Assembly (NCBI GenBank): GCA_900314525.1
Contig: OMVN01000006.1
Span: 24,651-88,650 of the forward strand
Origin: an uncultured Eubacteriales bacterium
GTDB taxonomy: Bacteria; Bacillota; Clostridia; Lachnospirales; Lachnospiraceae
Length of the DNA: 64,000 bases
Reading direction: 5' to 3'
A program made the position numbers and the translations under genes. The first letter of the stretch is position 1. The number at the start of each line of letters is the position of its first letter. The notes beneath the pieces are model-generated. The model made no database searches. It was not told the DNA's origin and was given only the letters and a program-made list of their open reading frames with translations. This document shows, piece after piece, positions 1 through 64,000 of this stretch.

Positions 1-426
1 AGTATTGAAAAAGATATGATGAACTCAGAACTTGGTTTCTGTAGAAAAGTTCTTGAAGAGTTTGAAAAGAACGGAATTTCAATTGAACATATGCCTTCAG
101 GAATCGATACAATGAGTGTATTTGTAAATCAGGAAGAATTTGTTAACAAAGAGCAGGAAGTACTTGCAGGAATTCATAGAAATACTCATCCTGACGCAAT
201 TGATATTGAGCCTGATATTGCTCTTATTGCTGTCGTTGGACGAGGTATGAAATCTACTAGAGGTACTGCCGGAAGAATCTTCTCTGCACTTGCTCATGCT
301 CATGTAAATGTAAGAATGATTGACCAGGGTTCAAGTGAGTTAAACATTATTGTAGGTGTTGATGATTCTGATTTTGAAAAAGCTATTTCTGCTATTTACG
401 ATATCTTTGTAAATACGCAGTTATAA
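1..426 (+). CDS. lysC: Aspartate kinase, C-terminal part (5' end outside window)
   Basis: This is the last 141 residues of an aspartokinase, which phosphorylates aspartate as the first step towards lysine, threonine and methionine. The reading frame is already open at base 1, so the ATG at 16 is an internal Met and the catalytic domain lies upstream of the window. What remains is the regulatory tail of two ACT domains; the motif GRGMKSTRGTAGRIFSAL followed by NVRMIDQGSSELNI is typical of the feedback-binding ACT region of monofunctional aspartokinases. A long terminator hairpin follows. The family call is firm; which end-product inhibits it cannot be read from this part. Confidence 0.93.
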   Translation, partial: SIEKDMMNSELGFCRKVLEEFEKNGISIEHMPSGIDTMSVFVNQEEFVNKEQEVLAGIHRNTHPDAIDIEPDIALIAVVGRGMKSTRGTAGRIFSALAHAHVNVRMIDQGSSELNIIVGVDDSDFEKAISAIYDIFVNTQL

Positions 427-459
427 AATATCATCTGATTTTTAGACTCGATAAATATA

Positions 460-516
460 AAGGGTATGACATTTTATTATATTTCGTTACTGTAATTTAA
501 TAAAATGCATGCCCTT
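460..516 (+). terminator. Terminator after aspartate kinase
   Basis: A long imperfect stem runs from AAAGGGTATG at the left to CATGCCCTTTT at the right, including paired ATTTTATTA / TAATAAAAT tracts, and ends in a T-rich run. It sits 34 bases after the stop codon of the kinase and before the next promoter. Confidence 0.7.
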
Positions 517-563
517 TTCTTAAATAATTATAAATAAATAGTAAACAATATATAAATTTTATA

Positions 564-591
564 TTGACATCAAAAAAAATAATGATATAAT
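564..591 (+). promoter_or_regulatory. Promoter of the Trp T-box transcript
   Basis: TTGACA at 564-569 and TATAAT at 586-591 are separated by 16 bases and lie just before the T-box leader. Both hexamers match the sigma-A consensus. Confidence 0.75.
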
Positions 592-599
592 TCACTTAA

Positions 600-862
600 A
601 ACCGAAGATGGAGAGTAAGTAACCTCTGTATCTCATTTCAGAGAGTCGCCGAAGGTGTGATGGCGATATGTAGTACAGTGTGAGAATGGGCTCCTGAGGA
701 CGAACGGAACGTATAGTATGTGAGTCGGAGTAAATCCTTCGTTATCAAAGATCCGCATATGTTGGTATGCACGAGTGGGTATTATCATAATATCAAGCAG
801 GGTGGCACCGCAGGAGTTTAACCTCTTGTCCCGGCAATCGCAGTCGGGATAGGAGTTTTTTT
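600..862 (+). promoter_or_regulatory. T-box riboswitch leader, tryptophan specifier
   Basis: T-box leaders bind uncharged tRNA and then allow antitermination. The conserved T-box AGGGTGGCACCGCAGG is at 799-814 and carries the tRNA-acceptor-pairing bulge. Stem I is visible from 610: GGAG at its base pairs with CTCC near 691, and the specifier loop strand reads GAATGGG, with TGG (Trp) at 687-689 followed by the usual purine. A terminator with CGGGATAGGAG and seven T ends at 862; its 5' arm is the TCCCG tract near 829. The specifier fits the trpB-type gene downstream. Reading the codon one base earlier would give ATG, which I consider less likely. The leader now controls a truncated gene. Confidence 0.92.
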
Positions 863-889
863 ATACTCAAAATCAAGTTACAAAATGTA

Positions 890-1732
890 ATGCGCACTTA
901 CGGAGCAAATGTTACTCCTTCTCCTTCTATGGACACAGAAATTGGAAAGAAAATAAATGCAGAACATCCTGGTACAACAGGCTCTCTTGGATGTGCAATT
1001 TCAGAAGCTGTTGAAGTTGCAACTAAAACTCCTGGTTACCGCTATGTACTTGGAAGTGTTTTAAACCAGGTTCTCTTACATCAGTCTGTAATCGGTCTAG
1101 AAGCTAAAGCAGCATTAGATAAATATAATGTAACGCCTGACATAATTATTGGATGTGCTGGAGGCGGTTCGAACCTTGGAGGACTTATTTCACCATTTAT
1201 GGGAGAAAAACTCAGGGGTGAAAAAGATTATCACTTCATAGCTGTTGAACCAGCAAGCTGCCCTAGTCTTACAAGAGGTAAATTTGCATATGATTTCTGT
1301 GACACTGGAATGGTATGCCCACTTGCTAAAATGTTTACTCTTGGAAGTGATTTTATCCCTTCTCCAAACCATGCAGGAGGTCTCAGATATCACGGAATGA
1401 GTCCTGTTCTTTCTCAGTTATACGCTGACGGATTAATGGAAGCACGTTCAGTTGAACAGACTTCTGTATTTGAAGCGGCAGAACAGTTTGCAAGAGTTGA
1501 AGGAATTCTTCCTGCCCCTGAGAGTTCACACGCAATTAGAGTAGCAATTGATGAGGCAATGAAATGCAAGGAAACCGGTGAAGAAAAAACTATTCTCTTT
1601 GGACTTACTGGAACTGGATATTTTGATATGTTTGCATATGAGAAATTTAACAATCATGAAATGTCAGATTATATCCCTACTGATGAGGACATCGCAAAGA
1701 GCCTTGCAAAGCTTCCTAATATTGATGCCTAA
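890..1732 (+). pseudogene. trpB: Tryptophan synthase beta chain (TrpB2 type), 5'-truncated
   Basis: TrpB joins indole and serine to tryptophan using PLP. The 280 residues left correspond to roughly the last 60 percent of a TrpB2-type protein (usually about 450 residues): the homology starts at MRTYGANVTPSPS, the PLP-phosphate loop CAGGGSNLGG is present near residue 90, and the tail reads LFGLTGTGYFDM. The N-terminal part with the Schiff-base lysine is absent. Only 27 bases separate the ATG from the T-box terminator, and no Shine-Dalgarno sequence stands before it, so a deletion seems to have joined the leader to the middle of the gene. The residues just before the ATG in frame (QNV) still look like TrpB, which places the junction a few codons upstream. 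I call it a non-functional remnant. Confidence 0.85.
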
Positions 1733-1766
1733 TAAAAATTAGCAAACATTTATTACTAACAAAATA

Positions 1767-1814
1767 TCAGCCCACAGGCAACGTATATTTATTTGTACAT
1801 TGACCGTGGGCTGA
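1767..1814. terminator. Hairpin between convergent trpB and exporter genes
   Basis: TCAGCCCAC (1767) pairs with GTGGGCTGA (to 1814) around an A+T-rich loop. It lies between two converging genes, so it could stop transcription from either side, although the T-runs are interrupted. Confidence 0.5.
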
Positions 1815-1850
1815 ACTTATTTATAAATTATTTTTAATTTTATTTCTAGT

Positions 1851-1881
1851 GATAAAGTGTAAAAACATATTTTACACTATC
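1851..1881 (-). terminator. Hairpin at the 3' end of the ABC exporter operon
   Basis: GATAAAGTGTAAAA pairs with TTTTACACTATC directly after the stop codon of the 611-residue exporter subunit. The T-run on the minus strand is short, so efficiency is uncertain. Confidence 0.45.
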
Positions 1882-3717
1882 TTAACTGGCCTCTGACTCA
1901 AACTGTGAATTATAGAGTTCTGCATAGAAACCATTTTTATTTAACAAACTTTCATGATTTCCCTGCTCAATAATATCTCCATCTTTCATAACAAGAATAA
2001 CATCTGCGTCCTTTATTGTTGATAATCTGTGAGCGATAACAAAACTTGTTCTGCCCTTCATCAGATTATCCATTGCTTTCTGAATTCTTATTTCAGTACG
2101 AGTATCTACCGAACTTGTGGCTTCGTCAAGAATGAGAATTTTTCTGTCTGCAAGTATTGCTCTTGCAATTGTAAGAAGCTGTTTCTGTCCCTGAGATACA
2201 TTACTTGCATCTTCATTAATTTCCATGTTATATCCATCTGGAAGTGTCTTTATAAAATGATGGGCATGTGCTGCTTTCGCTGCCTCAATTACCTCTTCAT
2301 CAGTAGCATCAATTCTTCCGTATCTGATATTTTCCATAATAGTACCTTTAAACAACCATGTGTCCTGTAATACCATTCCAAAGTTTTCTCTGAGATTATA
2401 TCTGTTGAATTCCCTTAAATCATGACCATCAACCAAAATAGCACCTTGATTTACATCATAAAATCTCATGAGAAGTTTTATCATTGTTGTCTTACCTGCA
2501 CCAGTTGGTCCTACTATAGCAACTGTCTGACCAGGTTCCACCTTGCAGTTAAAATCATTTATTATTATTTTGTCCTCTGAATATCCAAAATGTACATGTT
2601 CAAAATCAACATTTCCCTTTATCTCTTCATGACTGATTTCTTTACCATTTGTAACGTCTTCTTCTTTTTCTTCAAGCACTTCAAATACTCGTTCTGCTGC
2701 TGCAACCATTGACTGGAACATATTTGAAATCTGAGCGAGCTGTGAAATAGGCTGTGTAAACTGTCTTACGTACTGGATAAATGACTGAATATCACCAATC
2801 TGTATCTGATTATTTATTACAAGGAATCCTCCAAGTACAGCTACTGCCACATATCCAAGGTTTCCAACGAACATCATCATTGGCATCATCATTCCTGATA
2901 AAAACTGAGATTTCCATGCAGATTTGTATAATTTTTCATTTGTCTCATCAAATGTCTCAGATATTATCTTTTCTTTGTTATATGCCTTGACAATGTTGTG
3001 TCCAGAATATACTTCTTCAATCTGTCCGTTAATTTCACCCAGATATTTTTGCTGTGCCACGAAATGTTTCTGAGAGAATTTTACGATTGAACCAACAAGC
3101 ACTCCTGAAATCGGTAATATTACAATTGCTATCAATGTCATCAAAGGACTGATTGTGAGCATCATTATAAGTACACCTATAAGTGTAGTAACAGAAGTAA
3201 TAAACTGAGTAATACACTGGTTAAGACTCATCTGCAATGTATCAATATCATTTGTAACTCTTGATAATGTCTCGCCTACTGTTCTTGACTCATAGTATTT
3301 AATCGGAAGTCTGTTTAATTTTTCTGAGACATCCTTTCTGAGACCATAACACATTTTCTGAGACACACCAGTCATCATCCAACCCTGTATAAATTGCAAT
3401 GTTGCACTTAATACGTAAAGTCCTAGAAGTATTATAAGTATTTGGCCTATTTTATCAAAATCTATACCACCTTTACCTGTAATCATTCTCATTAGGCCTT
3501 TTGCCAGTTCTGTTGTTGCCTTTCCCAATATTTTAGGACCTGCAATATTAAACACTGTACTACCGATTGCAAAAATAAGCACAGCTATAACCTGAATTTT
3601 AAATGCCCCTATTTTCTTGATAAGCTTCTTAAATGTTCCCTTGAAATCTTTTGCCTTCTCTGCAGGTGCCATTCTTCCGCCATGTCCATGTCCTGCCGGT
3701 CTTTTATTTTCACTCAT
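1882..3717 (-). CDS. ABC exporter subunit (permease-ATPase), catalytic half
   Basis: This 611-residue half-transporter has an N-terminal six-helix exporter domain (about residues 45-340) and a C-terminal ATPase domain. Walker A is GPTGAGKTT near residue 400, Walker B is ILILDEATSS with the catalytic glutamate, and the H-loop is IAHRLSTI. The signature motif reads VSQGQ instead of LSGGQ. Its partner upstream has the complementary defects, so the two together form one active and one degenerate ATP site, as in known heterodimeric exporters. The start codon overlaps the stop codon of the partner (TAATG), which implies translational coupling. The N-terminal leader is rich in His and Gly. Substrate unknown; drugs or peptides are the usual guess for MarR-linked pairs. 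Confidence 0.92.
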   Translation of the reverse strand: MSENKRPAGHGHGGRMAPAEKAKDFKGTFKKLIKKIGAFKIQVIAVLIFAIGSTVFNIAGPKILGKATTELAKGLMRMITGKGGIDFDKIGQILIILLGLYVLSATLQFIQGWMMTGVSQKMCYGLRKDVSEKLNRLPIKYYESRTVGETLSRVTNDIDTLQMSLNQCITQFITSVTTLIGVLIMMLTISPLMTLIAIVILPISGVLVGSIVKFSQKHFVAQQKYLGEINGQIEEVYSGHNIVKAYNKEKIISETFDETNEKLYKSAWKSQFLSGMMMPMMMFVGNLGYVAVAVLGGFLVINNQIQIGDIQSFIQYVRQFTQPISQLAQISNMFQSMVAAAERVFEVLEEKEEDVTNGKEISHEEIKGNVDFEHVHFGYSEDKIIINDFNCKVEPGQTVAIVGPTGAGKTTMIKLLMRFYDVNQGAILVDGHDLREFNRYNLRENFGMVLQDTWLFKGTIMENIRYGRIDATDEEVIEAAKAAHAHHFIKTLPDGYNMEINEDASNVSQGQKQLLTIARAILADRKILILDEATSSVDTRTEIRIQKAMDNLMKGRTSFVIAHRLSTIKDADVILVMKDGDIIEQGNHESLLNKNGFYAELYNSQFESEAS

Positions 3718-5876
3718 TATTTAACACCTCCAAGCTCACTTGCCGATAACTGGGATTTAGCAATTTCTTTGTATGCTTCACATGAATTTAAAAGTTCCTC
3801 ATGTGTTCCCATTCCTGCAATTTTTCCTTCATCTAAAACAATAATATTATCTGCATGAAGAATTGTGCTAATTCTCTGCGCAACAATTATTATTGTAGAA
3901 TTTCCAAGTTTGTCATTCAAAGCCTTTCTTAATGTCTTATCTGTTTTATAATCTAGCGCTGAAAAACTGTCATCAAATAAGAATACCTGTGGTCTCTTGG
4001 CTATTGCCCTCGCAATTGAGAGTCTCTGCTTCTGTCCTCCAGATACATTTGTACCACCCTGTGCTATTGGAGCTTTAAACTCCTCTGATTTGCTCATAAT
4101 AAATTCATTTGACTGGGAAATATCTGCTGCCATATACATGTCATCATCTGTAATATTATCTCCCCCGAACTTTATATTTGATTCTATGTCACCTGAGAAT
4201 AATACTGCTTTCTGTGGAACAAATCCTAACATCTCTCTGAGTTTATTCTGAGATATACTTCTTACATCTCTGCCATCAACTGTAATTTTTCCCTTTGTAA
4301 CATCATAGAATCTTGTAATCAGATGCATTATAGTTGATTTTCCTGAACCCGTACTACCTATTATTGCAGTAGTTGTTCCTGGCTTTGCCGTAAATGAAAT
4401 ATCTGATATTGCATCGTCACTTGCACCTGGATATGCAAAACATACATTATTAAACTCTACAACACCTTCCACATTGCTGTAATTTTTGTCATTTTCTTCT
4501 GCATCATCAGGATCCATAATTGATGATGCTGTGTCTAACACTTCATTAATTCGTTTTGATGAAACACTAGCTCTTGGAAGCATAATAGAAAGTACTGTAA
4601 GCATCAGGAATGCCATGATAATCTGCATTGTGTATGTAATAAATGCCATCATATCACCAATCTGCATTTTACCTTTATCAATATTCTTTGCACCAAACCA
4701 AACAATAAGAACACTTACTCCATTCATTACAAGCATCATTATTGGCATCATAAATGTCATAACTCTGTTTGTGAATAACTGTGTGCCAGTAAGATCTTTG
4801 TTAGCAGCTTCAAATCTCTTTTCTTCTTCTTTTTCTCTTCCAAAAGCTCTAATAACCAATACACCGGTTAATATTTCTCTGGAAATAAGATTTAATTTAT
4901 CAATTAGGGACTGCATAATTTTGAACTTAGGCATTGCAATTCCCACTAACATCATTACAAGACTTATTAAAACTACAACTGCAAGTACAATTATCCAGTT
5001 TAGACCTGTATTTGTCTTTAACACCTTTGTTATTCCACCAATTGCAAGAATAGGTGCATATAATACTATTCTTAAAAACAATACTGTAACCATCTGTATC
5101 TGCTGAATATCATTTGTACTTCTTGTTATTAGAGAAGATGTCTGGAATCTGTCTATCTCAGCACTTGAGAATGAAATAACTCTCTTAAATACCTGATTTC
5201 TTAAATCCCTTCCAATCTGTGCAGCAACTATAGAAGCAAGCAAACCAACCATTATTGCAGCTGCCATAGAAAGTACCGCAAATGCTATCATTAATAAGCC
5301 TTCATGTATTAAATAACTCTTCTGGATACTGTCTGTATTAACTCCTAATTCCTTATATTGACTTTTTACAAATGCTATACCCTGACTCTTAGCTATACTA
5401 TCGCCATACTCAGATATTTTCTTCTTTGATGTTTCTACAATTTTTAGTATATCCTTTTTTGATAACATACCAGAATTAACAGCCTGCTTAAGCTGGTCAA
5501 GTTTACTTACATCTTCACCTTTCGCAGTCATTCCTGCCTGCATTACAATAATAGCTGGATACTCAAGTATTTTTTCCACTGCTTTCATTGTACCTGCATC
5601 ATCTGATTTAAGTTTGTAAACCTTTCCATCTTTTTTATAGTAAGTGTCTAACTTTTGTGTATCGTCATCATTTAGAAAAATTTTAATATTTTCGTATGTT
5701 TCACTACTCATTTTTATTGGTGCAACATACTCTATTCCACTGTTTGTAATACCAGTATCAACAATATCTGCTGTGTACGATGGAAGTGCTAAGTCACTGT
5801 ATGCCTGCAACACTAACAACATTATTATCAAAAATATTATCCCTATATGGTTTTTCCAATATTTTACAATTCCCAT
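3717..5876 (-). CDS. ABC exporter subunit (permease-ATPase), degenerate half
   Basis: This 719-residue half-transporter pairs with the gene that follows it. It has a large non-membrane insert of about 150 residues between the first and second membrane helices (about residues 35-185), expected outside the cell, then the remaining helices and an ATPase domain. Walker A is GSTGSGKST near residue 510 and the signature VSGGQKQRLS is canonical, but Walker B ends FLFDDSFSALD with Asp in place of the catalytic Glu, and the H-loop reads VAQRISTI with Gln in place of His. It is therefore the non-hydrolysing half of the heterodimer. It begins one base after the stop of the MarR gene, whose last codons supply the AAAGGAG ribosome-binding site. 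Confidence 0.92.
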   Translation of the reverse strand: MGIVKYWKNHIGIIFLIIMLLVLQAYSDLALPSYTADIVDTGITNSGIEYVAPIKMSSETYENIKIFLNDDDTQKLDTYYKKDGKVYKLKSDDAGTMKAVEKILEYPAIIVMQAGMTAKGEDVSKLDQLKQAVNSGMLSKKDILKIVETSKKKISEYGDSIAKSQGIAFVKSQYKELGVNTDSIQKSYLIHEGLLMIAFAVLSMAAAIMVGLLASIVAAQIGRDLRNQVFKRVISFSSAEIDRFQTSSLITRSTNDIQQIQMVTVLFLRIVLYAPILAIGGITKVLKTNTGLNWIIVLAVVVLISLVMMLVGIAMPKFKIMQSLIDKLNLISREILTGVLVIRAFGREKEEEKRFEAANKDLTGTQLFTNRVMTFMMPIMMLVMNGVSVLIVWFGAKNIDKGKMQIGDMMAFITYTMQIIMAFLMLTVLSIMLPRASVSSKRINEVLDTASSIMDPDDAEENDKNYSNVEGVVEFNNVCFAYPGASDDAISDISFTAKPGTTTAIIGSTGSGKSTIMHLITRFYDVTKGKITVDGRDVRSISQNKLREMLGFVPQKAVLFSGDIESNIKFGGDNITDDDMYMAADISQSNEFIMSKSEEFKAPIAQGGTNVSGGQKQRLSIARAIAKRPQVFLFDDSFSALDYKTDKTLRKALNDKLGNSTIIIVAQRISTILHADNIIVLDEGKIAGMGTHEELLNSCEAYKEIAKSQLSASELGGVK

Positions 5877-5877
5877 A

Positions 5878-6351
5878 TCATGCTCCTTTCATTATTCCTG
5901 TTAATTTTCTTATTAACACTACCAGCTGTTCCATATCTTCTTCACCCATCTTTTCCTTGACAGTATTCATATATTGTTTACTCTCTGCATCTGCAGTATT
6001 TCTTGCATCAATACCCTTATCAGTAATATATATATATATATTTCTCCTGTCCTTGTTTCCTGTGACTCTTGTTATATAATTGTTTTCCTCTAAACTATTT
6101 ATAAGCCTGGAAATCTGCGGCATAGATAAATGAAAAATATTAGCAATATCTGATGGCATAATATTTATTTTGTCCTGGTTGCTGTTCTTATTTGTATACA
6201 GCAATTCAAGTGTGACAAACTCTCTTATTGTAAGTCCCGCAAATTTTTTCTTTATATTAACCTGTTTAAGACTTATTAAAGCATTTATTACCGCCTGGTC
6301 ATTGCAGTGTCTCTCACTTATATATTCAAACAATTCTTTTACATTTTCCAA
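5878..6351 (-). CDS. MarR-family transcriptional regulator
   Basis: A 157-residue winged-helix protein, the normal size for MarR dimers. The recognition region reads MPSDIANIFHLSMPQISRLINSLEENNYI, followed by a wing with DKRNIYIYITDKG-like residues (NKDRRNIYIY). It heads the operon with the two ABC exporter genes and most likely represses them until a ligand binds. The start is a TTG preceded by AAAGGAAG at a spacing of seven bases; no in-frame ATG fits better. The operator was not identified. Confidence 0.9.
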   Translation of the reverse strand: MENVKELFEYISERHCNDQAVINALISLKQVNIKKKFAGLTIREFVTLELLYTNKNSNQDKINIMPSDIANIFHLSMPQISRLINSLEENNYITRVTGNKDRRNIYIYITDKGIDARNTADAESKQYMNTVKEKMGEEDMEQLVVLIRKLTGIMKGA

Positions 6352-6392
6352 ATTTTCACTTCCTTTTCTATATTTAGTGTTTGCATAAAAAA

Positions 6393-6433
6393 GCAGGTGT
6401 CAATACTTAACAATGTCAAATATTAACACCCGC
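6393..6433 (-). terminator. Terminator after aroC
   Basis: On the minus strand GCGGGTGTTAATA pairs with TATTGACACCTGC (one G-T pair and one mismatch apart from perfect) and is followed by six T. It separates glyA-aroC from the marR-exporter operon. Confidence 0.75.
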
Positions 6434-6483
6434 AATTATATTATCTGCTTTAGTGTAAGTCAATAGAATTTATGAATTCTTTA

Positions 6484-7587
6484 TTATTTACCTAATACTT
6501 TCTTTATTTTGTCTACTGAAGAGCTCATACTCAGCAATATCATATCAAGTACAGTAATTGCTGTCATTGCTTCAACAACAACAACGGCTCTTGGTACTAT
6601 TACTGGATCATGTCTTCCCTTTATATTAATGGAAATATTCTCACCATTTTTATTGACAGTCTGCTGCTCTTTAAAAATAGATGGGGTAGGTTTAAAATGT
6701 GCTCTGATTACTATATCGGAACCATCGCTTATTCCACCTAATGTACCTCCGGAATTATTTGTTTTCTTGTATATATGTCCATTTTCATCACATGCAAACG
6801 AATCATTATTACTTGATCCAGCGCTCTTAGATGCTTCTGTTCCATTACCTATCTCAAAGGCTTTTACTGCACCAATAGATACAATTGCCTTTGCAAGATT
6901 TGCGTCAAGTTTATCAAAAACAGGCTCACCTGCACCAGTTATCATATTCTTTACTGTGCACTCAACAACTCCGCCTATACTGTCTAAATCGTTTCTCATA
7001 TCATCAATAAGTTTTTCTGCTTTGACAGCCGCATCCTTATCAGGCATATATATCATATTGTTAAAAATTTCATCTCTGTCAAAGTTGTCCATAGAGATTG
7101 ACACATCTCCAATTGACTTTGTGTAAGCAAAAACCTCTATTCCAAGTTCAGATAGAACCTTTGCGGCAATTGCACCTGCAGCGACTCTTCCAATAGTTTC
7201 TCTGCCAGATGAACGACCACCACCTCTATAATCCCTGAATCCGTACTTTTCATCAAATGTGTAATCAGCATGTCCAGGTCTGTAATATGAGGCTATTTCT
7301 GAATAATCAGATGATCTCTGAGTATTATTTTCAACGACTAACGAAATAGGAGTTCCAGTTGTTCTGCCCTCAAACACACCAGATAAAATTCTGACCTTGT
7401 CATCTTCTATTCTAGGTGTTGAAAATCTAGACTGTCCAGGCTTTCTTCTGTTTAAATAAATCTGGATATCCTCATCAGTTAGAGAAACTCCAGCTGGGCA
7501 CCCGTCAACTACTACACCAATACCTGCTCCATGAGATTCTCCCCATGTTGTTATTCTGAAAATTGTGCCAAAACTAGATCCTGCCAT
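6484..7587 (-). CDS. aroC: Chorismate synthase
   Basis: AroC makes chorismate from 5-enolpyruvylshikimate 3-phosphate with reduced FMN, the last step of the shikimate pathway. The 367-residue protein shows the family signatures GESHGAGIGVVVDG at the N-terminus, RPGHADYTFDEKYG and YRGGGRSSGRET in the middle, and SNNDSFACDENG with SGGTLGGISDG later. It follows glyA by three bases, so the two are co-transcribed. No other shikimate genes are nearby. Confidence 0.97.
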   Translation of the reverse strand: MAGSSFGTIFRITTWGESHGAGIGVVVDGCPAGVSLTDEDIQIYLNRRKPGQSRFSTPRIEDDKVRILSGVFEGRTTGTPISLVVENNTQRSSDYSEIASYYRPGHADYTFDEKYGFRDYRGGGRSSGRETIGRVAAGAIAAKVLSELGIEVFAYTKSIGDVSISMDNFDRDEIFNNMIYMPDKDAAVKAEKLIDDMRNDLDSIGGVVECTVKNMITGAGEPVFDKLDANLAKAIVSIGAVKAFEIGNGTEASKSAGSSNNDSFACDENGHIYKKTNNSGGTLGGISDGSDIVIRAHFKPTPSIFKEQQTVNKNGENISINIKGRHDPVIVPRAVVVVEAMTAITVLDMILLSMSSSVDKIKKVLGK

Positions 7588-7590
7588 GTA

Positions 7591-8841
7591 TTAGTCCTCG
7601 TATAATGGATATTTATCAGTAAGTGTCTTAACGAGTTTCATTGCCTCGTCTTTATTTGCTTCGTTATCCTTTACAAGTAAAGAAATTGCCTCTGCAATAA
7701 CATCCATGTCCTCTGCAACCATACCTCTTGATGTAATTGCTGGAGTACCGATACGAATACCACTTGTTACAAATGGTTTCTGAGGATCATTTGGTATTGC
7801 ATTCTTATTACATGTAATATTAGCTGCATCTAATAATTTCTCACACTCTTTACCTGTTACGTTCATATTTCTTAAATCAACAAGCATTAAGTGATTATCT
7901 GTACCGTTAGAAATGAGATTAAAACCTCTGTTCATAAGACCATCTGCAAGTGCTTTTGCATTATCCTTTACATTCTGTGCATATACTTTAAAGCTATCAT
8001 CTAATGCTTCTTTTAAACAAACTGCTTTACCAGCTATTACGTGCATTAAAGGTCCACCCTGAATTCCTGGGAACACAGCTTTGTTAAAGTTGAATTTATC
8101 AGCTGCTTCCTGATTACAGAGAATCATACCACCTCTTGGTCCTCTCAGTGTCTTGTGAGTTGTTGTTGTTACAACATCTGCATATGGAATTGGGCTCATA
8201 TGAAGTCCTGCAGCTACAAGACCAGCGATATGTGCCATATCAACCATTAAGTATGCACCAACTTCATCTGCTATCTTTCTGAATTTGCTAAAATCAATTT
8301 CTCTTGGATATGCGCTTGCTCCACATACAATAAGCTTTGGTTTTGATTCTTTTGCTATTTTAAGTACTTCATCATAATCTATAAATCCATCATCATCTGT
8401 TCCATAGGATACAATGTTGAAATACTTTCCTGAAATATTAACAGGACTTCCATGTGTAAGATGTCCGCCATGTGCAAGACTCATACCCATTACTGTATCT
8501 CCTGGCTCTACCATAGCAAAGAATGCTGCGAGGTTTGCCTGTGCACCTGAATGTGGCTGAACATTTACATAGTCACATCCAAATAATTTCTTTGCTCTCT
8601 CTATTGCAAGAGTTTCAACGATGTCTACATACTCGCATCCTCCGTAATATCTCTTGCCAGGATATCCCTCTGCATATTTATTTGTAAGATGGCTTCCCAT
8701 TGCTGCCATAACAGCCTTACTTACAAGGTTCTCTGAGGCAATAAGTTCAATGTGAGTTCTCTGTCTCTCTAACTCCTGCTCCATTGCCTGTGCTACTTCG
8801 GGATCACTTAATTTTACTTCATCAAAAGAAAACATATCCAT
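7591..8841 (-). CDS. glyA: Serine hydroxymethyltransferase
   Basis: GlyA interconverts serine and glycine while loading one-carbon units on tetrahydrofolate. The 416-residue sequence has the PLP-lysine motif [14 protein letters not shown] near residue 225, the N-terminal [12 protein letters not shown] segment and [15 protein letters not shown], all diagnostic. It has its own promoter and a GGAGG ribosome-binding site, and runs into aroC three bases later. Confidence 0.97.
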
Positions 8842-8878
8842 ACCTCCGTTTTATCGTTTTTAAAAAAATATTGCTCTT

Positions 8879-8907
8879 AGTATATCATAAATAAGTTCTT
8901 ATATCAA
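8879..8907 (-). promoter_or_regulatory. Promoter of glyA-aroC
   Basis: On the minus strand TTGATA (8902-8907) and TATACT (8879-8884) are 17 bases apart, about 40 bases upstream of the glyA ATG. Confidence 0.65.
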
Positions 8908-8921
8908 TGAAAGTGACTAAA

Positions 8922-9815
8922 TTACCATGCTATTACTTCACATCCATCCTCTGTCACAAGAACCTGTATTTCCCACTGAGCTGATGGAAGCCCGTCTTTT
9001 GTTCTTACAATCCATCCATTACTCTCATCTACATAGTAATCACATTTACCCATGTTAACCATTGGTTCAATAGTAAACATGAGACCAGGAACTAAAAGCA
9101 TATCTGTGCCCCTCTTTGTTACATAACTTACAAATGGATCCTCATGAAATTCAAGACCAACGCCATGTCCTCCAATATCCTCTACAACAGAATAACCATT
9201 TTCTTTAATATAATCATTAACTGCCTGGCCCATATCTCCTAAATATCCCCAAGGTTTAACTTCTTTTAGTCCTAATTCCACAGCTTTCTTTGTGACTTCC
9301 ACAAGTTTTTTATTTTCTTCACTAACATTTCCTATACAGAACATTCTTGAGGAATCTGAAAAATACCCATCAAGAATTGTAGAACAGTCAACATTGATTA
9401 TATCCCCATCCTTAAGTATTTCATCAGGACTTGGTATTCCGTGACAAACTACATCATTTATTGAAGTACAAACGCTCTTAGGAAATCCCTCATAATCAAG
9501 TGGTGCTGGTATTCCACCAAGTTCTACGGTTTTTGTATGCACTAACATGTTTATTTCTTCTGTAGACATTCCTGCAGAAATATTTTCTGCTACATAGTCA
9601 AGAACAGCAACATTTATTTTTGCGCTTGCTTTAATTTTTTCAATTTCAGCTGGCTTCTTTAATAGCTTTTTGCTTGGAACTATTGCTCCTTTTCTTCTGA
9701 ATTCCATCATTTTCTGATCTATAGGCTGATGACAGAATTTATATTTCTTTCCACTTCCACATGGGCAAGGGTCATTTCTTCCTATTACTTTTACATTATT
9801 ATTTAATATCATCAC
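8922..9815 (-). CDS. map: Methionine aminopeptidase type I with N-terminal SEC-C zinc motif
   Basis: The enzyme removes the initiator methionine from nascent proteins. The first 40 residues hold a SEC-C motif (GRNDPCPCGSGKKYKFCH), a zinc-binding element also found at the end of SecA, and the rest is a standard catalytic domain. Metal ligands are visible: Asp in INVDCSTILDGYFSD, His in GGHGVGLEFHEDP, Glu in FTIEPMVNMG and Glu in SAQWEIQVLVTEDG. At 297 residues it is longer than the 250-residue form because of the SEC-C extension, which may help it contact ribosomes. It stands alone between glyA and the kinase-like gene. Confidence 0.95.
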   Translation of the reverse strand: MMILNNNVKVIGRNDPCPCGSGKKYKFCHQPIDQKMMEFRRKGAIVPSKKLLKKPAEIEKIKASAKINVAVLDYVAENISAGMSTEEINMLVHTKTVELGGIPAPLDYEGFPKSVCTSINDVVCHGIPSPDEILKDGDIINVDCSTILDGYFSDSSRMFCIGNVSEENKKLVEVTKKAVELGLKEVKPWGYLGDMGQAVNDYIKENGYSVVEDIGGHGVGLEFHEDPFVSYVTKRGTDMLLVPGLMFTIEPMVNMGKCDYYVDESNGWIVRTKDGLPSAQWEIQVLVTEDGCEVIAW

Positions 9816-9866
9816 ATACCTCCGTATTACTTTTCACTGTAATAAATATACTACCGACATAAAAAA

Positions 9867-9900
9867 AATGCAATAAAAGTGATAATACCTTTATTGCATT
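9867..9900 (-). terminator. Terminator after the P-loop kinase-like gene
   Basis: On the minus strand AATGCAATAAAGG pairs with CTTTTATTGCATT and runs into eight T. It begins within six bases of the stop codon of the upstream gene. Confidence 0.75.
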
Positions 9901-9905
9901 ATTCC

Positions 9906-10493
9906 CTAATTATTCTCTATTTTTTCCTTAATATCTTTGAGACTTTCTTCAAACTCTTCATCAGATGAATTATTGAAAATATAAAGTGTTCCAGGCTCTT
10001 CTGGGTCTTCAAGATTAGTCGGAATATTGAAATTTACATTCTTTATGTAATCATACCAATGAGTAAGCTTCCATGTATCTCTGTCAGATGCCCTGTCTAT
10101 CATTCTCTGATGACAAACTTCTGGATCTGTCTTAACCCAAATTACAACTAATTTTGCGCCTTTTTCCTTTAATTCTGCCTTAAGTCCAGCAATATATTCA
10201 TCATCTCTGATTTCTGAAGTAAATGGTGCATTAATAAGTACCGTATCCTCATATGTAAGTGCTTCCATAGCAACCGCCATAATTGCATCATATTCAAAAT
10301 CTCTTATCTCTGCATTAAAGAAATCGCTACTTCTGTTGTATGGCTGATTTGCAACCTTAAAAATCTGTTTGCTAAGTACAATTAATGTATCCTTATCAAG
10401 ATATACAACATGATCAAGAGCCTCTGCTAATTTTTTTGATATATGTGTTTTTCCACATGCAGGTGGACTTGTAACTAAAATCAATTTCTTCAC
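9906..10493 (-). CDS. P-loop NTPase, kinase-like (AAA_33/zeta-type), unknown substrate
   Basis: This 195-residue protein starts with a Walker A-like motif SPPACGKTHISKKL, where the first Gly is replaced by Ser as in several small-molecule and polynucleotide kinases. A strand LVVIWVKTDPEVCHQRMIDRASDR resembles the lid region of gluconate/shikimate-type kinases. The start is GTG, preceded by GGAGGAAG. It sits between a tRNA gene and map, with its own terminator. I cannot name the substrate; no antitoxin partner is adjacent, which argues against a zeta toxin. Confidence 0.75.
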   Translation of the reverse strand: MKKLILVTSPPACGKTHISKKLAEALDHVVYLDKDTLIVLSKQIFKVANQPYNRSSDFFNAEIRDFEYDAIMAVAMEALTYEDTVLINAPFTSEIRDDEYIAGLKAELKEKGAKLVVIWVKTDPEVCHQRMIDRASDRDTWKLTHWYDYIKNVNFNIPTNLEDPEEPGTLYIFNNSSDEEFEESLKDIKEKIENN

Positions 10494-10539
10494 TTATTAA
10501 ACTTCCTCCGAATTCACTAACTTTCCTTTACTTAACAAA

Positions 10540-10566
10540 AGAGGAAAACATACAATGTTTTCCTCT
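10540..10566 (-). terminator. Terminator after tRNA-Gly
   Basis: On the minus strand AGAGGAAAACAT pairs perfectly with ATGTTTTCCTCT around a three-base loop and is followed by a T-run. It is six bases from the 3' end of the tRNA. Confidence 0.8.
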
Positions 10567-10571
10567 CGCAG

Positions 10572-10644
10572 AGCGCGAGACGGGACTCGAACCCGCGACC
10601 CCGACCTTGGCAAGGTCGTGCTCCACCAACTGAGCCACTCGCGC
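10572..10644 (-). tRNA. tRNA-Gly (anticodon GCC)
   Basis: Read on the minus strand the acceptor stem GCGCGAG pairs with CTCGCGC, the anticodon arm is CGACC-TTGCCAA-GGTCG with GCC as anticodon, and the T arm contains GGTTCGAGTCC. The discriminator base is T, as expected for Gly. The 3' CCA is not encoded. Confidence 0.95.
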
Positions 10645-10674
10645 ATAACTTGTCTTTTTCTCAAAGACAAATGT

Positions 10675-10703
10675 ATTTTACATTATAATAAATAATTTGT
10701 CAA
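10675..10703 (-). promoter_or_regulatory. Promoter of tRNA-Gly
   Basis: On the minus strand TTGACA (10698-10703) is 17 bases from TAAAAT (10675-10680), about 30 bases before the mature tRNA 5' end. Confidence 0.65.
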
Positions 10704-10780
10704 CAGAATTTTTATATTAATTTGCATAACGATTAATATTTTAAACAATATAAGTAATAAATCAAGTGTTCTGTTAATTA

Positions 10781-11173
10781 TTATTTTAATCTTACATAAA
10801 TTGTAGATTTGCCGCTTCCTTCCCTGCGAAGTTCTCCTTCTGCTAGCTTTTCTACTCTTACTTCTGATACAAATACTTTCTTTCCATCTTCTGTACTAAC
10901 TACTGTAAAATATAGAATGGATGGAACATTGTAGTTTCTATGTCTCTTCCATCATCTGTTACTACATGTACTAATATATCTGTTTTTGATACTGATACAT
11001 TCTTTACTTCCTGTAACTCATTTTCACCAGTTTCAGTATTATATGACCAGACTTTGTCACCTGGTTTGATTTCGTCAATTCTTCTATCGCCATCTTCTGT
11101 AATTCGAACATCGCCCCATTAAAATATGCCTTCGGCATGGGGGCGATGCTACATGTAAAGTTTTTTCAAAACT
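10781..11173 (-). pseudogene. Remnant of the Hint (intein-like) domain of the Rhs protein
   Basis: After the Rhs reading frame stops, the minus strand still encodes Hint-domain sequence in two other frames. One frame (about 11110 to 10900) reads RRIDEIKPGDKVWSYNTETG and ends at the FHPFYI motif; the second (about 10918 to 10781) reads STEDGKKVFVSEVRVEKLAEGE and ends at a TAA. Normal Hint domains have about 20 more residues between those two blocks, so there is a small deletion plus frame change there, as well as the palindromic DNA that separates this piece from the CFTGDT start motif. No toxin domain follows. This is a decayed tail of the polymorphic-toxin type. Confidence 0.75.
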
Positions 11174-11178
11174 TTACA
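11109..11178. repeat. Two nested palindromes interrupting the Rhs Hint domain
   Basis: Two adjacent inverted repeats lie here: CATCGCCCC (11109-11117) with GGGGCGATG (11140-11148), enclosing an inner ATGCC-TTC-GGCAT hairpin, and TGTAAAGTTTT (11154-11164) with AAAACTTTACA (11168-11178). Together they fall exactly between the first block of the Hint domain and its continuation, and supply the stop codon that ends the Rhs protein. They look like a small inserted repeat element, but no second copy occurs in this window. Confidence 0.6.
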
Positions 11179-14100
11179 CAAATTTAACTATTGTGTCGCC
11201 TGTAAAGCAATTACAACCAAGTGTTAAAATTCCGATGGCAAGTCTGACTGTTGCTACTGCAATCTTTTCTGGATCCTTACTTTCTATTGCTTCAATTAAT
11301 CCAAATGTATCTTGACCTATATTAACTAATTTTAATATAAATGCTGCTGATTCTCCAAAAACTGCAGTTACTACACATGAAATCAATGACTGTACAATTA
11401 GACCTCTTACAATACACATTGCAACATCAAGAACAGTAGCTTCACCACAGAATACCATTCGCATTGTTGTAGCAACATCATATGCTGTCACTGCAAGATT
11501 TGCAAGTGTAAGCATTTTCTGAAGACTAAATCCAGGTGTAATTATTGTATTAATTGTTGCCTGGATTCCCTGTGCAACGCTTGTTTCCATTAACGAGAAA
11601 TTACCAGTTGGGTCTGTGTACATTACAGGATTTCCATTTGCATATAAATATTTATGAAGACTTACCGGATTATCTAATGTTCCTGCGTAAGTATCCATCG
11701 TTGTAAATGTACCTGTTTCAGGTGATAAATAACGAGCTCTTAAATAATACAAGCCTGTTGATTCATTGTACTGTTCACCTGTGTAGAGATAATCATTGTC
11801 TGTATCTCCATTTTTCTTTAATAGTATACCATATGAATCGTATGTATAGGTATCTGTTATTTTTGAATTTTCTACAAGGGCTGTTACTGAACCATGTCCG
11901 TCCTGGATGTAGGTTTTGTGATTATTTACTTCACCTATAATATCAGCACTTATTAATTCAAGTCCTCTTGTGTAATACTTATTAACTTTGTATGTGTTAT
12001 CTGTATTCTTTGAAAGTTCTAAGGCAACCTGTGTAAGCCCCCCGTATGTATCGTTAAGATAGAATACTTTTTCTTCTTCATTTACCTGCTTGCTTATTCT
12101 GTTTCCTTCGAAATCATATGAATAACTTTCTATTGTTACAGAATTTCCACTGCTTATTGTTGCAGTTAATAACTTATTTTCTGCATCGTATGTGTATGTC
12201 TTATCTTTTGTTCCATGCTCTGATGTAAGATTTCCATTGTCATCATATGTGTAACTGATTGTGGAAATGTCTGCATCTGTTGTTTCTGGATTTACAAATC
12301 CTTCTATTTCAGGAATCTTTGTTGTTTCAGATTTCGTAAGCTGGTTAAGTTCATTGTAGGTGTAGATTGTATTTCCTTCTTCTACATCTTCTGTGTAATC
12401 ATTTACATCACCTGTAACCTTAGTTGTTTTTCCTGTTCTGTTGCTTACATTATCAAAGGCATATTTATTTTCAATAGTTCCCTGATATGTTAAGGTAGCT
12501 GCCTTTAATGTTACATTTTCTGAATCAAGATTTACAACATCTAAAAAGTTAACATTGTCATTAATGCTAATCTTTTCTTCTGTAAGTCTTAATAGTTCAT
12601 CATAAGTATATTCGTTAGTGATGATTCTCGCTGTAGTGTTTTCTGAGGATTCTCGTGTAATTTCAACTGCTCTTGTTTTTTCTCCTGCCTTGCCATAGCT
12701 GTAATCGTAGAACATTAAGACATTTGAATCTTTGTCAGTTACTATTTCATTTATAAGTCTTGAACATACATCATATTTATATGAAACTGTAAGTCCACCT
12801 TCGTGCTTAACTTTTGTTCTGTTTCCTAAGGAATCATATTCATAAACGGTTGCTACTCCATTATGATCAATAACTTTTACAAGTCTGTCCATTAAGTCAT
12901 AGCTGTATGATGTTGCTGCAACATCTTCGCCATTTACATTATATGTAATCGAACTTATTTTTTCATTGTCTGCATATGTGTACTTAATTGTTCCAAGGTC
13001 ATATGTTGTCTTTGATGCAAGTCTTCCTAGCTCATCATATGAGTAGCTTACATCTCCCTTAGAATCAGTAACTTTACTTAATCTTCCAAGAGAATCATAT
13101 GTGATATTTACAACACCATCTTTATTAGTTTTCTTAATGAGTCTGCCTAAGCTGTCGTATGAATATGTCACTTCATTTCCAGCATAGTCAACAAATGAAG
13201 TCTGATAACCATTTTTATCATATTTGAATTCTGCTGATTTTCCTGCAGCATTTGTTGTTTTTATTAATCTTCCTTCTTCATCATATGTATAACAAGTTGC
13301 ATTTCCATTTGCGTCTTCTACCTTTGTTAGTTCATATGTTTCATCATATGTGTATGTATATTTATTACCTAATGCATCTTCCACTGATATTAAGTTATCT
13401 GCACCATCATACTCATATTTTGTTGCATTTCCATTTCTATCTATCTCTTTAGAAATTCTTCCTCGCTTGTCATATTCTGTCTGTTCCTTTGTTCCATCAG
13501 GATAGATTTCTGCAACCTGATTGTCATTGTCATCATATTCATATTCAAATGTATTACCATTTGCATCCTCAGTCTTAATTAACTGTGAGCGGTTATTGTA
13601 TGTAAATCTTGTTACATTTCCGTATGCATCTTTTATTGATGTATTTCTATTCATATTGTCATATGTGTATTCTGTTACTCCACCTGTGACACTTGTAAAT
13701 GTTAATACATTTCCATTTGCATCGTATGTATAATTTTCCTTTGTTCCGTCGGCATATGTTTTACTTGTAAGTCTGTTAAGTACATCATATTCCATGGAAA
13801 CAGTAATTCCGTATCTGTCAGTTGCTTTGATGTTATTTCCGTTTTTATCATATACAAATGTTTCATTTGTTCCATCTGGATATGCCACATATGTTAAGTT
13901 ATCTTCGCTATCATATGTGTATTCTGTTCTAAGTCCATCTGATGAAATTGTTGCAGTTACATTATTCTTATAATCATATTCATAGCTTGTAACCATTCCT
14001 GTATTGCTAATTTTTGATGTAATATTTCCTGCCTTGTCATATACATATCTTGATGTATATTCTTTCTTTTCACCATTTTCTGTTCTTGTTACAGTAACAC

Positions 14101-17100
14101 CTGTACATCTGTTTTTCTCATCGTATTCATATGTAGTTGAATTCTGATTGCCATCTCCTAATGAAATTAAATTTCCATCCTCATCATACTGAAGTTTTTT
14201 GACCATGCCTATTTCATCTGAAATCGAAGAAAGTTTTCCATCTTTTTCATATGTTAAGTCTGTTTTATTTCCAAGGGCATCGCTCATTTCAGTTAAATTT
14301 CCCTTCGAATCATAATCCATACTTACTAAAAGCTTGTCATCTACTTTTATGCTGTTTACAATATTTAAATCACTGTATTCTAGCGCTTCTTTTGTTCCAT
14401 CTGCTGCTATAAGAGTTTTAAGATTACCATCATTATCTCTCTCATACTTTGTAGTATTTCCATTTGCATCTGTTGATTCTACAAGTTCATTATCAGCATC
14501 ATATTTATTAGTAGTTGCATTTCCAAGCGCATCAATTGTCTTAATCACATTTCCATTATCATCATAGTAGAATACTGTCGGATTACCATTTCTATCTCTG
14601 ACAACTTCCATTTTTGCATCAAGGTCGTGCTCATACTCTATTCTATTTCCGTTAGAATCTACAGTTGCTTTTAGTCTGCCATTTTCATCATATTCATTTC
14701 TTGCAACTGGCTTTCCTGATGGATCAAGAATTTCTACAAGATTATGATCATTGTCGTATGAGTAAATAATATTTCTTCCTGCATAGTCAGTTGTTAATAC
14801 AAGATCACCATTGTCATCATAACCGTATTTTATAGAATTAATTATATTATTTTTGCTGTCTGTTTCAGTTGCACTAATTACTCTGCCTTTGTTATCTCTT
14901 GTAAATTTGATTCCATATCCATCTGAATGTGTGAATCCATTTTTACTGTAACTTACTGTATTTCCATTAGAATCTTCTCCCTTTGTTATTCCCTTATCCG
15001 GTGAAAGATACATCTTTGTTCCATCTTCCGTGGTAAGAATAAAGTTCTGGCTCGCTAACAGGTCTGTATCTTCAAATATAAGAGTATTTCCTTCTAATAA
15101 AGCTGTATTATCTCCATCTATAGTCAGTTTTTTTGTTTTATCTGTATCACATACAAAATTCACCTCTACCGTACTTACTGGAATAAATACACTTCTCTCT
15201 GGACTTAACTTAAGACTGAATTTATCACTTGTTCCATCTCCATAAGTTACTGTGATATCATGATTTATAGTCTGTTCAATGTAATATGTTGTTGATAGTC
15301 TGTTACCCAGCTGTACTTGATTATAACCTTCATGTAATGGATTACTAAGTGTCAGTTTTACACTCTGCATTCCAAGACTCCATCCATAACCAAAATCACC
15401 AGATGATTTATTTCTGCTGTCATAATTTCTGTTTACCTGCAATGGGATGCCTGCAACATTTGAACTAATGTCTGTAAATCCTAAAGACATATTTCCTACT
15501 TTAAGATTTCCTACTACATTAACTGTTCTTTCTGTCGTAGTTCTGTTTCCACCATTATCAACTGCAATAAGTCTTAATGTATAACTTCCATTCATAAGCA
15601 TTGTAGTGTCAAGTTCACCTAGCTTTCCATTTTCAATGCTTTCATATCCTTTTGCTATCTCTTTATAATCATCTGTGCCATTTAATTTATATTCTAAAGT
15701 ATAGTAGGCGAGACCTGTTTCATCTTTGACCGTACCAATAATATCTGTTTTAGCTTTTACATCAACGTCTGATTGAGGTGAAATAAAATCCGCTGTTGGA
15801 TATGCTTCATCACTTCTATCAAAGAATCTAATCTTTTTTGTAACTGATTTTAAATCTCCATCCACTATTGCTGTAAATGTGATATTAGCAATGCCTGCAT
15901 CATTTTTTGTAACGGATACTTTTTTGTCATCTAATATTACATCTGCTTCACCTGAAGTTACGCTGATATCTTTTGCATTTTTAGGGTATGCGATATAACC
16001 AGTTACCGTATCTCCTACATCTGCAACAGTATTTTGGAATACAAGTGCCAGTTCTTTGTTATCTGCCTCACCATTATTTATTGTACCATCTTCATTGACT
16101 GTAAATGTGTAAATTGTAGTTCTTGTGTTCCCTGACTCATCGTTTGCAGTTACCTCAACTACATAATCTCCTGTGCTGTATTCTGTAAATTCATATGTGG
16201 CAATATCCGCATTATCTACGTTTGCACTACCAGTAGTAATAATTACTTTGTCACTACTACCTTTTCTTCCTGTTGTTATCTTATACTCTTTTAAATGTTC
16301 ATCTGTAATTGAACCTGTAAGTTTGATTTTTAAAATTTTATTTTCAATTGCTGCATCCAAATCAGCAAAAATATCAGGTGCTGTTTTATCTTCATTCTCA
16401 TCAACCTGACCTGCCTTATACGTGAACTCAGCTTTTGAGATGCTTGTATTTTCTGCCGAGTCTTTTGCTGATAATTCTACTTCATAAGTTCCATCAGATA
16501 AATTTTCTAAATTAATATTTCCAAGTTCGGCAGAATCTTCATTTTCATTGCCTTTTGCAATAATAATCTTTACTGATTCATTTGATTTATTAAAATAGGT
16601 CAATGTGTATTCTGAAAGCTTTGTTTCATCTGATACAGAACCTATCACCGTTAACGTATTTCTATCATTATCAATTGCTATATTTTCAATTGCTGTAACT
16701 GGTGGAATACTGTCAGTTTCTTCTTTACTCACTGTAATAGTAAGACTTTCTTCTGAAGTTAATCCCGCCTCATCTTCTGCTGTGATTTTGTAGCAATAAA
16801 CACCTTCTTCAAGTTCATCTGTATTAATCACACCAATAAATCCATCTTTAATAGCTTCTATGCCTTCAGTAATGAGAACTTCTTTGTTGTCATCCTCACC
16901 TGATTTTGTTCTTGTCACTTTATAACTCTTTAGTTTTCTATCATCTGTAATCGAACCTTTGATTTCCACAACTCCAGATATTTTACCATCTTTTGGTGAT
17001 GTAATATTAATTTGAGGTGGTGTTATGTCTCTGTTATCTATTACCGTTATTGTCTTGTATTGTGTTGTTACATTTCCTGCAATATCTGTAGCTACAACAG

Positions 17101-19423
17101 ATATCGTTATAGTCCCAGGCTCTGATGGTGTGAGTTCATATCTGTCATAACCATCTCCAATTAGCTGGTCGTTACACTTAATTTGAAAATTTGCTACTCC
17201 GTAATTATCCTTTGCAAAACCTTCAACATATACGGTTTCACCAAGCTTAATTTCACTTTTACTTACATTTAATGTCACTACTGGAGCTTCTTTATCATCA
17301 GGCTTGGTATATACTCTTGCATCATCTGTATTTATGCTGATAACTGCTGGTCTGCTATATGTTCCCTCTAAATCTTTTACGACATATTTAACAAGATAGG
17401 TTTTCCCCATATGTACCTCAGCTGGAAATCTTCCTTCCGTCCATTCTGTGTCACTTATCTCCTTGTAATAAAAATATTCCTCCCTGATTCCTTTTCTCTC
17501 ATCCTGTGGATGGTCAGAATCATATGCAGAATATGTTACATTTGCAATACATCTGTTAGAATCCTTATTTGACTGCATTATATCAGACCTAATCTCAGCG
17601 ACTGGCCTTGTCTGTGCAACAATAAGTTTTTCCACTTCATCTGTATCTGACCATTTGGCATATCCTGCCAATGCAGAATTACCTTTTGTAGGATTGTCAC
17701 TGATTCTATGAGTTATTGCATAGGCTCCTACATTTTCAAACATTGTCATTGGTTCAGACTGTACAATATTTTTTATTTCTCCACTGTTATCGAACAATGA
17801 TGGATCATATGTATATATCCATTCATCAGATCCTTTGTCATCATTTTCAAGATCACTGTATGTGCCAATGTAATCAAGCTTTTCATCTGTGGTAACTGTT
17901 GCTTCTATTGAATAATTCTTTTCCAGAATATCCGTTTGGATACTTGAAATAATATGATTCACAGCCTCTGTGACAAGCTTATCCTGTAATATTTTACTGT
18001 CTTTATCTACTGAAATATTTGTATTCTCACCATTATTCTCTATTATGTTTAATAAGTTATTATATGAACTTATGGACGTGTCATTCCCAATCCCATAGAA
18101 TTTAACGTCTTTTGACATTAATGCAGAAGCTACATCAGCACTTCTTTTATTATCGGATAATTCTGGAATTACTGCATCACTTAAGTTGATAACATAATGG
18201 TTAGTTCCAGGTGTCCACACATGATTCTTGACAACATCAGAGAGACTCTCCCCTGTAATATTCTGCATTACAATATTTTTAAATGTGAAATATGACTGCT
18301 GTTCACAACAATGCCATTCGTGACTTATTATTGGTCCATATCCATAAGCATCTACTCCATCATCTGGAAGAACATACTGGTTAATAATAATCTTATCACC
18401 GTCATATACAGTAATTACATTGCCTTCTATAATTATCTTAAAATGGTGATTTGCATACACATTAGAAATATCAAATGTCTGAAGTAAATTTCCTGCATTC
18501 TGAACATATTCATATGAACCATTTCTAAAATTGTTTAAATCTGTTTTATTTATTTTAATCAATTTAAGACCGTATACAGTAACTAAAATGCAATATCCCT
18601 GAATATAGTTTTCTTCTTCGGAAACAACTGTATTAAACAGGAACCCGCCACCTTCCATACTGTGCCAGTCTGTATTATCTCTCTGAAGATCAAAGTCAAA
18701 GACTTTTCTTGTAGCATCAGAATCTTCAACATATAAAAAATCTTTTAGTGGATAACAAGAATATCCTAACATTTTTATATCCTTACCATCGTACACAATG
18801 TGCTTAGGCAATGTAGGAAGATAGTTATCATCATAGTTATAATGGTCATATTCCTTCCATGCAAATGTGTCTGTTGCTGTCAATGCCGAAGTACTAACAG
18901 TTGTAACATTGGCATCAATACCTTTTTCCTTTAGCTTGTCAGAAACCAGTTTACTTGCCTCTGAATAAGCATTCATTACATCTTTATCAGCGCTTCCCAC
19001 TGTAAAAATAATATCTGCATTTTTACTTTTTTCTACAGTCACCTTTGAATTTGGTGCCTGGTTTGTGATCTCAAATATTTTTTCTGTACTTCCTGATAAA
19101 TAAAATGAATCATCAATTAATTCAGGAATTGTATCTGTAAATGTTTCTTTTACATCAAGTATAATTTTATATTTACCTACATTTTCTAATGCATAATTAA
19201 TCGAGTTTCCGTCTCCATCTCTTTCGTCGATAACTTCTGCATCATCATACGTTCCATCATTGTTTGAATCATAAAATAATTTATAGTGCCTTGAAATAAT
19301 TTCATCACCAATTTCAGCCATTGATTCATCACTAACAGTAATATTTGTCTTTCCACTGCTGTTTCTTATAAATATATCCTTAGTATCTGTATTTTCCCCT
19401 TCGCCTGCTGAAAGATTTATCAC
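11174..19423 (-). CDS. Giant Rhs/YD-repeat secreted protein, main part (continues from the frame upstream)
   Basis: This 2749-residue frame is the body of an Rhs-type protein. Its N-terminal 600 residues include a von Willebrand-like/wall-anchoring-type region, then several Ig/cadherin-like modules (about residues 620-1300, for example DKEAPVVTLNVSKSEIKLGE), a start-of-Rhs block (GYGWSLGMQSVKL), several dozen YD repeats of the pattern YDxxGN..., and the Rhs core closing motif LRARYLSPETGTFTTMD with YANGNPVMYTDPTGNF. A hydrophobic pre-toxin stretch precedes CNCFTGDTIVKFV, the first block of a Hint autoprotease (Cys2739), where the frame stops. The listed start is a GTG inside the gene: the same frame is open further upstream to about 19615, where a one-base shift links it to the signal-peptide part. 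Such proteins encapsulate or display a C-terminal effector; here the effector is lost. No immunity gene is visible. Confidence 0.85.
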   Translation of the reverse strand: MINLSAGEGENTDTKDIFIRNSSGKTNITVSDESMAEIGDEIISRHYKLFYDSNNDGTYDDAEVIDERDGDGNSINYALENVGKYKIILDVKETFTDTIPELIDDSFYLSGSTEKIFEITNQAPNSKVTVEKSKNADIIFTVGSADKDVMNAYSEASKLVSDKLKEKGIDANVTTVSTSALTATDTFAWKEYDHYNYDDNYLPTLPKHIVYDGKDIKMLGYSCYPLKDFLYVEDSDATRKVFDFDLQRDNTDWHSMEGGGFLFNTVVSEEENYIQGYCILVTVYGLKLIKINKTDLNNFRNGSYEYVQNAGNLLQTFDISNVYANHHFKIIIEGNVITVYDGDKIIINQYVLPDDGVDAYGYGPIISHEWHCCEQQSYFTFKNIVMQNITGESLSDVVKNHVWTPGTNHYVINLSDAVIPELSDNKRSADVASALMSKDVKFYGIGNDTSISSYNNLLNIIENNGENTNISVDKDSKILQDKLVTEAVNHIISSIQTDILEKNYSIEATVTTDEKLDYIGTYSDLENDDKGSDEWIYTYDPSLFDNSGEIKNIVQSEPMTMFENVGAYAITHRISDNPTKGNSALAGYAKWSDTDEVEKLIVAQTRPVAEIRSDIMQSNKDSNRCIANVTYSAYDSDHPQDERKGIREEYFYYKEISDTEWTEGRFPAEVHMGKTYLVKYVVKDLEGTYSRPAVISINTDDARVYTKPDDKEAPVVTLNVSKSEIKLGETVYVEGFAKDNYGVANFQIKCNDQLIGDGYDRYELTPSEPGTITISVVATDIAGNVTTQYKTITVIDNRDITPPQINITSPKDGKISGVVEIKGSITDDRKLKSYKVTRTKSGEDDNKEVLITEGIEAIKDGFIGVINTDELEEGVYCYKITAEDEAGLTSEESLTITVSKEETDSIPPVTAIENIAIDNDRNTLTVIGSVSDETKLSEYTLTYFNKSNESVKIIIAKGNENEDSAELGNINLENLSDGTYEVELSAKDSAENTSISKAEFTYKAGQVDENEDKTAPDIFADLDAAIENKILKIKLTGSITDEHLKEYKITTGRKGSSDKVIITTGSANVDNADIATYEFTEYSTGDYVVEVTANDESGNTRTTIYTFTVNEDGTINNGEADNKELALVFQNTVADVGDTVTGYIAYPKNAKDISVTSGEADVILDDKKVSVTKNDAGIANITFTAIVDGDLKSVTKKIRFFDRSDEAYPTADFISPQSDVDVKAKTDIIGTVKDETGLAYYTLEYKLNGTDDYKEIAKGYESIENGKLGELDTTMLMNGSYTLRLIAVDNGGNRTTTERTVNVVGNLKVGNMSLGFTDISSNVAGIPLQVNRNYDSRNKSSGDFGYGWSLGMQSVKLTLSNPLHEGYNQVQLGNRLSTTYYIEQTINHDITVTYGDGTSDKFSLKLSPERSVFIPVSTVEVNFVCDTDKTKKLTIDGDNTALLEGNTLIFEDTDLLASQNFILTTEDGTKMYLSPDKGITKGEDSNGNTVSYSKNGFTHSDGYGIKFTRDNKGRVISATETDSKNNIINSIKYGYDDNGDLVLTTDYAGRNIIYSYDNDHNLVEILDPSGKPVARNEYDENGRLKATVDSNGNRIEYEHDLDAKMEVVRDRNGNPTVFYYDDNGNVIKTIDALGNATTNKYDADNELVESTDANGNTTKYERDNDGNLKTLIAADGTKEALEYSDLNIVNSIKVDDKLLVSMDYDSKGNLTEMSDALGNKTDLTYEKDGKLSSISDEIGMVKKLQYDEDGNLISLGDGNQNSTTYEYDEKNRCTGVTVTRTENGEKKEYTSRYVYDKAGNITSKISNTGMVTSYEYDYKNNVTATISSDGLRTEYTYDSEDNLTYVAYPDGTNETFVYDKNGNNIKATDRYGITVSMEYDVLNRLTSKTYADGTKENYTYDANGNVLTFTSVTGGVTEYTYDNMNRNTSIKDAYGNVTRFTYNNRSQLIKTEDANGNTFEYEYDDNDNQVAEIYPDGTKEQTEYDKRGRISKEIDRNGNATKYEYDGADNLISVEDALGNKYTYTYDETYELTKVEDANGNATCYTYDEEGRLIKTTNAAGKSAEFKYDKNGYQTSFVDYAGNEVTYSYDSLGRLIKKTNKDGVVNITYDSLGRLSKVTDSKGDVSYSYDELGRLASKTTYDLGTIKYTYADNEKISSITYNVNGEDVAATSYSYDLMDRLVKVIDHNGVATVYEYDSLGNRTKVKHEGGLTVSYKYDVCSRLINEIVTDKDSNVLMFYDYSYGKAGEKTRAVEITRESSENTTARIITNEYTYDELLRLTEEKISINDNVNFLDVVNLDSENVTLKAATLTYQGTIENKYAFDNVSNRTGKTTKVTGDVNDYTEDVEEGNTIYTYNELNQLTKSETTKIPEIEGFVNPETTDADISTISYTYDDNGNLTSEHGTKDKTYTYDAENKLLTATISSGNSVTIESYSYDFEGNRISKQVNEEEKVFYLNDTYGGLTQVALELSKNTDNTYKVNKYYTRGLELISADIIGEVNNHKTYIQDGHGSVTALVENSKITDTYTYDSYGILLKKNGDTDNDYLYTGEQYNESTGLYYLRARYLSPETGTFTTMDTYAGTLDNPVSLHKYLYANGNPVMYTDPTGNFSLMETSVAQGIQATINTIITPGFSLQKMLTLANLAVTAYDVATTMRMVFCGEATVLDVAMCIVRGLIVQSLISCVVTAVFGESAAFILKLVNIGQDTFGLIEAIESKDPEKIAVATVRLAIGILTLGCNCFTGDTIVKFV

Positions 19424-19583
19424 AGCAACAGGTGCTTTATCTTCTACTACTGTAATAATTTTTTCTGCATTTACTGTATCGTAACCATCTGTAACACTTG
19501 CACTTATTTTGTATGTTCCTGCTTCTTTAAAAATAAGTTCTCTGTGGTTCCATGCATTCTTGTTATTATCAAAAAGACAAACA

Positions 19584-20576
19584 TTATTTGATCCTGTAAT
19601 AACATTTCCTTTCCATTTTAATATCTACGCCATAAACATTAAGTATATGCCTTCTAGGTGCATAAGGACATACATATCCATTATCATCCCAGCCCTTAAC
19701 CTTTGCACAGTTGTTACCCTGTTTATAATCACTGTATCTTAATAAAACTGATTCATTCCAGAGATTATCATCATCACCTCTGAAGAATCTAAGTTCTGTT
19801 GCTCCCTCATCTTCTTTGGTTACAACATATCTAAACACTTCTGTTTCAGGTGAATCCGATAATTTAATTGGTGACAGAACATCTTTATTAGTTGTACTGA
19901 TTTTTATATCTTTTCCACCATTGTTCGATTTTGAATATTCCTTAAAGTTAATATAAAACTGTGCATTTGATTGCTCCCAATTATATATAACATTGTTATC
20001 TTTATTTTCTGTAAATTCATAGAAATCAAGATATACCACGTCACCTTCATGGAAGTAGTCATAATCTATAACCATATTCCCATCCCAGTATCCGTGTTCT
20101 GGAACTGTAACATGATATGTTCTATGCCATGTACTGTAATCATCACGATTACCTCCTCGACCACCTGCACTCCATGAATTCCACTGAATATAATTGTCTG
20201 ACTTATTGCTTTTTAAGCCATTTCCGACCTGTGTCATATCACATACTGCTTTACCGTCTTTTGTCTTAGGACTTAATCTGTTAAATGTTACATTATAAGT
20301 CTTTGCAGGAACTCTGCAACTCCAGGTATTATCATCCACCTGTTTCATAATGTAATAGTCATGTCCATCTGTGTTGTCAACCAGCTGAATAATAGCTCCA
20401 TCATTGCCAATCCAGCTTTCCTTTGTGTCATCTTTAAAATAGATTGTTGTATAACCCTCGGGTACACTTGCATAAGCCCTTTTTGCTCTTTCTATCGTAA
20501 TAGTAGTACTAATTGTTGTAATCACTAAAACAACAGATAATATGCGTTTAAACAACCTGTTTTTGAAAAAATTCAT
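19584..20576 (-). CDS. Rhs protein, N-terminal part with signal peptide (frameshifted from the rest)
   Basis: These 330 residues start with a signal peptide (basic MNFFKNRLFKR, hydrophobic core, cleavage likely after RAYA). A module follows with GYTTIYFKDDTKESWIGNDG and NVTFNRLSPKTK...QWNSWSAGGRG, which resembles starch-binding modules of the CBM25/26 kind; this is an inference by eye. The frame leaves homology at about 19616-19619: an extra A in a run of four shifts VDIK into a short nonsense tail, while the other frame continues as WKGNVITGSNNVCLF and leads without a stop into the Rhs body. The ribosome-binding site GAGGAG precedes the ATG. Full-length product would be about 3130 residues. 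Confidence 0.8.
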   Translation of the reverse strand: MNFFKNRLFKRILSVVLVITTISTTITIERAKRAYASVPEGYTTIYFKDDTKESWIGNDGAIIQLVDNTDGHDYYIMKQVDDNTWSCRVPAKTYNVTFNRLSPKTKDGKAVCDMTQVGNGLKSNKSDNYIQWNSWSAGGRGGNRDDYSTWHRTYHVTVPEHGYWDGNMVIDYDYFHEGDVVYLDFYEFTENKDNNVIYNWEQSNAQFYINFKEYSKSNNGGKDIKISTTNKDVLSPIKLSDSPETEVFRYVVTKEDEGATELRFFRGDDDNLWNESVLLRYSDYKQGNNCAKVKGWDDNGYVCPYAPRRHILNVYGVDIKMERKCYYRIK

Positions 20577-20641
20577 TTTCTCTTGTCTCCTCTATAATGT
20601 ATTTTATTTCATTTGTGCTTACGAAATTTTGGGCAAAAAAA

Positions 20642-20662
20642 TCACCGGAGTTTATCCGGTGA
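20642..20662 (-). terminator. Intrinsic terminator in the rhs leader
   Basis: TCACCGGA and TCCGGTGA form a perfect eight-pair stem with a five-base loop, followed on the minus strand by seven T. It lies between a good promoter (20743-20771) and the rhs start codon, so it either ends a roughly 100-base small RNA or acts as an attenuator; it would also stop read-through from asnB. Confidence 0.8.
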
Positions 20663-20742
20663 AAAAATACACATGTTGAATAATATATATCCCCTAACAT
20701 TTTTATCCCCATAACTCCCAACTGCTCAGTGAAACGTCTGCT

Positions 20743-20771
20743 ATTATACAGGATAATAATTAATTATTCAA
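20743..20771 (-). promoter_or_regulatory. Promoter upstream of the rhs leader
   Basis: On the minus strand TTGAAT (20766-20771) and TATAAT (20743-20748) are 17 bases apart. The first gene downstream is rhs, 165 bases away, with the terminator hairpin in between. Confidence 0.7.
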
Positions 20772-20798
20772 TCGTTTTTTTTATTTTACTGTTAAAAT

Positions 20799-22325
20799 TT
20801 AGCCAAAATAAATATCATACCATACAAGGAATGTATATAAAGTCCAAATTTTTCTCCAATTATCTGAATTTCCGCCTACATAATCATCAAATATTTCTTT
20901 TACTTTATCCTGATTAAAGAATTTTTTAGATGATTCTCCAAATAATTTTTCTCTTACGTCTTTATTATATCTCTCATCAGCCATCCATATTCTTATTGGA
21001 ACTATGAATCCAAGTTTCTTTCTGAATGCTATCTCATCAGGTAATACCTTTGCTGCTGCAGTTCTGAAAGCTACCTTGTTCTGTGTCTCATTTACTTTAA
21101 ATTCAGATGGCATTCTTGATGCAATATCAAAAATTCTTCTGTCTGTAAGCGGCATTCTGATTTCAAGTCCTGCTGCTGTGCTCATCTTATCTACATTCAA
21201 GTAAATGTCCCCTTCAAGCCATATCTGAATGTCTACATCTGACATCTTGCTTAATGGATCAAGTCCCTCTGTTCTGTCATAAATGTCCTTTACAAGATTA
21301 ATAGGAAGAACATCTTCTTTATAATTGTTTAAAAGTTCCTTCTTTTCATCTTCTTTCATAATATTTGTATTTCCAACATAGAATGTCTTTAAGTTATCTC
21401 CATATCTCTCAGCATTTCTATACATATTGTATCCACCGAAGAATTCGTCTGAACCTTCACCTGAATAACATAACTTTGTATGTTCAGCTGTAGCCTTGCA
21501 AGCAATTGAGAATACTATTGCTGAAGCATCACCAAGTGGCTGCTCCATATATTCCATTACATATGGTACTTCTTCAAAGTACATCTCTGGTGTAATAAGA
21601 CATCTTGAATTTTCTCTTCCAAGTAAATCTGCTGTCTGTTTTGCAAGACCTGACTCATCAAATCTCTCATCATCATATCCACAAGAATCGGACATTTTTG
21701 CATCTGAAACCGCAAAAACGTATGAAGAATCCACACCACCTGATAAAAATGATTCTGCAACCTCGTCATCATCCTTAACCTCAGGCATTACTTTTAATAA
21801 TGTGCTATGTATTTCATCTGCCCACTCTGTAAGTGTTTTAGATTCATCTGGAATAAACTGTGGTTCAAAGTATCTCGTTATTTCTAATTTACCATCTTTC
21901 CATACAAGATAACGTCCTGGCATAAGCTTCTTTAATCCCTTAAAGAATGTATCTTCACCAGCAACATATGTTAGGCTCAGATAAATCTGAAGCATATCCT
22001 CATTTAATTCTTTTTTAAAGCCTTTGTCGCTTATAATATCTTTAATAAATGTTCCATGCAAAAGCCTGTTATCCTCAGTTACATAGTAATAATATGGCTT
22101 AGTTCCAAACTGATCTCTGGCACAGTAAACTTCATCTCCATCTTCTACAGCAAATGCGAACATTCCATATAAATGATTTGGAAGTTCATACTTCCACTTA
22201 TCGTATCCTGCAACAATTATCTGATTTTCTCTCTCTTCTCTGCTTAAATTCTTATCTAATCCCAATTCTTCACAGAGTTCCCTATAGTTTCTTATATGTC
22301 CTCTGTATTCCAATAACTTTGTCAT
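20799..22325 (-). CDS. Asparagine synthetase-like protein lacking the N-terminal glutaminase cysteine
   Basis: AsnB makes asparagine from aspartate with ATP and ammonia drawn from glutamine. This 508-residue protein has the synthetase half intact: the PP-loop SGGVDSS near residue 195 and CYSGEGSDEFFGGYNMY. The front half is a shortened class II glutamine amidotransferase: it starts at about the position of the family motif FNGEIYNYREL (here YRGHIRNYRELCEE) and keeps GMFAFAVEDGDEVYCARDQFGTKPYYY, but the first 60-70 residues with the catalytic Cys1 are missing. I place the start at 22325 because TGGAGG stands before that ATG and because the promoter at 22363-22391 lies inside the longer open frame. 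Without Cys1 it should use free ammonia, or make a different amide bond. Confidence 0.8.
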   Translation of the reverse strand: MTKLLEYRGHIRNYRELCEELGLDKNLSREERENQIIVAGYDKWKYELPNHLYGMFAFAVEDGDEVYCARDQFGTKPYYYYVTEDNRLLHGTFIKDIISDKGFKKELNEDMLQIYLSLTYVAGEDTFFKGLKKLMPGRYLVWKDGKLEITRYFEPQFIPDESKTLTEWADEIHSTLLKVMPEVKDDDEVAESFLSGGVDSSYVFAVSDAKMSDSCGYDDERFDESGLAKQTADLLGRENSRCLITPEMYFEEVPYVMEYMEQPLGDASAIVFSIACKATAEHTKLCYSGEGSDEFFGGYNMYRNAERYGDNLKTFYVGNTNIMKEDEKKELLNNYKEDVLPINLVKDIYDRTEGLDPLSKMSDVDIQIWLEGDIYLNVDKMSTAAGLEIRMPLTDRRIFDIASRMPSEFKVNETQNKVAFRTAAAKVLPDEIAFRKKLGFIVPIRIWMADERYNKDVREKLFGESSKKFFNQDKVKEIFDDYVGGNSDNWRKIWTLYTFLVWYDIYFG

Positions 22326-22362
22326 TTTGTTCCTCCATTCCAGGCTTCGCCTACTAATTCTG

Positions 22363-22391
22363 AGTATATCACAATCCTTTTTAACTAACAA
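22363..22391 (-). promoter_or_regulatory. Promoter of the asparagine synthetase-like gene
   Basis: On the minus strand TTGTTA (22386-22391) and TATACT (22363-22368) are 17 bases apart, and a TG one base before the -10 makes it an extended -10. Its position fixes the start codon at 22325. Confidence 0.7.
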
Positions 22392-22402
22392 TCCGTAAAT
22401 AA

Positions 22403-24202
22403 TTATTTATTTATTAATTTCTCAAACTGATTTACAAGATTTTCAAACATCTTCATAGCCATTTCTACTGGCTCCTTGCTGCTCATATCAACCCCTGCAA
22501 TTTTTAATAATTCAATAGGATAATCACTGCATCCTGATTTCAGGAATTTCTTGTAATCATTAACAGCAGATTCTCCCTCTTCTAAGATTTTCTTCGACAG
22601 AGCAACTGCTGCTGAAAATCCTGTGGCATACTGATAAACATAAAATGCTGTATAGAAATGAGGAATTCTAGCCCATTCCATCTCTATTTCTTTATCAATA
22701 CACATATTCTCACCATAATATTTCTTATTCAATTCATAATATATGTCACACATTATTTCTGCATTTAATGGCTCACCCTCATCAGACATTTTGTGAACTA
22801 TATTCTCAAACTCAGCAAACATAGTCTGTCTAAATAGAGTTGTTCTGAACTGCTCTAGAAAATAATTTATAAGATATGCTTTTTCCCTGTCATCTTCACT
22901 CTTATTTATTAGGTGATTTATAAGCAGCGACTCATTACATGTGGATGCCACCTCTGCTACAAATATCTTGTACTCCGAATTGATATATGAGTTATTTTTA
23001 TTAGAATAATACGAATGTAATGCATGACCCATTTCATGAGCTATTGTAAATACACTATTTAACTGTGGCTGGTAATTTAATAATACATAAGGATGTGTGT
23101 CATAAACGCTCCATGAATACGCTCCACTTCTCTTTCCTTCATTCTCATAGACATCAATCCATCTGTTATTAAATCCCTCTTTTAATAGGTCAGTATACTC
23201 TGTTCCCATTACCTTAAGGCCATCTAATACCATTTCCTTGGCCTTATCATAATCTATCTCTTTGTTATCAACGTCAACTATTGGAACATAAATATCATAC
23301 ATATGAAGTTCATCTAGATTTAGGGCTTTCTTTCTGATTTCAAGATATTTGTGCATTATTGGAAGGTTTTCATTCACTGTTTTGATAAGATTGTCATACA
23401 CACTTCCATCTATATTTGAATCGTCAAGAAACATCTCTCTGCTGGAATCATATTTTCTCACATCTGCATAAAATGAATCCTTATTAAGGCTTGTTTGGTA
23501 CACCATTGAAAGTGTATTTTTATATTTTGCAAAGGTATGATACATAGCCATAAATGCATCTTTTCTTACTTCTCTGTTCTTGCTTGTTAGAAATGTATTA
23601 TAATTTCCATGTGTAAGCTTAACCATATTACCATTTCCATCATTAATCTCTGGAAAATCAATATCTACATTGTTAAATACAGAAAATATATTTGATGCAC
23701 CCTGTGAGAATTTATTTGTTTTTGCAACTATTGCTTCTTCTGCCTCAGATAAAATATGCTTCTTTTGTCTAAATACATCATTTAAGTACATCTTATATTG
23801 TACAAGTTCATTGTCTACTAAATAACCAGCTATTTTTTCTTGTGAACACGCAAGAATAGCTGGTACCACAAAGGATGTTGCAAGGCCAAACGCTGTAATT
23901 AATTCATCTGTCTGATTGGACATTTTCTGATACTTAGAATTACCAAGGTTTTCATGATATTTCTGATTTGCGTAAAAATATACTCTCTCCACCATTAACT
24001 GTGTACTATAAATAATATCCATACCTGACTTAAATATTTCTTTGCTGTCACAGAGATTTTTACTGTACTTCTCAATCTCCCCTATATTTTCATATGCCTT
24101 TACTCTGTCTTGTTCCCAAAGATCCTCATCCTTGTAGACATCGGTCATATCCCATTTAAATTTATCTTCTATATCTTCTCTTTTATTTAAAACTTGATTC
24201 AT
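22403..24202 (-). CDS. pepF: Oligoendopeptidase F (M3 metallopeptidase)
   Basis: PepF is a cytoplasmic zinc peptidase that trims oligopeptides. The 599-residue protein carries the M3 zinc motif TIAHEMGHALHSYYS with the third ligand expected in VAEVASTCNES, and NYQPQLNSVFT before it, as in the family. I place the start at the ATG at 24202 because AGGAGA lies seven to eight bases before it; the frame stays open 17 codons further. It has no signal peptide. It is a single gene, with a divergent GNAT gene upstream. Confidence 0.93.
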   Translation of the reverse strand: MNQVLNKREDIEDKFKWDMTDVYKDEDLWEQDRVKAYENIGEIEKYSKNLCDSKEIFKSGMDIIYSTQLMVERVYFYANQKYHENLGNSKYQKMSNQTDELITAFGLATSFVVPAILACSQEKIAGYLVDNELVQYKMYLNDVFRQKKHILSEAEEAIVAKTNKFSQGASNIFSVFNNVDIDFPEINDGNGNMVKLTHGNYNTFLTSKNREVRKDAFMAMYHTFAKYKNTLSMVYQTSLNKDSFYADVRKYDSSREMFLDDSNIDGSVYDNLIKTVNENLPIMHKYLEIRKKALNLDELHMYDIYVPIVDVDNKEIDYDKAKEMVLDGLKVMGTEYTDLLKEGFNNRWIDVYENEGKRSGAYSWSVYDTHPYVLLNYQPQLNSVFTIAHEMGHALHSYYSNKNNSYINSEYKIFVAEVASTCNESLLINHLINKSEDDREKAYLINYFLEQFRTTLFRQTMFAEFENIVHKMSDEGEPLNAEIMCDIYYELNKKYYGENMCIDKEIEMEWARIPHFYTAFYVYQYATGFSAAVALSKKILEEGESAVNDYKKFLKSGCSDYPIELLKIAGVDMSSKEPVEMAMKMFENLVNQFEKLINK

Positions 24203-24261
24203 GTCATTCTCTCCTGTCAAACTTATTTCATGGAAATAATTATAAACCCTCATGTTTCATT

Positions 24262-24290
24262 TTGCAATTTTAGTTTCACTGAATTATAAT
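24262..24290 (+). promoter_or_regulatory. Promoter of the GNAT gene at 24328
   Basis: TTGCAA (24262-24267) and TATAAT (24285-24290) are 17 bases apart, 37 bases before the start codon. Confidence 0.65.
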
Positions 24291-24327
24291 ACACTTTATA
24301 AATATATCCATAGAAAGGCATACAAAA

Positions 24328-25116
24328 ATGTGTTATCAGTTTAACAAATATAAAGTATTACCACCAACCTTAATTTCTAAGCTTAATAATTTTGTGTTAT
24401 CACAGCAGAAATCAGATAACCATGCTTATTTCTTTGAAACAGATGACCTCATAAATTCAGAGAATTATGATGGCGGATGTTATTATATCTGTACAGACAA
24501 TTCCGATAATATTATTGGTGTAATAACTGCATTTATTATTCCTGAATCTGTTACAATTTATCCAGTTATAAATCAGTTTCACAGAAAAAAACATATCTTT
24601 TGCAAACTTCTTTCTCTTGTCATCAACGATCTTAGAAGGAATAATTATACATCACTTTACGTAAGTATTCCAAGAGAATCATCAGAATATTTATCACCTG
24701 TTATTTCTTCAACTGGTTTTAAATATTATGACAGTGAATATCTGATGAGCTATTCATTTCTCAATTACCATAAAGTTGATGATGAACTTGAAATTTTCTT
24801 TAACGAGGATAATAATGAAATTGAAATATGGCTTGATGAAGATTACATTGGGGGTGCATTTCTAGATTTTGATGAAGATGACAATTCAGCTAATAGATGC
24901 GTTACATTTTATGGTTTTGAAATTCTCGATACATTCAGACATAAAGGATATGGAAAAAAATCTTTTAAATCAATTCTTAATATGCTGTCTGATATGGGAT
25001 TTGATAAAATGATTCTTCATGTTTCCGGCAAAAATAAAATAGCCCACAATCTATATTTAAATTGTGAACTATCTGTTGACTCTTCTATTGATGTATATGA
25101 ATTAAACATAAAATAA
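24328..25116 (+). CDS. GNAT-family N-acetyltransferase
   Basis: This 262-residue protein ends with a clear GNAT fold: the acetyl-CoA loop is DTFRHKGYGKKSFKSIL (about residues 208-224) followed by HVSGKNKIAHNLYLNCEL. The N-terminal half (strand pattern YICTDNSDNIIGVITAF) looks like a second, weaker GNAT domain, so the protein may be a tandem. The start ATG has AGAAAGG before it. It is the only plus-strand gene in this stretch and stands divergent from pepF and convergent with lepB. The substrate cannot be told. Confidence 0.83.
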   Translation: MCYQFNKYKVLPPTLISKLNNFVLSQQKSDNHAYFFETDDLINSENYDGGCYYICTDNSDNIIGVITAFIIPESVTIYPVINQFHRKKHIFCKLLSLVINDLRRNNYTSLYVSIPRESSEYLSPVISSTGFKYYDSEYLMSYSFLNYHKVDDELEIFFNEDNNEIEIWLDEDYIGGAFLDFDEDDNSANRCVTFYGFEILDTFRHKGYGKKSFKSILNMLSDMGFDKMILHVSGKNKIAHNLYLNCELSVDSSIDVYELNIK

Positions 25117-25127
25117 ATCAGCAAAAT

Positions 25128-25778
25128 CTATTTTAACATATAAACTGATGGGTAATAACTAAATATTGCTTTTCCAAGAATCTGACTCTCCTTTACAAAG
25201 TGGGTTGTTACCCAGAATCTCGAATCTTTGGAGTTATTTCTGTTATCTCCCAGAACAAAATAGCATCCTTTTGGAACCTTAGTTTTTGGAAAATCCCCAT
25301 CTGCATCAGGTGTACCATCATCATAATATACATATGGTTCATTTATTACCTTGCCATTAACATATACCACACCATTATTTATTTCTACTACGTCTTTTGG
25401 AGTGGCAATTACCCTCTTAACAAAATTCTGACTCTCATCTTCAGGGTATTTAAATATGATAATATCCCCAGATTTAGGCTTAGAAAACACATATGAAAGC
25501 CTGAATCCTACCATTCTGCTATGTTTCTTTATTGTTTTCTCCATGGAACCACTTGGGACTTCTGCATTTATTATTACAAGATTATTTATCGCAAACGCAA
25601 TTACAACAGCAATTGCAATAATCTTAAGAAATCCCATCGCCTCTTTTTTCCAGTCATAGTCATCCTTTTTTTTGCGATGTTTCTTAATCTTATCTGAATT
25701 AACTGTGTTATTTTCTTCCTCATTGCCCCAGTATATAATCTCTATATCATCATCATTTGAGATATTATTGTAATACAT
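25128..25778 (-). CDS. lepB: Signal peptidase I
   Basis: LepB removes signal peptides from exported proteins at the outer face of the membrane. The 216-residue protein has a hydrophilic cytosolic head rich in Lys (about residues 1-45), one membrane helix (GFLKIIAIAVVIAFAINNLV), the catalytic serine in PSGSM, the general-base lysine in FVKRVIATPKD, and box E GDNRNNSKDSRFW. It lies downstream of rpoD across a hairpin, with a GGAGAG ribosome-binding site. Confidence 0.96.
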   Translation of the reverse strand: MYYNNISNDDDIEIIYWGNEEENNTVNSDKIKKHRKKKDDYDWKKEAMGFLKIIAIAVVIAFAINNLVIINAEVPSGSMEKTIKKHSRMVGFRLSYVFSKPKSGDIIIFKYPEDESQNFVKRVIATPKDVVEINNGVVYVNGKVINEPYVYYDDGTPDADGDFPKTKVPKGCYFVLGDNRNNSKDSRFWVTTHFVKESQILGKAIFSYYPSVYMLK

Positions 25779-25798
25779 ATTATTCTCTCCTAAAGCCT

Positions 25799-25839
25799 GT
25801 GTTATTTGTCTCCGCTCATCCCTGCGGAGCTTATAACAC
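25799..25839 (-). other. Hairpin between rpoD and lepB
   Basis: GTGTTAT...CTCCGC pairs with GCGGAG...ATAACAC, a two-part stem with small internal bulges. It has no T-run, so it is more likely a processing or stability element in an rpoD-lepB transcript than a terminator. Confidence 0.5.
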
Positions 25840-25844
25840 TAGTC

Positions 25845-26999
25845 CTAGCTCTTAAGGAAGTCTTTAATCTTTTTGCTTCTAACTGGATTACGTAGTTTTC
25901 TCAAAGCTTTCGCTTCAATCTGTCGTATTCTCTCTCTTGTAACATTAAATTCTTTTCCAACTTCCTCAAGTGTACGAGGATGTCCGTCTTCAAGACCAAA
26001 TCTGAGAACAATTACCTGTCTTTCCCTTTCTTTTAAGTCTCCTAAAAGCTGATCAATATGTTCTCTCAACATAACCTGCTCAACATTAGCCTCTGGTGTA
26101 ACAGTATTGTTATCAGCAACAAAATCTCCAAGATTTGAATCGTCCTCTTCACCAATAGGTGTTTCTAAGGATGCAGGTTCCCTTGCAATCTGCATAATCT
26201 CTAATACCTTATTCTCACTCATATCAAGTGCCTGGGCTAATTCAGCTGCTGAAGGTTCATATCCAAGTTCAAGCGTAAGCTTTCTCTGCATTTTTGACAT
26301 TCTGTTAATTGTCTCTACCATATGCACAGGAACTCTGATTGTTCTAGCCTGATCTGCAAGTGCTCTGGTTACTGACTGTCTTATCCACCATGTAGCATAT
26401 GTGCTCAATTTAAATCCCTTATCATAATTAAATTTCTCAACACCTTTAATAAGACCTAAATTTCCCTCCTGAACAAGGTCAAGAAAGCTCATTCCCCTAC
26501 CTGTATATCTCTTAGCAATACTTACAACAAGTCTTAAGTTTGCCTCAATAAGTCTGTCTTTTGCTCTCTGGTCACCTTCAGATTTTCTCTTGGCAAGTCT
26601 GAGTTCTTCTTCAGCACTTAAAAGTGGCACTGTTCCAATCTCTTTTAAATACATTCTTACAGGATCTTCAGTTCCAACACCATCTAATAAATCAATGGCA
26701 TCTAAATCTATCTTATCTTCCTCTTCCTCTTCAAGTTCTTCATCTGTAGGTTCTAAAACAAGTTCTCCATCAGCTGCTGAGCCATCCTTGCCAGCACTGA
26801 CATCAGAATCAACTTCTGTTGATGCTGCTACCTCTATCTTATTATCTTCAAAATACTGGTAAACCAAATCCATTTGTTCACCTGTAAGTTTCTGCTCTTT
26901 GCAGAATGCATCAAGTTTTTTGAAATCAATAAGATTATTCTTTTCCTTTGCTTCTTCGACTAATTTAGCCAATTTGCCTAAAAATTCCTCTTCAATCAC
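25845..26999 (-). CDS. rpoD: Primary sigma factor (sigma-A/RpoD)
   Basis: The 384-residue protein is the housekeeping sigma subunit. It has region 1.1 at the N-terminus, a short acidic stretch ([12 protein letters not shown]), region 1.2 ([16 protein letters not shown]), region 2 ([34 protein letters not shown]), region 3 and region 4.2 ([20 protein letters not shown]). Start is a GTG with AAAGGA before it. The common partner dnaG is not adjacent here; instead the lipid kinase lies upstream and lepB downstream. Confidence 0.97.
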
Positions 27000-27076
27000 T
27001 AAAATCGGTCCTTTCTCTATACCTGGTTACATTGTCTCTTGTCTTATGCAAATACCGGATTATCCCGCCAATCATT

Positions 27077-27979
27077 CTAGTTATTTTTAGAAATTCCCGA
27101 CATTATCCTGATTGCTTTTTTATTATTTGTAATTTTAACTTTCCTTGGTGATCCACCATACTCTCCATCTAATACCCATGGAACCTTCTGCTCAGCCTCA
27201 AAAATAATCTCTGATGCTTTAAAAGAAACCACACTGTCCGTTTTAAAATCCATACCAATCATTGAACCAAGTACAAGGTTTAAATCAATAGGATTCTTAG
27301 GACGTTTTATTAAAGTCACCTCAAACAATCCATCATCTAACGCAACATTTTTACCAGTAATACCTTTAAATCCTCCAACAGAAATTGAATTCGTAATCAT
27401 ACCGTATAAATAATCGCCCTCAACCTCATTATTACCATCATATGTTACTTTCATATGATATGTTCTCAGCGTAGTGAGCTTTGTTACAGCGTCGAGTAAA
27501 TATGCAGAATGACCCAGAACATTCTTCATTTCCTGTGGTGTCATATAAGATACATCAGTAAATGCTCCAAATCCAGCAATATATACAAATTTTCTCTTTC
27601 TAAAACTTCCTATATCGACTGAAATAGGAGTACCGCTTACTGCAACTTTGGCTGCATCAATCATCGTCTTTGGAAGTTTTATGCTCTGTCCAAAATCATT
27701 TGTAGATCCTGCTGGTATATATCCAAGAACAGGTTTATCTGGAAGTTCCATAAGTCCACTGATTACCTCGTTCAGTGTACCATCACCTCCACTGCAAACA
27801 ACCATATCATACAGACTAGCCATATGAATAACCTGATCCTTTGCATCCATCCTGCCCTGTGTTGGATAAACACTTACCTGATATCCATTTTTTACAAAAC
27901 AGTCTATTATATCTGATAAATTTTCTTTAACCATACCTTTTCCAGAATATGGATTATAAATAAACAGAAGATTTTTCAT
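27077..27979 (-). CDS. YegS/DgkB-type lipid kinase (diacylglycerol kinase family)
   Basis: The 300-residue protein belongs to the soluble lipid/diacylglycerol kinase family. The nucleotide-binding motif CSGGDGTLNEVISGL is near residue 65 and GYIPAGSTNDFGQS near 95; VLDGEYGGS stands near the C-terminus. It likely recycles diacylglycerol into phospholipid or phosphorylates a related lipid at the inner membrane face. Its promoter lies just after the terminator of the CBM26 gene, and rpoD follows after 77 bases, so both may share a transcript. Confidence 0.9.
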   Translation of the reverse strand: MKNLLFIYNPYSGKGMVKENLSDIIDCFVKNGYQVSVYPTQGRMDAKDQVIHMASLYDMVVCSGGDGTLNEVISGLMELPDKPVLGYIPAGSTNDFGQSIKLPKTMIDAAKVAVSGTPISVDIGSFRKRKFVYIAGFGAFTDVSYMTPQEMKNVLGHSAYLLDAVTKLTTLRTYHMKVTYDGNNEVEGDYLYGMITNSISVGGFKGITGKNVALDDGLFEVTLIKRPKNPIDLNLVLGSMIGMDFKTDSVVSFKASEIIFEAEQKVPWVLDGEYGGSPRKVKITNNKKAIRIMSGISKNN

Positions 27980-28032
27980 TAATAAACGTTTCCTTTCAAA
28001 AAAATTGGTATATTACAAATCTGTCCCTAGTG

Positions 28033-28062
28033 ATATTATCAAATTTACTACCATCACGTCAA
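28033..28062 (-). promoter_or_regulatory. Promoter of the lipid kinase (and perhaps rpoD)
   Basis: On the minus strand TTGACG (28057-28062) and TAATAT (28033-28038) are 18 bases apart, about 50 bases before the start codon. Confidence 0.6.
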
Positions 28063-28069
28063 GTGCAAA

Positions 28070-28096
28070 AAGAGAAGTCGTATTACGACTTCTCTT
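28070..28096 (-). terminator. Terminator after the CBM26 wall protein gene
   Basis: AAGAGAAGTCGTA pairs perfectly with TACGACTTCTCTT around a single base, with T's following on the minus strand. Confidence 0.85.
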
Positions 28097-28123
28097 AATA
28101 TTGCTATTAATTAATCAATAAGA

Positions 28124-28999
28124 TTAAGCGTTAACTTTCTTTTTAGAAGCTACTACTGCGATAGCTGCGATTGCTGCAAGTGCAAGTGTAGAAACTGCTA
28201 CTGCATCACCAGTCTTAGGTGAGTTTGTATTAGATTTAACTCCTGTACCAGCTGCTGCTGTTGTTCCTGCTGCTGTTGTTCCTGCTGCTGTTGTTCCTGC
28301 TGGAGTTGTTGTTCCTGCTGCTGGATCTTCGTAGTGCGGATTTAAGTGGTGCAAACCTGTTGTTCCTGCTGGAGTTGTTGTTCCTGCTGCTGGATCTGCT
28401 GTTCCATCTGCTGCTGGAGCTGCTGATGAAGGGTAGTTAGCTGGAGGTGTTGTTGTAACCATATCGCTCTTTCCGATAACGATTAAGCTTCCTGATTCAT
28501 TTCCATCATAGTTGATATAGTAATCAGAAGCTGCTTCTGATCCTTTCTTAATCATGATGTTAGGTGTCTGATGTTTTCCATTAGAATCTGTAGTGATTCC
28601 AGCTGCCTGAATCTTAGCGATATCAGCATCTGATGTTGTATCTGTTGCAACGCTATCACCAACATAGTTGTTGAAGATCATCATTGATCCCTTGCTGAAG
28701 TCTGTGTATGTACATGTTACTTTGTACCAGTCATTTCCTTCTGCTTCCATTGTAGCACCTGGCCAGATTGGCTCATGAGGAGCTGTTCCGTCTATTGTGT
28801 CTTTAAGTACACATTTGTCAAGTGGAAGACAATCATCTTTCCAATCGATACTCTGTTTTACCCAAGCGCCAACTTTATCCCATTTGCTTGCGTTATAGAA
28901 ATGATATGTAACTGTTGTATCAGCGAATGCTGAAACACCCATAGCTAATGTCATAGCTGTTGTTGCTGAAACTGCAAAAATTTTCTGTAATTTTCTCAT
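28124..28999 (-). CDS. Secreted starch-binding (CBM26-like) protein with KTGD wall-sorting tail
   Basis: The 291-residue product starts with a signal peptide (MRKLQKIFAVSATTAMTL, cleavage likely after SAFA). Residues about 30-175 form a CBM26-type module: TYHFYNASKWDKVGAW, EPIWPGATMEAEGNDWYKV, MIFNN and QTPNI are the usual landmarks. A Pro/Ala/Gly/Thr-rich linker follows, then NTNSPKTGD, a hydrophobic helix and KKK, a variant sortase signal. I choose the start at 28999 because AAAGGAG lies ten bases before it; an upstream Met at 29044 has none. The linker contains a 41-base exact duplication around a foreign-looking segment. It is the last of four similar monocistronic genes and probably holds starch at the wall. 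Confidence 0.88.
   Translation of the reverse strand: MRKLQKIFAVSATTAMTLAMGVSAFADTTVTYHFYNASKWDKVGAWVKQSIDWKDDCLPLDKCVLKDTIDGTAPHEPIWPGATMEAEGNDWYKVTCTYTDFSKGSMMIFNNYVGDSVATDTTSDADIAKIQAAGITTDSNGKHQTPNIMIKKGSEAASDYYINYDGNESGSLIVIGKSDMVTTTPPANYPSSAAPAADGTADPAAGTTTPAGTTGLHHLNPHYEDPAAGTTTPAGTTAAGTTAAGTTAAAGTGVKSNTNSPKTGDAVAVSTLALAAIAAIAVVASKKKVNA
28288..28397. repeat. 41-base direct repeat in the linker of the CBM26 gene
   Basis: Bases 28288-28328 and 28357-28397 are identical over 41 bases. They are separated by 28 bases (28329-28356) of different composition that encode LHHLNPHYE in an otherwise low-complexity AGTTP linker. The period, 69 bases, keeps the frame. Confidence 0.8.
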
Positions 29000-29063
29000 T
29001 TTATTCATTCTCCTTTTATATTTGGTTTTTGTAAAAGTGTACACACTCTTACCGATTGGTTTA

Positions 29064-29092
29064 ATTATATAACATCACAGTATAATTTGCAA
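29064..29092 (-). promoter_or_regulatory. Promoter of the CBM26 wall protein gene
   Basis: On the minus strand TTGCAA (29087-29092), 17 bases, TATAAT (29064-29069), with TGTGATGTTA before the -10. It is one of four near-identical promoters in this cluster. Confidence 0.75.
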
Positions 29093-29172
29093 TACCTTTT
29101 TAATATTATTTTATTTAATATTTGCACAATGTCCAAATATTAATAGTATTTTTTATGCAATATTAACAAAAA

Positions 29173-29203
29173 AACTGACAGATTGTTAATCAACCTGCCA
29201 GTT
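29173..29203 (-). terminator. Terminator after the membrane-anchored paralogue
   Basis: On the minus strand AACTGGCAG pairs with CTGTCAGTT (one G-T pair) and is followed by seven T. Confidence 0.8.
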
Positions 29204-29220
29204 AATAATATTTCTAATTA

Positions 29221-30090
29221 TTAGTTAGATTTTTTGCTTTTAGAAACAACTACAGCGATTACTGCGATAACAACTACAGCTACAACTACTAATACGATTG
29301 GCATTGTGTTATTGCTATCTTTCTTGTCATCTTTGTTATCTTTCTTTGCTTCTGTTGTTTTCTCATCTGCTTTTGTTTCTTTTTTATCATCTGAAACCTT
29401 TGCATCATCTGATGAACCACCAGCTAAAGCTGTTATTTTCTCTCCGCCTTCTAATTCAAGACACTGATTAACGAATTCTAAGTATGCTTTGTCATCAAAG
29501 TAAACTGTACTCTCTTCATATCCATCACCAACGATAGCTTTCTTAGAAAGTGCTACGAAATTCCATGACTCTTCATCTTTTGAATGATATCTTACATTTA
29601 ATTCAACGTTCTTCTTATTCTGGATAAGACAAACAAAACCTTTTGTTGGGTTCATGTATACTTTATATTCTGCTGGCTGTAAGTCACCTACAACTTTGAA
29701 CTGTGACTGGTTATCTGCCCATGCTGATTCTGGAATACCAAGACACATCTGATAGTTCCATGCAAACTCCTGTCCATCTGCAAGTACTTTGAACTGTCTG
29801 CTGAGTTCCATTGGATCTTTCTTAGGATCTTCATTTGGTGTCTGATCTGATGGTAATGCATATGTGCTTGTGAATGAATATAAATCATCCTGTCCATCAA
29901 CTGCTGTAAAGTTCTGTGTATCTAATGTTGTAACCCAACCAATCTTGTCATTTCCCTGATCTGCATCTCCGAAAAGATTTGGATTACCTACAAACTGATA
30001 AAAATCAGCTGCGAATGCTGAAACGCTCATTGCTGCTGCCATAGAAACAGCTGCTGCTACTGTAGCAACTTTTTTAATTACTTTTTTCAT
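29221..30090 (-). CDS. Secreted protein of unknown family with membrane anchor, paralogue of the gene at 30266
   Basis: The 289-residue product begins with a signal peptide (MKKVIKKVATVAAAVSMAAA, cleavage after SAFA) and then DFYQFVGNPNLFGDADQGND. Residues about 28-205 are closely related to the next protein upstream, differing at scattered positions. Then comes a Lys/Asp/Glu-rich linker and a hydrophobic helix (MPIVLVVVAVVVIAVIAVV) with SKKSN at the end; unlike its neighbours it has no KTGD motif, so it should stay in the membrane rather than be linked to the wall. Start chosen at 30090 by AAAGGAGA nine bases upstream. I do not recognise the globular domain; location beside starch-binding proteins suggests a glycan role. 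Confidence 0.8.
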   Translation of the reverse strand: MKKVIKKVATVAAAVSMAAAMSVSAFAADFYQFVGNPNLFGDADQGNDKIGWVTTLDTQNFTAVDGQDDLYSFTSTYALPSDQTPNEDPKKDPMELSRQFKVLADGQEFAWNYQMCLGIPESAWADNQSQFKVVGDLQPAEYKVYMNPTKGFVCLIQNKKNVELNVRYHSKDEESWNFVALSKKAIVGDGYEESTVYFDDKAYLEFVNQCLELEGGEKITALAGGSSDDAKVSDDKKETKADEKTTEAKKDNKDDKKDSNNTMPIVLVVVAVVVIAVIAVVVSKSKKSN

Positions 30091-30144
30091 TATTAAATTT
30101 TCTCCTTTCAAATTGTTGCAAATTCTGCAACTAACTACTTGCCT

Positions 30145-30173
30145 ATTATATATCATCAGATAGTTTTATGCAA
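30145..30173 (-). promoter_or_regulatory. Promoter of the membrane-anchored paralogue
   Basis: On the minus strand TTGCAT (30168-30173), 17 bases, TATAAT (30145-30150), with CTGATGATA before the -10. Same design as the neighbouring secreted-protein promoters. Confidence 0.75.
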
Positions 30174-30215
30174 TATAAAATTGCCAATGTTTTGTATAAA
30201 ATGCATAAAAAACGG

Positions 30216-30235
30216 GGGAATGTTTTCACATTCCC
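30216..30235 (-). terminator. Terminator after the KTGD paralogue
   Basis: On the minus strand GGGAATGTG pairs with ACATTCCC around a short A-rich loop, followed by CCGTTTTTT. Confidence 0.75.
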
Positions 30236-30265
30236 ACAAAAATTGACTAATTATGTCAAACTATA

Positions 30266-31123
30266 TTAAGCTTCTTTTCTTTTTGCTGCTACTGTAACTG
30301 CTACTGCTGCAGCTAATACTGCTAACATAGCAACTGGAGCAACATCACCAGTCTTAGGTGAGTTTGTATTAGACTTAACTCCTGTACCTGCTGTTGTAGC
30401 TGGCTGTGTCTCTACTGGAGCTGCTGTTGTAGCTGCCTCTGTTACTGCTGGAGCTGCTGTTGCTGCTGGAGCTGCTGCACTTCCAAGACCTAAACATTTG
30501 TCAACAAATGCTTTATATTCATCATCTTTGAAGTAAACTGAGCTATCTGCATAACCATCACCAATAATTGCTTTTCTTGTTAATGCTACAAAGTTCCAAG
30601 ATTCTTCGTCTTTTGAATGATATCTTACATTTAATTCTACACTCTTGTTGTTCTGTATAATACATACAAAACCTTTCTTAGGATCCATGTATACTTTGAA
30701 TTCACCTGGCTGGAAATCTCCAACTACTTTAAACTGTGACTGGTTATCTGCCCATGCAGATTCTGGAATACCAAGGCACATCTGATAGTTCCATGCAAAA
30801 TCCTGTCCATCTGCAAGTACCTTAAACTGTGTACTTAAGTTCATTGGATCTTTCTTAGGATCCTCGTTAGGAGTCTGATCAGAAGGAAGGGCATATGTAC
30901 TTGTATAAACATATAAATCATCCTGACCATCTACTGCTGTAAAATTCTGTGTATCAACTGTTGGAACCCATCCAATCTTATCATTTCCCTGGTCAGCGTC
31001 ACCAAAAAGGTTTGGGTTACCTACGAACTGATAAAAGTCAGCTGCAAATGCTGACACACTCATAGCTGCAGTCATTGAAGCAGCTAAAGCTACTGTTGCA
31101 ATCTTCTTTACTAATTTTCTCAT
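30266..31123 (-). CDS. Secreted protein of unknown family with KTGD wall-sorting tail
   Basis: The 285-residue product has a signal peptide (MRKLVKKIATVALAASMTAA, cleavage after SAFA), the same globular region as the gene at 29221 (starting ADFYQFVGNPNLFGDADQ and containing NQSQFKVVGDFQPGEFKVYM), an Ala/Thr/Pro linker and a tail NTNSPKTGDVAPVAMLAVL with RKEA at the end. The tail is nearly identical in DNA to that of the CBM26 gene (28124), which points to recent exchange of anchoring modules. Start chosen at 31123, after AAAGGAG. The two paralogues differ mainly in how they are anchored. The globular domain is not one I recognise. Confidence 0.8.
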   Translation of the reverse strand: MRKLVKKIATVALAASMTAAMSVSAFAADFYQFVGNPNLFGDADQGNDKIGWVPTVDTQNFTAVDGQDDLYVYTSTYALPSDQTPNEDPKKDPMNLSTQFKVLADGQDFAWNYQMCLGIPESAWADNQSQFKVVGDFQPGEFKVYMDPKKGFVCIIQNNKSVELNVRYHSKDEESWNFVALTRKAIIGDGYADSSVYFKDDEYKAFVDKCLGLGSAAAPAATAAPAVTEAATTAAPVETQPATTAGTGVKSNTNSPKTGDVAPVAMLAVLAAAVAVTVAAKRKEA

Positions 31124-31178
31124 TTTTCTTTTTTCTCCTTTCATACTCATTGCTTTCGCAACTCTCCGTTTGATAATA

Positions 31179-31207
31179 ATTATATATCACTTATTACCAA
31201 TATGCAA
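31179..31207 (-). promoter_or_regulatory. Promoter of the KTGD paralogue
   Basis: On the minus strand TTGCAT (31202-31207), 17 bases, TATAAT (31179-31184), with AGTGATA before the -10. The 145 bases between it and the terminator at 31353-31381 hold nothing I recognise. Confidence 0.75.
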
Positions 31208-31352
31208 CCAGATTTTTACAATTTTATGTACGTAATATACAATAGACTACTTCTAAAATCATGTAATCTCTTCTAGTGTGGTCTCATATATCTTTTGATT
31301 GATGTCCACTGAGTTGAATATTATTTTCCATTTTACTCATTCTACATATAAA

Positions 31353-31381
31353 AAAGGGAAATGCATAATGCATTTCCCTTT
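31353..31381 (-). terminator. Terminator after the 31410 gene
   Basis: AAAGGGAAATGCAT pairs perfectly with ATGCATTTCCCTTT, with T's following on the minus strand. Confidence 0.85.
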
Positions 31382-31409
31382 AAGTATCTTATTTAGATTC
31401 AGTTTCTAA

Positions 31410-32411
31410 TTAAGCTTCTTTTTTCTTAGCTGCTACTGTAACTACTGCTACTGCTGCTACTAAAACTGCGAATAAAGCAACTGGTGCAACATCACCTGTC
31501 TTTGTTGACTGGTTAGCTGCTGTTGTAGCTGTTGCAGCCTTAGCTGCTGGAGCTGCTGTTGTTGCTGCTGGAGCTGCTGTTGTTGCTGCTGGAGCTGCTA
31601 CTGTTGTCTCTTCTGCTGCAGCTGCTGTTGTTTCATCTGCTACTGTTGTTGTCTCTTCTGCAACTGTTGTCTCTTCTGTTGTAGGCTCAACATATTTTCC
31701 GTCGATCTTATCGCTAAGAGCTGAGTTGATTGCTGCAAAATCAGGAATTGCTGTAATTCCTAATGCTTCAACATCACCTTTTCTATCTGTTTCATTAAGA
31801 CCTGCTACGAAATCATCTAATGACATAGCTGATAATTCTTCTAATGAGTAATATGTTTCATTATCGTCATTTGTAATCCATCCAACTTTATAAGGAATAT
31901 CATTGTTATCTTTATCACGGATAACTACTGCGTTTGTTGTGCTATCAAAGTATACTGTAACAGGTGTCTCTTCAGCTGTTTCTACTCTGATGTTTGTTAA
32001 ACATGTTTTTCCTAAGCTTTCTAATACGTTCTTCTTTGTTGCTGCTGTGTCACCAAGAACGATTCTCTGCCAAGCAACGTTTGCTCCATCAACTTCGTCG
32101 TCATTTGCATATGCACAGATTGCAAATCTTGAAGCCCACTGGCTTTCTTCATCATATGCTGGCATTGTGATATCCATAGAATAAACACCTGCGATGTCAT
32201 TTCCATTAACATCTTTTGCCTGCTGCATAACATTTGCATCATCCATTGATTCCCAACTTGGATCTGTCATGTTTCCTGTAAGTGTGTAAACAAATGTTCC
32301 AGCTGGAATTGAAGCTGTGTCAAGATCAGCTGCGAAAGCTGTTGTTCCAAGACCCATTACCATTGTTGCAGCGAGCATAGCAGCTGCCATTTTTTTAATA
32401 GATTTTCTCAT
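31410..32411 (-). CDS. Secreted protein with repetitive linker and KTGD wall-sorting tail
   Basis: The 333-residue product has a signal peptide (MRKSIKKMAAAMLAATMVMG, cleavage after TAFA), a globular region of about 200 residues (GTFVYTLTGNMTDPSWESM, then MQQAKDVNGNDIAGVYSM and ENVTVYFD-like strands) that may be a carbohydrate-binding fold, a linker of repeated TTVAEETT and APAATTA units, and a tail STKTGDVAPVALFAVLVAA with KKKEA. The start at 32411 is preceded by AAAGGGTGG. It is the first of the four genes in transcription order and shares their promoter design. Function is unknown; by context it probably binds glucan at the wall. Confidence 0.78.
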   Translation of the reverse strand: MRKSIKKMAAAMLAATMVMGLGTTAFAADLDTASIPAGTFVYTLTGNMTDPSWESMDDANVMQQAKDVNGNDIAGVYSMDITMPAYDEESQWASRFAICAYANDDEVDGANVAWQRIVLGDTAATKKNVLESLGKTCLTNIRVETAEETPVTVYFDSTTNAVVIRDKDNNDIPYKVGWITNDDNETYYSLEELSAMSLDDFVAGLNETDRKGDVEALGITAIPDFAAINSALSDKIDGKYVEPTTEETTVAEETTTVADETTAAAAEETTVAAPAATTAAPAATTAAPAAKAATATTAANQSTKTGDVAPVALFAVLVAAVAVVTVAAKKKEA

Positions 32412-32475
32412 AATAAAATCCACCCTTTCTTTTTTCTCTTTTCTTTTTGTTTTTGACATTCTAGTCAGTAAACTT

Positions 32476-32504
32476 ATTATATATTAATCACTATTATATT
32501 GCAA
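32476..32504 (-). promoter_or_regulatory. Promoter of the 31410 gene
   Basis: On the minus strand TTGCAA (32499-32504), 17 bases, TATAAT (32476-32481), with GTGATTAATA before the -10. The A+T-rich 168 bases from here to the amylase terminator show no other feature. Confidence 0.75.
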
Positions 32505-32672
32505 GAAGTTTTTGTGATATTTTTTAATTTCTATTAACATAATGTTCATTTTTTATGCAATTTTACCTTTATTTGATAAATTTTCCATAAATTATCTACT
32601 GATTTTGTTAAGATTTTCATTTATACTAGCATTTTTAATGACTTATTCTACATTTTAAATATTCCTAAAAAA

Positions 32673-32698
32673 TGCCGGCAGTATTATCCCTGCCGGCA
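32673..32698 (-). terminator. Terminator after the amylase gene
   Basis: On the minus strand TGCCGGCAGG pairs with CTGCCGGCA and is followed by six T. Confidence 0.85.
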
Positions 32699-32711
32699 AA
32701 GTTTTCTATAA

Positions 32712-34430
32712 TTATTTTAATATTACAATAGCATTTGGAGGAAGCACAATAGTGTCATCTACCTGATATGGTTCCTCTTCTGTTACGCTTAACTCACCCT
32801 GAATACATGTATATCCATTTTCAGTTCTTGATAATTTAACCTGCTTTGTCTCATCATTGTTGCAGTTTGCAAGTATTATTATCTTACTTCCATTATATGT
32901 TTTAGAAACTGACATGATGTCCTCATCACCAGTCTCAATCTCTGCAAGCTGTCCTCTGGCAATTTCAGGGAAAATGTTTCTAAGTTTAAGTGCCTGTTTA
33001 ACATATGAAAGAACTGAATTCTTGTCCTTTTCCTGGTTATCTACGGCCTCAAAACTGTTTATTACATAATCCTTAGTCATATTGACAGGACCTCTTGTCT
33101 GTCCTTTTGTATCTTTAGCTGACCAAATCATTGGTGAACGTTTATTCTCATCTGCTCCTGAACCACCAAGTCCTATTTCATCTCCGTAATATATGAACGA
33201 TGCACCATTTATCATCATCTGAAGTCCCTGTGCAAATTTGATTCTGTTTTCTTTATATGCAAGGTATGCTGCTGGTCTGTCAATATCATGGTTGCTTAAA
33301 AATGATGCCTGTATAGCGTTTGGATTTGCTGCCTGCACCTCATTCTGTGACTGAACTAGACAATCTGCAAAATATTTTCCGTTATATGCAGGATCTGTTC
33401 CATGAGTAATATGTGATAATTCTCCATCCGATCCTGAATAGCTAAAATCAAAAGCACTGTCTATTCCACTTGTGAGATATGTTGCATAATCAGAAGTCCA
33501 TGTTTCTGCAACTATATATGCGTTTGGATTTACGCTCTTTACATAATTATTGAACCATGTAAGCACTTCAACATTTTTCTGTGTTTCTCCAGAGAAATAT
33601 TCTTTTGCAGCATCAAGTCTGAATCCATCAACACCCATATCCAGCCAGTATTTTGAAATCTGCTCAAATTCTGCCCTTACATCTGGATTTGCAAGATTAA
33701 GATCTGGCATCTGCTGTGAGAACTGTCCAAGATAGTAATATGGTGTTGATCCCACTGGGTAATAAATGCTTCCCTTCTTTTCTTTTGTAAATGTGTAATA
33801 ATCTACATATTTACAATCTGCAGGATTTGGTTCCTGGTCTGCAGGGAGACTCTGTAAATACTGTTTTGCCTGTTTAAACCATTCATTTGCTATAGATGAA
33901 TGATTCATTACAAGATCCATTATTACTGTAATTCCACGTTTGTGGCATTCATTAATTAAATTTTTGAAATCATCTAATGTTCCATATGCCTTATCAATTT
34001 CGCGATAATCTAATACATCATATTTGTGATATGATGGCGAAGGATTTACTGGCATAAACCAAATTGCATTACAACCTAAATCAGTATCTGTTTCTGGATT
34101 TCCATCATTAATGTAGTCCAGTTTCTGTATAACTCCGTTAATATCCCCCATTCCATCCCCGTCGCTGTCATAAAATGAACCGACAAAAATTTCATAAACA
34201 TTTCTGTTATTGTCTTCAATAACATTTAATTTTGTCTGAAGCTGTGGTTTAACTTCTGTTCCCTCAACTTCAAGTTTTCTGGTTGTCTCAGCTTCTTTAG
34301 CTGACTCAGTCTGAGCTTTTCCACCACTAGTTTTCTTGTTTGACTTGCCACATCCTGTAAATACAGATACAGAAAGTGTTAACGCCAGGGCAAATGCTGC
34401 CGACTTTTTAACGAATTGATTTCTTCTCAC
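32712..34430 (-). CDS. Alpha-amylase family GH13 lipoprotein
   Basis: The 572-residue enzyme is predicted to cleave alpha-1,4-glucans outside the cell. It has a lipoprotein signal peptide with lipobox FTGC (Cys near residue 26), a Lys/Ser/Glu-rich spacer and a full GH13 domain: region I DLVMNHSS, region II GFRLDAAKEYF with the nucleophile Asp near 272, region III IVAETWT with the acid/base Glu near 308, and region IV FLSNHDIDRP near 378. A C-terminal beta domain ends the protein. Start is GTG after AGGAG. It lies 20 bases after the Bax-inhibitor gene, so the two look co-transcribed. It has no binding module of its own; the four wall proteins next to it may supply this. Confidence 0.93.
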   Translation of the reverse strand: MRRNQFVKKSAAFALALTLSVSVFTGCGKSNKKTSGGKAQTESAKEAETTRKLEVEGTEVKPQLQTKLNVIEDNNRNVYEIFVGSFYDSDGDGMGDINGVIQKLDYINDGNPETDTDLGCNAIWFMPVNPSPSYHKYDVLDYREIDKAYGTLDDFKNLINECHKRGITVIMDLVMNHSSIANEWFKQAKQYLQSLPADQEPNPADCKYVDYYTFTKEKKGSIYYPVGSTPYYYLGQFSQQMPDLNLANPDVRAEFEQISKYWLDMGVDGFRLDAAKEYFSGETQKNVEVLTWFNNYVKSVNPNAYIVAETWTSDYATYLTSGIDSAFDFSYSGSDGELSHITHGTDPAYNGKYFADCLVQSQNEVQAANPNAIQASFLSNHDIDRPAAYLAYKENRIKFAQGLQMMINGASFIYYGDEIGLGGSGADENKRSPMIWSAKDTKGQTRGPVNMTKDYVINSFEAVDNQEKDKNSVLSYVKQALKLRNIFPEIARGQLAEIETGDEDIMSVSKTYNGSKIIILANCNNDETKQVKLSRTENGYTCIQGELSVTEEEPYQVDDTIVLPPNAIVILK

Positions 34431-34450
34431 TGATTTTCTCCTGTTTTTAT

Positions 34451-35266
34451 TTATTTTCTTTTTCCCATGATTGCAAGTAATCTGATAAATATATTAATAA
34501 AATCAAGATATAACTGCATTCCTGAGTATAAAGCTAAAACATTAATGTCGCTTTCTGATGCTGTATTGGCATATACCTTTACTTTCTGTGCATCATAAGC
34601 TGTAAGACCTACAAATATAAATACTACTATATAATTGATTGCCATATCCATTCCTGTATATCCAAAAATACCAGCAAATATAGATACGATTATTACTCCA
34701 ATAAGTGCCATTGAAAGCAGTGAGCCAAGGCTTGTTAAATCCTTTTTAGTAACTGCACCGATACCAGCCATAACTCCAAATAAAATAGCGGTTGTTAAAA
34801 ACACTTGCTGAATTGAACTGAGATCAAAAGCATAAAAAATCACTGACATTGTAACACCATTCATAATGGTATATGCAAGGTACATTACTGCTGCGGCTGC
34901 TACATTTTTCTTTCCGATGAAGTATGAAGCACCAATTGCCACAAGTACTTCAATTATAATTAGTGGCTTAAACGCATAATTTAACATTGAGTAGAATGTT
35001 GCTGCATCCATAGCTGTTGCAGTTGCTGCAAATGCTGTGATAAGAAGTGAAACAAGCATTACAATATATGATCTTGTTATTATTTTTGACTTTATCTCAT
35101 CTCTGTTCGTTGCTGTTTCAAATGAATTTACCTGGTCATAATATGTATTGCCATTCTGAGGATATCCGTTTGGCTGATATCCATTCTGCTGATATCCATT
35201 CTGCTGATATCCATTATCATATGAATGATATCCGTTGTCGTTGTTGTTTCCATAATAATTTTCCAT
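34451..35266 (-). CDS. Bax inhibitor-1 (UPF0005/YbhL-type) membrane protein
   Basis: This 271-residue protein has seven predicted membrane helices (residues 60-265), with the family stretches AAVMYLAYTIMNGVTMSVIF, AILFGVMAGIGAVTKKDLT and IFVGLTAYDAQKVKVYANT. Members are thought to move calcium or protons. The 50-residue cytosolic head is unusual: a run of NGYQ(Q/P) repeats rich in Asn, Gln, Tyr and Gly. It is the first gene of a pair with the amylase lipoprotein, an odd partnership. Start has GGAGAGG upstream. Confidence 0.88.
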   Translation of the reverse strand: MENYYGNNNDNGYHSYDNGYQQNGYQQNGYQPNGYPQNGNTYYDQVNSFETATNRDEIKSKIITRSYIVMLVSLLITAFAATATAMDAATFYSMLNYAFKPLIIIEVLVAIGASYFIGKKNVAAAAVMYLAYTIMNGVTMSVIFYAFDLSSIQQVFLTTAILFGVMAGIGAVTKKDLTSLGSLLSMALIGVIIVSIFAGIFGYTGMDMAINYIVVFIFVGLTAYDAQKVKVYANTASESDINVLALYSGMQLYLDFINIFIRLLAIMGKRK

Positions 35267-35307
35267 AATACAATCCTCTCCTTTTTGCTTATATAAGTAT
35301 TATAATA

Positions 35308-35321
35308 TCACAAGATTGTGA
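35308..35321. promoter_or_regulatory. Palindrome upstream of the Bax-inhibitor/amylase pair
   Basis: TCACAAGATTGTGA is an inverted repeat (TCACAA/TTGTGA, two-base centre) in the promoter region of the operon. It could be an operator; its regulator is unknown. Confidence 0.4.
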
Positions 35322-35330
35322 ATATTAAAA

Positions 35331-36617
35331 CTAATTAATATCTTTAAAATTATAGTTTCTTTTTCCTGTCTCATAATCATCTACAATGTTTCCATTTCCA
35401 AACATCTTATATTTATATGTACAGAGTCCGTCAAGTCCTACAGGGCCTCTTGCATGTAATTTTCCTGTACTTATTCCAACCTCTGCGCCGAAACCATATC
35501 TGTATCCATCGGCAAATCTTGTAGAGCAGTTATTATAAACCCCTGCCGAATCAACATTCTGCATAAAATATCCACATGCATCCCTATCTTCTGTAATAAT
35601 ACAGTCTGTGTGATGAGATCCGTATTTATTTATATGCATTACTGCTTCTTCAATATCATCTACGATTTTTACAGAAATTGTAAGATCCAGATATTCTGTG
35701 GCAAAATCTTCCTCTGTTGCTTCCTCACAGTCAATTATCTCACGAACATCACAAGTTCCTCTGACTTCAACATTTTTTGCTTTAAGACCAGCATTTAATG
35801 CTGGAAGGAGTTCTTTTGCTATATCCTTATGTACAAGTAATGTTTCTGTTGCATTACATACAGCAGGATACTGAGTTTTTGAATCAATGATAATTCTTAC
35901 TGCCTTATCTATATCCAGGTTCTTATCTGCATATATATGACATATACCATCAGCATGTCCCATAACTGGAATTTTTGTATTGCTCATTATATACTGAACA
36001 AACTGGTTAGAACCTCTTGGAATTAATAGATCTACAGATTCATGACATTTTAATATTTCATTTATGTCACTTCTTGCCTCAATCTGGAACATGCAGTTTT
36101 CTGGCAAACCTGCAGAAAGTGCCGCCTGATAAATGAGATTAAATACAACTCTATTTGTATTCATCGCCTCACTTCCACCCTTTAATATTGCACAGTTTCC
36201 GCTTTTTATACATAATGATGCGATCTGTACCATTGCATCTGGACGTGATTCAAAAATCACCCCAATTACACCAATAGGGCATGTCTCTTTAATAAGAAGT
36301 AAGTCCGAATCCAATTCTCTTTTCATAAGTTCTTTTGAAAGTGGATCCTCTAGTTTTATCAGGTCATTAATCCCTTTTACTACCCCATTTATTTTATCTT
36401 CGTTAAATTTAAGTCTTTTGAAAATCGATGATTTCAAGCCATCTTCTTCAGCCTTTTTAAGATCTGCTTCATTTGCACGTACTATTTCATCCATATTTGC
36501 AATCAGGCTGTCTGCAACTGCTCGTAATGCATTATTTCTTGTTTCCAGGGAAAGAGAAGCCATCTTATAGCTTGATAATTTCATAGAGGCTGCCTTATCC
36601 TTAATATTTACATCCAT
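35331..36617 (-). CDS. proA: Gamma-glutamyl phosphate reductase
   Basis: ProA reduces glutamyl 5-phosphate to the semialdehyde in proline synthesis. The 428-residue protein has the aldehyde-dehydrogenase-like catalytic cysteine in YPAVCNATETLLV, plus PIGVIGVIFESRPDA and DLLIPRGSNQFVQYI, all characteristic. I start it at 36617 (MDVNIKDKAASM), after AAGGAAGG; the frame is open slightly further. The usual partner proB is not in the window. Confidence 0.95.
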   Translation of the reverse strand: MDVNIKDKAASMKLSSYKMASLSLETRNNALRAVADSLIANMDEIVRANEADLKKAEEDGLKSSIFKRLKFNEDKINGVVKGINDLIKLEDPLSKELMKRELDSDLLLIKETCPIGVIGVIFESRPDAMVQIASLCIKSGNCAILKGGSEAMNTNRVVFNLIYQAALSAGLPENCMFQIEARSDINEILKCHESVDLLIPRGSNQFVQYIMSNTKIPVMGHADGICHIYADKNLDIDKAVRIIIDSKTQYPAVCNATETLLVHKDIAKELLPALNAGLKAKNVEVRGTCDVREIIDCEEATEEDFATEYLDLTISVKIVDDIEEAVMHINKYGSHHTDCIITEDRDACGYFMQNVDSAGVYNNCSTRFADGYRYGFGAEVGISTGKLHARGPVGLDGLCTYKYKMFGNGNIVDDYETGKRNYNFKDIN

Positions 36618-36712
36618 TTTCCATAACCTTCCTTTCAAATAATTACACTATTACCGTATGATAATATTCCATTTAATATAGCATACCTATTAATAAGTGT
36701 CAAAAGAAAAAG

Positions 36713-36748
36713 TGCCTCCAAATTGCAAAATCTGCTCATTTGGAGGCA
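36713..36748 (-). terminator. Terminator after bioY
   Basis: On the minus strand TGCCTCCAAAT pairs with ATTTGGAGGCA and is followed by five T. Confidence 0.8.
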
Positions 36749-36772
36749 TTAGTTAATTTTACTTATATTTAT

Positions 36773-37330
36773 TTAATTTACACTTCTGCTTAACTCAGAT
36801 AACTCAGGCATTAACTTCTTCAATCTGTTTCCTGTCACAGCAGCAAGGACTATTTTTATTGCATCTCCTGGTAAAAATGGAACTACACATAATGAAATTG
36901 CCTTGGCTACTGACATTTTTGTGAGTATTATAAACCACACTGTACCGAGAATATAACAAACAGCCATTCCTACAACACAGGCGATAATCATCATATAAAT
37001 TTTATCGTTTGTAATTCTAACAACAAATCCTGTAACCAATGCGGCAAATATATATCCAACAATATATCCGCCTGTATGTCCTGTTATTGCTCCAAGTCCG
37101 CCCTTAAATCCAGCAAATACTGGTACTCCAGCAACTCCAAGAAGAACAAACACACTAACTGATGACGCTCCTGCCCATGGTCCCAAAATAATTCCTGCAA
37201 GATAAACCGCAAAAAGTGCAAGGTTTATAGGAATAAATTCTAATGGTATCTGAATCTGCGAACACACTGCCAGCAGTGCTGCAAACAATGCACACATAGT
37301 AATTAATATTGTTTTGTTTTTATTTATCAT
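36773..37330 (-). CDS. bioY: Biotin transporter BioY (ECF S component)
   Basis: BioY is the membrane subunit that binds biotin and works with the shared ECF energizing module (not encoded here). The 185-residue protein has six predicted helices and the family motif VFAGFKGGLGAITGHTGGYI, with IPLEFIPINLALFAVYLAG near the front. Start at 37330 follows AGGAGGTG; the longer open frame begins before the promoter's -10 and is excluded. Single gene with its own promoter and terminator. Confidence 0.93.
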   Translation of the reverse strand: MINKNKTILITMCALFAALLAVCSQIQIPLEFIPINLALFAVYLAGIILGPWAGASSVSVFVLLGVAGVPVFAGFKGGLGAITGHTGGYIVGYIFAALVTGFVVRITNDKIYMMIIACVVGMAVCYILGTVWFIILTKMSVAKAISLCVVPFLPGDAIKIVLAAVTGNRLKKLMPELSELSRSVN

Positions 37331-37355
37331 AACACACCTCCTGTATTTCAACAGA

Positions 37356-37384
37356 AGTATATTACCTTTTTCAGTATATGTCAA
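37356..37384 (-). promoter_or_regulatory. Promoter of bioY
   Basis: On the minus strand TTGACA (37379-37384) and TATACT (37356-37361) are 17 bases apart, 25 bases before the start codon. Confidence 0.75.
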
Positions 37385-37389
37385 CTATT

Positions 37390-38602
37390 TTATTTGTTAT
37401 GGTTAACATTTTTTAAGTAAATGATTAACAATACAATTGCCTTAAATATATTATCAGCAATCATACAATACCATACAGCACTAAGTGACATATGCCATAC
37501 CTGTGTACACAGAAATGTACTGAATATTCTAATACCCCACATACTAAATGTTTCCACATAGAATATCTCCTTAGTTTTACCCATACCGTAATATATTCCT
37601 TCTAGCGCTATCATGAGCCCAAAAAAAGGTTCTGTAAAAGCTACCAGTTTTAATACAGATGACCCTGTTTGTGCCACTCTTATACTATTAGTAAATATCC
37701 GCATCAGAGGATACGAAACGAAGTACAAAATAATTCCATTGATAATCATCATCAATACTGTAATTAATATACAGAGTTTTTCTGTGACAATTGTTTTCTT
37801 CCTATCTTTTTCTCCTATTGCATTACCTATTAGAGATGAGGATGCAGTTCTCAATCCATAACCTGGTATGTAAAACAATATTTTCCAAAGCCGGAATCGT
37901 AATCTTCATACATTTTGAAAGAATTCTCTTATCTGGCCTTATTGTCCCTATATTAAATTTAAGTCTGTCATCCCTGAACGAGAATGCAAACATAAGAACT
38001 CCGCCTATCAGATAAGATATTGCAGATGCAATTGCTGCACCCTTTACTCCCAGTCCTGCACCATAAATAAATACTGTATTTAAAATTATATTTAATAAAT
38101 TAGATAAAAGATTTATCCTCATAGGGGTTCTGGTATTCTTAATTGCCCTCAGTGCTGAACCATAAATAATTGTAAATGACCTGAAAAGCATAACTGTACT
38201 TATTATAAGAAAATACTCAGACGCGTCTTTTCTAATATCTTTTGCAGCATTCATCCAAACCGGAATAAAAGGACTTAACGCCACGCACAAGATAGTCATA
38301 ATAATTCCACAGATTATGGTAACAATAAATGCGTTTGCAGATAACTTTGACGTATTTTCATAATTCTTAGACCCGGATTCCTTTGCCATTAATGCAAGTA
38401 TGGCTATTCCAAACGCATAGGGTACACTGTTAACAAGCCAGGTTATTGTTGTTGTAGTGGACACAGCAGCTGTGGCATTTTCACCTAAATGTCCCACCAT
38501 TGCCGTATCCACATACTGGAGAAGCGTACTCATTACATGTTCTATGATTGTTGGTATTGAAAGGAATATTAGTGATTTTAAAATATTTCTTTTATAACTC
38601 AT
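37390..38602 (-). pseudogene. MATE-family efflux protein, internal deletion and frameshift
   Basis: MATE proteins export drugs or metabolites using a cation gradient. The first 240 residues (MSYKRNILKSLIFLSIPTII, VDTAMVGHLGENATAAVS) and the last 160 (PGYGLRTASSSLIGNAIGEKD, FTEPFFGLMIALEGIYYG) are good MATE halves but lie in different frames. The break is near 37880: the first half runs to KITIPALENI and the second resumes at LFYIPGYGL, whereas intact members have about 35-40 more residues between them. A deletion of roughly 100 bases is therefore the cause, which rules out a simple read error. The encoded transporter cannot function. Confidence 0.85.
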
Positions 38603-38679
38603 TAAATCTCCTTTAGACCCGAATTAAAGTTTAACTTCTCCATTTTATTATATAATTGTTATTTTTGCATCAATTAATT

Positions 38680-39123
38680 TTACATTTTTTGATGAATGTG
38701 ATTTTCCTCATTGCTATTTTTATATTCTTCTGCATCCGAATCCGCCTTTGTCCTGTGTACTGTTCCTGGTTTATGCTGTGGTGGTGCGTAAACCGAAGAT
38801 AATTTAAGTGGTGTTCTTCCACAATTCACAATATTGTGATAAGTTCCTGCTGGAATAAACACTCCACATCCTGGATATATTTGCTGTTTCTCCATTCCTC
38901 GGCACATTTTAATCACAGCCATTCCTGTACCCTGTTCAACTCTTATATACTGATCTGTATTTTTATGAATCTCCATGCCAACCTCTCCACCTGGTGGTAT
39001 AGACATCACTGTCAATTGCAGATGCTTTCCTGTCCACAAAGTAGTTCTAAAATTTCTGTTTACAGATGCAATTTTATATACATCTAAAGCTTCTGGTTCT
39101 GGTCCATTATCAATTACATGCAT
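38680..39123 (-). CDS. Cupin-domain protein
   Basis: The 147-residue protein has a single cupin barrel: motif 1 is GGEVGMEIHKNTDQYIRVEQG and motif 2 PAGTYHNIVNCGRTPLKL, with His, Glu and His ligands present. The tail is hydrophilic and charged. Small mannose-6-phosphate-isomerase-like cupins of this length bind a metal and a sugar or small acid; the exact role cannot be read. It sits between the MATE pseudogene and the truncated GGDEF gene, with no clear operon link. Confidence 0.85.
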   Translation of the reverse strand: MHVIDNGPEPEALDVYKIASVNRNFRTTLWTGKHLQLTVMSIPPGGEVGMEIHKNTDQYIRVEQGTGMAVIKMCRGMEKQQIYPGCGVFIPAGTYHNIVNCGRTPLKLSSVYAPPQHKPGTVHRTKADSDAEEYKNSNEENHIHQKM

Positions 39124-39163
39124 ATAGTTATACTCCGTTTTTTATATCATTGTATGCATGGAT

Positions 39164-40435
39164 TTATCCCCTGTTACTATTCTTTATTGTTTCATGTCCA
39201 TACTCATCATTTGCCACCTTAAGATTATTTACATCAAAAAACACCATGCTATAATCTTGTTTTATATCTATTTTATTAAATATTTTTTTTGCACCGGTTC
39301 GGTTATACACACCTGTCATTCCATCTAGATATGCAACTTCCTCTAAGTGTTTCTTATGGTGCATTTCACTCGTTATTGCTGCAAAATATCCTCCAGACAG
39401 AGAAAATACAAAGGTAAACATTCCAAGTACAGAAAATGAATATGGAAACATTTTTGCAAACTCAGGTGAAACTCCCGAAATTTCAAACCTTAATACATCA
39501 AGCAATAATATGGCACCTGAAATAATAATTCCCATCCAAATTATATCTAGGTTTAAGTTTATTTCCTGTTTAACAAATATTCTTACAAGAATTACTATTA
39601 TAAGACCAGCTGCCAGTAATCCTCTCATAACATGTACTAATTTTGTGTAATGAATGGTTGTTGTAAAATTGAGAAATGTTGCGACAATAAAAAATATTGA
39701 ATATATATTAAGTAAAATCTTATCAATATATCTAGACTTTCCTTCGCTTCCAAGCATCAAAAATCCACAGAACGGTACCGGCATAAAGAAAAGTGCCACA
39801 TATTCCGCATTTGCGGCTATATGTGTCTCACTGATTATCATATACAGCATGTCATTAAATCCAAGCATCCATATTCCCATTGTGGCCACAAAAACTCCAA
39901 GATAAAAACCTTGTCTTTCTATTTTATTAAATGTTCCAAAAAGCAGAACCATTACAAGTACAAAAATAGCAAGGCCAACAGATGCCATACAGAAGACAAA
40001 TTCAAGCTTGTTCCCAGCTATTGGGTATCTTAATGACATTTCTGTAGGAAAAAGTAAGACATTCCTTACTTTATCAAGAGAATCATTTTCGTAATTATAA
40101 CATTCAACTGTTATATCATTACCCCAGGCATCATCTGGAATACCTATATTAACAAACACGTTTCCTATCTGTTTATTATTTTTTACCTGATCATGACCAT
40201 ATGAATATAATAACCTGTCATTATATTTAATATCAACTGTACAGTTATATAATTTCATACAGAGAGAAGAATTAATAAATGGCTTTTTCTCAGGCATTCT
40301 AATATTTAAAATAAGTTTATCCCCTATATCCAGTTTTTCAAAATAGTTTGTATTATAACTCTTTTTGTTTCCATCTTTTTTTATAACAGTAACCTCTATA
40401 TCAGAATCCAGTTTAGTATTAGGATATTTGTCCAT
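39164..40435 (-). pseudogene. 7TM receptor-like protein with truncated GGDEF domain
   Basis: The 423-residue frame has an extracytoplasmic beta-rich part (about 1-130), seven membrane helices of the 7TMR-DISM type (about 145-360) and the beginning of a GGDEF domain (YLDGMTGVYNRTGAKK, FFDVNNLKVANDEYGHE), which then stops before the GGDEF signature; about 110 residues are missing. The front is damaged too: a hydrophobic helix (IFIFITIIGIIYFALSYF) is encoded in frame just upstream of the ATG at 40435 without any start codon, and a good ribosome-binding site (GCAGGAG, near 40530) points to an ATT in another frame. It cannot make c-di-GMP. Confidence 0.75.
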
Positions 40436-40596
40436 TCCGCTAATATTTGATGAAAAATAAGATAATGCGAAATATATAATTCCTATTATGGTTATAAAAA
40501 TAAATATTTTTTCTTTGTAATTTTAACTCCTGCACTTAGTATATTTTTTTTAGAAATAATACCATTCATAAATTTCTCACTACCTTTGCGTATTTA

Positions 40597-41151
40597 TTAT
40601 TCCTTATTTTCCGAAGAATTCTTTTTCTCAATTAATTTCAGGCTATACTCACCCACATAACTAAATATTATACCTATAATTATCCCTGTAACTACATCAC
40701 TTGGAAAATGTACGGCCACATAAAGTCTTGAAAACGCAATTAGTATTGCAAGAATTATTGCCGGAATTCCTATTTTTTTATTTCCTTTTCTGAGCATTGT
40801 ATATCCAACTGCAAAAGAACTGCTAGAATGTCCTGATGGAAATGAATAATCAGTTGGTTTCTTTACCAGGGGATTTAATCCGTTGATTTTTGTCCAAGGT
40901 CTTCCCCTCTTCACTAAATGCTTTATTATTCCATTACATACAATTACTTCCTCAACAAGAGCAATTGCGCAGATTATCCCAATTCTTCTGGTTGGCTTAT
41001 ATATGATTAACATCAATGTAATTAAAATCCATATTATTCCAGAATTACCTATATTAGATACAAATTTCATAAACCAGGTAAAGTAATCATTTACTATATT
41101 ATTTCTGATAAACCACAATATAGTCTTATCCATATAAAGTATAGTTTCCAT
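40597..41151 (-). CDS. PAP2-family membrane phosphatase
   Basis: This 184-residue membrane protein has the three phosphatase motifs in order: KHLVKRGRP, PSGHSSSSF and SRLYVAVHFPSDV, with about five helices. Relatives dephosphorylate undecaprenyl pyrophosphate or phosphatidate at the outer membrane face. The start follows GGGAG. It stands divergent from the EAL gene with 209 bases between them. Confidence 0.9.
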   Translation of the reverse strand: METILYMDKTILWFIRNNIVNDYFTWFMKFVSNIGNSGIIWILITLMLIIYKPTRRIGIICAIALVEEVIVCNGIIKHLVKRGRPWTKINGLNPLVKKPTDYSFPSGHSSSSFAVGYTMLRKGNKKIGIPAIILAILIAFSRLYVAVHFPSDVVTGIIIGIIFSYVGEYSLKLIEKKNSSENKE

Positions 41152-41260
41152 TTTTTCTCCCTTTTTTTTTTCTTACTATATTATTATATTAATATTTTTT
41201 TCAAAATCAACGAGATGACTTTATTATTTACATATATTTCATAATTGCGACAAATTTTTA

Positions 41261-41289
41261 TTGATTTTGTTTTATAGTTTTTGTATAGT
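41261..41289 (+). promoter_or_regulatory. Promoter of the EAL gene
   Basis: TTGATT (41261-41266) and TATAGT (41284-41289) are 17 bases apart, 70 bases before the start codon. Confidence 0.6.
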
Positions 41290-41360
41290 TAATATATGTA
41301 GTTTTGTGTTCTTTATAAACACAGACAAGTTTTGAACGAAAAAGAGAGGAGGTACTGTAT

Positions 41361-43382
41361 ATGTCTGACATAAATGACATGATTAATGAAATTAAATCAT
41401 TTGTCGAAACCTCTGATATTCCTATAGTTGTATATAAATTTTTAAATGGCCGTGTAGTAACCGTTCTTGTTTCAGATGGTTTTATTTCCATCCAGTCTAA
41501 AGATATGAATCGTGAAAAAGTGATTACACAGCTAGATTATGATATGTATAAGAACGTACATCCTGATGACGTAGTACGAATTGTTAATGATGCAAAAAGC
41601 TTTGCACTCCATAATGTTCCTTATGATGTAATATATCGTGAAAAATTATATGGCAAAGATGAGTACAGTCTTCTACATGCAACAGGATATCACAAATATT
41701 TTCCTGACGGTTCTAGATATGCAATTGTAATCTACGATGATGTTACAAAAGCAGTCAAAGAAAATTTTAAAAAGGATCAGCTTTTTGATCATTCCATAAC
41801 GGAGATAATAAATAATACCAACGAGGCAATTGCTATAGTTGATATAGATACACATGAATTAATCATGGCAAATAGTACCATCCGTGCAATATTACCCCCA
41901 AAGAAAACTTTTGATGCAGGGATTACATTTGAGGATTATTTTTTCTCTGAAGGATCTATCCCATGGATTTCTATTGAAGAACTTATTGGTACCGGAGAGA
42001 ATATTATAATTAATCCTGAAACAAAAACAGAGCTTATTATCAAAGCAAAAAAGACAATGCTTGAGGACAGGGAAGTTTACATCTTATATATTAATCTCAA
42101 AGATGTAAAATATCACGACTCCCTTACAGGTCTTGCCAATATGAATTATTTTTTACTTAGGGGTGAAAATAAAGTCAAAGAAATAATTTCATCCGGTAAA
42201 AAACCTGTAATCTTATACTTTGATATAAGAAATATGAAAAAATATAATTATAAATACGGCTTTCAGGCTGGAAATGAACTTATAAAAAATGTAGCCTCAG
42301 TACTGAAAAAAGAATTTCCAAAGAGTTTTGTATGCAGATTTTCAGATGATCATTTTGTAATACTTACTGGTTCAGATAATTATAAACAAAAAATTTCAAA
42401 TATTCATCATTCTATGTTTAATTTCGGTCATGGAATGTCAATAGAAATTAACGCAGGTGTTTCATTTATTGATGATAAAGACACAGACTTGAGTATTTCT
42501 TGTGACAAGGCAAGACTTGCCTGTATCTCAATAAAAAATAATTTAAATAAATTCATTCAGCTATATGAACCTGTTATTTCAAAAGAGCAGGAACTCCATG
42601 ATTATGTAACATCAAATATTGATTCAGCAATAAGAAATGATTATATTAAGGTCTATTATCAGCCTGTAATTAGAACCAATACAAAAGAGGTGTGTGGTTT
42701 TGAAGCTTTAGCAAGATGGGACGATCCTGTATATGGTCTGTTAACCCCTAACATTTTTATTCCAGCCCTTGAAGAATCTCATCAAATTCACAAGCTTGAT
42801 ACTTATATTATCGACAGAATCTGCAGAGATTTAAATGCTAATATAAAAAATAACCAAAATATAGTTCCAGTTTCATTTAATTTATCAAAACTCGATTTTA
42901 TTTCATGTGATATTTTTAGTGTTGTCGAGAAAAAACTAGAATCATATAACATTCCATGTAATATGGTAAATGTGGAGATCACAGAAAGTATTATGGTCGG
43001 TGATAATTTTATAAACGATGTGATTAAAAAATTTAAAGATAATGGTTATGAAGTATGGATGGATGACTTTGGAAGCGGCTATTCTTCATTAAATCTGTTA
43101 AAAGATTACGATTTTGATGAATTAAAAATTGATATGGATTTTCTTTCAAGTTTTACAATTAAGTCAAAAAACATCATAAAATCAACTATTGAAATGGCTA
43201 AACTAATTGGTATACGAACTCTTGCAGAAGGAGTAGAAAATCCAGAGCATTATGAATTTCTAAAAGATGCAGGATGCGAAAAGGTACAGGGCTTCCTCTT
43301 TGGAAAGCCAATGCCAATCGATGAATGCACAGAGAACTGTATAAAATTAGGATTAACATTTGAAAAAGACAAATCCCATTAA
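41361..43382 (+). CDS. Cyclic di-GMP phosphodiesterase (PAS-like, degenerate GGDEF, intact EAL)
   Basis: The 673-residue protein has no membrane helix. Two PAS-like regions (about 1-125 and 140-235) lead into a GGDEF domain whose signature is SDDHF (residues 328-332), so it should not synthesise c-di-GMP but may bind GTP. The EAL domain looks catalytic: EAL at 448-450 (GFEALARWDD), VEITESIM, DDFGSGYSS at 568, DELKID and LAEGVENPEHY. It should hydrolyse c-di-GMP to pGpG. AGAGGAGG precedes the ATG. It ends in a bidirectional terminator facing the decayed sensor-GGDEF gene. Confidence 0.92.
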   Translation: MSDINDMINEIKSFVETSDIPIVVYKFLNGRVVTVLVSDGFISIQSKDMNREKVITQLDYDMYKNVHPDDVVRIVNDAKSFALHNVPYDVIYREKLYGKDEYSLLHATGYHKYFPDGSRYAIVIYDDVTKAVKENFKKDQLFDHSITEIINNTNEAIAIVDIDTHELIMANSTIRAILPPKKTFDAGITFEDYFFSEGSIPWISIEELIGTGENIIINPETKTELIIKAKKTMLEDREVYILYINLKDVKYHDSLTGLANMNYFLLRGENKVKEIISSGKKPVILYFDIRNMKKYNYKYGFQAGNELIKNVASVLKKEFPKSFVCRFSDDHFVILTGSDNYKQKISNIHHSMFNFGHGMSIEINAGVSFIDDKDTDLSISCDKARLACISIKNNLNKFIQLYEPVISKEQELHDYVTSNIDSAIRNDYIKVYYQPVIRTNTKEVCGFEALARWDDPVYGLLTPNIFIPALEESHQIHKLDTYIIDRICRDLNANIKNNQNIVPVSFNLSKLDFISCDIFSVVEKKLESYNIPCNMVNVEITESIMVGDNFINDVIKKFKDNGYEVWMDDFGSGYSSLNLLKDYDFDELKIDMDFLSSFTIKSKNIIKSTIEMAKLIGIRTLAEGVENPEHYEFLKDAGCEKVQGFLFGKPMPIDECTENCIKLGLTFEKDKSH

Positions 43383-44810
43383 ATCTGGGATTTGTCTTTT
43401 TTAGTTCCTGTTTATTAACATACATTTCTTTGTCTGCTCTGTTAAATACATCCATGTAGGAATTGTCTCTTGAATCATCAAATATTTTATTGTAAGTTTC
43501 ATTTGTCATATTTTCTATTATTGCAACGAATTCATCCCCGCCAATTCTAAAAATATTTCTCTTCTTATAATTTGACGCAATTGCACGAAATCCATCTTTT
43601 ATCAGTTTGTCGTCATAGGAATGTCCGAGGTTATCATTCACCCATTTTAGATTATTTATATCAAATACAACTACTGCAAAATTGACATTACCGTAGTGTA
43701 TTCCTTTTTCCATTCTATTAATTTCTTCCTGATATGCATTTTTATTTCCAGCTTCTGTTATTATATCTTTATATGAAAGTCTTATAATTCTATTAATAAT
43801 ACTTGTCGTTAGTAAAATCATTATTGCACTTACAATAATTCCAAACAGGGCAATTGTTGCAACTACCGTGTTTTTCTGCCTGTAAATCTCTGTTTCGGGA
43901 ACCGTTAGTATCAGTTTCATCCCATTTCTAAGATTACTCGAAATCGCTTTCATTTTACTTTGTCTGCTTATATAATCCGAAATTTCGTTACCATATTCTG
44001 TAAGATTATCAATCTATTTTCATTATTATAGGGTTTGAGCCAGCCTGCTGTTCCTCTGTCTATTGTATTGTAATACCAACCCACATGTTCCGTATCTTTT
44101 GTATCATATTTTGATAAGTCTGTCGTTTTTTCGTCATTGAACAGTCTGCTTCTGATTGTTTTACTTATAAAAAATCCTTCCTGTGGTTCTGTTAAATCTT
44201 TTGAAAATCTGACATAAGCAGCTACGGAACCTCTAGTGTTTTCAGCAAGATTATATGTAAAATTTTTTATATCATTTGTTATTTCTTTACGTTTTGTATC
44301 ATCTCTTATGTCATCTATGGATGAAATTTTTGATTCTGTATACACACTCAGAATATTTACGGATTCTTCTGTTATTTCAAGCAAATTATTAATTTTTGAT
44401 GAGTTATTGGTGCTGATATCACTAAAAGAGTCAGTGTTACTGCGAAATTTATCAAGGAAAATCCGTAAACAAATCCCTGTACTGCAATTGCAAGTACAAC
44501 AAGCCCAAGACAGAGTACCGCAACATATTTCTCCATAATGATTTGTTGCATCAAAAACATACTGTGCTCCATAATTAACAAAATTTGACGTTCTAGTCAT
44601 AACAATCCCAAGATTTGACATATCACCTCTGTACAGATATGCAAGCGAATCAGATGCAAGTATGCATATATTATTAATAAACATCCACCCCAGTATGGCT
44701 GCCTGCTGGTCTTAATAGTCATCTTTTATTAGATTTCTTGCAGCACCTAAAAGACAAAAAAGACATCCCCATATTTCAAAACAAATTTGAAAAATATTTA
44801 ATGTTGACAT
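43198..44810 (-). pseudogene. Sensor-type diguanylate cyclase, broken by a stop and frameshifts
   Basis: The intended protein is a membrane sensor with a C-terminal GGDEF domain whose signature (FRIGGDEFVAI, with DINNLKWVNDNLGH before it) is intact. The gene is broken at several places: it starts at 44810 after GGAGAAAATA, meets an in-frame TAA after IKDDY, resumes in the same frame at DQQAAILGWMFINN, changes frame around the helix YVAVLCLGLVVLAIAVQ (near 44540) and back near 44460, and shifts again near 44010 between NNENR and DNLTEYGNEISDY. The final part also lacks a stop at the usual place after NKQELKK, so the frame runs through the terminator and 185 bases into the convergent EAL gene. 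Not functional. Confidence 0.82.
43368..43396. terminator. Bidirectional terminator between the EAL and GGDEF genes
   Basis: GACAAATCCCA pairs perfectly with TGGGATTTGTC; T-runs flank it on both strands. The EAL stop codon lies in the loop, and the GGDEF frame reads through it. Confidence 0.85.
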
Positions 44811-44831
44811 TATTTTCTCCTTAGTAAAATT

Positions 44832-46430
44832 CTATTTCAGTAACCCCTTAATACCCTCTCTTTTATACACCTCTCTGTACTCTTTTACTTCCTCTTTAAT
44901 AAGTGTATCCATGGTTTTCATTCCAAGCACCTCAACTGGTGCCATATCATCTGTAAGAATTTTATTTCCAGGTTTATATTCAATTAACTCTCTGTTAACT
45001 CTTATCATCATATTTGATAAAGGTTCATTCTGTTCAGATTTTAAATTGGTTTTAAATCTGTCTTTAATATTCATATTTGATGCAAAAAGTTCTCTATTGG
45101 TAGAATTATCTACATCTGCAGTATATACTTCATCAAATACTCTTGATATAGTGTCTGCTAAATACTGATTTATACTGCCTCTACCATTACCGTGCATATT
45201 CATATTTACAACCATAACTCCATCATCTGTAAGGTGGTTCTTTACCAGTTTAAAGAATTCTACAGACGACATCTGGAAAGGAATTGTAATATCCTGATAA
45301 GCATCTACCATAATCACATCATATTTTTCATTAGATACATTCAGAAAAGCCCTACCATCATATGTTGTAACATTCACATCATCTGGAAGATCGAAATATT
45401 TTTTTGCAAGGTCTGTAATTTTCTGATCAATTTCTACTCCTGAAATCTCTGTGTTATCAAAATAACGCTTACACTGTTTGGCAAATGTACCTGTACCATT
45501 TCCCAGTATCAGAATTTTTATGTTATTCTTCTCTTTTACTCCTGCCATATAAGGTGCTGCCATGGCATAGTCATAATACATCCCTGTCATTCCTTTGTTT
45601 TTCTTATAAACAGACTGAACACCAAACAAGACATTTGTAGATAAAACAACTTTTTCTTCATCCTCTGTCACCTGCAAATAATTGTATACTGATTCTCCTT
45701 CATATACAATATTATTCTGCCAAAAAGCAAAAGTATTATTATAGCCCAGAAAGCAACAGGTAACAAATAATATTATACTAATTATAACTTTCAGAGCTTT
45801 TGTAAAATTTACTTTCACACTTACAAAATATATTATGGAAAGCAACAATAAAATTCCTGCAAATATCAAAAATGTAATTGATGTACCAACTGCAGGAATA
45901 CTTATAAAAGTAGGTACAAAAGTACCAATAATACTTCCTATAGTATTTGCAGCATTTAGTTTTCCAACCACACTTCCACTTCCCTCCAAGCTGTCTATGG
46001 AAAATTTAACTAGGGAAGGTGTCACTGTTCCAAGAAGAAACAGAGGAAAAACGAACACTATCATACAAGTGACAAAGCCTGCAATAATAAGAAAATTGCT
46101 GTCCACACTAAATATTAACAGTGCAGATATCAAAACAATAATATATTTTCCAACCACTGGAATTGCACCAATCCATATTGCTGCAATCATTATTCTTCTA
46201 TATAATTTATCTGGATTAGGATCCTTATCAGCAACTCGACCACCGTACAAATTTCCAAGTGCCATTGCAATCATAATTGTTCCAATTATTATTGTCCAGA
46301 CAATCTGTGAAGAGCTGAAATATGGCGCTAATAGTCTGCTGGCACCTAGTTCAACCGCCATTACAGACATTCCTGCAAAAAATTCTGTCATGTATAGATA
46401 TATTTTATTGTTTAGAATTTTTCTATCCAA
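44832..46430 (-). CDS. Membrane protein fused to a spermidine-synthase-like methyltransferase domain
   Basis: The first 250 residues form seven to eight membrane helices of the fused MFS/spermidine-synthase family (YMTEFFAGMSVMAVELGASR is the usual start). Residues about 255-500 form an aminopropyltransferase/Rossmann domain with the nucleotide loop LGNGTGTFAKQC, the acidic EID, and VDAYQDITIPFQMSS. Activity of this family is not well established. The start is uncertain: I prefer the TTG at 46430, because GAGGAG at the end of thiE is ten bases upstream; an earlier TTG at 46448 overlaps that site. It follows thiE closely and may be co-transcribed. Confidence 0.85.
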   Translation of the reverse strand: MDRKILNNKIYLYMTEFFAGMSVMAVELGASRLLAPYFSSSQIVWTIIIGTIMIAMALGNLYGGRVADKDPNPDKLYRRIMIAAIWIGAIPVVGKYIIVLISALLIFSVDSNFLIIAGFVTCMIVFVFPLFLLGTVTPSLVKFSIDSLEGSGSVVGKLNAANTIGSIIGTFVPTFISIPAVGTSITFLIFAGILLLLSIIYFVSVKVNFTKALKVIISIILFVTCCFLGYNNTFAFWQNNIVYEGESVYNYLQVTEDEEKVVLSTNVLFGVQSVYKKNKGMTGMYYDYAMAAPYMAGVKEKNNIKILILGNGTGTFAKQCKRYFDNTEISGVEIDQKITDLAKKYFDLPDDVNVTTYDGRAFLNVSNEKYDVIMVDAYQDITIPFQMSSVEFFKLVKNHLTDDGVMVVNMNMHGNGRGSINQYLADTISRVFDEVYTADVDNSTNRELFASNMNIKDRFKTNLKSEQNEPLSNMMIRVNRELIEYKPGNKILTDDMAPVEVLGMKTMDTLIKEEVKEYREVYKREGIKGLLK

Positions 46431-46437
46431 ATTAATA

Positions 46438-47109
46438 TCACTCCTCAACTATGGTTCTCACCTTATCTCTTAATTCAGATGCAGCGGCTTCAATATCTGG
46501 CTGTGCAAAAATAGCACTTATAACGGAAATTCCGGCAATTCCTCTGCCCTTTAATTCCAATACATTATTCTTTGTAATTCCACCTATTGCTATCACAGGA
46601 ATGTCAACTGCATTAGCTATTTCCTGTAATGTATCATGAGATACATCTCTTGCATCATCCTTAGAACCTGTCTTAAATACCGCACCTACTCCCAGATAAT
46701 CAGCCCCCATACTCTGTGCAAGAAGTGCCTCCTCCACCGTCTGAGCAGATACTCCAAGTATTTTATCTGGTCCTAATATCTCTCTTACTTTTTCGGCTTT
46801 CATATCATCCTGACCAACATGAACACCATCAGCATCCAGTTCTTTGGCTAACATTACATCGTCATTTATTACAAAAGGCACATCATATTCCCTACATATT
46901 TCCTTTATTTCAATTGCTTCTTTTCTCATTAAATCCTCTGACAAATTCTTTTCACGAAGCTGTATAAAGGTGGCACCACCTCTGATTGCTTCTCTTACCT
47001 TGTCTGTAAGAGATTCTCCTTCTTTTAGCCAGTATCTGTCTGTTATTGCATATAATAACATGCTTTCCTTTAATTGTTCTTTTGTATAATCATGTCCATT
47101 AACTTTCAT
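46438..47109 (-). CDS. thiE: Thiamine-phosphate synthase
   Basis: ThiE couples the thiazole and pyrimidine halves to thiamine phosphate. The 223-residue TIM-barrel protein shows YAITDRYWLKEG, GATFIQLREKNLS, INDDVMLAKELDADGVHVGQ and VIAIGGITKNNV, all family landmarks. It follows thiM by ten bases. The rest of the thiazole and pyrimidine pathway is absent from the window, so this pair fits salvage of hydroxyethylthiazole. Confidence 0.95.
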   Translation of the reverse strand: MKVNGHDYTKEQLKESMLLYAITDRYWLKEGESLTDKVREAIRGGATFIQLREKNLSEDLMRKEAIEIKEICREYDVPFVINDDVMLAKELDADGVHVGQDDMKAEKVREILGPDKILGVSAQTVEEALLAQSMGADYLGVGAVFKTGSKDDARDVSHDTLQEIANAVDIPVIAIGGITKNNVLELKGRGIAGISVISAIFAQPDIEAAASELRDKVRTIVEE

Positions 47110-47119
47110 TTTATTCCTC

Positions 47120-47941
47120 TTATCTTATCTCGTATTTTGCATATTTTGAGAGAATCTCTCCATCCATATTATATATGGCATCAATTATTCTGTTTCTATA
47201 TGTAGAATTTCCGTCACCCTTCTGCATATATGAATAACCAATTTCACCAGCTGCCCCCATTGCACATACTGCTGCTGCAGCTGCCTCTAGTTTATTATTC
47301 TTATTAGCTATTAAGAATGCTGTCATTAGTCCGGAAAGCTGACATCCTGTTCCTGTAATCGCTCCCATCTGTGGTAATCCATTTCTAATAATATAACATT
47401 TATCCCCGTCCGATACCAGGTCAATTGCACCTGTTATTGCTATTATAACATTTAGTCTTTTAGATAAGTCTTTAATAAATTTTACAGCATCATTAAGATT
47501 ATCCTCTGTAACTGCATCTTCAACATCTGCGTCCACTCCCTTTGTAGTTCCACTTCCGTTTGCAATTGTTTTTATTTCTGAAATATTTCCCCTAATCACA
47601 TCTAATTTTATCTCTCTTGCTACTCTTAATGCTGTATCTGTACGAAGCTTAGATGCACCCGCACCAACAGGGTCAAGCAAAACAACATGTCCCAGTTCAT
47701 TTGACTTTTTTCCTGCAATTATCATTGCTTCAATTGAATTCTTATTTAGTGTTCCTATATTTATATTTAGTCCTCCGCAGATTGACGTAATATCACTTAC
47801 ATCTTCGGGCTCATCAGACATTATTGGACTTGCACCACATGCGAGAATAATATTAGCAACATCATTTACTGTTACATAGTTCGTTATATTGTGCACCAGT
47901 GGTACATTTTTTCTTACATTATCAAAACATTCTTTTATCAT
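47120..47941 (-). CDS. thiM: Hydroxyethylthiazole kinase
   Basis: ThiM phosphorylates hydroxyethylthiazole for salvage into thiamine. The 273-residue protein has VHNITNYVTVNDVANIILA, the conserved GASPIMSDEPED, LLDPVGAGASKLRT and the ATP-site motif ITGTGCQLSG. It is the first gene of thiM-thiE. I looked for a TPP riboswitch in the 92 bases upstream and did not see its conserved CUGAGA core. Confidence 0.95.
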   Translation of the reverse strand: MIKECFDNVRKNVPLVHNITNYVTVNDVANIILACGASPIMSDEPEDVSDITSICGGLNINIGTLNKNSIEAMIIAGKKSNELGHVVLLDPVGAGASKLRTDTALRVAREIKLDVIRGNISEIKTIANGSGTTKGVDADVEDAVTEDNLNDAVKFIKDLSKRLNVIIAITGAIDLVSDGDKCYIIRNGLPQMGAITGTGCQLSGLMTAFLIANKNNKLEAAAAAVCAMGAAGEIGYSYMQKGDGNSTYRNRIIDAIYNMDGEILSKYAKYEIR

Positions 47942-47984
47942 ATTATATACCTCTTATCCGTTTTCACCATTTTACCACAAAAAA

Positions 47985-48022
47985 ATAGAAGTCAGGTATA
48001 GTTTTTCTATATCTGACTCTAT
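47985..48022 (-). terminator. Terminator after the TIGR00266-family gene
   Basis: ATAGAAGTCAG...TATAG pairs with CTATA...CTGACTCTAT around a five-T loop, and the minus strand continues into seven T. Confidence 0.8.
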
Positions 48023-48033
48023 TATTTTTTATT

Positions 48034-48726
48034 TTAGTTATTTTTTGGTATGTAAGGTCTTATTGCTAATGCCAAAGAACATACATTACGTGTCTGAATT
48101 ATTACTTTACCACTTCCCGTAAAATGATTGACTAGTCCTTCACCACTGGTAAATCCAAATGTTCCTGAAGCAACTTTTATCTGATAATCAAGATTTCTGT
48201 CCCATGCAATAACATGGTCATTATCTATTGTCACCGGTTTATTTGGTGCAACTTCTATTTCTAATAAATCTCCAAATGCATTTACAAACAGATCACCACT
48301 TCCCTCTGTCTCCATAACAAACAAACCGCCAGTTCCCCCAAAAAATGCCTTTCCAACACTCTGTGATACCATTTTATAATTAACACTGTTATCACATGCA
48401 AGAAATGCTCCTGTATTCAATCTGTACTGCTGGATACCTACTCTGAGAGGAATAATTTTACCCGGAACTGATGGGGCAATTCCAATTTCACCATCATCTG
48501 CTGTTCCCGTAGCTTCTGTGACAAACATGCTCTCACCACTTGTAAGACCTCTTCCAATTGCGCTGAACATTCCGCCAATTCCTGAGCCTTTAGAATTCAT
48601 CTTTCCTTTGATTTCCACGTCTGACATGTAGACCATGGCACCTCTCTCAAGTTTAATCATCTCGCCCCTTGATAATTTCACTTTTAGTAATGGATTATCT
48701 GAATCCCCTATAATTTCATAATTCAT
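48034..48726 (-). CDS. TIGR00266/AIM24-family protein
   Basis: The 230-residue protein is an all-beta member of the family typified by TIGR00266 (AIM24-like). Landmarks are LERGAMVYMSDVEIKGKM near residue 30, a Gly-rich FSAIGRGLTSGESMFVT, FGGTGGLFVMETEGSGDLF and SGEGLVNHFTGSGKVIIQTR at the end. No enzymatic motif or membrane segment is visible. The function of the family in bacteria is unclear. Single gene after the nitrogen cluster. Confidence 0.88.
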   Translation of the reverse strand: MNYEIIGDSDNPLLKVKLSRGEMIKLERGAMVYMSDVEIKGKMNSKGSGIGGMFSAIGRGLTSGESMFVTEATGTADDGEIGIAPSVPGKIIPLRVGIQQYRLNTGAFLACDNSVNYKMVSQSVGKAFFGGTGGLFVMETEGSGDLFVNAFGDLLEIEVAPNKPVTIDNDHVIAWDRNLDYQIKVASGTFGFTSGEGLVNHFTGSGKVIIQTRNVCSLALAIRPYIPKNN

Positions 48727-48821
48727 AAATCTAACTCCTTAATATTTTCCTATCACTCATTTATTGAATATTTGTAGATTTATTATATCAGATTACTTAT
48801 CGTTTTTCACTAGAAAAGTTT

Positions 48822-50924
48822 CTAATTTACACTGAAGAGAATCTGTCCATAGCTTGGGAATGGCCAATCTCTCTGAGATGTGAGCATCTCAGCCTCATCA
48901 ACATATTTACGAAGATTATCCATTGCAGGAAGAATCTCATCTCTTACATATTCTGATGAAGTAAATATATCCGAAGACTGTTTAAGCATACCTAATGTTT
49001 CTTCAAGTTTTACTACTGATGTAAGTATGTCATCTGTAAGTTCTGATAATCTCTCCATAGTCGAAACTTCATAATTACATTTAACATTACTGCTTACTTC
49101 TCTCATAAGCTTTGTTGTCTGGGCAAGTCTGAAAAGATATCTTTCTATAGCTGGAAGATAATTCTTTCTTACCATGTCAACCATTGTAAGTCCTTCTATA
49201 TTTACAGTCTTTACATAATTTTCCAGCATTATTTCACATCGTGATTTAAGCTCTGATTCATTAAATACCTTGTGTGACATAAGCATATCCATATTCTTTT
49301 TGTCAAGGAGGTGTGGCATTGCATCTGCAGTAGTTTTTAAGTTTAATAATCCTCTTACCTTTGTGGCCTCTTCAATCCATTCATCTCCATATCCATTTCC
49401 ATCAAAAAGTATTCTCTCATGCTTTGTAATAACTGACTTAATAAGTTCATGGAGTGATTTTTCAAAATCATCTGCTTTTTCTAATTCATCTGCATACTGC
49501 CTCAAACTCTCTGCAACAGCAGCATTCAGCATAATATTACAGCACGCAATACTATTTGATGAACCAAGTGATCTGAATTCGAACTTATTGCCAGTAAAGG
49601 CAAATGGTGATGTTCTGTTTCTGTCAGTTGTATCTCTGCTAAAGCCTGGTATACTATGTACTCCAAGTTTCATTATTACTTTTTCTGTCTCCTCATATGG
49701 TGTATCATTCTTGATAGCGTCTAGAATTTTAGTAAGCTCTTCTCCAAGGAAAATAGAAATAATTGCTGGTGGTGCTTCATTTGCTCCAAGTCTGTGGTCA
49801 TTTCCTGCTGTTGCAACTGATAATCGTAACAGATCCTGATAATCATCCACTGCCTGGATTACAGCGCTTAAGAACAGAAGAAACTGTGCATTTTCATATG
49901 GTGTCTTTCCTGGTGACAACAAATTAACTCCACTGTCAGTAGTTAATGACCAGTTGTTATGTTTTCCTGAGCCATTTACACCTGCAAATGGTTTTTCGTG
50001 TAACAGGCATACCATATTATGTCTGTTTGCGACCTTCTTCATTATTTCCATTGTTAACTGGTTTGAATCTGTTGCAATGTTTGTTGTAGAATAAATTGGT
50101 GCTAGTTCATGTTGTGCTGGTGCAACCTCATTATGCTCTGTTTTTGCAAGAATTCCAAGTTTCCATAATTCATTATTTAAATCTTCCATGAACTCATTTA
50201 CTCTTGGTTTAATTACTCCAAAGTAATGATCATCCATTTCCTGTCCTTTTGGTGGCATTGCACCAAACAATGTTCTGCCTGTATATTTTAAATCTGGTCT
50301 CTTATTATATACCTCTTTATCTACAAGGAAATATTCCTGTTCTGGTCCTACACTGGTTTTTACATACTTAACATTATCATTTCCAAATAATTTAAGTATT
50401 CTCTTTGACTGTCTGTCTATTGCCTGCATTGATCTGAGCAGTGGTGTTTTTTTATCTAGTGCCTCCCCTGAGTATGAACAGAATGCAGTTGGAATACATA
50501 GTGTGTGATCCTTTATAAAAGCAAATGATGTTGGATCCCAAGCTGTATAGCCTCGTGCTTCAAATGTGGCTCTTAATCCACCTGAAGGGAAAGATGAAGC
50601 ATCTGGCTCACCTTTAATGAGTTCTTTTCCTGAGAATTCCATCAGTACCCCTCCATCAGGAGATGGTGTTATAAAACTGTCATGTTTCTCAGCTGTCACA
50701 CCTGTCAGTGGCTGAAACCAGTGTGTAAAATGTGTTGCGCCATTTTCAATTGCCCAGTTCTTCATTTCTTCTGCAACAGACTCTGCTACATCGTCATCAA
50801 GTCGTACATTCTCATCAATTGTCTTTTTCAGTGATGCGTACACCTTGCTTGAGAGACGTGCTCTCATTACTTTTTCATCGAATACTAAAGCTCCAAACAT
50901 TTCAGGTACATTTTGTTTTTCCAT
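48822..50924 (-). CDS. glnN: Glutamine synthetase type III
   Basis: This enzyme makes glutamine from glutamate, ammonia and ATP. At 700 residues it has the size of the type III (GlnN) class, not the 450-residue type I. Family features are the N-terminal [37 protein letters not shown], the catalytic [24 protein letters not shown] and [17 protein letters not shown]. It lies 42 bases after gltD on the same strand, so it is likely expressed together with GltBD as an ammonia-assimilation unit. Confidence 0.96.
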
Positions 50925-50966
50925 AAAATTTCACTCCTTTAATTAAATTAGGTTTATAAGATTGAA

Positions 50967-52496
50967 TTACAGGTTTGTATATCCCATTAATTCTTTATCT
51001 ATTTCTCTTGCTGCATTTTTTCCTTCAGCTATTGCCCAAACAACAAGAGACTGACCTCTGTGCATATCACCAGCTGTAAAAACCATGTCTTTTGAAGTTT
51101 TGTATGATTCTGGTTTAGTTTTTACATTTGACCGGTTGTCTGTTTCAATTTCAAATCCATCTGTTACATATTTCTGACTGCCTAAAAATCCAGCTGCAAT
51201 CAAAACTAATTGTGCAGGAATTGTCTTCTCACTCCCACTTACTTCTTTTATAATTCTCTTACCTGTTTTTTCGTCAGTTACAAATTCAAGTCCAACTGTA
51301 AGAGCTCCGCTTACTTCACCATTCTTGTCTTTTATGAATTCCTTTACTGTTGTCTTATATACTCTTGGATCCTTTCCAAATTTATATATTGCTTCTTCCT
51401 GGCCATAATCAGTCTTTTTGATTTTAGGCCATTCTGGCCATGAATTACTTTCTGTTCTTTTTTCAGGAGGTTCAGGCATCATCTCAAGCTGAGTTACTGA
51501 CTTACAACCTAATCTTATACATGTTCCTACACAGTCATTTCCTGTATCTCCGCCTCCAATAACTACTACATCTTTTCCTTCCACATCTTTAAAAGAATTT
51601 TTATCAATCTTAAATTTCGCATTTTCCAGCTTCTTTGTAACATTGCCAAGAAATTCAACTGCAAAGTGAATTCCTTTGCTTTCTCTTCCTTTAACTTTAA
51701 TATCTCTTGGATTCGATGCGCCACATGCAAGGACTACTGCATCATATTTGCCCTTCAATTCATCTGCACTGATATTTTTTACATTTTCAGAAAATATTGC
51801 TGTATTATCTTTAGTTCCACATACATTTACATTTGTGATAAATTCAATTCCAGAATCCTTCATAATCTGTATTCTTCGTTCTATTACTGATTTATCAAGT
51901 TTCATGTTTGGAATTCCATACCTTAACAGGCCGCCAATTCTGTCACTTCTCTCATATACAGTTACTAAATGTCCTCTTTGATTAAGAAAAATTGCTGCAG
52001 ACAAGCCCGATGGACCACTTCCAACAACAGCTACCCTTTTCCCTGTTCTTACAAGAGGTTCTCTTCCTTTTACAAGATTATTTTCAAAGGCATATTCAAT
52101 TATTGTTTTCTCATTTTCTTTTGTGCTTACTGGTTCATCATACAAACCGCAAGCACATGCAGCTTCACAAAGTGCAGGACAAACCCTTGATGTAAATTCT
52201 GGAAGAGGATGGGTCATAGAAAGTCTGTCATAAGCTTTTTCAAATAATCCTCTGTATACTAAATCATTTAATTCTGGTACCAGATTATGAAGAGGACATC
52301 CTGATGCCATTCCTCCAATCATCACACCAGCCTGACAAAATGCTACTCCGCAGTCCATACATCTTGCCGCCTGCAACTGCTGTTTTTTTACATCCTGCAA
52401 ACTATGAAATTCATTAAAGTTTTTAATTCTTTCTTTTTCTGGTGTCACAGGTCCATCCTGTCTTTTATATTCTAAAAATCCAGTTATTTTTCCCAT
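50967..52496 (-). CDS. gltD: Glutamate synthase small subunit
   Basis: GltD passes electrons from NADPH to the large subunit. The 509-residue protein has N-terminal iron-sulfur cysteines (CMDCGVAFCQAG, CPLHNL, CPALCEAACACGL), an FAD loop (VVGSGPSGLSAA) and a second nucleotide loop (VVIGGGDTGNDCVG). It starts ten bases after the gltB stop. Some GltD homologues belong to other enzymes, but the adjacency to gltB settles the call. Confidence 0.95.
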   Translation of the reverse strand: MGKITGFLEYKRQDGPVTPEKERIKNFNEFHSLQDVKKQQLQAARCMDCGVAFCQAGVMIGGMASGCPLHNLVPELNDLVYRGLFEKAYDRLSMTHPLPEFTSRVCPALCEAACACGLYDEPVSTKENEKTIIEYAFENNLVKGREPLVRTGKRVAVVGSGPSGLSAAIFLNQRGHLVTVYERSDRIGGLLRYGIPNMKLDKSVIERRIQIMKDSGIEFITNVNVCGTKDNTAIFSENVKNISADELKGKYDAVVLACGASNPRDIKVKGRESKGIHFAVEFLGNVTKKLENAKFKIDKNSFKDVEGKDVVVIGGGDTGNDCVGTCIRLGCKSVTQLEMMPEPPEKRTESNSWPEWPKIKKTDYGQEEAIYKFGKDPRVYKTTVKEFIKDKNGEVSGALTVGLEFVTDEKTGKRIIKEVSGSEKTIPAQLVLIAAGFLGSQKYVTDGFEIETDNRSNVKTKPESYKTSKDMVFTAGDMHRGQSLVVWAIAEGKNAAREIDKELMGYTNL

Positions 52497-52505
52497 ATTG
52501 TCCTC

Positions 52506-55500
52506 CTATCCTACTAATTTTGTAAATGCTTCAATTTGTGCCTGTTCATGACTCATTCCCTGTTCCTCATATTCTGCGGTAAGTTTCATCATCTCTTTAT
52601 AATCTATAGGAATAATCTTTTTAAAATGAGGTATATAATTATCAAAATCTTCTAATATTTTCTTTCCCTTTACAGAACCAGTATATTTAACATGTTTTTC
52701 TATAAGATTTTTTATATTAGCAATATCATTCTTGTGTTCCACTATTTCCATGCTCACCATCTCTTTGTTGAGATTTTTGTACAATGTGCTATCTTCATCT
52801 AAGACATAGGCAATTCCTCCACTCATTCCTGCTGCAAAATTCTTACCAGTTGCTCCTAATATCAGGGCAATTCCACCTGTCATGTATTCACATCCATGCT
52901 CTCCTACGCCCTCAACAACTGCATTTGCACCAGAGTTTCTAACACAGAATCGCTCGCCTGCTATTCCTCCTATATAAGCCTCTCCTGAAGTTGCTCCGTA
53001 AAGTGCAACATTTCCTATAATAATATTATCTTCTGGGCTATACTTTGCGTCGTCTGGAGTGTGTACAATAAGTTTTCCACCTGAAAGACCTTTTCCAAAA
53101 TAATCATTGCTATCACCAGAAAGTCTGAGTGTAAGTCCTTTAGGAATAAATGCTCCAAAGCTCTGTCCACCTGAACCCTTACAATCAATTGTAATTGTAT
53201 CTTCATCAAATCCTTCTTTAGATGATTTTGTTATCTCTGTTCCAAGGATTGTTCCAAAACTTCGGTCTATATTGGAAACAACTATTTCTCTTGAATATTT
53301 ATCAGCACAACTATTGTGATTTTTCAAAATTTCCTTTATCTTTTTATCCTTTAAAAGAACTGCTTCATCTTTTGTCTTTTCAAGTTCGAAATTATATGCT
53401 GATTTTTCATCAAATACCTGTTTTTTCCTATCTATCTTAGTCATATCTGCAAGTATTCTGTCCAGATTCATTATCTTTGATTTTTCTTCTAATAACTTAT
53501 CTTCAAAATCACCTTCTTTTACTTTCAGAAGATCTGTTCTTCCAACAAGTTCTTTAATACTTCTGACACCAAGTTTTGCCATATATTCTCTTAATTCTTC
53601 TGCAATAAAAATCATAAAGTTTTCAATATACTCTGGCTTGCCACTAAATCTTTTTCTAAGCTGTGGATTCTGTGTTGCAACTCCCATTGGACATGTATCC
53701 TGCTGGCACGCCCTCATCATTACACAACCCATAGTAATAAGAGGTGCTGTTGCAAATCCAAATTCCTCTGCTCCTAAAATTGCTGCTATTGCAACATCTC
53801 TTCCGCTCATAAGCTTTCCATCAGTTTCTATTACCACCTTATTTCTGAGACCATTTAATGTAAGAGTCTGATGTGTCTCTGCAAGACCTATTTCCCATGG
53901 CATGCCTGCATTATGTATAGAACTAAGAGGTGCTGCTCCTGTTCCTCCATCATATCCGGAAATTAGTATTACACCTGCACCTGCCTTTGCCACTCCTGCT
54001 GCAACTGTACCAACACCTGCTTCTGATACGAGTTTAACTGATATTCTTGCATTTTTATTTGCGTTCTTAAGGTCATATATTAATTGAGCAAGATCCTCAA
54101 TTGAATAAATATCATGATGAGGTGGAGGTGAAATAAGACTTACACCTGGTGTGGAATGACGTGTCTTTGCAATCCATGGATAAACTTTCTTTCCAGGAAG
54201 ATGTCCTCCTTCGCCTGGTTTAGCACCCTGTGCCATCTTAATCTGTATTTCCTTTGCACTTGCTAAATATTTGCTTGTAACTCCGAATCTTCCACTAGCT
54301 ACCTGCTTTATTGCAGAACTTCTGTCATTATCAGTTCCTGCTGACTCTAATCTCTCATCACTTTCACCGCCTTCACCACTATTAGATTTACCGTGAAGGT
54401 GATTCATAGCAATTGCAAGTGTCTGATGTGCCTCCTCTGATATAGAGCCATAAGACATTGCACCAGTCTTGAATTTCTTGACTATTGATTCTACACTTTC
54501 TACTTCCTCTACTGGCACACCAGATTCTGGATATGAAAATTCAAGAAGATTTCTTAAATATCCTGTCTTTTCACTATTTACCATTTCTGTATATTGCTTA
54601 AACTTTTTATAATCTCCTTCTCTTGTAGCTGTCTGAAGCATATGTATTGTCTGAGGATTATACCTGTGATTTTCTCCCTGACTTCTGGCCTTATGTCTTC
54701 CAATAGCCTCGAGTTCAAGATTAGTGTCAAGTCCAACAGGGTCAAAAGCTCTGCTATGCTGTGCCTCTATATTTTTTCCAATATCTTCTAGTGAAATTCC
54801 GCCGACCCTTGTGACTGTTCCTCTGAAATATTCATTAATAACACTCTCTGAAATACCAATAGCTTCAAACATTTTACTTCCCTGATATGACTGAATTGTT
54901 GATATTCCCATTTTTGATGCTATTTTTACTATTCCCCCAAGAACTGCCCTATCATAATCTTCTTCTGCTGCATAATAATCCTTGTCTAGCAGACTATCTT
55001 CGATTAATTCCTTTATTGTTGCATGTGCAAGATAAGGATTAACCGCTGATGCTCCGTATCCTAAAAGTGTTGCAAAATGATGTACTTCTCTAGGTTCTCC
55101 AGATTCTAATATAAGAGACATAGATGTACATTTTTTTGTTTCAACAAGATGATTATGAACAGCTGAAACTGCCAGGAGTGAAGGAATGGCTACATGATTT
55201 TCATCAACACCTCTGTCTGAAAGTATTAAAACATTTGCTCCCTCCCTGTATGCTTTATCTACTTCAACAAAAAGATGATCTAATGCCCTCTTCATTGGTG
55301 TGTTCTTATAAAATAGCAATGAAACAACTGATGATTTGATTCCGTCTCTGTCAAGTGATTTGATTTTTAACATATCCAGATCATTTAGAATTGGATTATT
55401 TATTTTCAGAACGTGACAGTTTCTGGCATCTTCTCTCAGAAGATTTCCATTTTTTCCTACATAAACTGTTGTAGAAGTTACTATTTTTTCTCTCTGTGCA

Positions 55501-57086
55501 TCAATTGGAGGATTTGTAACCTGAGCAAATAACTGTTTAAAATAATAAAACAGTGGCTGATATTTCTCTGACAAAACAGCTATTGGTGTATCCACACCCA
55601 TTGAGCCTATCTGTTCTGCACTGTTAAGAGCCATATTTCTGATACTTTCATGATAATTTTCATATGTATAACCAAAAGCCTTCTGAAGTTTCTTCCTCTC
55701 ATCACCCTGGATTGCAGGTACCTGTTCATTAGGAACTTTTATATCTTTTAATTTCATAAGAGACATATCAAGCCATTCACCAAATGGTTTTTTCCCAGAA
55801 TATTTTTCTTTTATCTCCTCATTGGTATATATCTTCTTATCAACTGTATCAACCAGCAACATCTTTCCTGGATATAATCTGTCTTTCTTGATAATATGAG
55901 ACTCATCAAGCGGAAGAACTCCAACCTCGGATGCAAGGATAAGTCTGCCATCATCAGTAACAATGTATCTGGAAGGTCTAAGTCCATTTCTATCTAAAAT
56001 TGCACCCATAACATCTCCATCGGAGAATAGAATTGATGCTGGACCATCCCATGGTTCCATCATAGTTGCATAATACTGATAAAAATCTCTTTCATCTTTT
56101 GAAAGCGTATCATTATGATCCCATGGCTCAGGAATTGTAATCATTGCTGCAAGTGGAAGGTCCATTCCACTCATCATTAAGAATTCAAGAGTATTATCTA
56201 ACATTGCTGAATCAGACCCACTAGAAGAAATTACAGGAAGAACTTTTGTCATGTCTTCCAAACTAAATTTTTCAGAATACATTGTTTCTTCTCTTGCAAG
56301 CATCTTGTCTGCATTACCCTTAATGGTATTTATCTCACCATTATGTACTATGAGTCTGTTTGGATGTGCTCTGTTCCAGCTTGGATTTGTATTTGTAGAA
56401 AATCTTGAATGTACAAGTGCTACTGCTGATTTAAAATCTAAATCTTCAAGATCTTTAAAGAATTTTCTAAGCTGTCCTACAAGAAACATTCCCTTGTAAA
56501 CAATAGTTCTGCACGAAAGTGATGGTATGTAAGTATTAATATTACTCTGCTCAAATTCTCGTCTGGCAATGTAAAGTTTTCTGTCAAAGTCAAGATCCGT
56601 ATTGCATTCCTCTGGTTTTTCTATAAAAACCTGTCTAATCACTGGCATGTTATCTCTTGCTTTTTCACCTAAAATTTCAGGATAAATATCTGCATTTCTC
56701 CATGCAATTATTTTCATGCCATTCTTTTTAATAATTGTTTCAAACATTGATTTTGCCTGTCTGAGTAACAAATCATTTTGTGGAAAAAATATCATTCCAA
56801 CAGCATATTCCCTTTTGTCTGGTAAATCTGCTCCCTGTTTTTTCATAATTTTTTTGAAAAAATCATGTGGTATCTGTGTAAGTATTCCAACTCCGTCTCC
56901 AGTTTTTCCATCTGCGTCTTTTCCTGCCCTGTGTTCTAAGTTCTCCACAATGCTAAGAGCATCTGATACTATGCTGTGACTTGCAATACCATTAATGTTT
57001 ACAATTGCCCCTATACCACAATTATCATGCTCAAATGACTGATTATATAACCCGTCTTTTCTCAGTTTTTCCAATACTCTATCCAA
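52506..57086 (-). CDS. gltB: Glutamate synthase large subunit
   Basis: GltB takes ammonia from glutamine and adds it to 2-oxoglutarate, making two glutamates. The 1526-residue protein has the class II amidotransferase start after a short propeptide (FEHDN then CGIGAIVNING, so the nucleophile is Cys23), the FMN/synthase domain with GEGGESDERLESAG and GYDGGTGAAPLSSIHNAG, the 3Fe-4S cysteines in CVMMRACQQDTCPMG, and a C-terminal GXGXG beta-helix (VEGVGEHGCEYMTGG). First gene of gltB-gltD-glnN. AAGGAGG precedes the ATG. A terminator-type hairpin lies between its promoter and ribosome-binding site. Confidence 0.96.
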   Translation of the reverse strand: MDRVLEKLRKDGLYNQSFEHDNCGIGAIVNINGIASHSIVSDALSIVENLEHRAGKDADGKTGDGVGILTQIPHDFFKKIMKKQGADLPDKREYAVGMIFFPQNDLLLRQAKSMFETIIKKNGMKIIAWRNADIYPEILGEKARDNMPVIRQVFIEKPEECNTDLDFDRKLYIARREFEQSNINTYIPSLSCRTIVYKGMFLVGQLRKFFKDLEDLDFKSAVALVHSRFSTNTNPSWNRAHPNRLIVHNGEINTIKGNADKMLAREETMYSEKFSLEDMTKVLPVISSSGSDSAMLDNTLEFLMMSGMDLPLAAMITIPEPWDHNDTLSKDERDFYQYYATMMEPWDGPASILFSDGDVMGAILDRNGLRPSRYIVTDDGRLILASEVGVLPLDESHIIKKDRLYPGKMLLVDTVDKKIYTNEEIKEKYSGKKPFGEWLDMSLMKLKDIKVPNEQVPAIQGDERKKLQKAFGYTYENYHESIRNMALNSAEQIGSMGVDTPIAVLSEKYQPLFYYFKQLFAQVTNPPIDAQREKIVTSTTVYVGKNGNLLREDARNCHVLKINNPILNDLDMLKIKSLDRDGIKSSVVSLLFYKNTPMKRALDHLFVEVDKAYREGANVLILSDRGVDENHVAIPSLLAVSAVHNHLVETKKCTSMSLILESGEPREVHHFATLLGYGASAVNPYLAHATIKELIEDSLLDKDYYAAEEDYDRAVLGGIVKIASKMGISTIQSYQGSKMFEAIGISESVINEYFRGTVTRVGGISLEDIGKNIEAQHSRAFDPVGLDTNLELEAIGRHKARSQGENHRYNPQTIHMLQTATREGDYKKFKQYTEMVNSEKTGYLRNLLEFSYPESGVPVEEVESVESIVKKFKTGAMSYGSISEEAHQTLAIAMNHLHGKSNSGEGGESDERLESAGTDNDRSSAIKQVASGRFGVTSKYLASAKEIQIKMAQGAKPGEGGHLPGKKVYPWIAKTRHSTPGVSLISPPPHHDIYSIEDLAQLIYDLKNANKNARISVKLVSEAGVGTVAAGVAKAGAGVILISGYDGGTGAAPLSSIHNAGMPWEIGLAETHQTLTLNGLRNKVVIETDGKLMSGRDVAIAAILGAEEFGFATAPLITMGCVMMRACQQDTCPMGVATQNPQLRKRFSGKPEYIENFMIFIAEELREYMAKLGVRSIKELVGRTDLLKVKEGDFEDKLLEEKSKIMNLDRILADMTKIDRKKQVFDEKSAYNFELEKTKDEAVLLKDKKIKEILKNHNSCADKYSREIVVSNIDRSFGTILGTEITKSSKEGFDEDTITIDCKGSGGQSFGAFIPKGLTLRLSGDSNDYFGKGLSGGKLIVHTPDDAKYSPEDNIIIGNVALYGATSGEAYIGGIAGERFCVRNSGANAVVEGVGEHGCEYMTGGIALILGATGKNFAAGMSGGIAYVLDEDSTLYKNLNKEMVSMEIVEHKNDIANIKNLIEKHVKYTGSVKGKKILEDFDNYIPHFKKIIPIDYKEMMKLTAEYEEQGMSHEQAQIEAFTKLVG

Positions 57087-57112
57087 AACAATTCCTCCTT
57101 AATGCAGAAAAA

Positions 57113-57139
57113 GGCGCTTCGAATATAATTCGAAGCGCC
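57113..57139 (-). terminator. Terminator-type hairpin in the gltB leader (candidate attenuator)
   Basis: GGCGCTTCGAA and TTCGAAGCGCC form a perfect eleven-pair stem, followed on the minus strand by five T and, a few bases later, by the gltB ribosome-binding site. The promoter at 57194-57222 is upstream of it, and no promoter fits between, so transcription must pass the hairpin to reach gltB. Confidence 0.7.
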
Positions 57140-57193
57140 CTCGCTCATTTGATATTTAAATCTGTATTAAAATTTCAGTACTAAATTGAGAAC

Positions 57194-57222
57194 AGTTTAA
57201 ATCTATTTTTTTTAATTGTCAA
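57194..57222 (-). promoter_or_regulatory. Promoter of gltB
   Basis: On the minus strand TTGACA (57217-57222) and TAAACT (57194-57199) are 17 bases apart, about 108 bases before the gltB ATG. Confidence 0.7.
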
Positions 57223-57238
57223 GAGATTTTTATAATTT

Positions 57239-58078
57239 TTATTTACCTCTGTATCTCAGCTGCCAGAAACTTACTGCAGATGCTGCTGCGACATTTAATG
57301 AATCTATGCCCTCTCTCATTGGAATTAATGCAGTGTAATCGCATTTATCAATAGTTTCCTGAGGAAGTCCATATCCCTCATTTCCCATAATAATTGCTAA
57401 CTTTTTCTCACTGTTTAATTCATTATCATCAATCGTTACCGAATCTTCCCTAAGTGCCATTGCAACCGTCTTATATCCATTTTTCATAAGTTCACTATAT
57501 ATTTCTTCTGTACTTCCCACTGCCCACGGAATCTGAAATATGCATCCCATACTTACTCTGCTTGCTCTTCTATACAACGGATCACTACATCCCTTAGTAA
57601 GCAATATCAGATCAATTGACAGTGCTGCGGCAGATCTTACAATTGCTCCAATATTAGTTGGATTTTCTACATCGTCAAGTACAACTATACGGTGATAATC
57701 TCTCCCTAATATCTCACCTAAATTTCTCTCTTTTCGCCTTTTCATAAGACAAAGCATACCACGTGTCAGAAGAAATCCTGTAAGTGTTCTAAACTGATTC
57801 TCTTCTGCCTCAAATACAGAAATTTCTACATTATTTTGTCTCTCATATTCTTCGATAAATTCAAAAACATCCTGCTCTTCATTACATATTTGACCAGCTT
57901 CTCTTAATATTTTTACAGGTTCATATCCTGCCTTAAGAGCCCTTAAAATAACAAGAGGACTTTCTGTAATAAAATACCCCGGTGCAGGTTCTAGCATATG
58001 CTTTAACTGTCTCTCTCTTTTCTTGTGAAATTCCTCAATTCTCTGGTCTTCAATTGTATCTATTATTATTTTTATCAT
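57239..58078 (-). CDS. SpoU/TrmH-family RNA 2'-O-methyltransferase
   Basis: The 279-residue protein has an N-terminal substrate-binding part and a SPOUT knot domain: motif 1 DDVENPTNIGAIVRSAAAL, motif 2 AIIMGNEGYGLP and motif 3 IPMREGIDSLNVAAASAV. It should methylate a ribose in rRNA or tRNA; the target base cannot be named. It is a single gene upstream of gltB in transcription order. Confidence 0.93.
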   Translation of the reverse strand: MIKIIIDTIEDQRIEEFHKKRERQLKHMLEPAPGYFITESPLVILRALKAGYEPVKILREAGQICNEEQDVFEFIEEYERQNNVEISVFEAEENQFRTLTGFLLTRGMLCLMKRRKERNLGEILGRDYHRIVVLDDVENPTNIGAIVRSAAALSIDLILLTKGCSDPLYRRASRVSMGCIFQIPWAVGSTEEIYSELMKNGYKTVAMALREDSVTIDDNELNSEKKLAIIMGNEGYGLPQETIDKCDYTALIPMREGIDSLNVAAASAVSFWQLRYRGK

Positions 58079-58121
58079 TTTCTTTCCTGTTCCAAATAAT
58101 TAAAAATGTTTATAATTATAA

Positions 58122-58748
58122 CTATTTTATTTCATCTATTTCATAACTATTTCTGTAAATATTCAGTTTATATCTATGTTCAGTCCCATCTTTCGTTGTT
58201 AAAATCAATTCTGTTTGACCTATATCTGTAAAATTTGCATTAATGATGTAAGTACCAATTCCTTCATCATATCCGATACTTACCTCCCCAAACTTTTTAT
58301 TTTTCAGAGATACTTCACAAGTATCGTCGTATGAGAGTTCGTCTGAACATGGCAAAAGGCTTGTATTATATACATTTCTTCCATTTACAAACACCAACAA
58401 TGTCATCACAGCAATAATAAACAGATTAATCATAAACTGAGCTATCCTTAGTTTTCTGTCGTGAAATATAAATAAACCGCAAGTAACAAATGTTGCCAAA
58501 CAAAAAATAACTGTCAGTATATGCTTAGGAAAATATGAGACCATTTCTGTAAGATATAACCTGTAAAAGAATCCAAGGAATAACATCATACTACTCAGAA
58601 CTATTACTCCCCACCACTTTTCTTTTTTAATATACCATCCAATATATCCCATTGGTATGGTACATAATGTCCAGATTCCCCAGAGTGGATAATACCTAAA
58701 AATCCCCCATCCGTCTGCGTTAAACGGTACCTGTACAAGATATACCAA
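58122..58748 (-). pseudogene. Membrane protein, 5'-truncated at a deletion junction
   Basis: The frame codes for about 208 residues with four membrane helices (for example YYPLWGIWTLCTIPMGYIGW, MLFLGFFYRLYL) and a C-terminal extracellular domain with SYDDTCEVSLKNKKFGEVSIG. I do not recognise the family. It has no proper start: the frame is open further upstream (DQPLVYLVQVPFNADGWG) but there it meets the prophage endolysin sequence in another frame. It is thus missing its 5' end. Confidence 0.65.
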
Positions 58749-59068
58749 CGGCTGATCTTATATCCATCTGCATCCTCCATATCAATGTATATCCCAAGTG
58801 ATGGCTTGTGTCCCAATGCAATCCTAATTGCATGTTTTGCTTCACTTACACCATCAGCGTCATTAAGTGCATAAGAATAAATATACAGTCCGTATGGTAT
58901 TCCAAGCCTCTCACATTCTGTGATATTTCTCTCTGCCTTTTCATCATCCTGATTAACCTGATTACTTCCTAATCCTGCTCTTATAATTGCAAATTTTATC
59001 CCTGATGACTTCACTATATTCCAGTCTATATCTCCCTGATGTCTTGATACGTCTACTCCCCTTATCAT
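58604..59068 (-). pseudogene. Prophage endolysin (GH25 muramidase), 3'-truncated
   Basis: The first 105 residues are the N-terminal half of a GH25 lysozyme: MIRGVDVSRHQGDIDWNIVK, FAIIRAGLG, and GIYIDMEDADGYK with the catalytic acids in the DxE motif. After ADGYK the homology stops and the frame runs through the 5' end of the neighbouring membrane gene in the wrong frame for 140 bases. Start placed at 59068, seven bases after GGGGGAG, not at the longer in-frame Met. A holin gene overlaps in position just upstream, so this is a lysis cassette cut by a deletion. Confidence 0.8.
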
Positions 59069-59072
59069 AGAC

Positions 59073-59282
59073 TCACTCCCCCTTATCATCAAGTTCTGGA
59101 AGCCCCGCCACACTTGTAAGGACAGAAATTGCAGCTGCCAGTCCCGCCGTACCCAGCACAGTAATCCAGTCTACCTGGCTAATTGCTTTCGCAGCGGGAA
59201 TCATGGCAACTGCACTCTGACAGAATGTTTTCAATGCTCTGATTCCTGCAGCCTGAAACCATCTTTTCATATCTTTACCCAT
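59073..59282 (-). CDS. Prophage holin (r1t-like)
   Basis: This 69-residue protein has two membrane segments (AGIRALKTFCQSAVAMIPA and WITVLGTAGLAAAISVLTSV) separated by a short loop, the layout and wording (VDW...GTAGLAAAISVL) of small r1t-type phage holins. GGGAG precedes the ATG by nine bases. It sits directly before the truncated endolysin; no other phage gene is present in the window. Confidence 0.8.
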   Translation of the reverse strand: MGKDMKRWFQAAGIRALKTFCQSAVAMIPAAKAISQVDWITVLGTAGLAAAISVLTSVAGLPELDDKGE

Positions 59283-59353
59283 ATATAATTACTCCCATTA
59301 ATGTTTGTTATAATTATATTTATGCACTGAGAGTATAAATGGTTATTATATTT

Positions 59354-59800
59354 TTATATCTTCATTTCCATATATGGTAATACACTAAATCCATTTTTAT
59401 GGTACACATCTATGGCGCGTTTATTATCCTCCTCAACCTCAAGTCGGATCACACAATTTGGGTTGTTTTCCATAACAAACTGAATAAACTCACTTCCTAT
59501 TCCCCTGCCACGATATTCCTCCATGACATAAATATCCTCAATCCACACGCATGGCTTACCAAATTCCGTAGAAAAACTTTTAGCAATCATTCCATACCCC
59601 ACGACAACTCCAGCCATCTCAAAGACATATCCCTCTGCATATGGATTATCTCCTAAACACGCCTCAATATCTCTTTTAAATATCTCATCTGAACCATTGG
59701 ATAAAACTGCAGGTGATGCATAAAAAACACGCATCATATCAGCCACTATCTTCCTATCTTCCGATTTCATTATTCTGATAATTTCTTTTTCATTACTCAT
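59354..59800 (-). CDS. GNAT-family N-acetyltransferase
   Basis: The 148-residue protein is a single GNAT domain: EDIYVMEEYRGRGIGSEFIQ holds the acetyl-CoA loop (RGRGIG), and VIRLEVEEDNKRAIDVYHKNGF follows. The length is normal. Substrate unknown. Monocistronic. Confidence 0.93.
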   Translation of the reverse strand: MSNEKEIIRIMKSEDRKIVADMMRVFYASPAVLSNGSDEIFKRDIEACLGDNPYAEGYVFEMAGVVVGYGMIAKSFSTEFGKPCVWIEDIYVMEEYRGRGIGSEFIQFVMENNPNCVIRLEVEEDNKRAIDVYHKNGFSVLPYMEMKI

Positions 59801-59900
59801 TAAAAACTATCTCCAGTCTGCAAGTTTATTTATTATGAAACACTCAATATTTGTCAATAAATTATGTTTCCAATTATCATCGTATATTTTCTTACTTTCA

Positions 59901-60551
59901 TTATTTATCAAACATATTTAAAAGCGAAATTAAATCATCTACCTCATAATCTGCCTGTTCGTCTTTACACGTAACTTTCCAGTATTTTCCAAAACCCTGT
60001 TTTATCCATACTGTTTTCATTCCCATTTTATTAGCTGGAATTATGTCATTATCAACTCTGTCACCAACCATCAATGCATTTTCTGGTTTACAATTTGCCC
60101 TGGATAATGCAATTTCAAATATTCTTTTGTCAGGTTTTGATACTCCCTCTTCTGCAGATGCAATTACCAAATCTATGTATTTTAATATACCATGTTGTTC
60201 TAATCTGTCAGAAGTTCCCAATGACTGGTTTGCTATAATTCCAATCTTATATTTCTTACTCAGTACTTCTAAACATCTAACTGAATCTGGGTATAATTCT
60301 TCATCCTCTATATGCCACTTTGGCAATGAAACACCATGTATTTCACATATTTCATGATCGCCTTTTCTGTTTTCTTTATATAGACTGATTGCTTCATCAT
60401 ATATATTTTGAAATGGTACATTTGCTGCATCTGCAACATCCTGTAATCTATGTAAATATGCCTTTTCCTCATTCATTAATGTAGAACCCACATCAAAAAA
60501 TAACCATTCGGAATCGTCTATTCTAATTACTTTTAATTTTTCTCTGCTCAT
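59901..60551 (-). CDS. HAD-superfamily hydrolase
   Basis: The 216-residue protein has the four HAD motifs: FFDVGSTL near the N-terminus (nucleophile Asp; the second Asp of the usual DxD is replaced by Gly), IANQS, the lysine in GVSKPDKRIF and MVGDRVDNDI. A helical cap lies between motifs I and II. It resembles YjjG-like or phosphoglycolate-type phosphatases; the substrate cannot be told. It follows the methyltransferase gene by 20 bases. Confidence 0.9.
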   Translation of the reverse strand: MSREKLKVIRIDDSEWLFFDVGSTLMNEEKAYLHRLQDVADAANVPFQNIYDEAISLYKENRKGDHEICEIHGVSLPKWHIEDEELYPDSVRCLEVLSKKYKIGIIANQSLGTSDRLEQHGILKYIDLVIASAEEGVSKPDKRIFEIALSRANCKPENALMVGDRVDNDIIPANKMGMKTVWIKQGFGKYWKVTCKDEQADYEVDDLISLLNMFDK

Positions 60552-60571
60552 AATTTTCCCCCTGTAATTTT

Positions 60572-61732
60572 TTATTCATCTAATTCTAGCATTTTATATA
60601 AAGATGGTTCAAATGAAAATTCCTGCATAAGTACCTTTACCTCATCTAAAGCCTTATTTCTGACCTTTGATGGATAAATTGGCTGTTTAACTGCTCTGAT
60701 AAGAATATTTTTAGGTGTATGGTCAAAGTCAACAAACTCAAGAAGCTGCGTCTTATAACCACAGTATTCCAAAAGATTTGCCCTGATAGCATCTGTTGCC
60801 AGAGCTGAAAATCTCTCCTTTATAATTCCATACCTAGATATTATGTTTAGATTATCAGGTTTAATCTGCTTATTTAATTCATGTTGACAGCATGGCACCG
60901 AAAAAATCATCTTGGCATTCCACTGTATTGCATTATAAAGAGCATAATCTGTGGCTGTATCGCATGCATGAAGTGTAATAACCATATCTACCTCAAATGG
61001 GGCATCATAACCATTTATATCACCTAGTTCAAATTTCAGTTTATCATAGCCATACTTCTGTGCCGCCCTATTGCAGTTATTTATTACTTCTTCCTTAAGA
61101 TCCAGTCCTATCATATTTACCTCAATATTCATAACTTCTGTCAAATAATAGTATACGACAAATGTGAGGTAAGACTTGCCACACCCGAAATCAATTACAT
61201 TTAATTTCTTTGTTTTTAAATGTGATATTTCATCATTTAAAATCTCTATAAATCTGTTAATCTGTTTGTACTTATCGTACATTGCATTTATTACTTTTCC
61301 ATCTTTGGTAAAAACTCCCATATCCACAAGTGGTGCTATGTTCATTCCCTCACTTAGAATATAATTCTTCTTGCGGTTGTGGCCAGTATCGCCACTTCCT
61401 GATTTAACCATATCTCCAGCAAGTTTCTAAACTTTATAAGATGGTTTACCCTTTTTGGATATTAGTATTATATACTCTGAATCATTAGAAAATCCATTAA
61501 GCTGCTTATAAGTACCAAATGTCAGTTCATAAAGCCTATTCTCAAGTTTATCCTCAGAAATATTCTCATGAAAAACCTGCTTATCAGTGTACTTTGCCAG
61601 TTGAAAACATTCTCCCTTCTTTTCTCCCACAATTTTTTTATACTGACACTTCTTAGATACGGGATTACTTATTATCAGCTTAGATATTTTCGCTCCACAC
61701 ATCATATTTATGTATTGTTTTAATTCTTCCAT
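60572..61732 (-). pseudogene. SAM-dependent methyltransferase cut by an in-frame TAG
   Basis: The intact family is a single protein of about 380-400 residues. Here the N-terminal 101 residues (MEELKQYINMMCGAKISKLI to SKKGKPSYKV) are followed by TAG at 61427-61429, and the same frame then continues as [24 protein letters not shown] with the methyltransferase domain ([56 protein letters not shown]). No base is shifted, so one nonsense change separates them. The Met at 61411 has no usable ribosome-binding site spacing (GGAG two bases away), so restart is doubtful. Confidence 0.82.
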
Positions 61733-61822
61733 ATATTAACTCCTGCACTCCAGTAATAATCCTATTTCATATGCTATTTTCTCAATAATTTCCCTGTAAA
61801 GTATACCACAATATATTAATAT

Positions 61823-62623
61823 TTAAATATGCAAATCCTTTTTGTTAAATATAAAAATTCCAAATAAATATACAAAAACTGCTCCAATAGCCAGTACAAC
61901 AGCTCCCACAATCGCACTATTATTACCTTCCACAATTCCATTAGCATCATAAAGTGTAAAAAAAGTAAAATATTTCAGTACTTTTGCTTTCTCTCCAGCA
62001 TTTGCAAGCATTTGAAGAATAAACATCAATGCAGGTATTCCCGCCCCAAATGCAATACTATATTTCATTTCTGAAAAAATACACGATGACAAATAACAAA
62101 TACTTCCGATGAATAAGTGAAGACTTAACAACGCAATATTCACTTTTAATAATTGTGATACAACAAGTTCTTTTGAAAAGCTAGCATTTGAAATTACTAT
62201 CTCTAAGACTGTAGTATAAGATATAAGAATCACAATTCCACTCACCATTGCAAATATTTGTGTTAGTGCAACCTTACTGCGTTTTATAGGAGCAGCAAGA
62301 AGTATAACCATAGAACCTTTATCTACATATTTTGCAATCACTCCATTTCCTCTGAGAATACAAAATATCATAGGAAATACCAGTAAAATAAATCCATAGA
62401 GATACGAGATCATAAATCCAATTAATGTTGTTGCCCCGGATTTCATACCAACAGCATCCATTAGTTCTGGCATCGCTTCGTTAAATTTTTCTAAAGAAGC
62501 CATCATGTCAGGATCGTACATACTAATAATAATTGCCACATACATAGATATAATTGCTGCAAATATGATGAGCATTTTCAAGCTGTTTTTCATTTCACGC
62601 TTATATAAAGTTAAATTAATCAC
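61823..62623 (-). CDS. ABC transporter permease
   Basis: The 266-residue protein has six predicted membrane helices, with the first near residue 15 and the last at the C-terminus, as in ABC-2 type exporters. The start is the GTG at 62623, which overlaps the end of the ATPase gene by eight bases and is preceded by GGGGGTGAG. It forms a transporter with the ATPase; substrate unknown. A relation to antibiotic or lipid export pairs is possible but not proved. Confidence 0.87.
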   Translation of the reverse strand: MINLTLYKREMKNSLKMLIIFAAIISMYVAIIISMYDPDMMASLEKFNEAMPELMDAVGMKSGATTLIGFMISYLYGFILLVFPMIFCILRGNGVIAKYVDKGSMVILLAAPIKRSKVALTQIFAMVSGIVILISYTTVLEIVISNASFSKELVVSQLLKVNIALLSLHLFIGSICYLSSCIFSEMKYSIAFGAGIPALMFILQMLANAGEKAKVLKYFTFFTLYDANGIVEGNNSAIVGAVVLAIGAVFVYLFGIFIFNKKDLHI

Positions 62624-63434
62624 AATGCTCACCCCCATAATAATTCATAAAAATAGTCTCTAACCCTTGCCTTGCAACTACCGTAACACTTTTGCCATTA
62701 CATTCACCATCAAAATCTTTTGCAAACGCTTTAGCCTCTTCTATAGTATCTAAATTTACTGTATACGAATGCATATGGCGATTTCTTAATGTTTCAACCG
62801 AATCTACTGTAACTAACTTTCCATTACGAATGATTCCAATTCTATTACATGTTTTTTCAACTTCTTCAAAAATATGACTTGAAAGTAAAATTGTTTTTCC
62901 TTTTTTCTTTTCCTCTCTGATCAATTCGATAAATCGATTTTGCATTAATGGATCAAGGCCACTAGTAGGTTCATCTAAAATCAGAATATCAGGATTATGC
63001 ATAAATGCCGCAACAATTCCTATCTTCTGCTTCATTCCCTTACTCATTTTCTTGATTTTTCCTTTTGGATCAAGTTCGAATCGGTCAATCAATTCATTCA
63101 TCCTGCTACTATCTTTTAGATTTCGGTATTCCATATTAAATCTTAGAAATTCCTTACCTGTCATATCTTCAAAAAAACTTATTTCACCAGGTATATATCC
63201 CAGTCTTTTTTGAATTTCATCTCGTTTCTCCCAGCAGCTAAGTTCATCAATTTGACATTTTCCACTCTGAGGTTTTATAAAACCCATCAAATGACGAATT
63301 GTTGTTGTCTTCCCTGCCCCATTGGGTCCCAAAAAGCCAAATACTTCTCCGCTATCTACACTAATCGATAAATCAAATATTCCTTTTCCCGATCCATAAT
63401 CCCTGGTTAGATTTTGAATATTAATCACACTCAT
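62616..63434 (-). CDS. ABC transporter ATP-binding protein
   Basis: The 272-residue ATPase has Walker A GPNGAGKTTTIRHLMGF near residue 35, signature MSKGMKQKIGIV, Walker B ILILDEPTSGLD and the H-loop LLSSHIFEEV. The C-terminal 60 residues form the extra domain typical of exporters of the ABC-2 class. First gene of the pair. Confidence 0.93.
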   Translation of the reverse strand: MSVINIQNLTRDYGSGKGIFDLSISVDSGEVFGFLGPNGAGKTTTIRHLMGFIKPQSGKCQIDELSCWEKRDEIQKRLGYIPGEISFFEDMTGKEFLRFNMEYRNLKDSSRMNELIDRFELDPKGKIKKMSKGMKQKIGIVAAFMHNPDILILDEPTSGLDPLMQNRFIELIREEKKKGKTILLSSHIFEEVEKTCNRIGIIRNGKLVTVDSVETLRNRHMHSYTVNLDTIEEAKAFAKDFDGECNGKSVTVVARQGLETIFMNYYGGEHCD

Positions 63435-63520
63435 GCAATCTACCCCTTCCTGAAAATTTTCTTCTCATAACTGAATATCCACACTTGATCTGTTCATTCC
63501 CAAAAATAATTTATGAATAT

Positions 63521-63529
63521 AGTATAGCA
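63521..63529 (-). promoter_or_regulatory. Extended -10 promoter of the ABC pair
   Basis: On the minus strand TGCTATACT is an extended -10 element about 85 bases before the ATPase start. No good -35 hexamer is present at the expected distance. Confidence 0.5.
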
Positions 63530-63562
63530 AAATGTGGCAATATTTTATATACGTTACGCTAA

Positions 63563-63579
63563 AAAGCTAAGCTAGCTTT
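63563..63579. repeat. Short palindrome upstream of the ABC pair
   Basis: AAAGCTA and TAGCTTT form an inverted repeat with a three-base centre, near the putative promoter. It may be an operator; flanking bases contain three ACGTT words. The 250 bases between the ABC pair and the IS remnant hold nothing else that I recognise. Confidence 0.35.
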
Positions 63580-63686
63580 GTATAAACGTTTTACGTTGTT
63601 AATATTTTCTTCCGCTTTAGAAAATAAGTCAGGCAACATTCGGGAAAAATAATCAAATTAACATTCTGATTTTTTGCTCCTTTTTC

Positions 63687-63867
63687 CTATTTGTGCACTT
63701 CTAAATTCATAAGCACTTTTCTGACCTTGATCCTTAACATCAGTCCAAATCCCCAAACAAAACTTCCTGCTAGCAATGTTACAATGATTTCCTGAACTGT
63801 TGTTGCCATGACCTTTGTAAATGTTATTGAAATGATTATCCCTACTAAAATCAATATATCGGTGAAT
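63687..63867 (-). pseudogene. Small membrane protein, 3' fragment cut by an insertion sequence
   Basis: The frame reads FTDILILVGIIISITFTKV then EIIVTLLAGSFVWGFGLML and ends at a TAG at 63687 (VLMNLEVHK). Two membrane helices are visible. The frame is cut at 63868 where the IS end begins. The family is not recognisable. Confidence 0.6.
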
Positions 63868-64000
63868 TGTACTGGTCAACATTTTTGGTAACGGTTTGTT
63901 CGAAAAATACACTAATTAAATCGCATCTCCATAGGTGTTAAATAATCATTATAAGAGTGCGGTCTTACATAGTTGTACCAGTTAACATACTGCTTTGTCA
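63868..64000 (-). mobile_element. IS3-family insertion sequence, one end (rest outside window)
   Basis: The terminal sequence TGTACTGGTCAACATTTTTG begins at 63868 with the TG typical of IS3 ends. A transposase C-terminus lies 44 bases inside. The other end and the target duplication are outside the window. Confidence 0.7.
63912..64000 (-). CDS. Transposase/integrase-core protein, C-terminal end (5' part outside window)
   Basis: Only 28 residues are present: YVNWYNYVRPHSYNDYLTP followed by MEMRFN and a TAG. This is the end of the rve integrase core of IS3-type OrfB proteins (N-x-x-RPH...L...TP). The gene starts beyond base 64000. Confidence 0.75.
   Translation of the reverse strand, partial: TKQYVNWYNYVRPHSYNDYLTPMEMRFN

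Follow-up and report, generated by a model that had tools for sequence, protein, structure and literature searches.

Four small secreted proteins at one locus

The window, which is the whole 64 kb stretch of DNA that was analyzed, contains four open reading frames for secreted proteins, all on the minus strand and at the positions first described from its ORF listing. An amylase-type gene lies next to them. The genes and their probable starts are as follows:

28124 to 29044, minus strand: CBM26p, with a CBM26-type module at about residues 42-190, a Gly/Thr/Ala/Pro-rich linker, and an NSPKTGD sorting tail
28999 or 29008, minus strand: probable start of CBM26p
29221 to 30156, minus strand: D2, signal-bearing, whose X25-like D module is followed by a charged linker and a plain membrane anchor at the C terminus
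30090, minus strand: probable start of D2, read by eye
30266 to 31150, minus strand: D1, a paralogue of D2, with a D module, an Ala/Thr linker, and an NSPKTGD sorting tail
31123, minus strand: probable start of D1
31410 to 32459, minus strand: BR, with one X25-like module at about residues 43-185 and an STKTGD sorting tail
32411, minus strand: probable start of BR
32712 to 34430, minus strand: GH13 alpha-amylase-type enzyme, Pfam alpha-amylase 254.7 bits, lipoprotein-like start

The start codons in the ORF list sit too far upstream for all four set genes. The listed start of D2 is upstream of the end of its -10 element and, therefore, this gene probably starts at 30090. D1 and D2 are 67% identical overall and 84% identical over the D module, which agrees with the initial annotation, where two of the four proteins were given a common domain. 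The adjoining enzyme, described there as an amylase lipoprotein lacking binding modules, is a GH13 protein; its start looks lipoprotein-like by eye, and no binding module was matched in it.

The predicted anchors, three KTGD sorting signals and one plain membrane anchor, were also found as described. The C-terminal tails read NSPKTGD in CBM26p and D1 and QSTKTGD in BR, and D2 ends in a plain hydrophobic helix with a lysine tail. Because of its QSTKTGD sequence, the BR tail is not SPKTG; an (S/P)PXTG motif followed by a hydrophobic stretch and a basic tail fits CBM26p and D1 (SPKTGD), and the STKTGD of BR deviates. With the NCBIfam srtB_target and NPXTG models, the tails of the set scored under the cut-off. 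The search for a fitting sortase that had been proposed yielded candidate class B enzymes. There are eight sortase-domain matches in the genome, three proteins score over the cut-off for class B sortase TIGR03064, and one class B sortase apparently has counterparts in 10 of 10 genus genomes, judged by size and score only. According to PMC4155245, C. difficile SrtB cuts SPKTG peptides, one of them with SPKTGDN. The set resembles these substrates (SPKTG/PPKTG) in the SPKTGD of two of its three sorted proteins and in the presence of class B sortases, and differs in the STKTGD of BR and in the eight sortase-domain matches of its genome.

Recurrence of the set in gut Lachnospiraceae

The four-gene set recurs in gut Lachnospiraceae, which is a new observation; a first scan of the collection with a two-sequence query gave no matches. 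A DAG-kinase-like gene and rpoD follow the set in 10 of 11 loci, and a GH13 lipoprotein-type gene precedes it in seven; in four of the seven, a single gene on the opposite strand separates the two (all by eye). In G008, one of the genomes where no amylase adjoins the set, the end of a GH13 gene is found together with a BR-like gene on a different contig. Another genome (G001) has BR and D fused in one protein. In the window's own genome, GH13 was found in 17 open frames, and five of them have CBM26 as well. Eleven low-E matches of the BR profile in other genomes of the family look, from profile positions only, like matches to linkers, tails, or signal peptides.

Promoters and terminators

Exact TTGCAW-N17-TATAAT sites occur six times in the 64 kb window, compared to 0.16 expected, and four of the six lie upstream of CBM26p, D2, D1, and BR. 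The promoter design first proposed for each gene was thus recovered, together with a T-tract hairpin behind all four genes:

29064 to 29092, minus strand: promoter of CBM26p, TTGCAA-17-TATAAT
30145 to 30173, minus strand: promoter of D2, TTGCAT-17-TATAAT
31179 to 31207, minus strand: promoter of D1, TTGCAT-17-TATAAT
32476 to 32504, minus strand: promoter of BR, TTGCAA-17-TATAAT
28067 to 28096, minus strand: terminator of CBM26p, a hairpin and T tract read from the sequence and then folded, missed by the scan
29173 to 29203, minus strand: terminator of D2, from the terminator scan
30216 to 30235, minus strand: terminator of D1, from the terminator scan
31353 to 31381, minus strand: terminator of BR, from the terminator scan

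A T-tract hairpin also lies 3' of the amylase gene. All four spacers contain the TGAT word that had been placed next to the -10, though its distance from the -10 varies.

Across the gut Lachnospiraceae loci, all 39 set genes have this promoter type (30 exact, nine with one mismatch), with the 17-nt spacing and TATAAT kept in every one. All 39 scored 11 or 12 of 12, compared to 17 of 116 other genes in the fetched loci and one of 39 mononucleotide-shuffled upstream regions. The amylase gene at 32712-34430 does not have such a promoter (best score 9 of 12), and the type was absent at the five neighboring amylase genes scored. In the whole genome, there are 24 exact TTGCAW-17-TATAAT sites vs 31 for TTGACA-17-TATAAT. 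For the 20 sites outside the set, the opening residues of the ORF that comes next were inspected, without a family search, and none was recognizably an amylase; some of these sites are within ORFs, and for a few the retrieved sequence contained no ORF. A starch regulon spanning the genome and controlled by this promoter was not supported, and the promoter class alone is not enough to indicate starch regulation.

The CBM26-type module

CBM26p scores just above the cut-off of Pfam CBM26 (PF16738), with 28.4 vs 28.1 bits over profile positions 27-60 (34 of 70), and all 11 aligned members of its family match CBM26 at E<=0.01. The CBM26-like module first noted in one protein is thus present. In all 11 rows, the gap from IFNN to the Gln is 32-37 residues, a stretch we take to be an insertion relative to the usual CBM26 layout. 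A Sas20d1-type assignment was considered for CBM26p but was not supported as such: its extra stretch sits before the Gln-Thr motif and not after, and PDB sequence searches gave nothing relevant. Loops A/B of Sas20d1, as given in the Sas20 paper, come after Q127/N130 (motif comparison only).

D and BR form one family close to X25

The initial annotation had kept the beta-rich domain of the fourth protein separate from the D1/D2 domain and proposed both as undescribed glycan-binding folds. Neither claim was supported. The D and BR profiles align with hhalign at 99.0% (E 2e-18), and judged by this alignment the two domains belong to one family; because they do, the reading as two undescribed folds was rejected. 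D1, D2, and BR had no Pfam or NCBIfam match over the curated cut-offs.

The D/BR family looks like a set of divergent X25/SusE-type starch-binding modules. The profile searches that had been suggested succeeded in part. BR aligned with the X25 profile at 96.7% (E 4.6e-10), D reached only 49.7% (E 1.7e-4), and the CBM26p control gave 1.7%. The tie of D to X25 is weak and runs mainly through BR. With Pfam X25 (PF22058), neither domain passed the cut-off: four of 26 domain-only members matched at E<=1, the best at 24.0 of 27 bits, and all, including the window's own modules, were under the cut-off. The own genome had no X25 match at E<=0.01. PDB sequence searches with the D/BR proteins, alignments, and combined profiles gave no significant X25 match, the best being 7rpy at E 0.75 and rank seven.

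AlphaFold2 models were obtained for D1 (pLDDT 82.7, pTM 0.84) and BR (pLDDT 87.9, pTM 0.89). The best Foldseek/PDB match of the BR model was R. bromii Sca5 X25-2 (7rpy), with a probability of 0.97, E 0.014, and TM of about 0.3. None of the 317 PDB matches of the BR model or the 198 of the D model reached E<=0.001. According to PMC9112005, 7rpy is the Sca5 X25-2 structure with bound maltotriose. Columns were matched to the X25 Trp-Lys-Trp-Asn ligand residues via the remote profile alignment, using 12 of 15 D rows and 14 of 18 BR rows. Among the D rows, K75, W85, and N101 were each present in 12/12 and W26 in 10/12. Among the BR rows, W26 was present in 14/14, W85 in 13/14, the Lys in 9/14, and the Asn in 8/14; the window's BR is without the Lys. 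K75, W85, D100, and N101 are invariant across the 15-row D alignment. We infer that the modules bind starch.

A homogenized module on two anchors

In three genomes, the domains of the wall- and membrane-anchored paralogues D1 and D2 are 78-86% identical within each genome, compared to 48-53% between the three species, yet the KTGD tails group with each other across genomes in the tail tree. This new observation points to concerted evolution of the D1/D2 domains. Grouping of the D1 domains as one clade was rejected in the domain tree (AU p 3e-46), as was within-genome pairing of D1 and D2 tails (AU p 7.6e-5 and 2e-4 for two pairs, with the G009 pair left out), and these p values are not clean since the groups were picked after the identities or trees were known. 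The G009 pair has support of only 89/76 in the domain tree. The tail tree is the less secure part of this case, as the sequences behind it are short and biased in composition; among the three species, D2 tails of the membrane type share only 20-33% identity.

Modules on dockerin proteins

Two relatives, G004 and G009, carry the modules on dockerin proteins. The architectures in G004 are BR+CBM26+dockerin and BR+LRR+BR+CBM26+CBM26+dockerin. The CBM26 modules of these two proteins fall short of the Pfam threshold (25.3 and 27.9 bits, with the cut-off at 28.1), and the G004 CBM26-type modules match the CBM26p family strongly. One shared origin for both dockerin-borne CBM26-type modules was rejected (AU p 2e-39, again not a clean value, with groups picked once identities or trees were known), and the dockerin-borne forms of the two relatives arose separately, which is also a new observation.

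There are 21 dockerin matches in G004 and 13 in G009. No GH13 was found on the 15 over-cut-off dockerin proteins scanned, several of them partial frames (14 from G004/G009 and one from the own genome) and, therefore, the dockerin complexes of these relatives need not be amylosomes. The other scanned G004/G009 dockerin proteins have LRR, transglutaminase, Ig-like, chitobiase-C, and, weakly, M26-peptidase domains. The own genome has one dockerin, on a Cadherin-like protein outside the set, and no cohesin match; the four set proteins have neither dockerin nor cohesin.

Comparison with known starch-binding systems

According to PMC9112005, Sas20 and Sca5 of R. bromii are non-catalytic starch binders with CBM26-like and X25 modules and flexible linkers, and Sca5 has a sortase signal along with its X25 modules. 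The window set is alike in its non-catalytic CBM26-like and X25-like modules with flexible linkers, with the BR model closest to Sca5 X25-2; a further likeness is that such modules sit on dockerin proteins in G004 and G009. It differs in that its modules lie on separate small proteins that are anchored directly, and are single, whereas Sca5 X25-2 is described as a tandem pair with one common ligand. The same source contains an R. bromii Sas20d1-like protein with two tags, RBR_02940 and RBR_09240, predicted to be cell-wall-anchored; its gene lies between those for alanine-tRNA ligase and a probable endonuclease, not near other binding proteins (PMC9112005). By plan only, this protein resembles CBM26p, having a CBM26-like module, a linker, a sortase motif, and no dockerin.

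SusE and SusF are Gram-negative outer-membrane proteins with tandem modules encoded in one operon; unlike them, the window set is Gram-positive, has mostly single modules, and has its own promoter for each gene. These Bacteroides proteins are X25-type starch-binding proteins according to PMC9112005. Compared by description only, the set would share with them non-catalytic surface starch binding and X25-fold modules, with an amylase system alongside.

Interpretation

We consider it probable that the set consists of non-catalytic alpha-glucan-binding surface proteins of a gut or rumen Lachnospiraceae member, and that it corresponds, without any need for cohesins, to the starch-binding layer of R. 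bromii amylosomes. The surface glucan-capture system proposed initially survives in this form, as the proteins are non-catalytic and apparently surface-displayed, CBM26p has the CBM26 signature, and GH13 genes precede the set in seven of 11 loci; its new folds do not. Each protein would run from a signal peptide through one starch-binding-type module and a long flexible linker to an anchor. The module would be CBM26-like in CBM26p and divergent X25/SusE-like in D1, D2, and BR, and the anchor would be a KTGD signal, probably processed by a class B sortase, or the membrane helix in D2. The proteins may hold starch particles or malto-oligosaccharides close to the cell and serve the captured glucan to the lipoprotein amylase and to large secreted GH13-CBM26 enzymes whose genes lie at other places in the genome, which could improve starch use. 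Their role would be akin to that of Sas20/Sca5-type proteins, without cohesin-dockerin assembly in the own genome.

Another possible explanation is that these carbohydrate-binding folds recognize a non-starch ligand (capsule, mucin, host or plant polysaccharide, or the cell's own wall) and that the nearby amylase is coincidental. The weak X25 assignment of D (49.7%), the four of 11 loci where no amylase adjoins the set, and the LRR, transglutaminase, and other non-GH13 domains on the remaining G004/G009 dockerin proteins would fit this idea. We regard it as rather unlikely, given the CBM26 match in all 11 aligned members, the fusion of CBM26-type modules to BR in two G004 proteins, the GH13 neighbor in the other seven loci, and K75/W85/N101 in every D row compared. 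It is still less probable that these are abundant small wall proteins with a structural or display role under strong constitutive promoters, with starch binding secondary or lost. Small proteins, long linkers, and near-perfect core promoters in 39 of 39 genes, missing from the five amylase genes scored, are what such a role would predict, but D keeps its binding-type residues, homogenization affects the domain and not the tail, and CBM26-type modules have shifted onto dockerins in two lineages.

Building on alpha-glucan binding, we tentatively suggest that what is conserved is the module and that the anchor can be exchanged. A sortase-based, cohesin-independent layer and an amylosome-type layer might then be two different outcomes of a single system, with the D1/D2 module held near-identical by gene conversion, separate moves to cohesin-assembled dockerin forms in two relatives, and a dedicated promoter, TTGCAA-N12-TG-N3-TATAAT, driving the anchored form.

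How Gram-positive gut and rumen bacteria hold on to insoluble starch has been worked out mainly in R. bromii. The conserved small single-module surface proteins offer simple, expressible domains for studying starch attachment, and the sharply defined promoter class gives a way to look for a regulator or sigma preference. The occurrence of one binding domain with three kinds of attachment, to the wall, to the membrane, and through a dockerin, amounts to a natural experiment. Because D1 and D2 apparently evolve in concert, the reason for displaying one module at two envelope depths becomes directly testable.

Organization and conservation of the set

The four genes for secreted surface proteins, referred to here as the set, lie on one strand beside a GH13 gene:

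32712-34430, minus strand: GH13 enzyme with a lipoprotein-like start, adjoining the four-gene set
31410-32459, minus strand: BR, secreted-protein gene, first in the order BR-D1-D2-CBM26p
30266-31150, minus strand: D1, secreted-protein gene, second in the order
29221-30156, minus strand: D2, secreted-protein gene, third in the order
28124-29044, minus strand: CBM26p, secreted-protein gene, last in the order

The initial annotation described four individually terminated genes encoding three sorting signals and one membrane anchor. Both points were confirmed, as a separate hairpin terminator was found at all four genes, BR, D1 and CBM26p have C-terminal KTGD tails, and D2 ends in a hydrophobic helix that has no sorting motif. 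The set is followed on its 3' side by a presumed diacylglycerol-kinase-like gene and then a presumed rpoD. Elsewhere in the window, 11174-19423 (minus strand) encodes a large RHS-type protein, whose 2749 aa include 14 RHS-repeat stretches and one DUF6531 domain.

In a profile search, D-type proteins were found in nine of the 10 genus genomes, the exception being G004. Outside the genus, the same search gave a clear D-type match in one of 51 genomes (G023), and weaker matches in seven others (E 1.6e-5 to 0.009) fell mostly on signal-peptide or tail positions. A collection scan added a second non-genus relative with the set (locus L053). Eleven loci were read: the window, nine relatives and L053. 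The diacylglycerol-kinase-like gene and rpoD lie 3' of the set in 10 of them, and the eleventh reaches a contig end. A GH13 lipoprotein-type gene is 5' of the set in 7/11 loci, directly in three and with one intervening opposite-strand gene in four. Gene order within the set is altered in G023 and L053. When the BR profile was run against 299 family genomes, clear module matches were confined to the window's own genome, G005 and G023. Tandem BR modules, about four and two copies, were seen in the two non-genus relatives (L043:2805-5708 and L053:4464-6182), where, by eye, Ig-like repeats follow at the place of the sorting signal. In two relatives (L040:6345-7811, L041:7548-9524), a gene with an SHGCIN motif, which we take to be L,D-transpeptidase-like, lies between BR and D.

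The genome from which the window comes measures 2.36 Mb in 72 contigs. It contains 17 open frames (counted by eye) that account for 22 alpha-amylase-domain matches, and nine CBM26 matches, eight of them over the cut-off; the two domains occur together in five frames of 1046-1327 aa. At one locus (L153, G000:C62:8000-23485), genes for four large secreted proteins stand side by side, and three of them are GH13-plus-CBM26 frames of 1046-1296 aa. The records of relatives with the set read uncultured Lachnospiraceae or Clostridiales, 'Lachnospiraceae bacterium RM5' and 'Lachnospira sp. UBA2821', and one names Goat_Cecum. RUG isolates are rumen genomes.

A shared promoter class

An exact TTGCAW-N17-TATAAT site lies upstream of all four genes, and the window holds six such sites compared to 0.16 expected. 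The single promoter design proposed initially was borne out and extends across species: in 39/39 set genes from the 11 loci, the best-scoring site matched TATAAT perfectly at a spacing of 17 nt, under a scoring against TTGCAW and TATAAT, with ties favouring 17, that is biased towards this picture. The -35 element was TTGCAA in 28 genes, TTGCAT in two, TTGAAA in six and another single mismatch in three; TTGACA was found in none of the 39. The usual extended -10 has its TG one base before the -10. This arrangement was found in 0/39 set genes, and a TG ending three bases 5' of the -10 was found in 24/39 (1.8 expected). Scores of 11 or 12 out of 12 were also reached by 17 of 116 other genes of the same loci and by one of 39 shuffled upstream regions. 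In five loci the GH13 neighbour was scored as well, and it reached 9 or 10. By itself, this promoter class is no demonstration of starch control. Two divergent, overlapping exact TTGCAA-17-TATAAT promoters were also observed at 24239-24290, between a peptidase M3 gene and a presumably acetyltransferase-like gene.

Identity of the modules

Searches of Pfam and NCBIfam assigned CBM26 to CBM26p, and BR, D1 and D2 had no match over the cut-off in either database; all 11 aligned CBM26p members match CBM26. The initial annotation treated the domains of these three proteins, BR, D1 and D2, as two separate candidates for undescribed folds. However, after signal peptides and tails were cut off, the D and BR profiles aligned as one family (99.0% probability over 124 columns), and the CBM26p profile aligned with neither D nor BR (0.9% and 1.1%). 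The starch-binding-type module X25 (PF22058) was matched by 4/26 members, all under the cut-off. Profile searches of the two domains had been proposed. Against an X25 profile built from 16 segments of class-wide matches over the cut-off, BR was linked at 96.7% (E 4.6e-10) and D at only 49.7% (E 1.7e-4), with the CBM26p control at 1.7%. AlphaFold2 models were of good quality, with a mean pLDDT of 82.7 for D and 87.9 for BR. Among PDB structures, the top match of the BR model was X25-2 of the Ruminococcus bromii amylosome protein Sca5, with a probability of 0.97 but an E of 0.014, and the D model had no significant match. These profile comparisons and model searches give fair support to BR being X25-like, and D is X25-like mainly via BR.

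In the Sca5 X25 pair, maltotriose is contacted by Trp, Lys, Trp, Glu and Asn side chains, as described in a portion of PMC9112005. Through the X25 profile alignment, the corresponding D columns are K75, W85 and N101, kept in 12/12 rows, and W26, kept in 10/12 (12 of 15 D rows counted). In BR (14 of 18 rows counted), W26 is kept in 14/14, W85 in 13/14, Lys in 9/14 and Asn in 8/14; the window's BR has Ala in the Lys column. All 15 rows of the D alignment share K75, W85, D100 and N101. Since the alignments are remote, the kept columns are only suggestive of X25-type ligand contacts.

Concerted evolution of D1 and D2

Both D1 and D2 are present in three genomes, on which the comparison rests. Within a genome, the D1 and D2 domains are 84, 86 and 78% identical, and same-type domains are 48-53% identical between these three species. 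For the one nearer relative, G007, identity was 78% to D2 of G009 and 74% to D1 of G009. At the DNA level, D1/D2 identity in 45-base blocks is 67-96% (in most blocks 75-91%) between roughly the signal peptide and the end of the domain; in all three pairs it drops to 31-56% in the block right after. The linker and anchor are 22-33% identical between D1 and D2 of one genome, 41-47% among D1 of different species and 20-33% among D2 of the three species. The domain tree paired D1 and D2 by genome (support 100/99, 99/97 and 89/76), and the tail tree placed all four KTGD-type tails together (100/100). The AU test rejected a D1 clade in the domain tree and, for the two tails tested, within-genome pairing of tails.

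This pattern is explained by gene conversion, or by the domain having been copied repeatedly from one to the other of two existing genes. The main alternative is convergence of the tails. The tail sequences also point to shuffling inside the cluster: of the four KTGD-type D proteins, three resemble CBM26p tails up to TGD (77-100%) and other D1 or BR tails beyond it.

Dockerin-borne modules and sortases

One G004 protein combines BR, a CBM26-type module and a dockerin (55.9 bits), and is followed on its 3' side by a cohesin-plus-dockerin gene. BLAST aligns 159 residues of its CBM26-type module to that of the window with 64% identity; in the tree alignment the identity is 61%. The module scored 25.3 bits against Pfam (cut-off 28.1). 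A second, partial G004 protein has BR, LRR, BR, two CBM26-type modules and a dockerin. In G009, a CBM26-plus-dockerin protein (30.3 bits, over the cut-off) carries a module 80% identical to that genome's own wall-anchored copy. A single origin of the G004 and G009 dockerin-borne forms was rejected. A G004 protein ending in PKTGD has a cohesin match under the cut-off. In the window's own genome no cohesin match was found, and the single dockerin sits on a protein of another kind. A scan of 15 dockerin proteins, 14 of them from G004 and G009, found GH13 on none, so the dockerin complexes of these two genomes may not be amylosomes. A short G009 protein (L196:365-937, G009:C268) has a BR-like signal peptide, an apparent BR C-terminal piece and half a dockerin, and lacks a binding module; it may be what is left of a BR protein that bore a dockerin.

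Eight sortase-domain matches were found in the window's own genome. Three proteins passed the class B model, and one more sortase is class-D-like, although under the cut-off of the class D model. According to a portion of PMC4155245, SrtB of C. difficile, a class B sortase, cleaves SPKTG peptides, one with SPKTGDN. The search for a sortase recognising SPKTGD, proposed in the initial annotation, gave three class B candidates that may act on the set's tails. Next to the class-D-like sortase is a small secreted protein whose tail is of the TGA type. Such a protein (~180-190 aa) lies directly 5' of a sortase gene at L141:1269-2511 (G000:C52), L148, L149 and L150. The arrangement is present in all four genomes read and is possibly a dedicated sortase-substrate pair.

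Relation to known systems

No paper describing this cluster was found in the literature searched, whose coverage excludes most subscription-journal papers. In portions of its text, the Hungate1000 paper (PMC6118326) discusses dockerin counts and R. bromii amylosomes; 'RM5' is absent from its main text. A rumen metagenome paper (PMC9763041) reports GH13 on proteins with dockerins in genomes from the rumen, so amylases of this sort have a precedent there. The set is a real, conserved surface system of known module types, is probably starch-binding, and is best regarded as a variant of the starch-binding proteins without catalytic activity that R. bromii is known to have. The module types themselves are known; the parts unexpected to specialists are the exchange of anchors and the concerted evolution.
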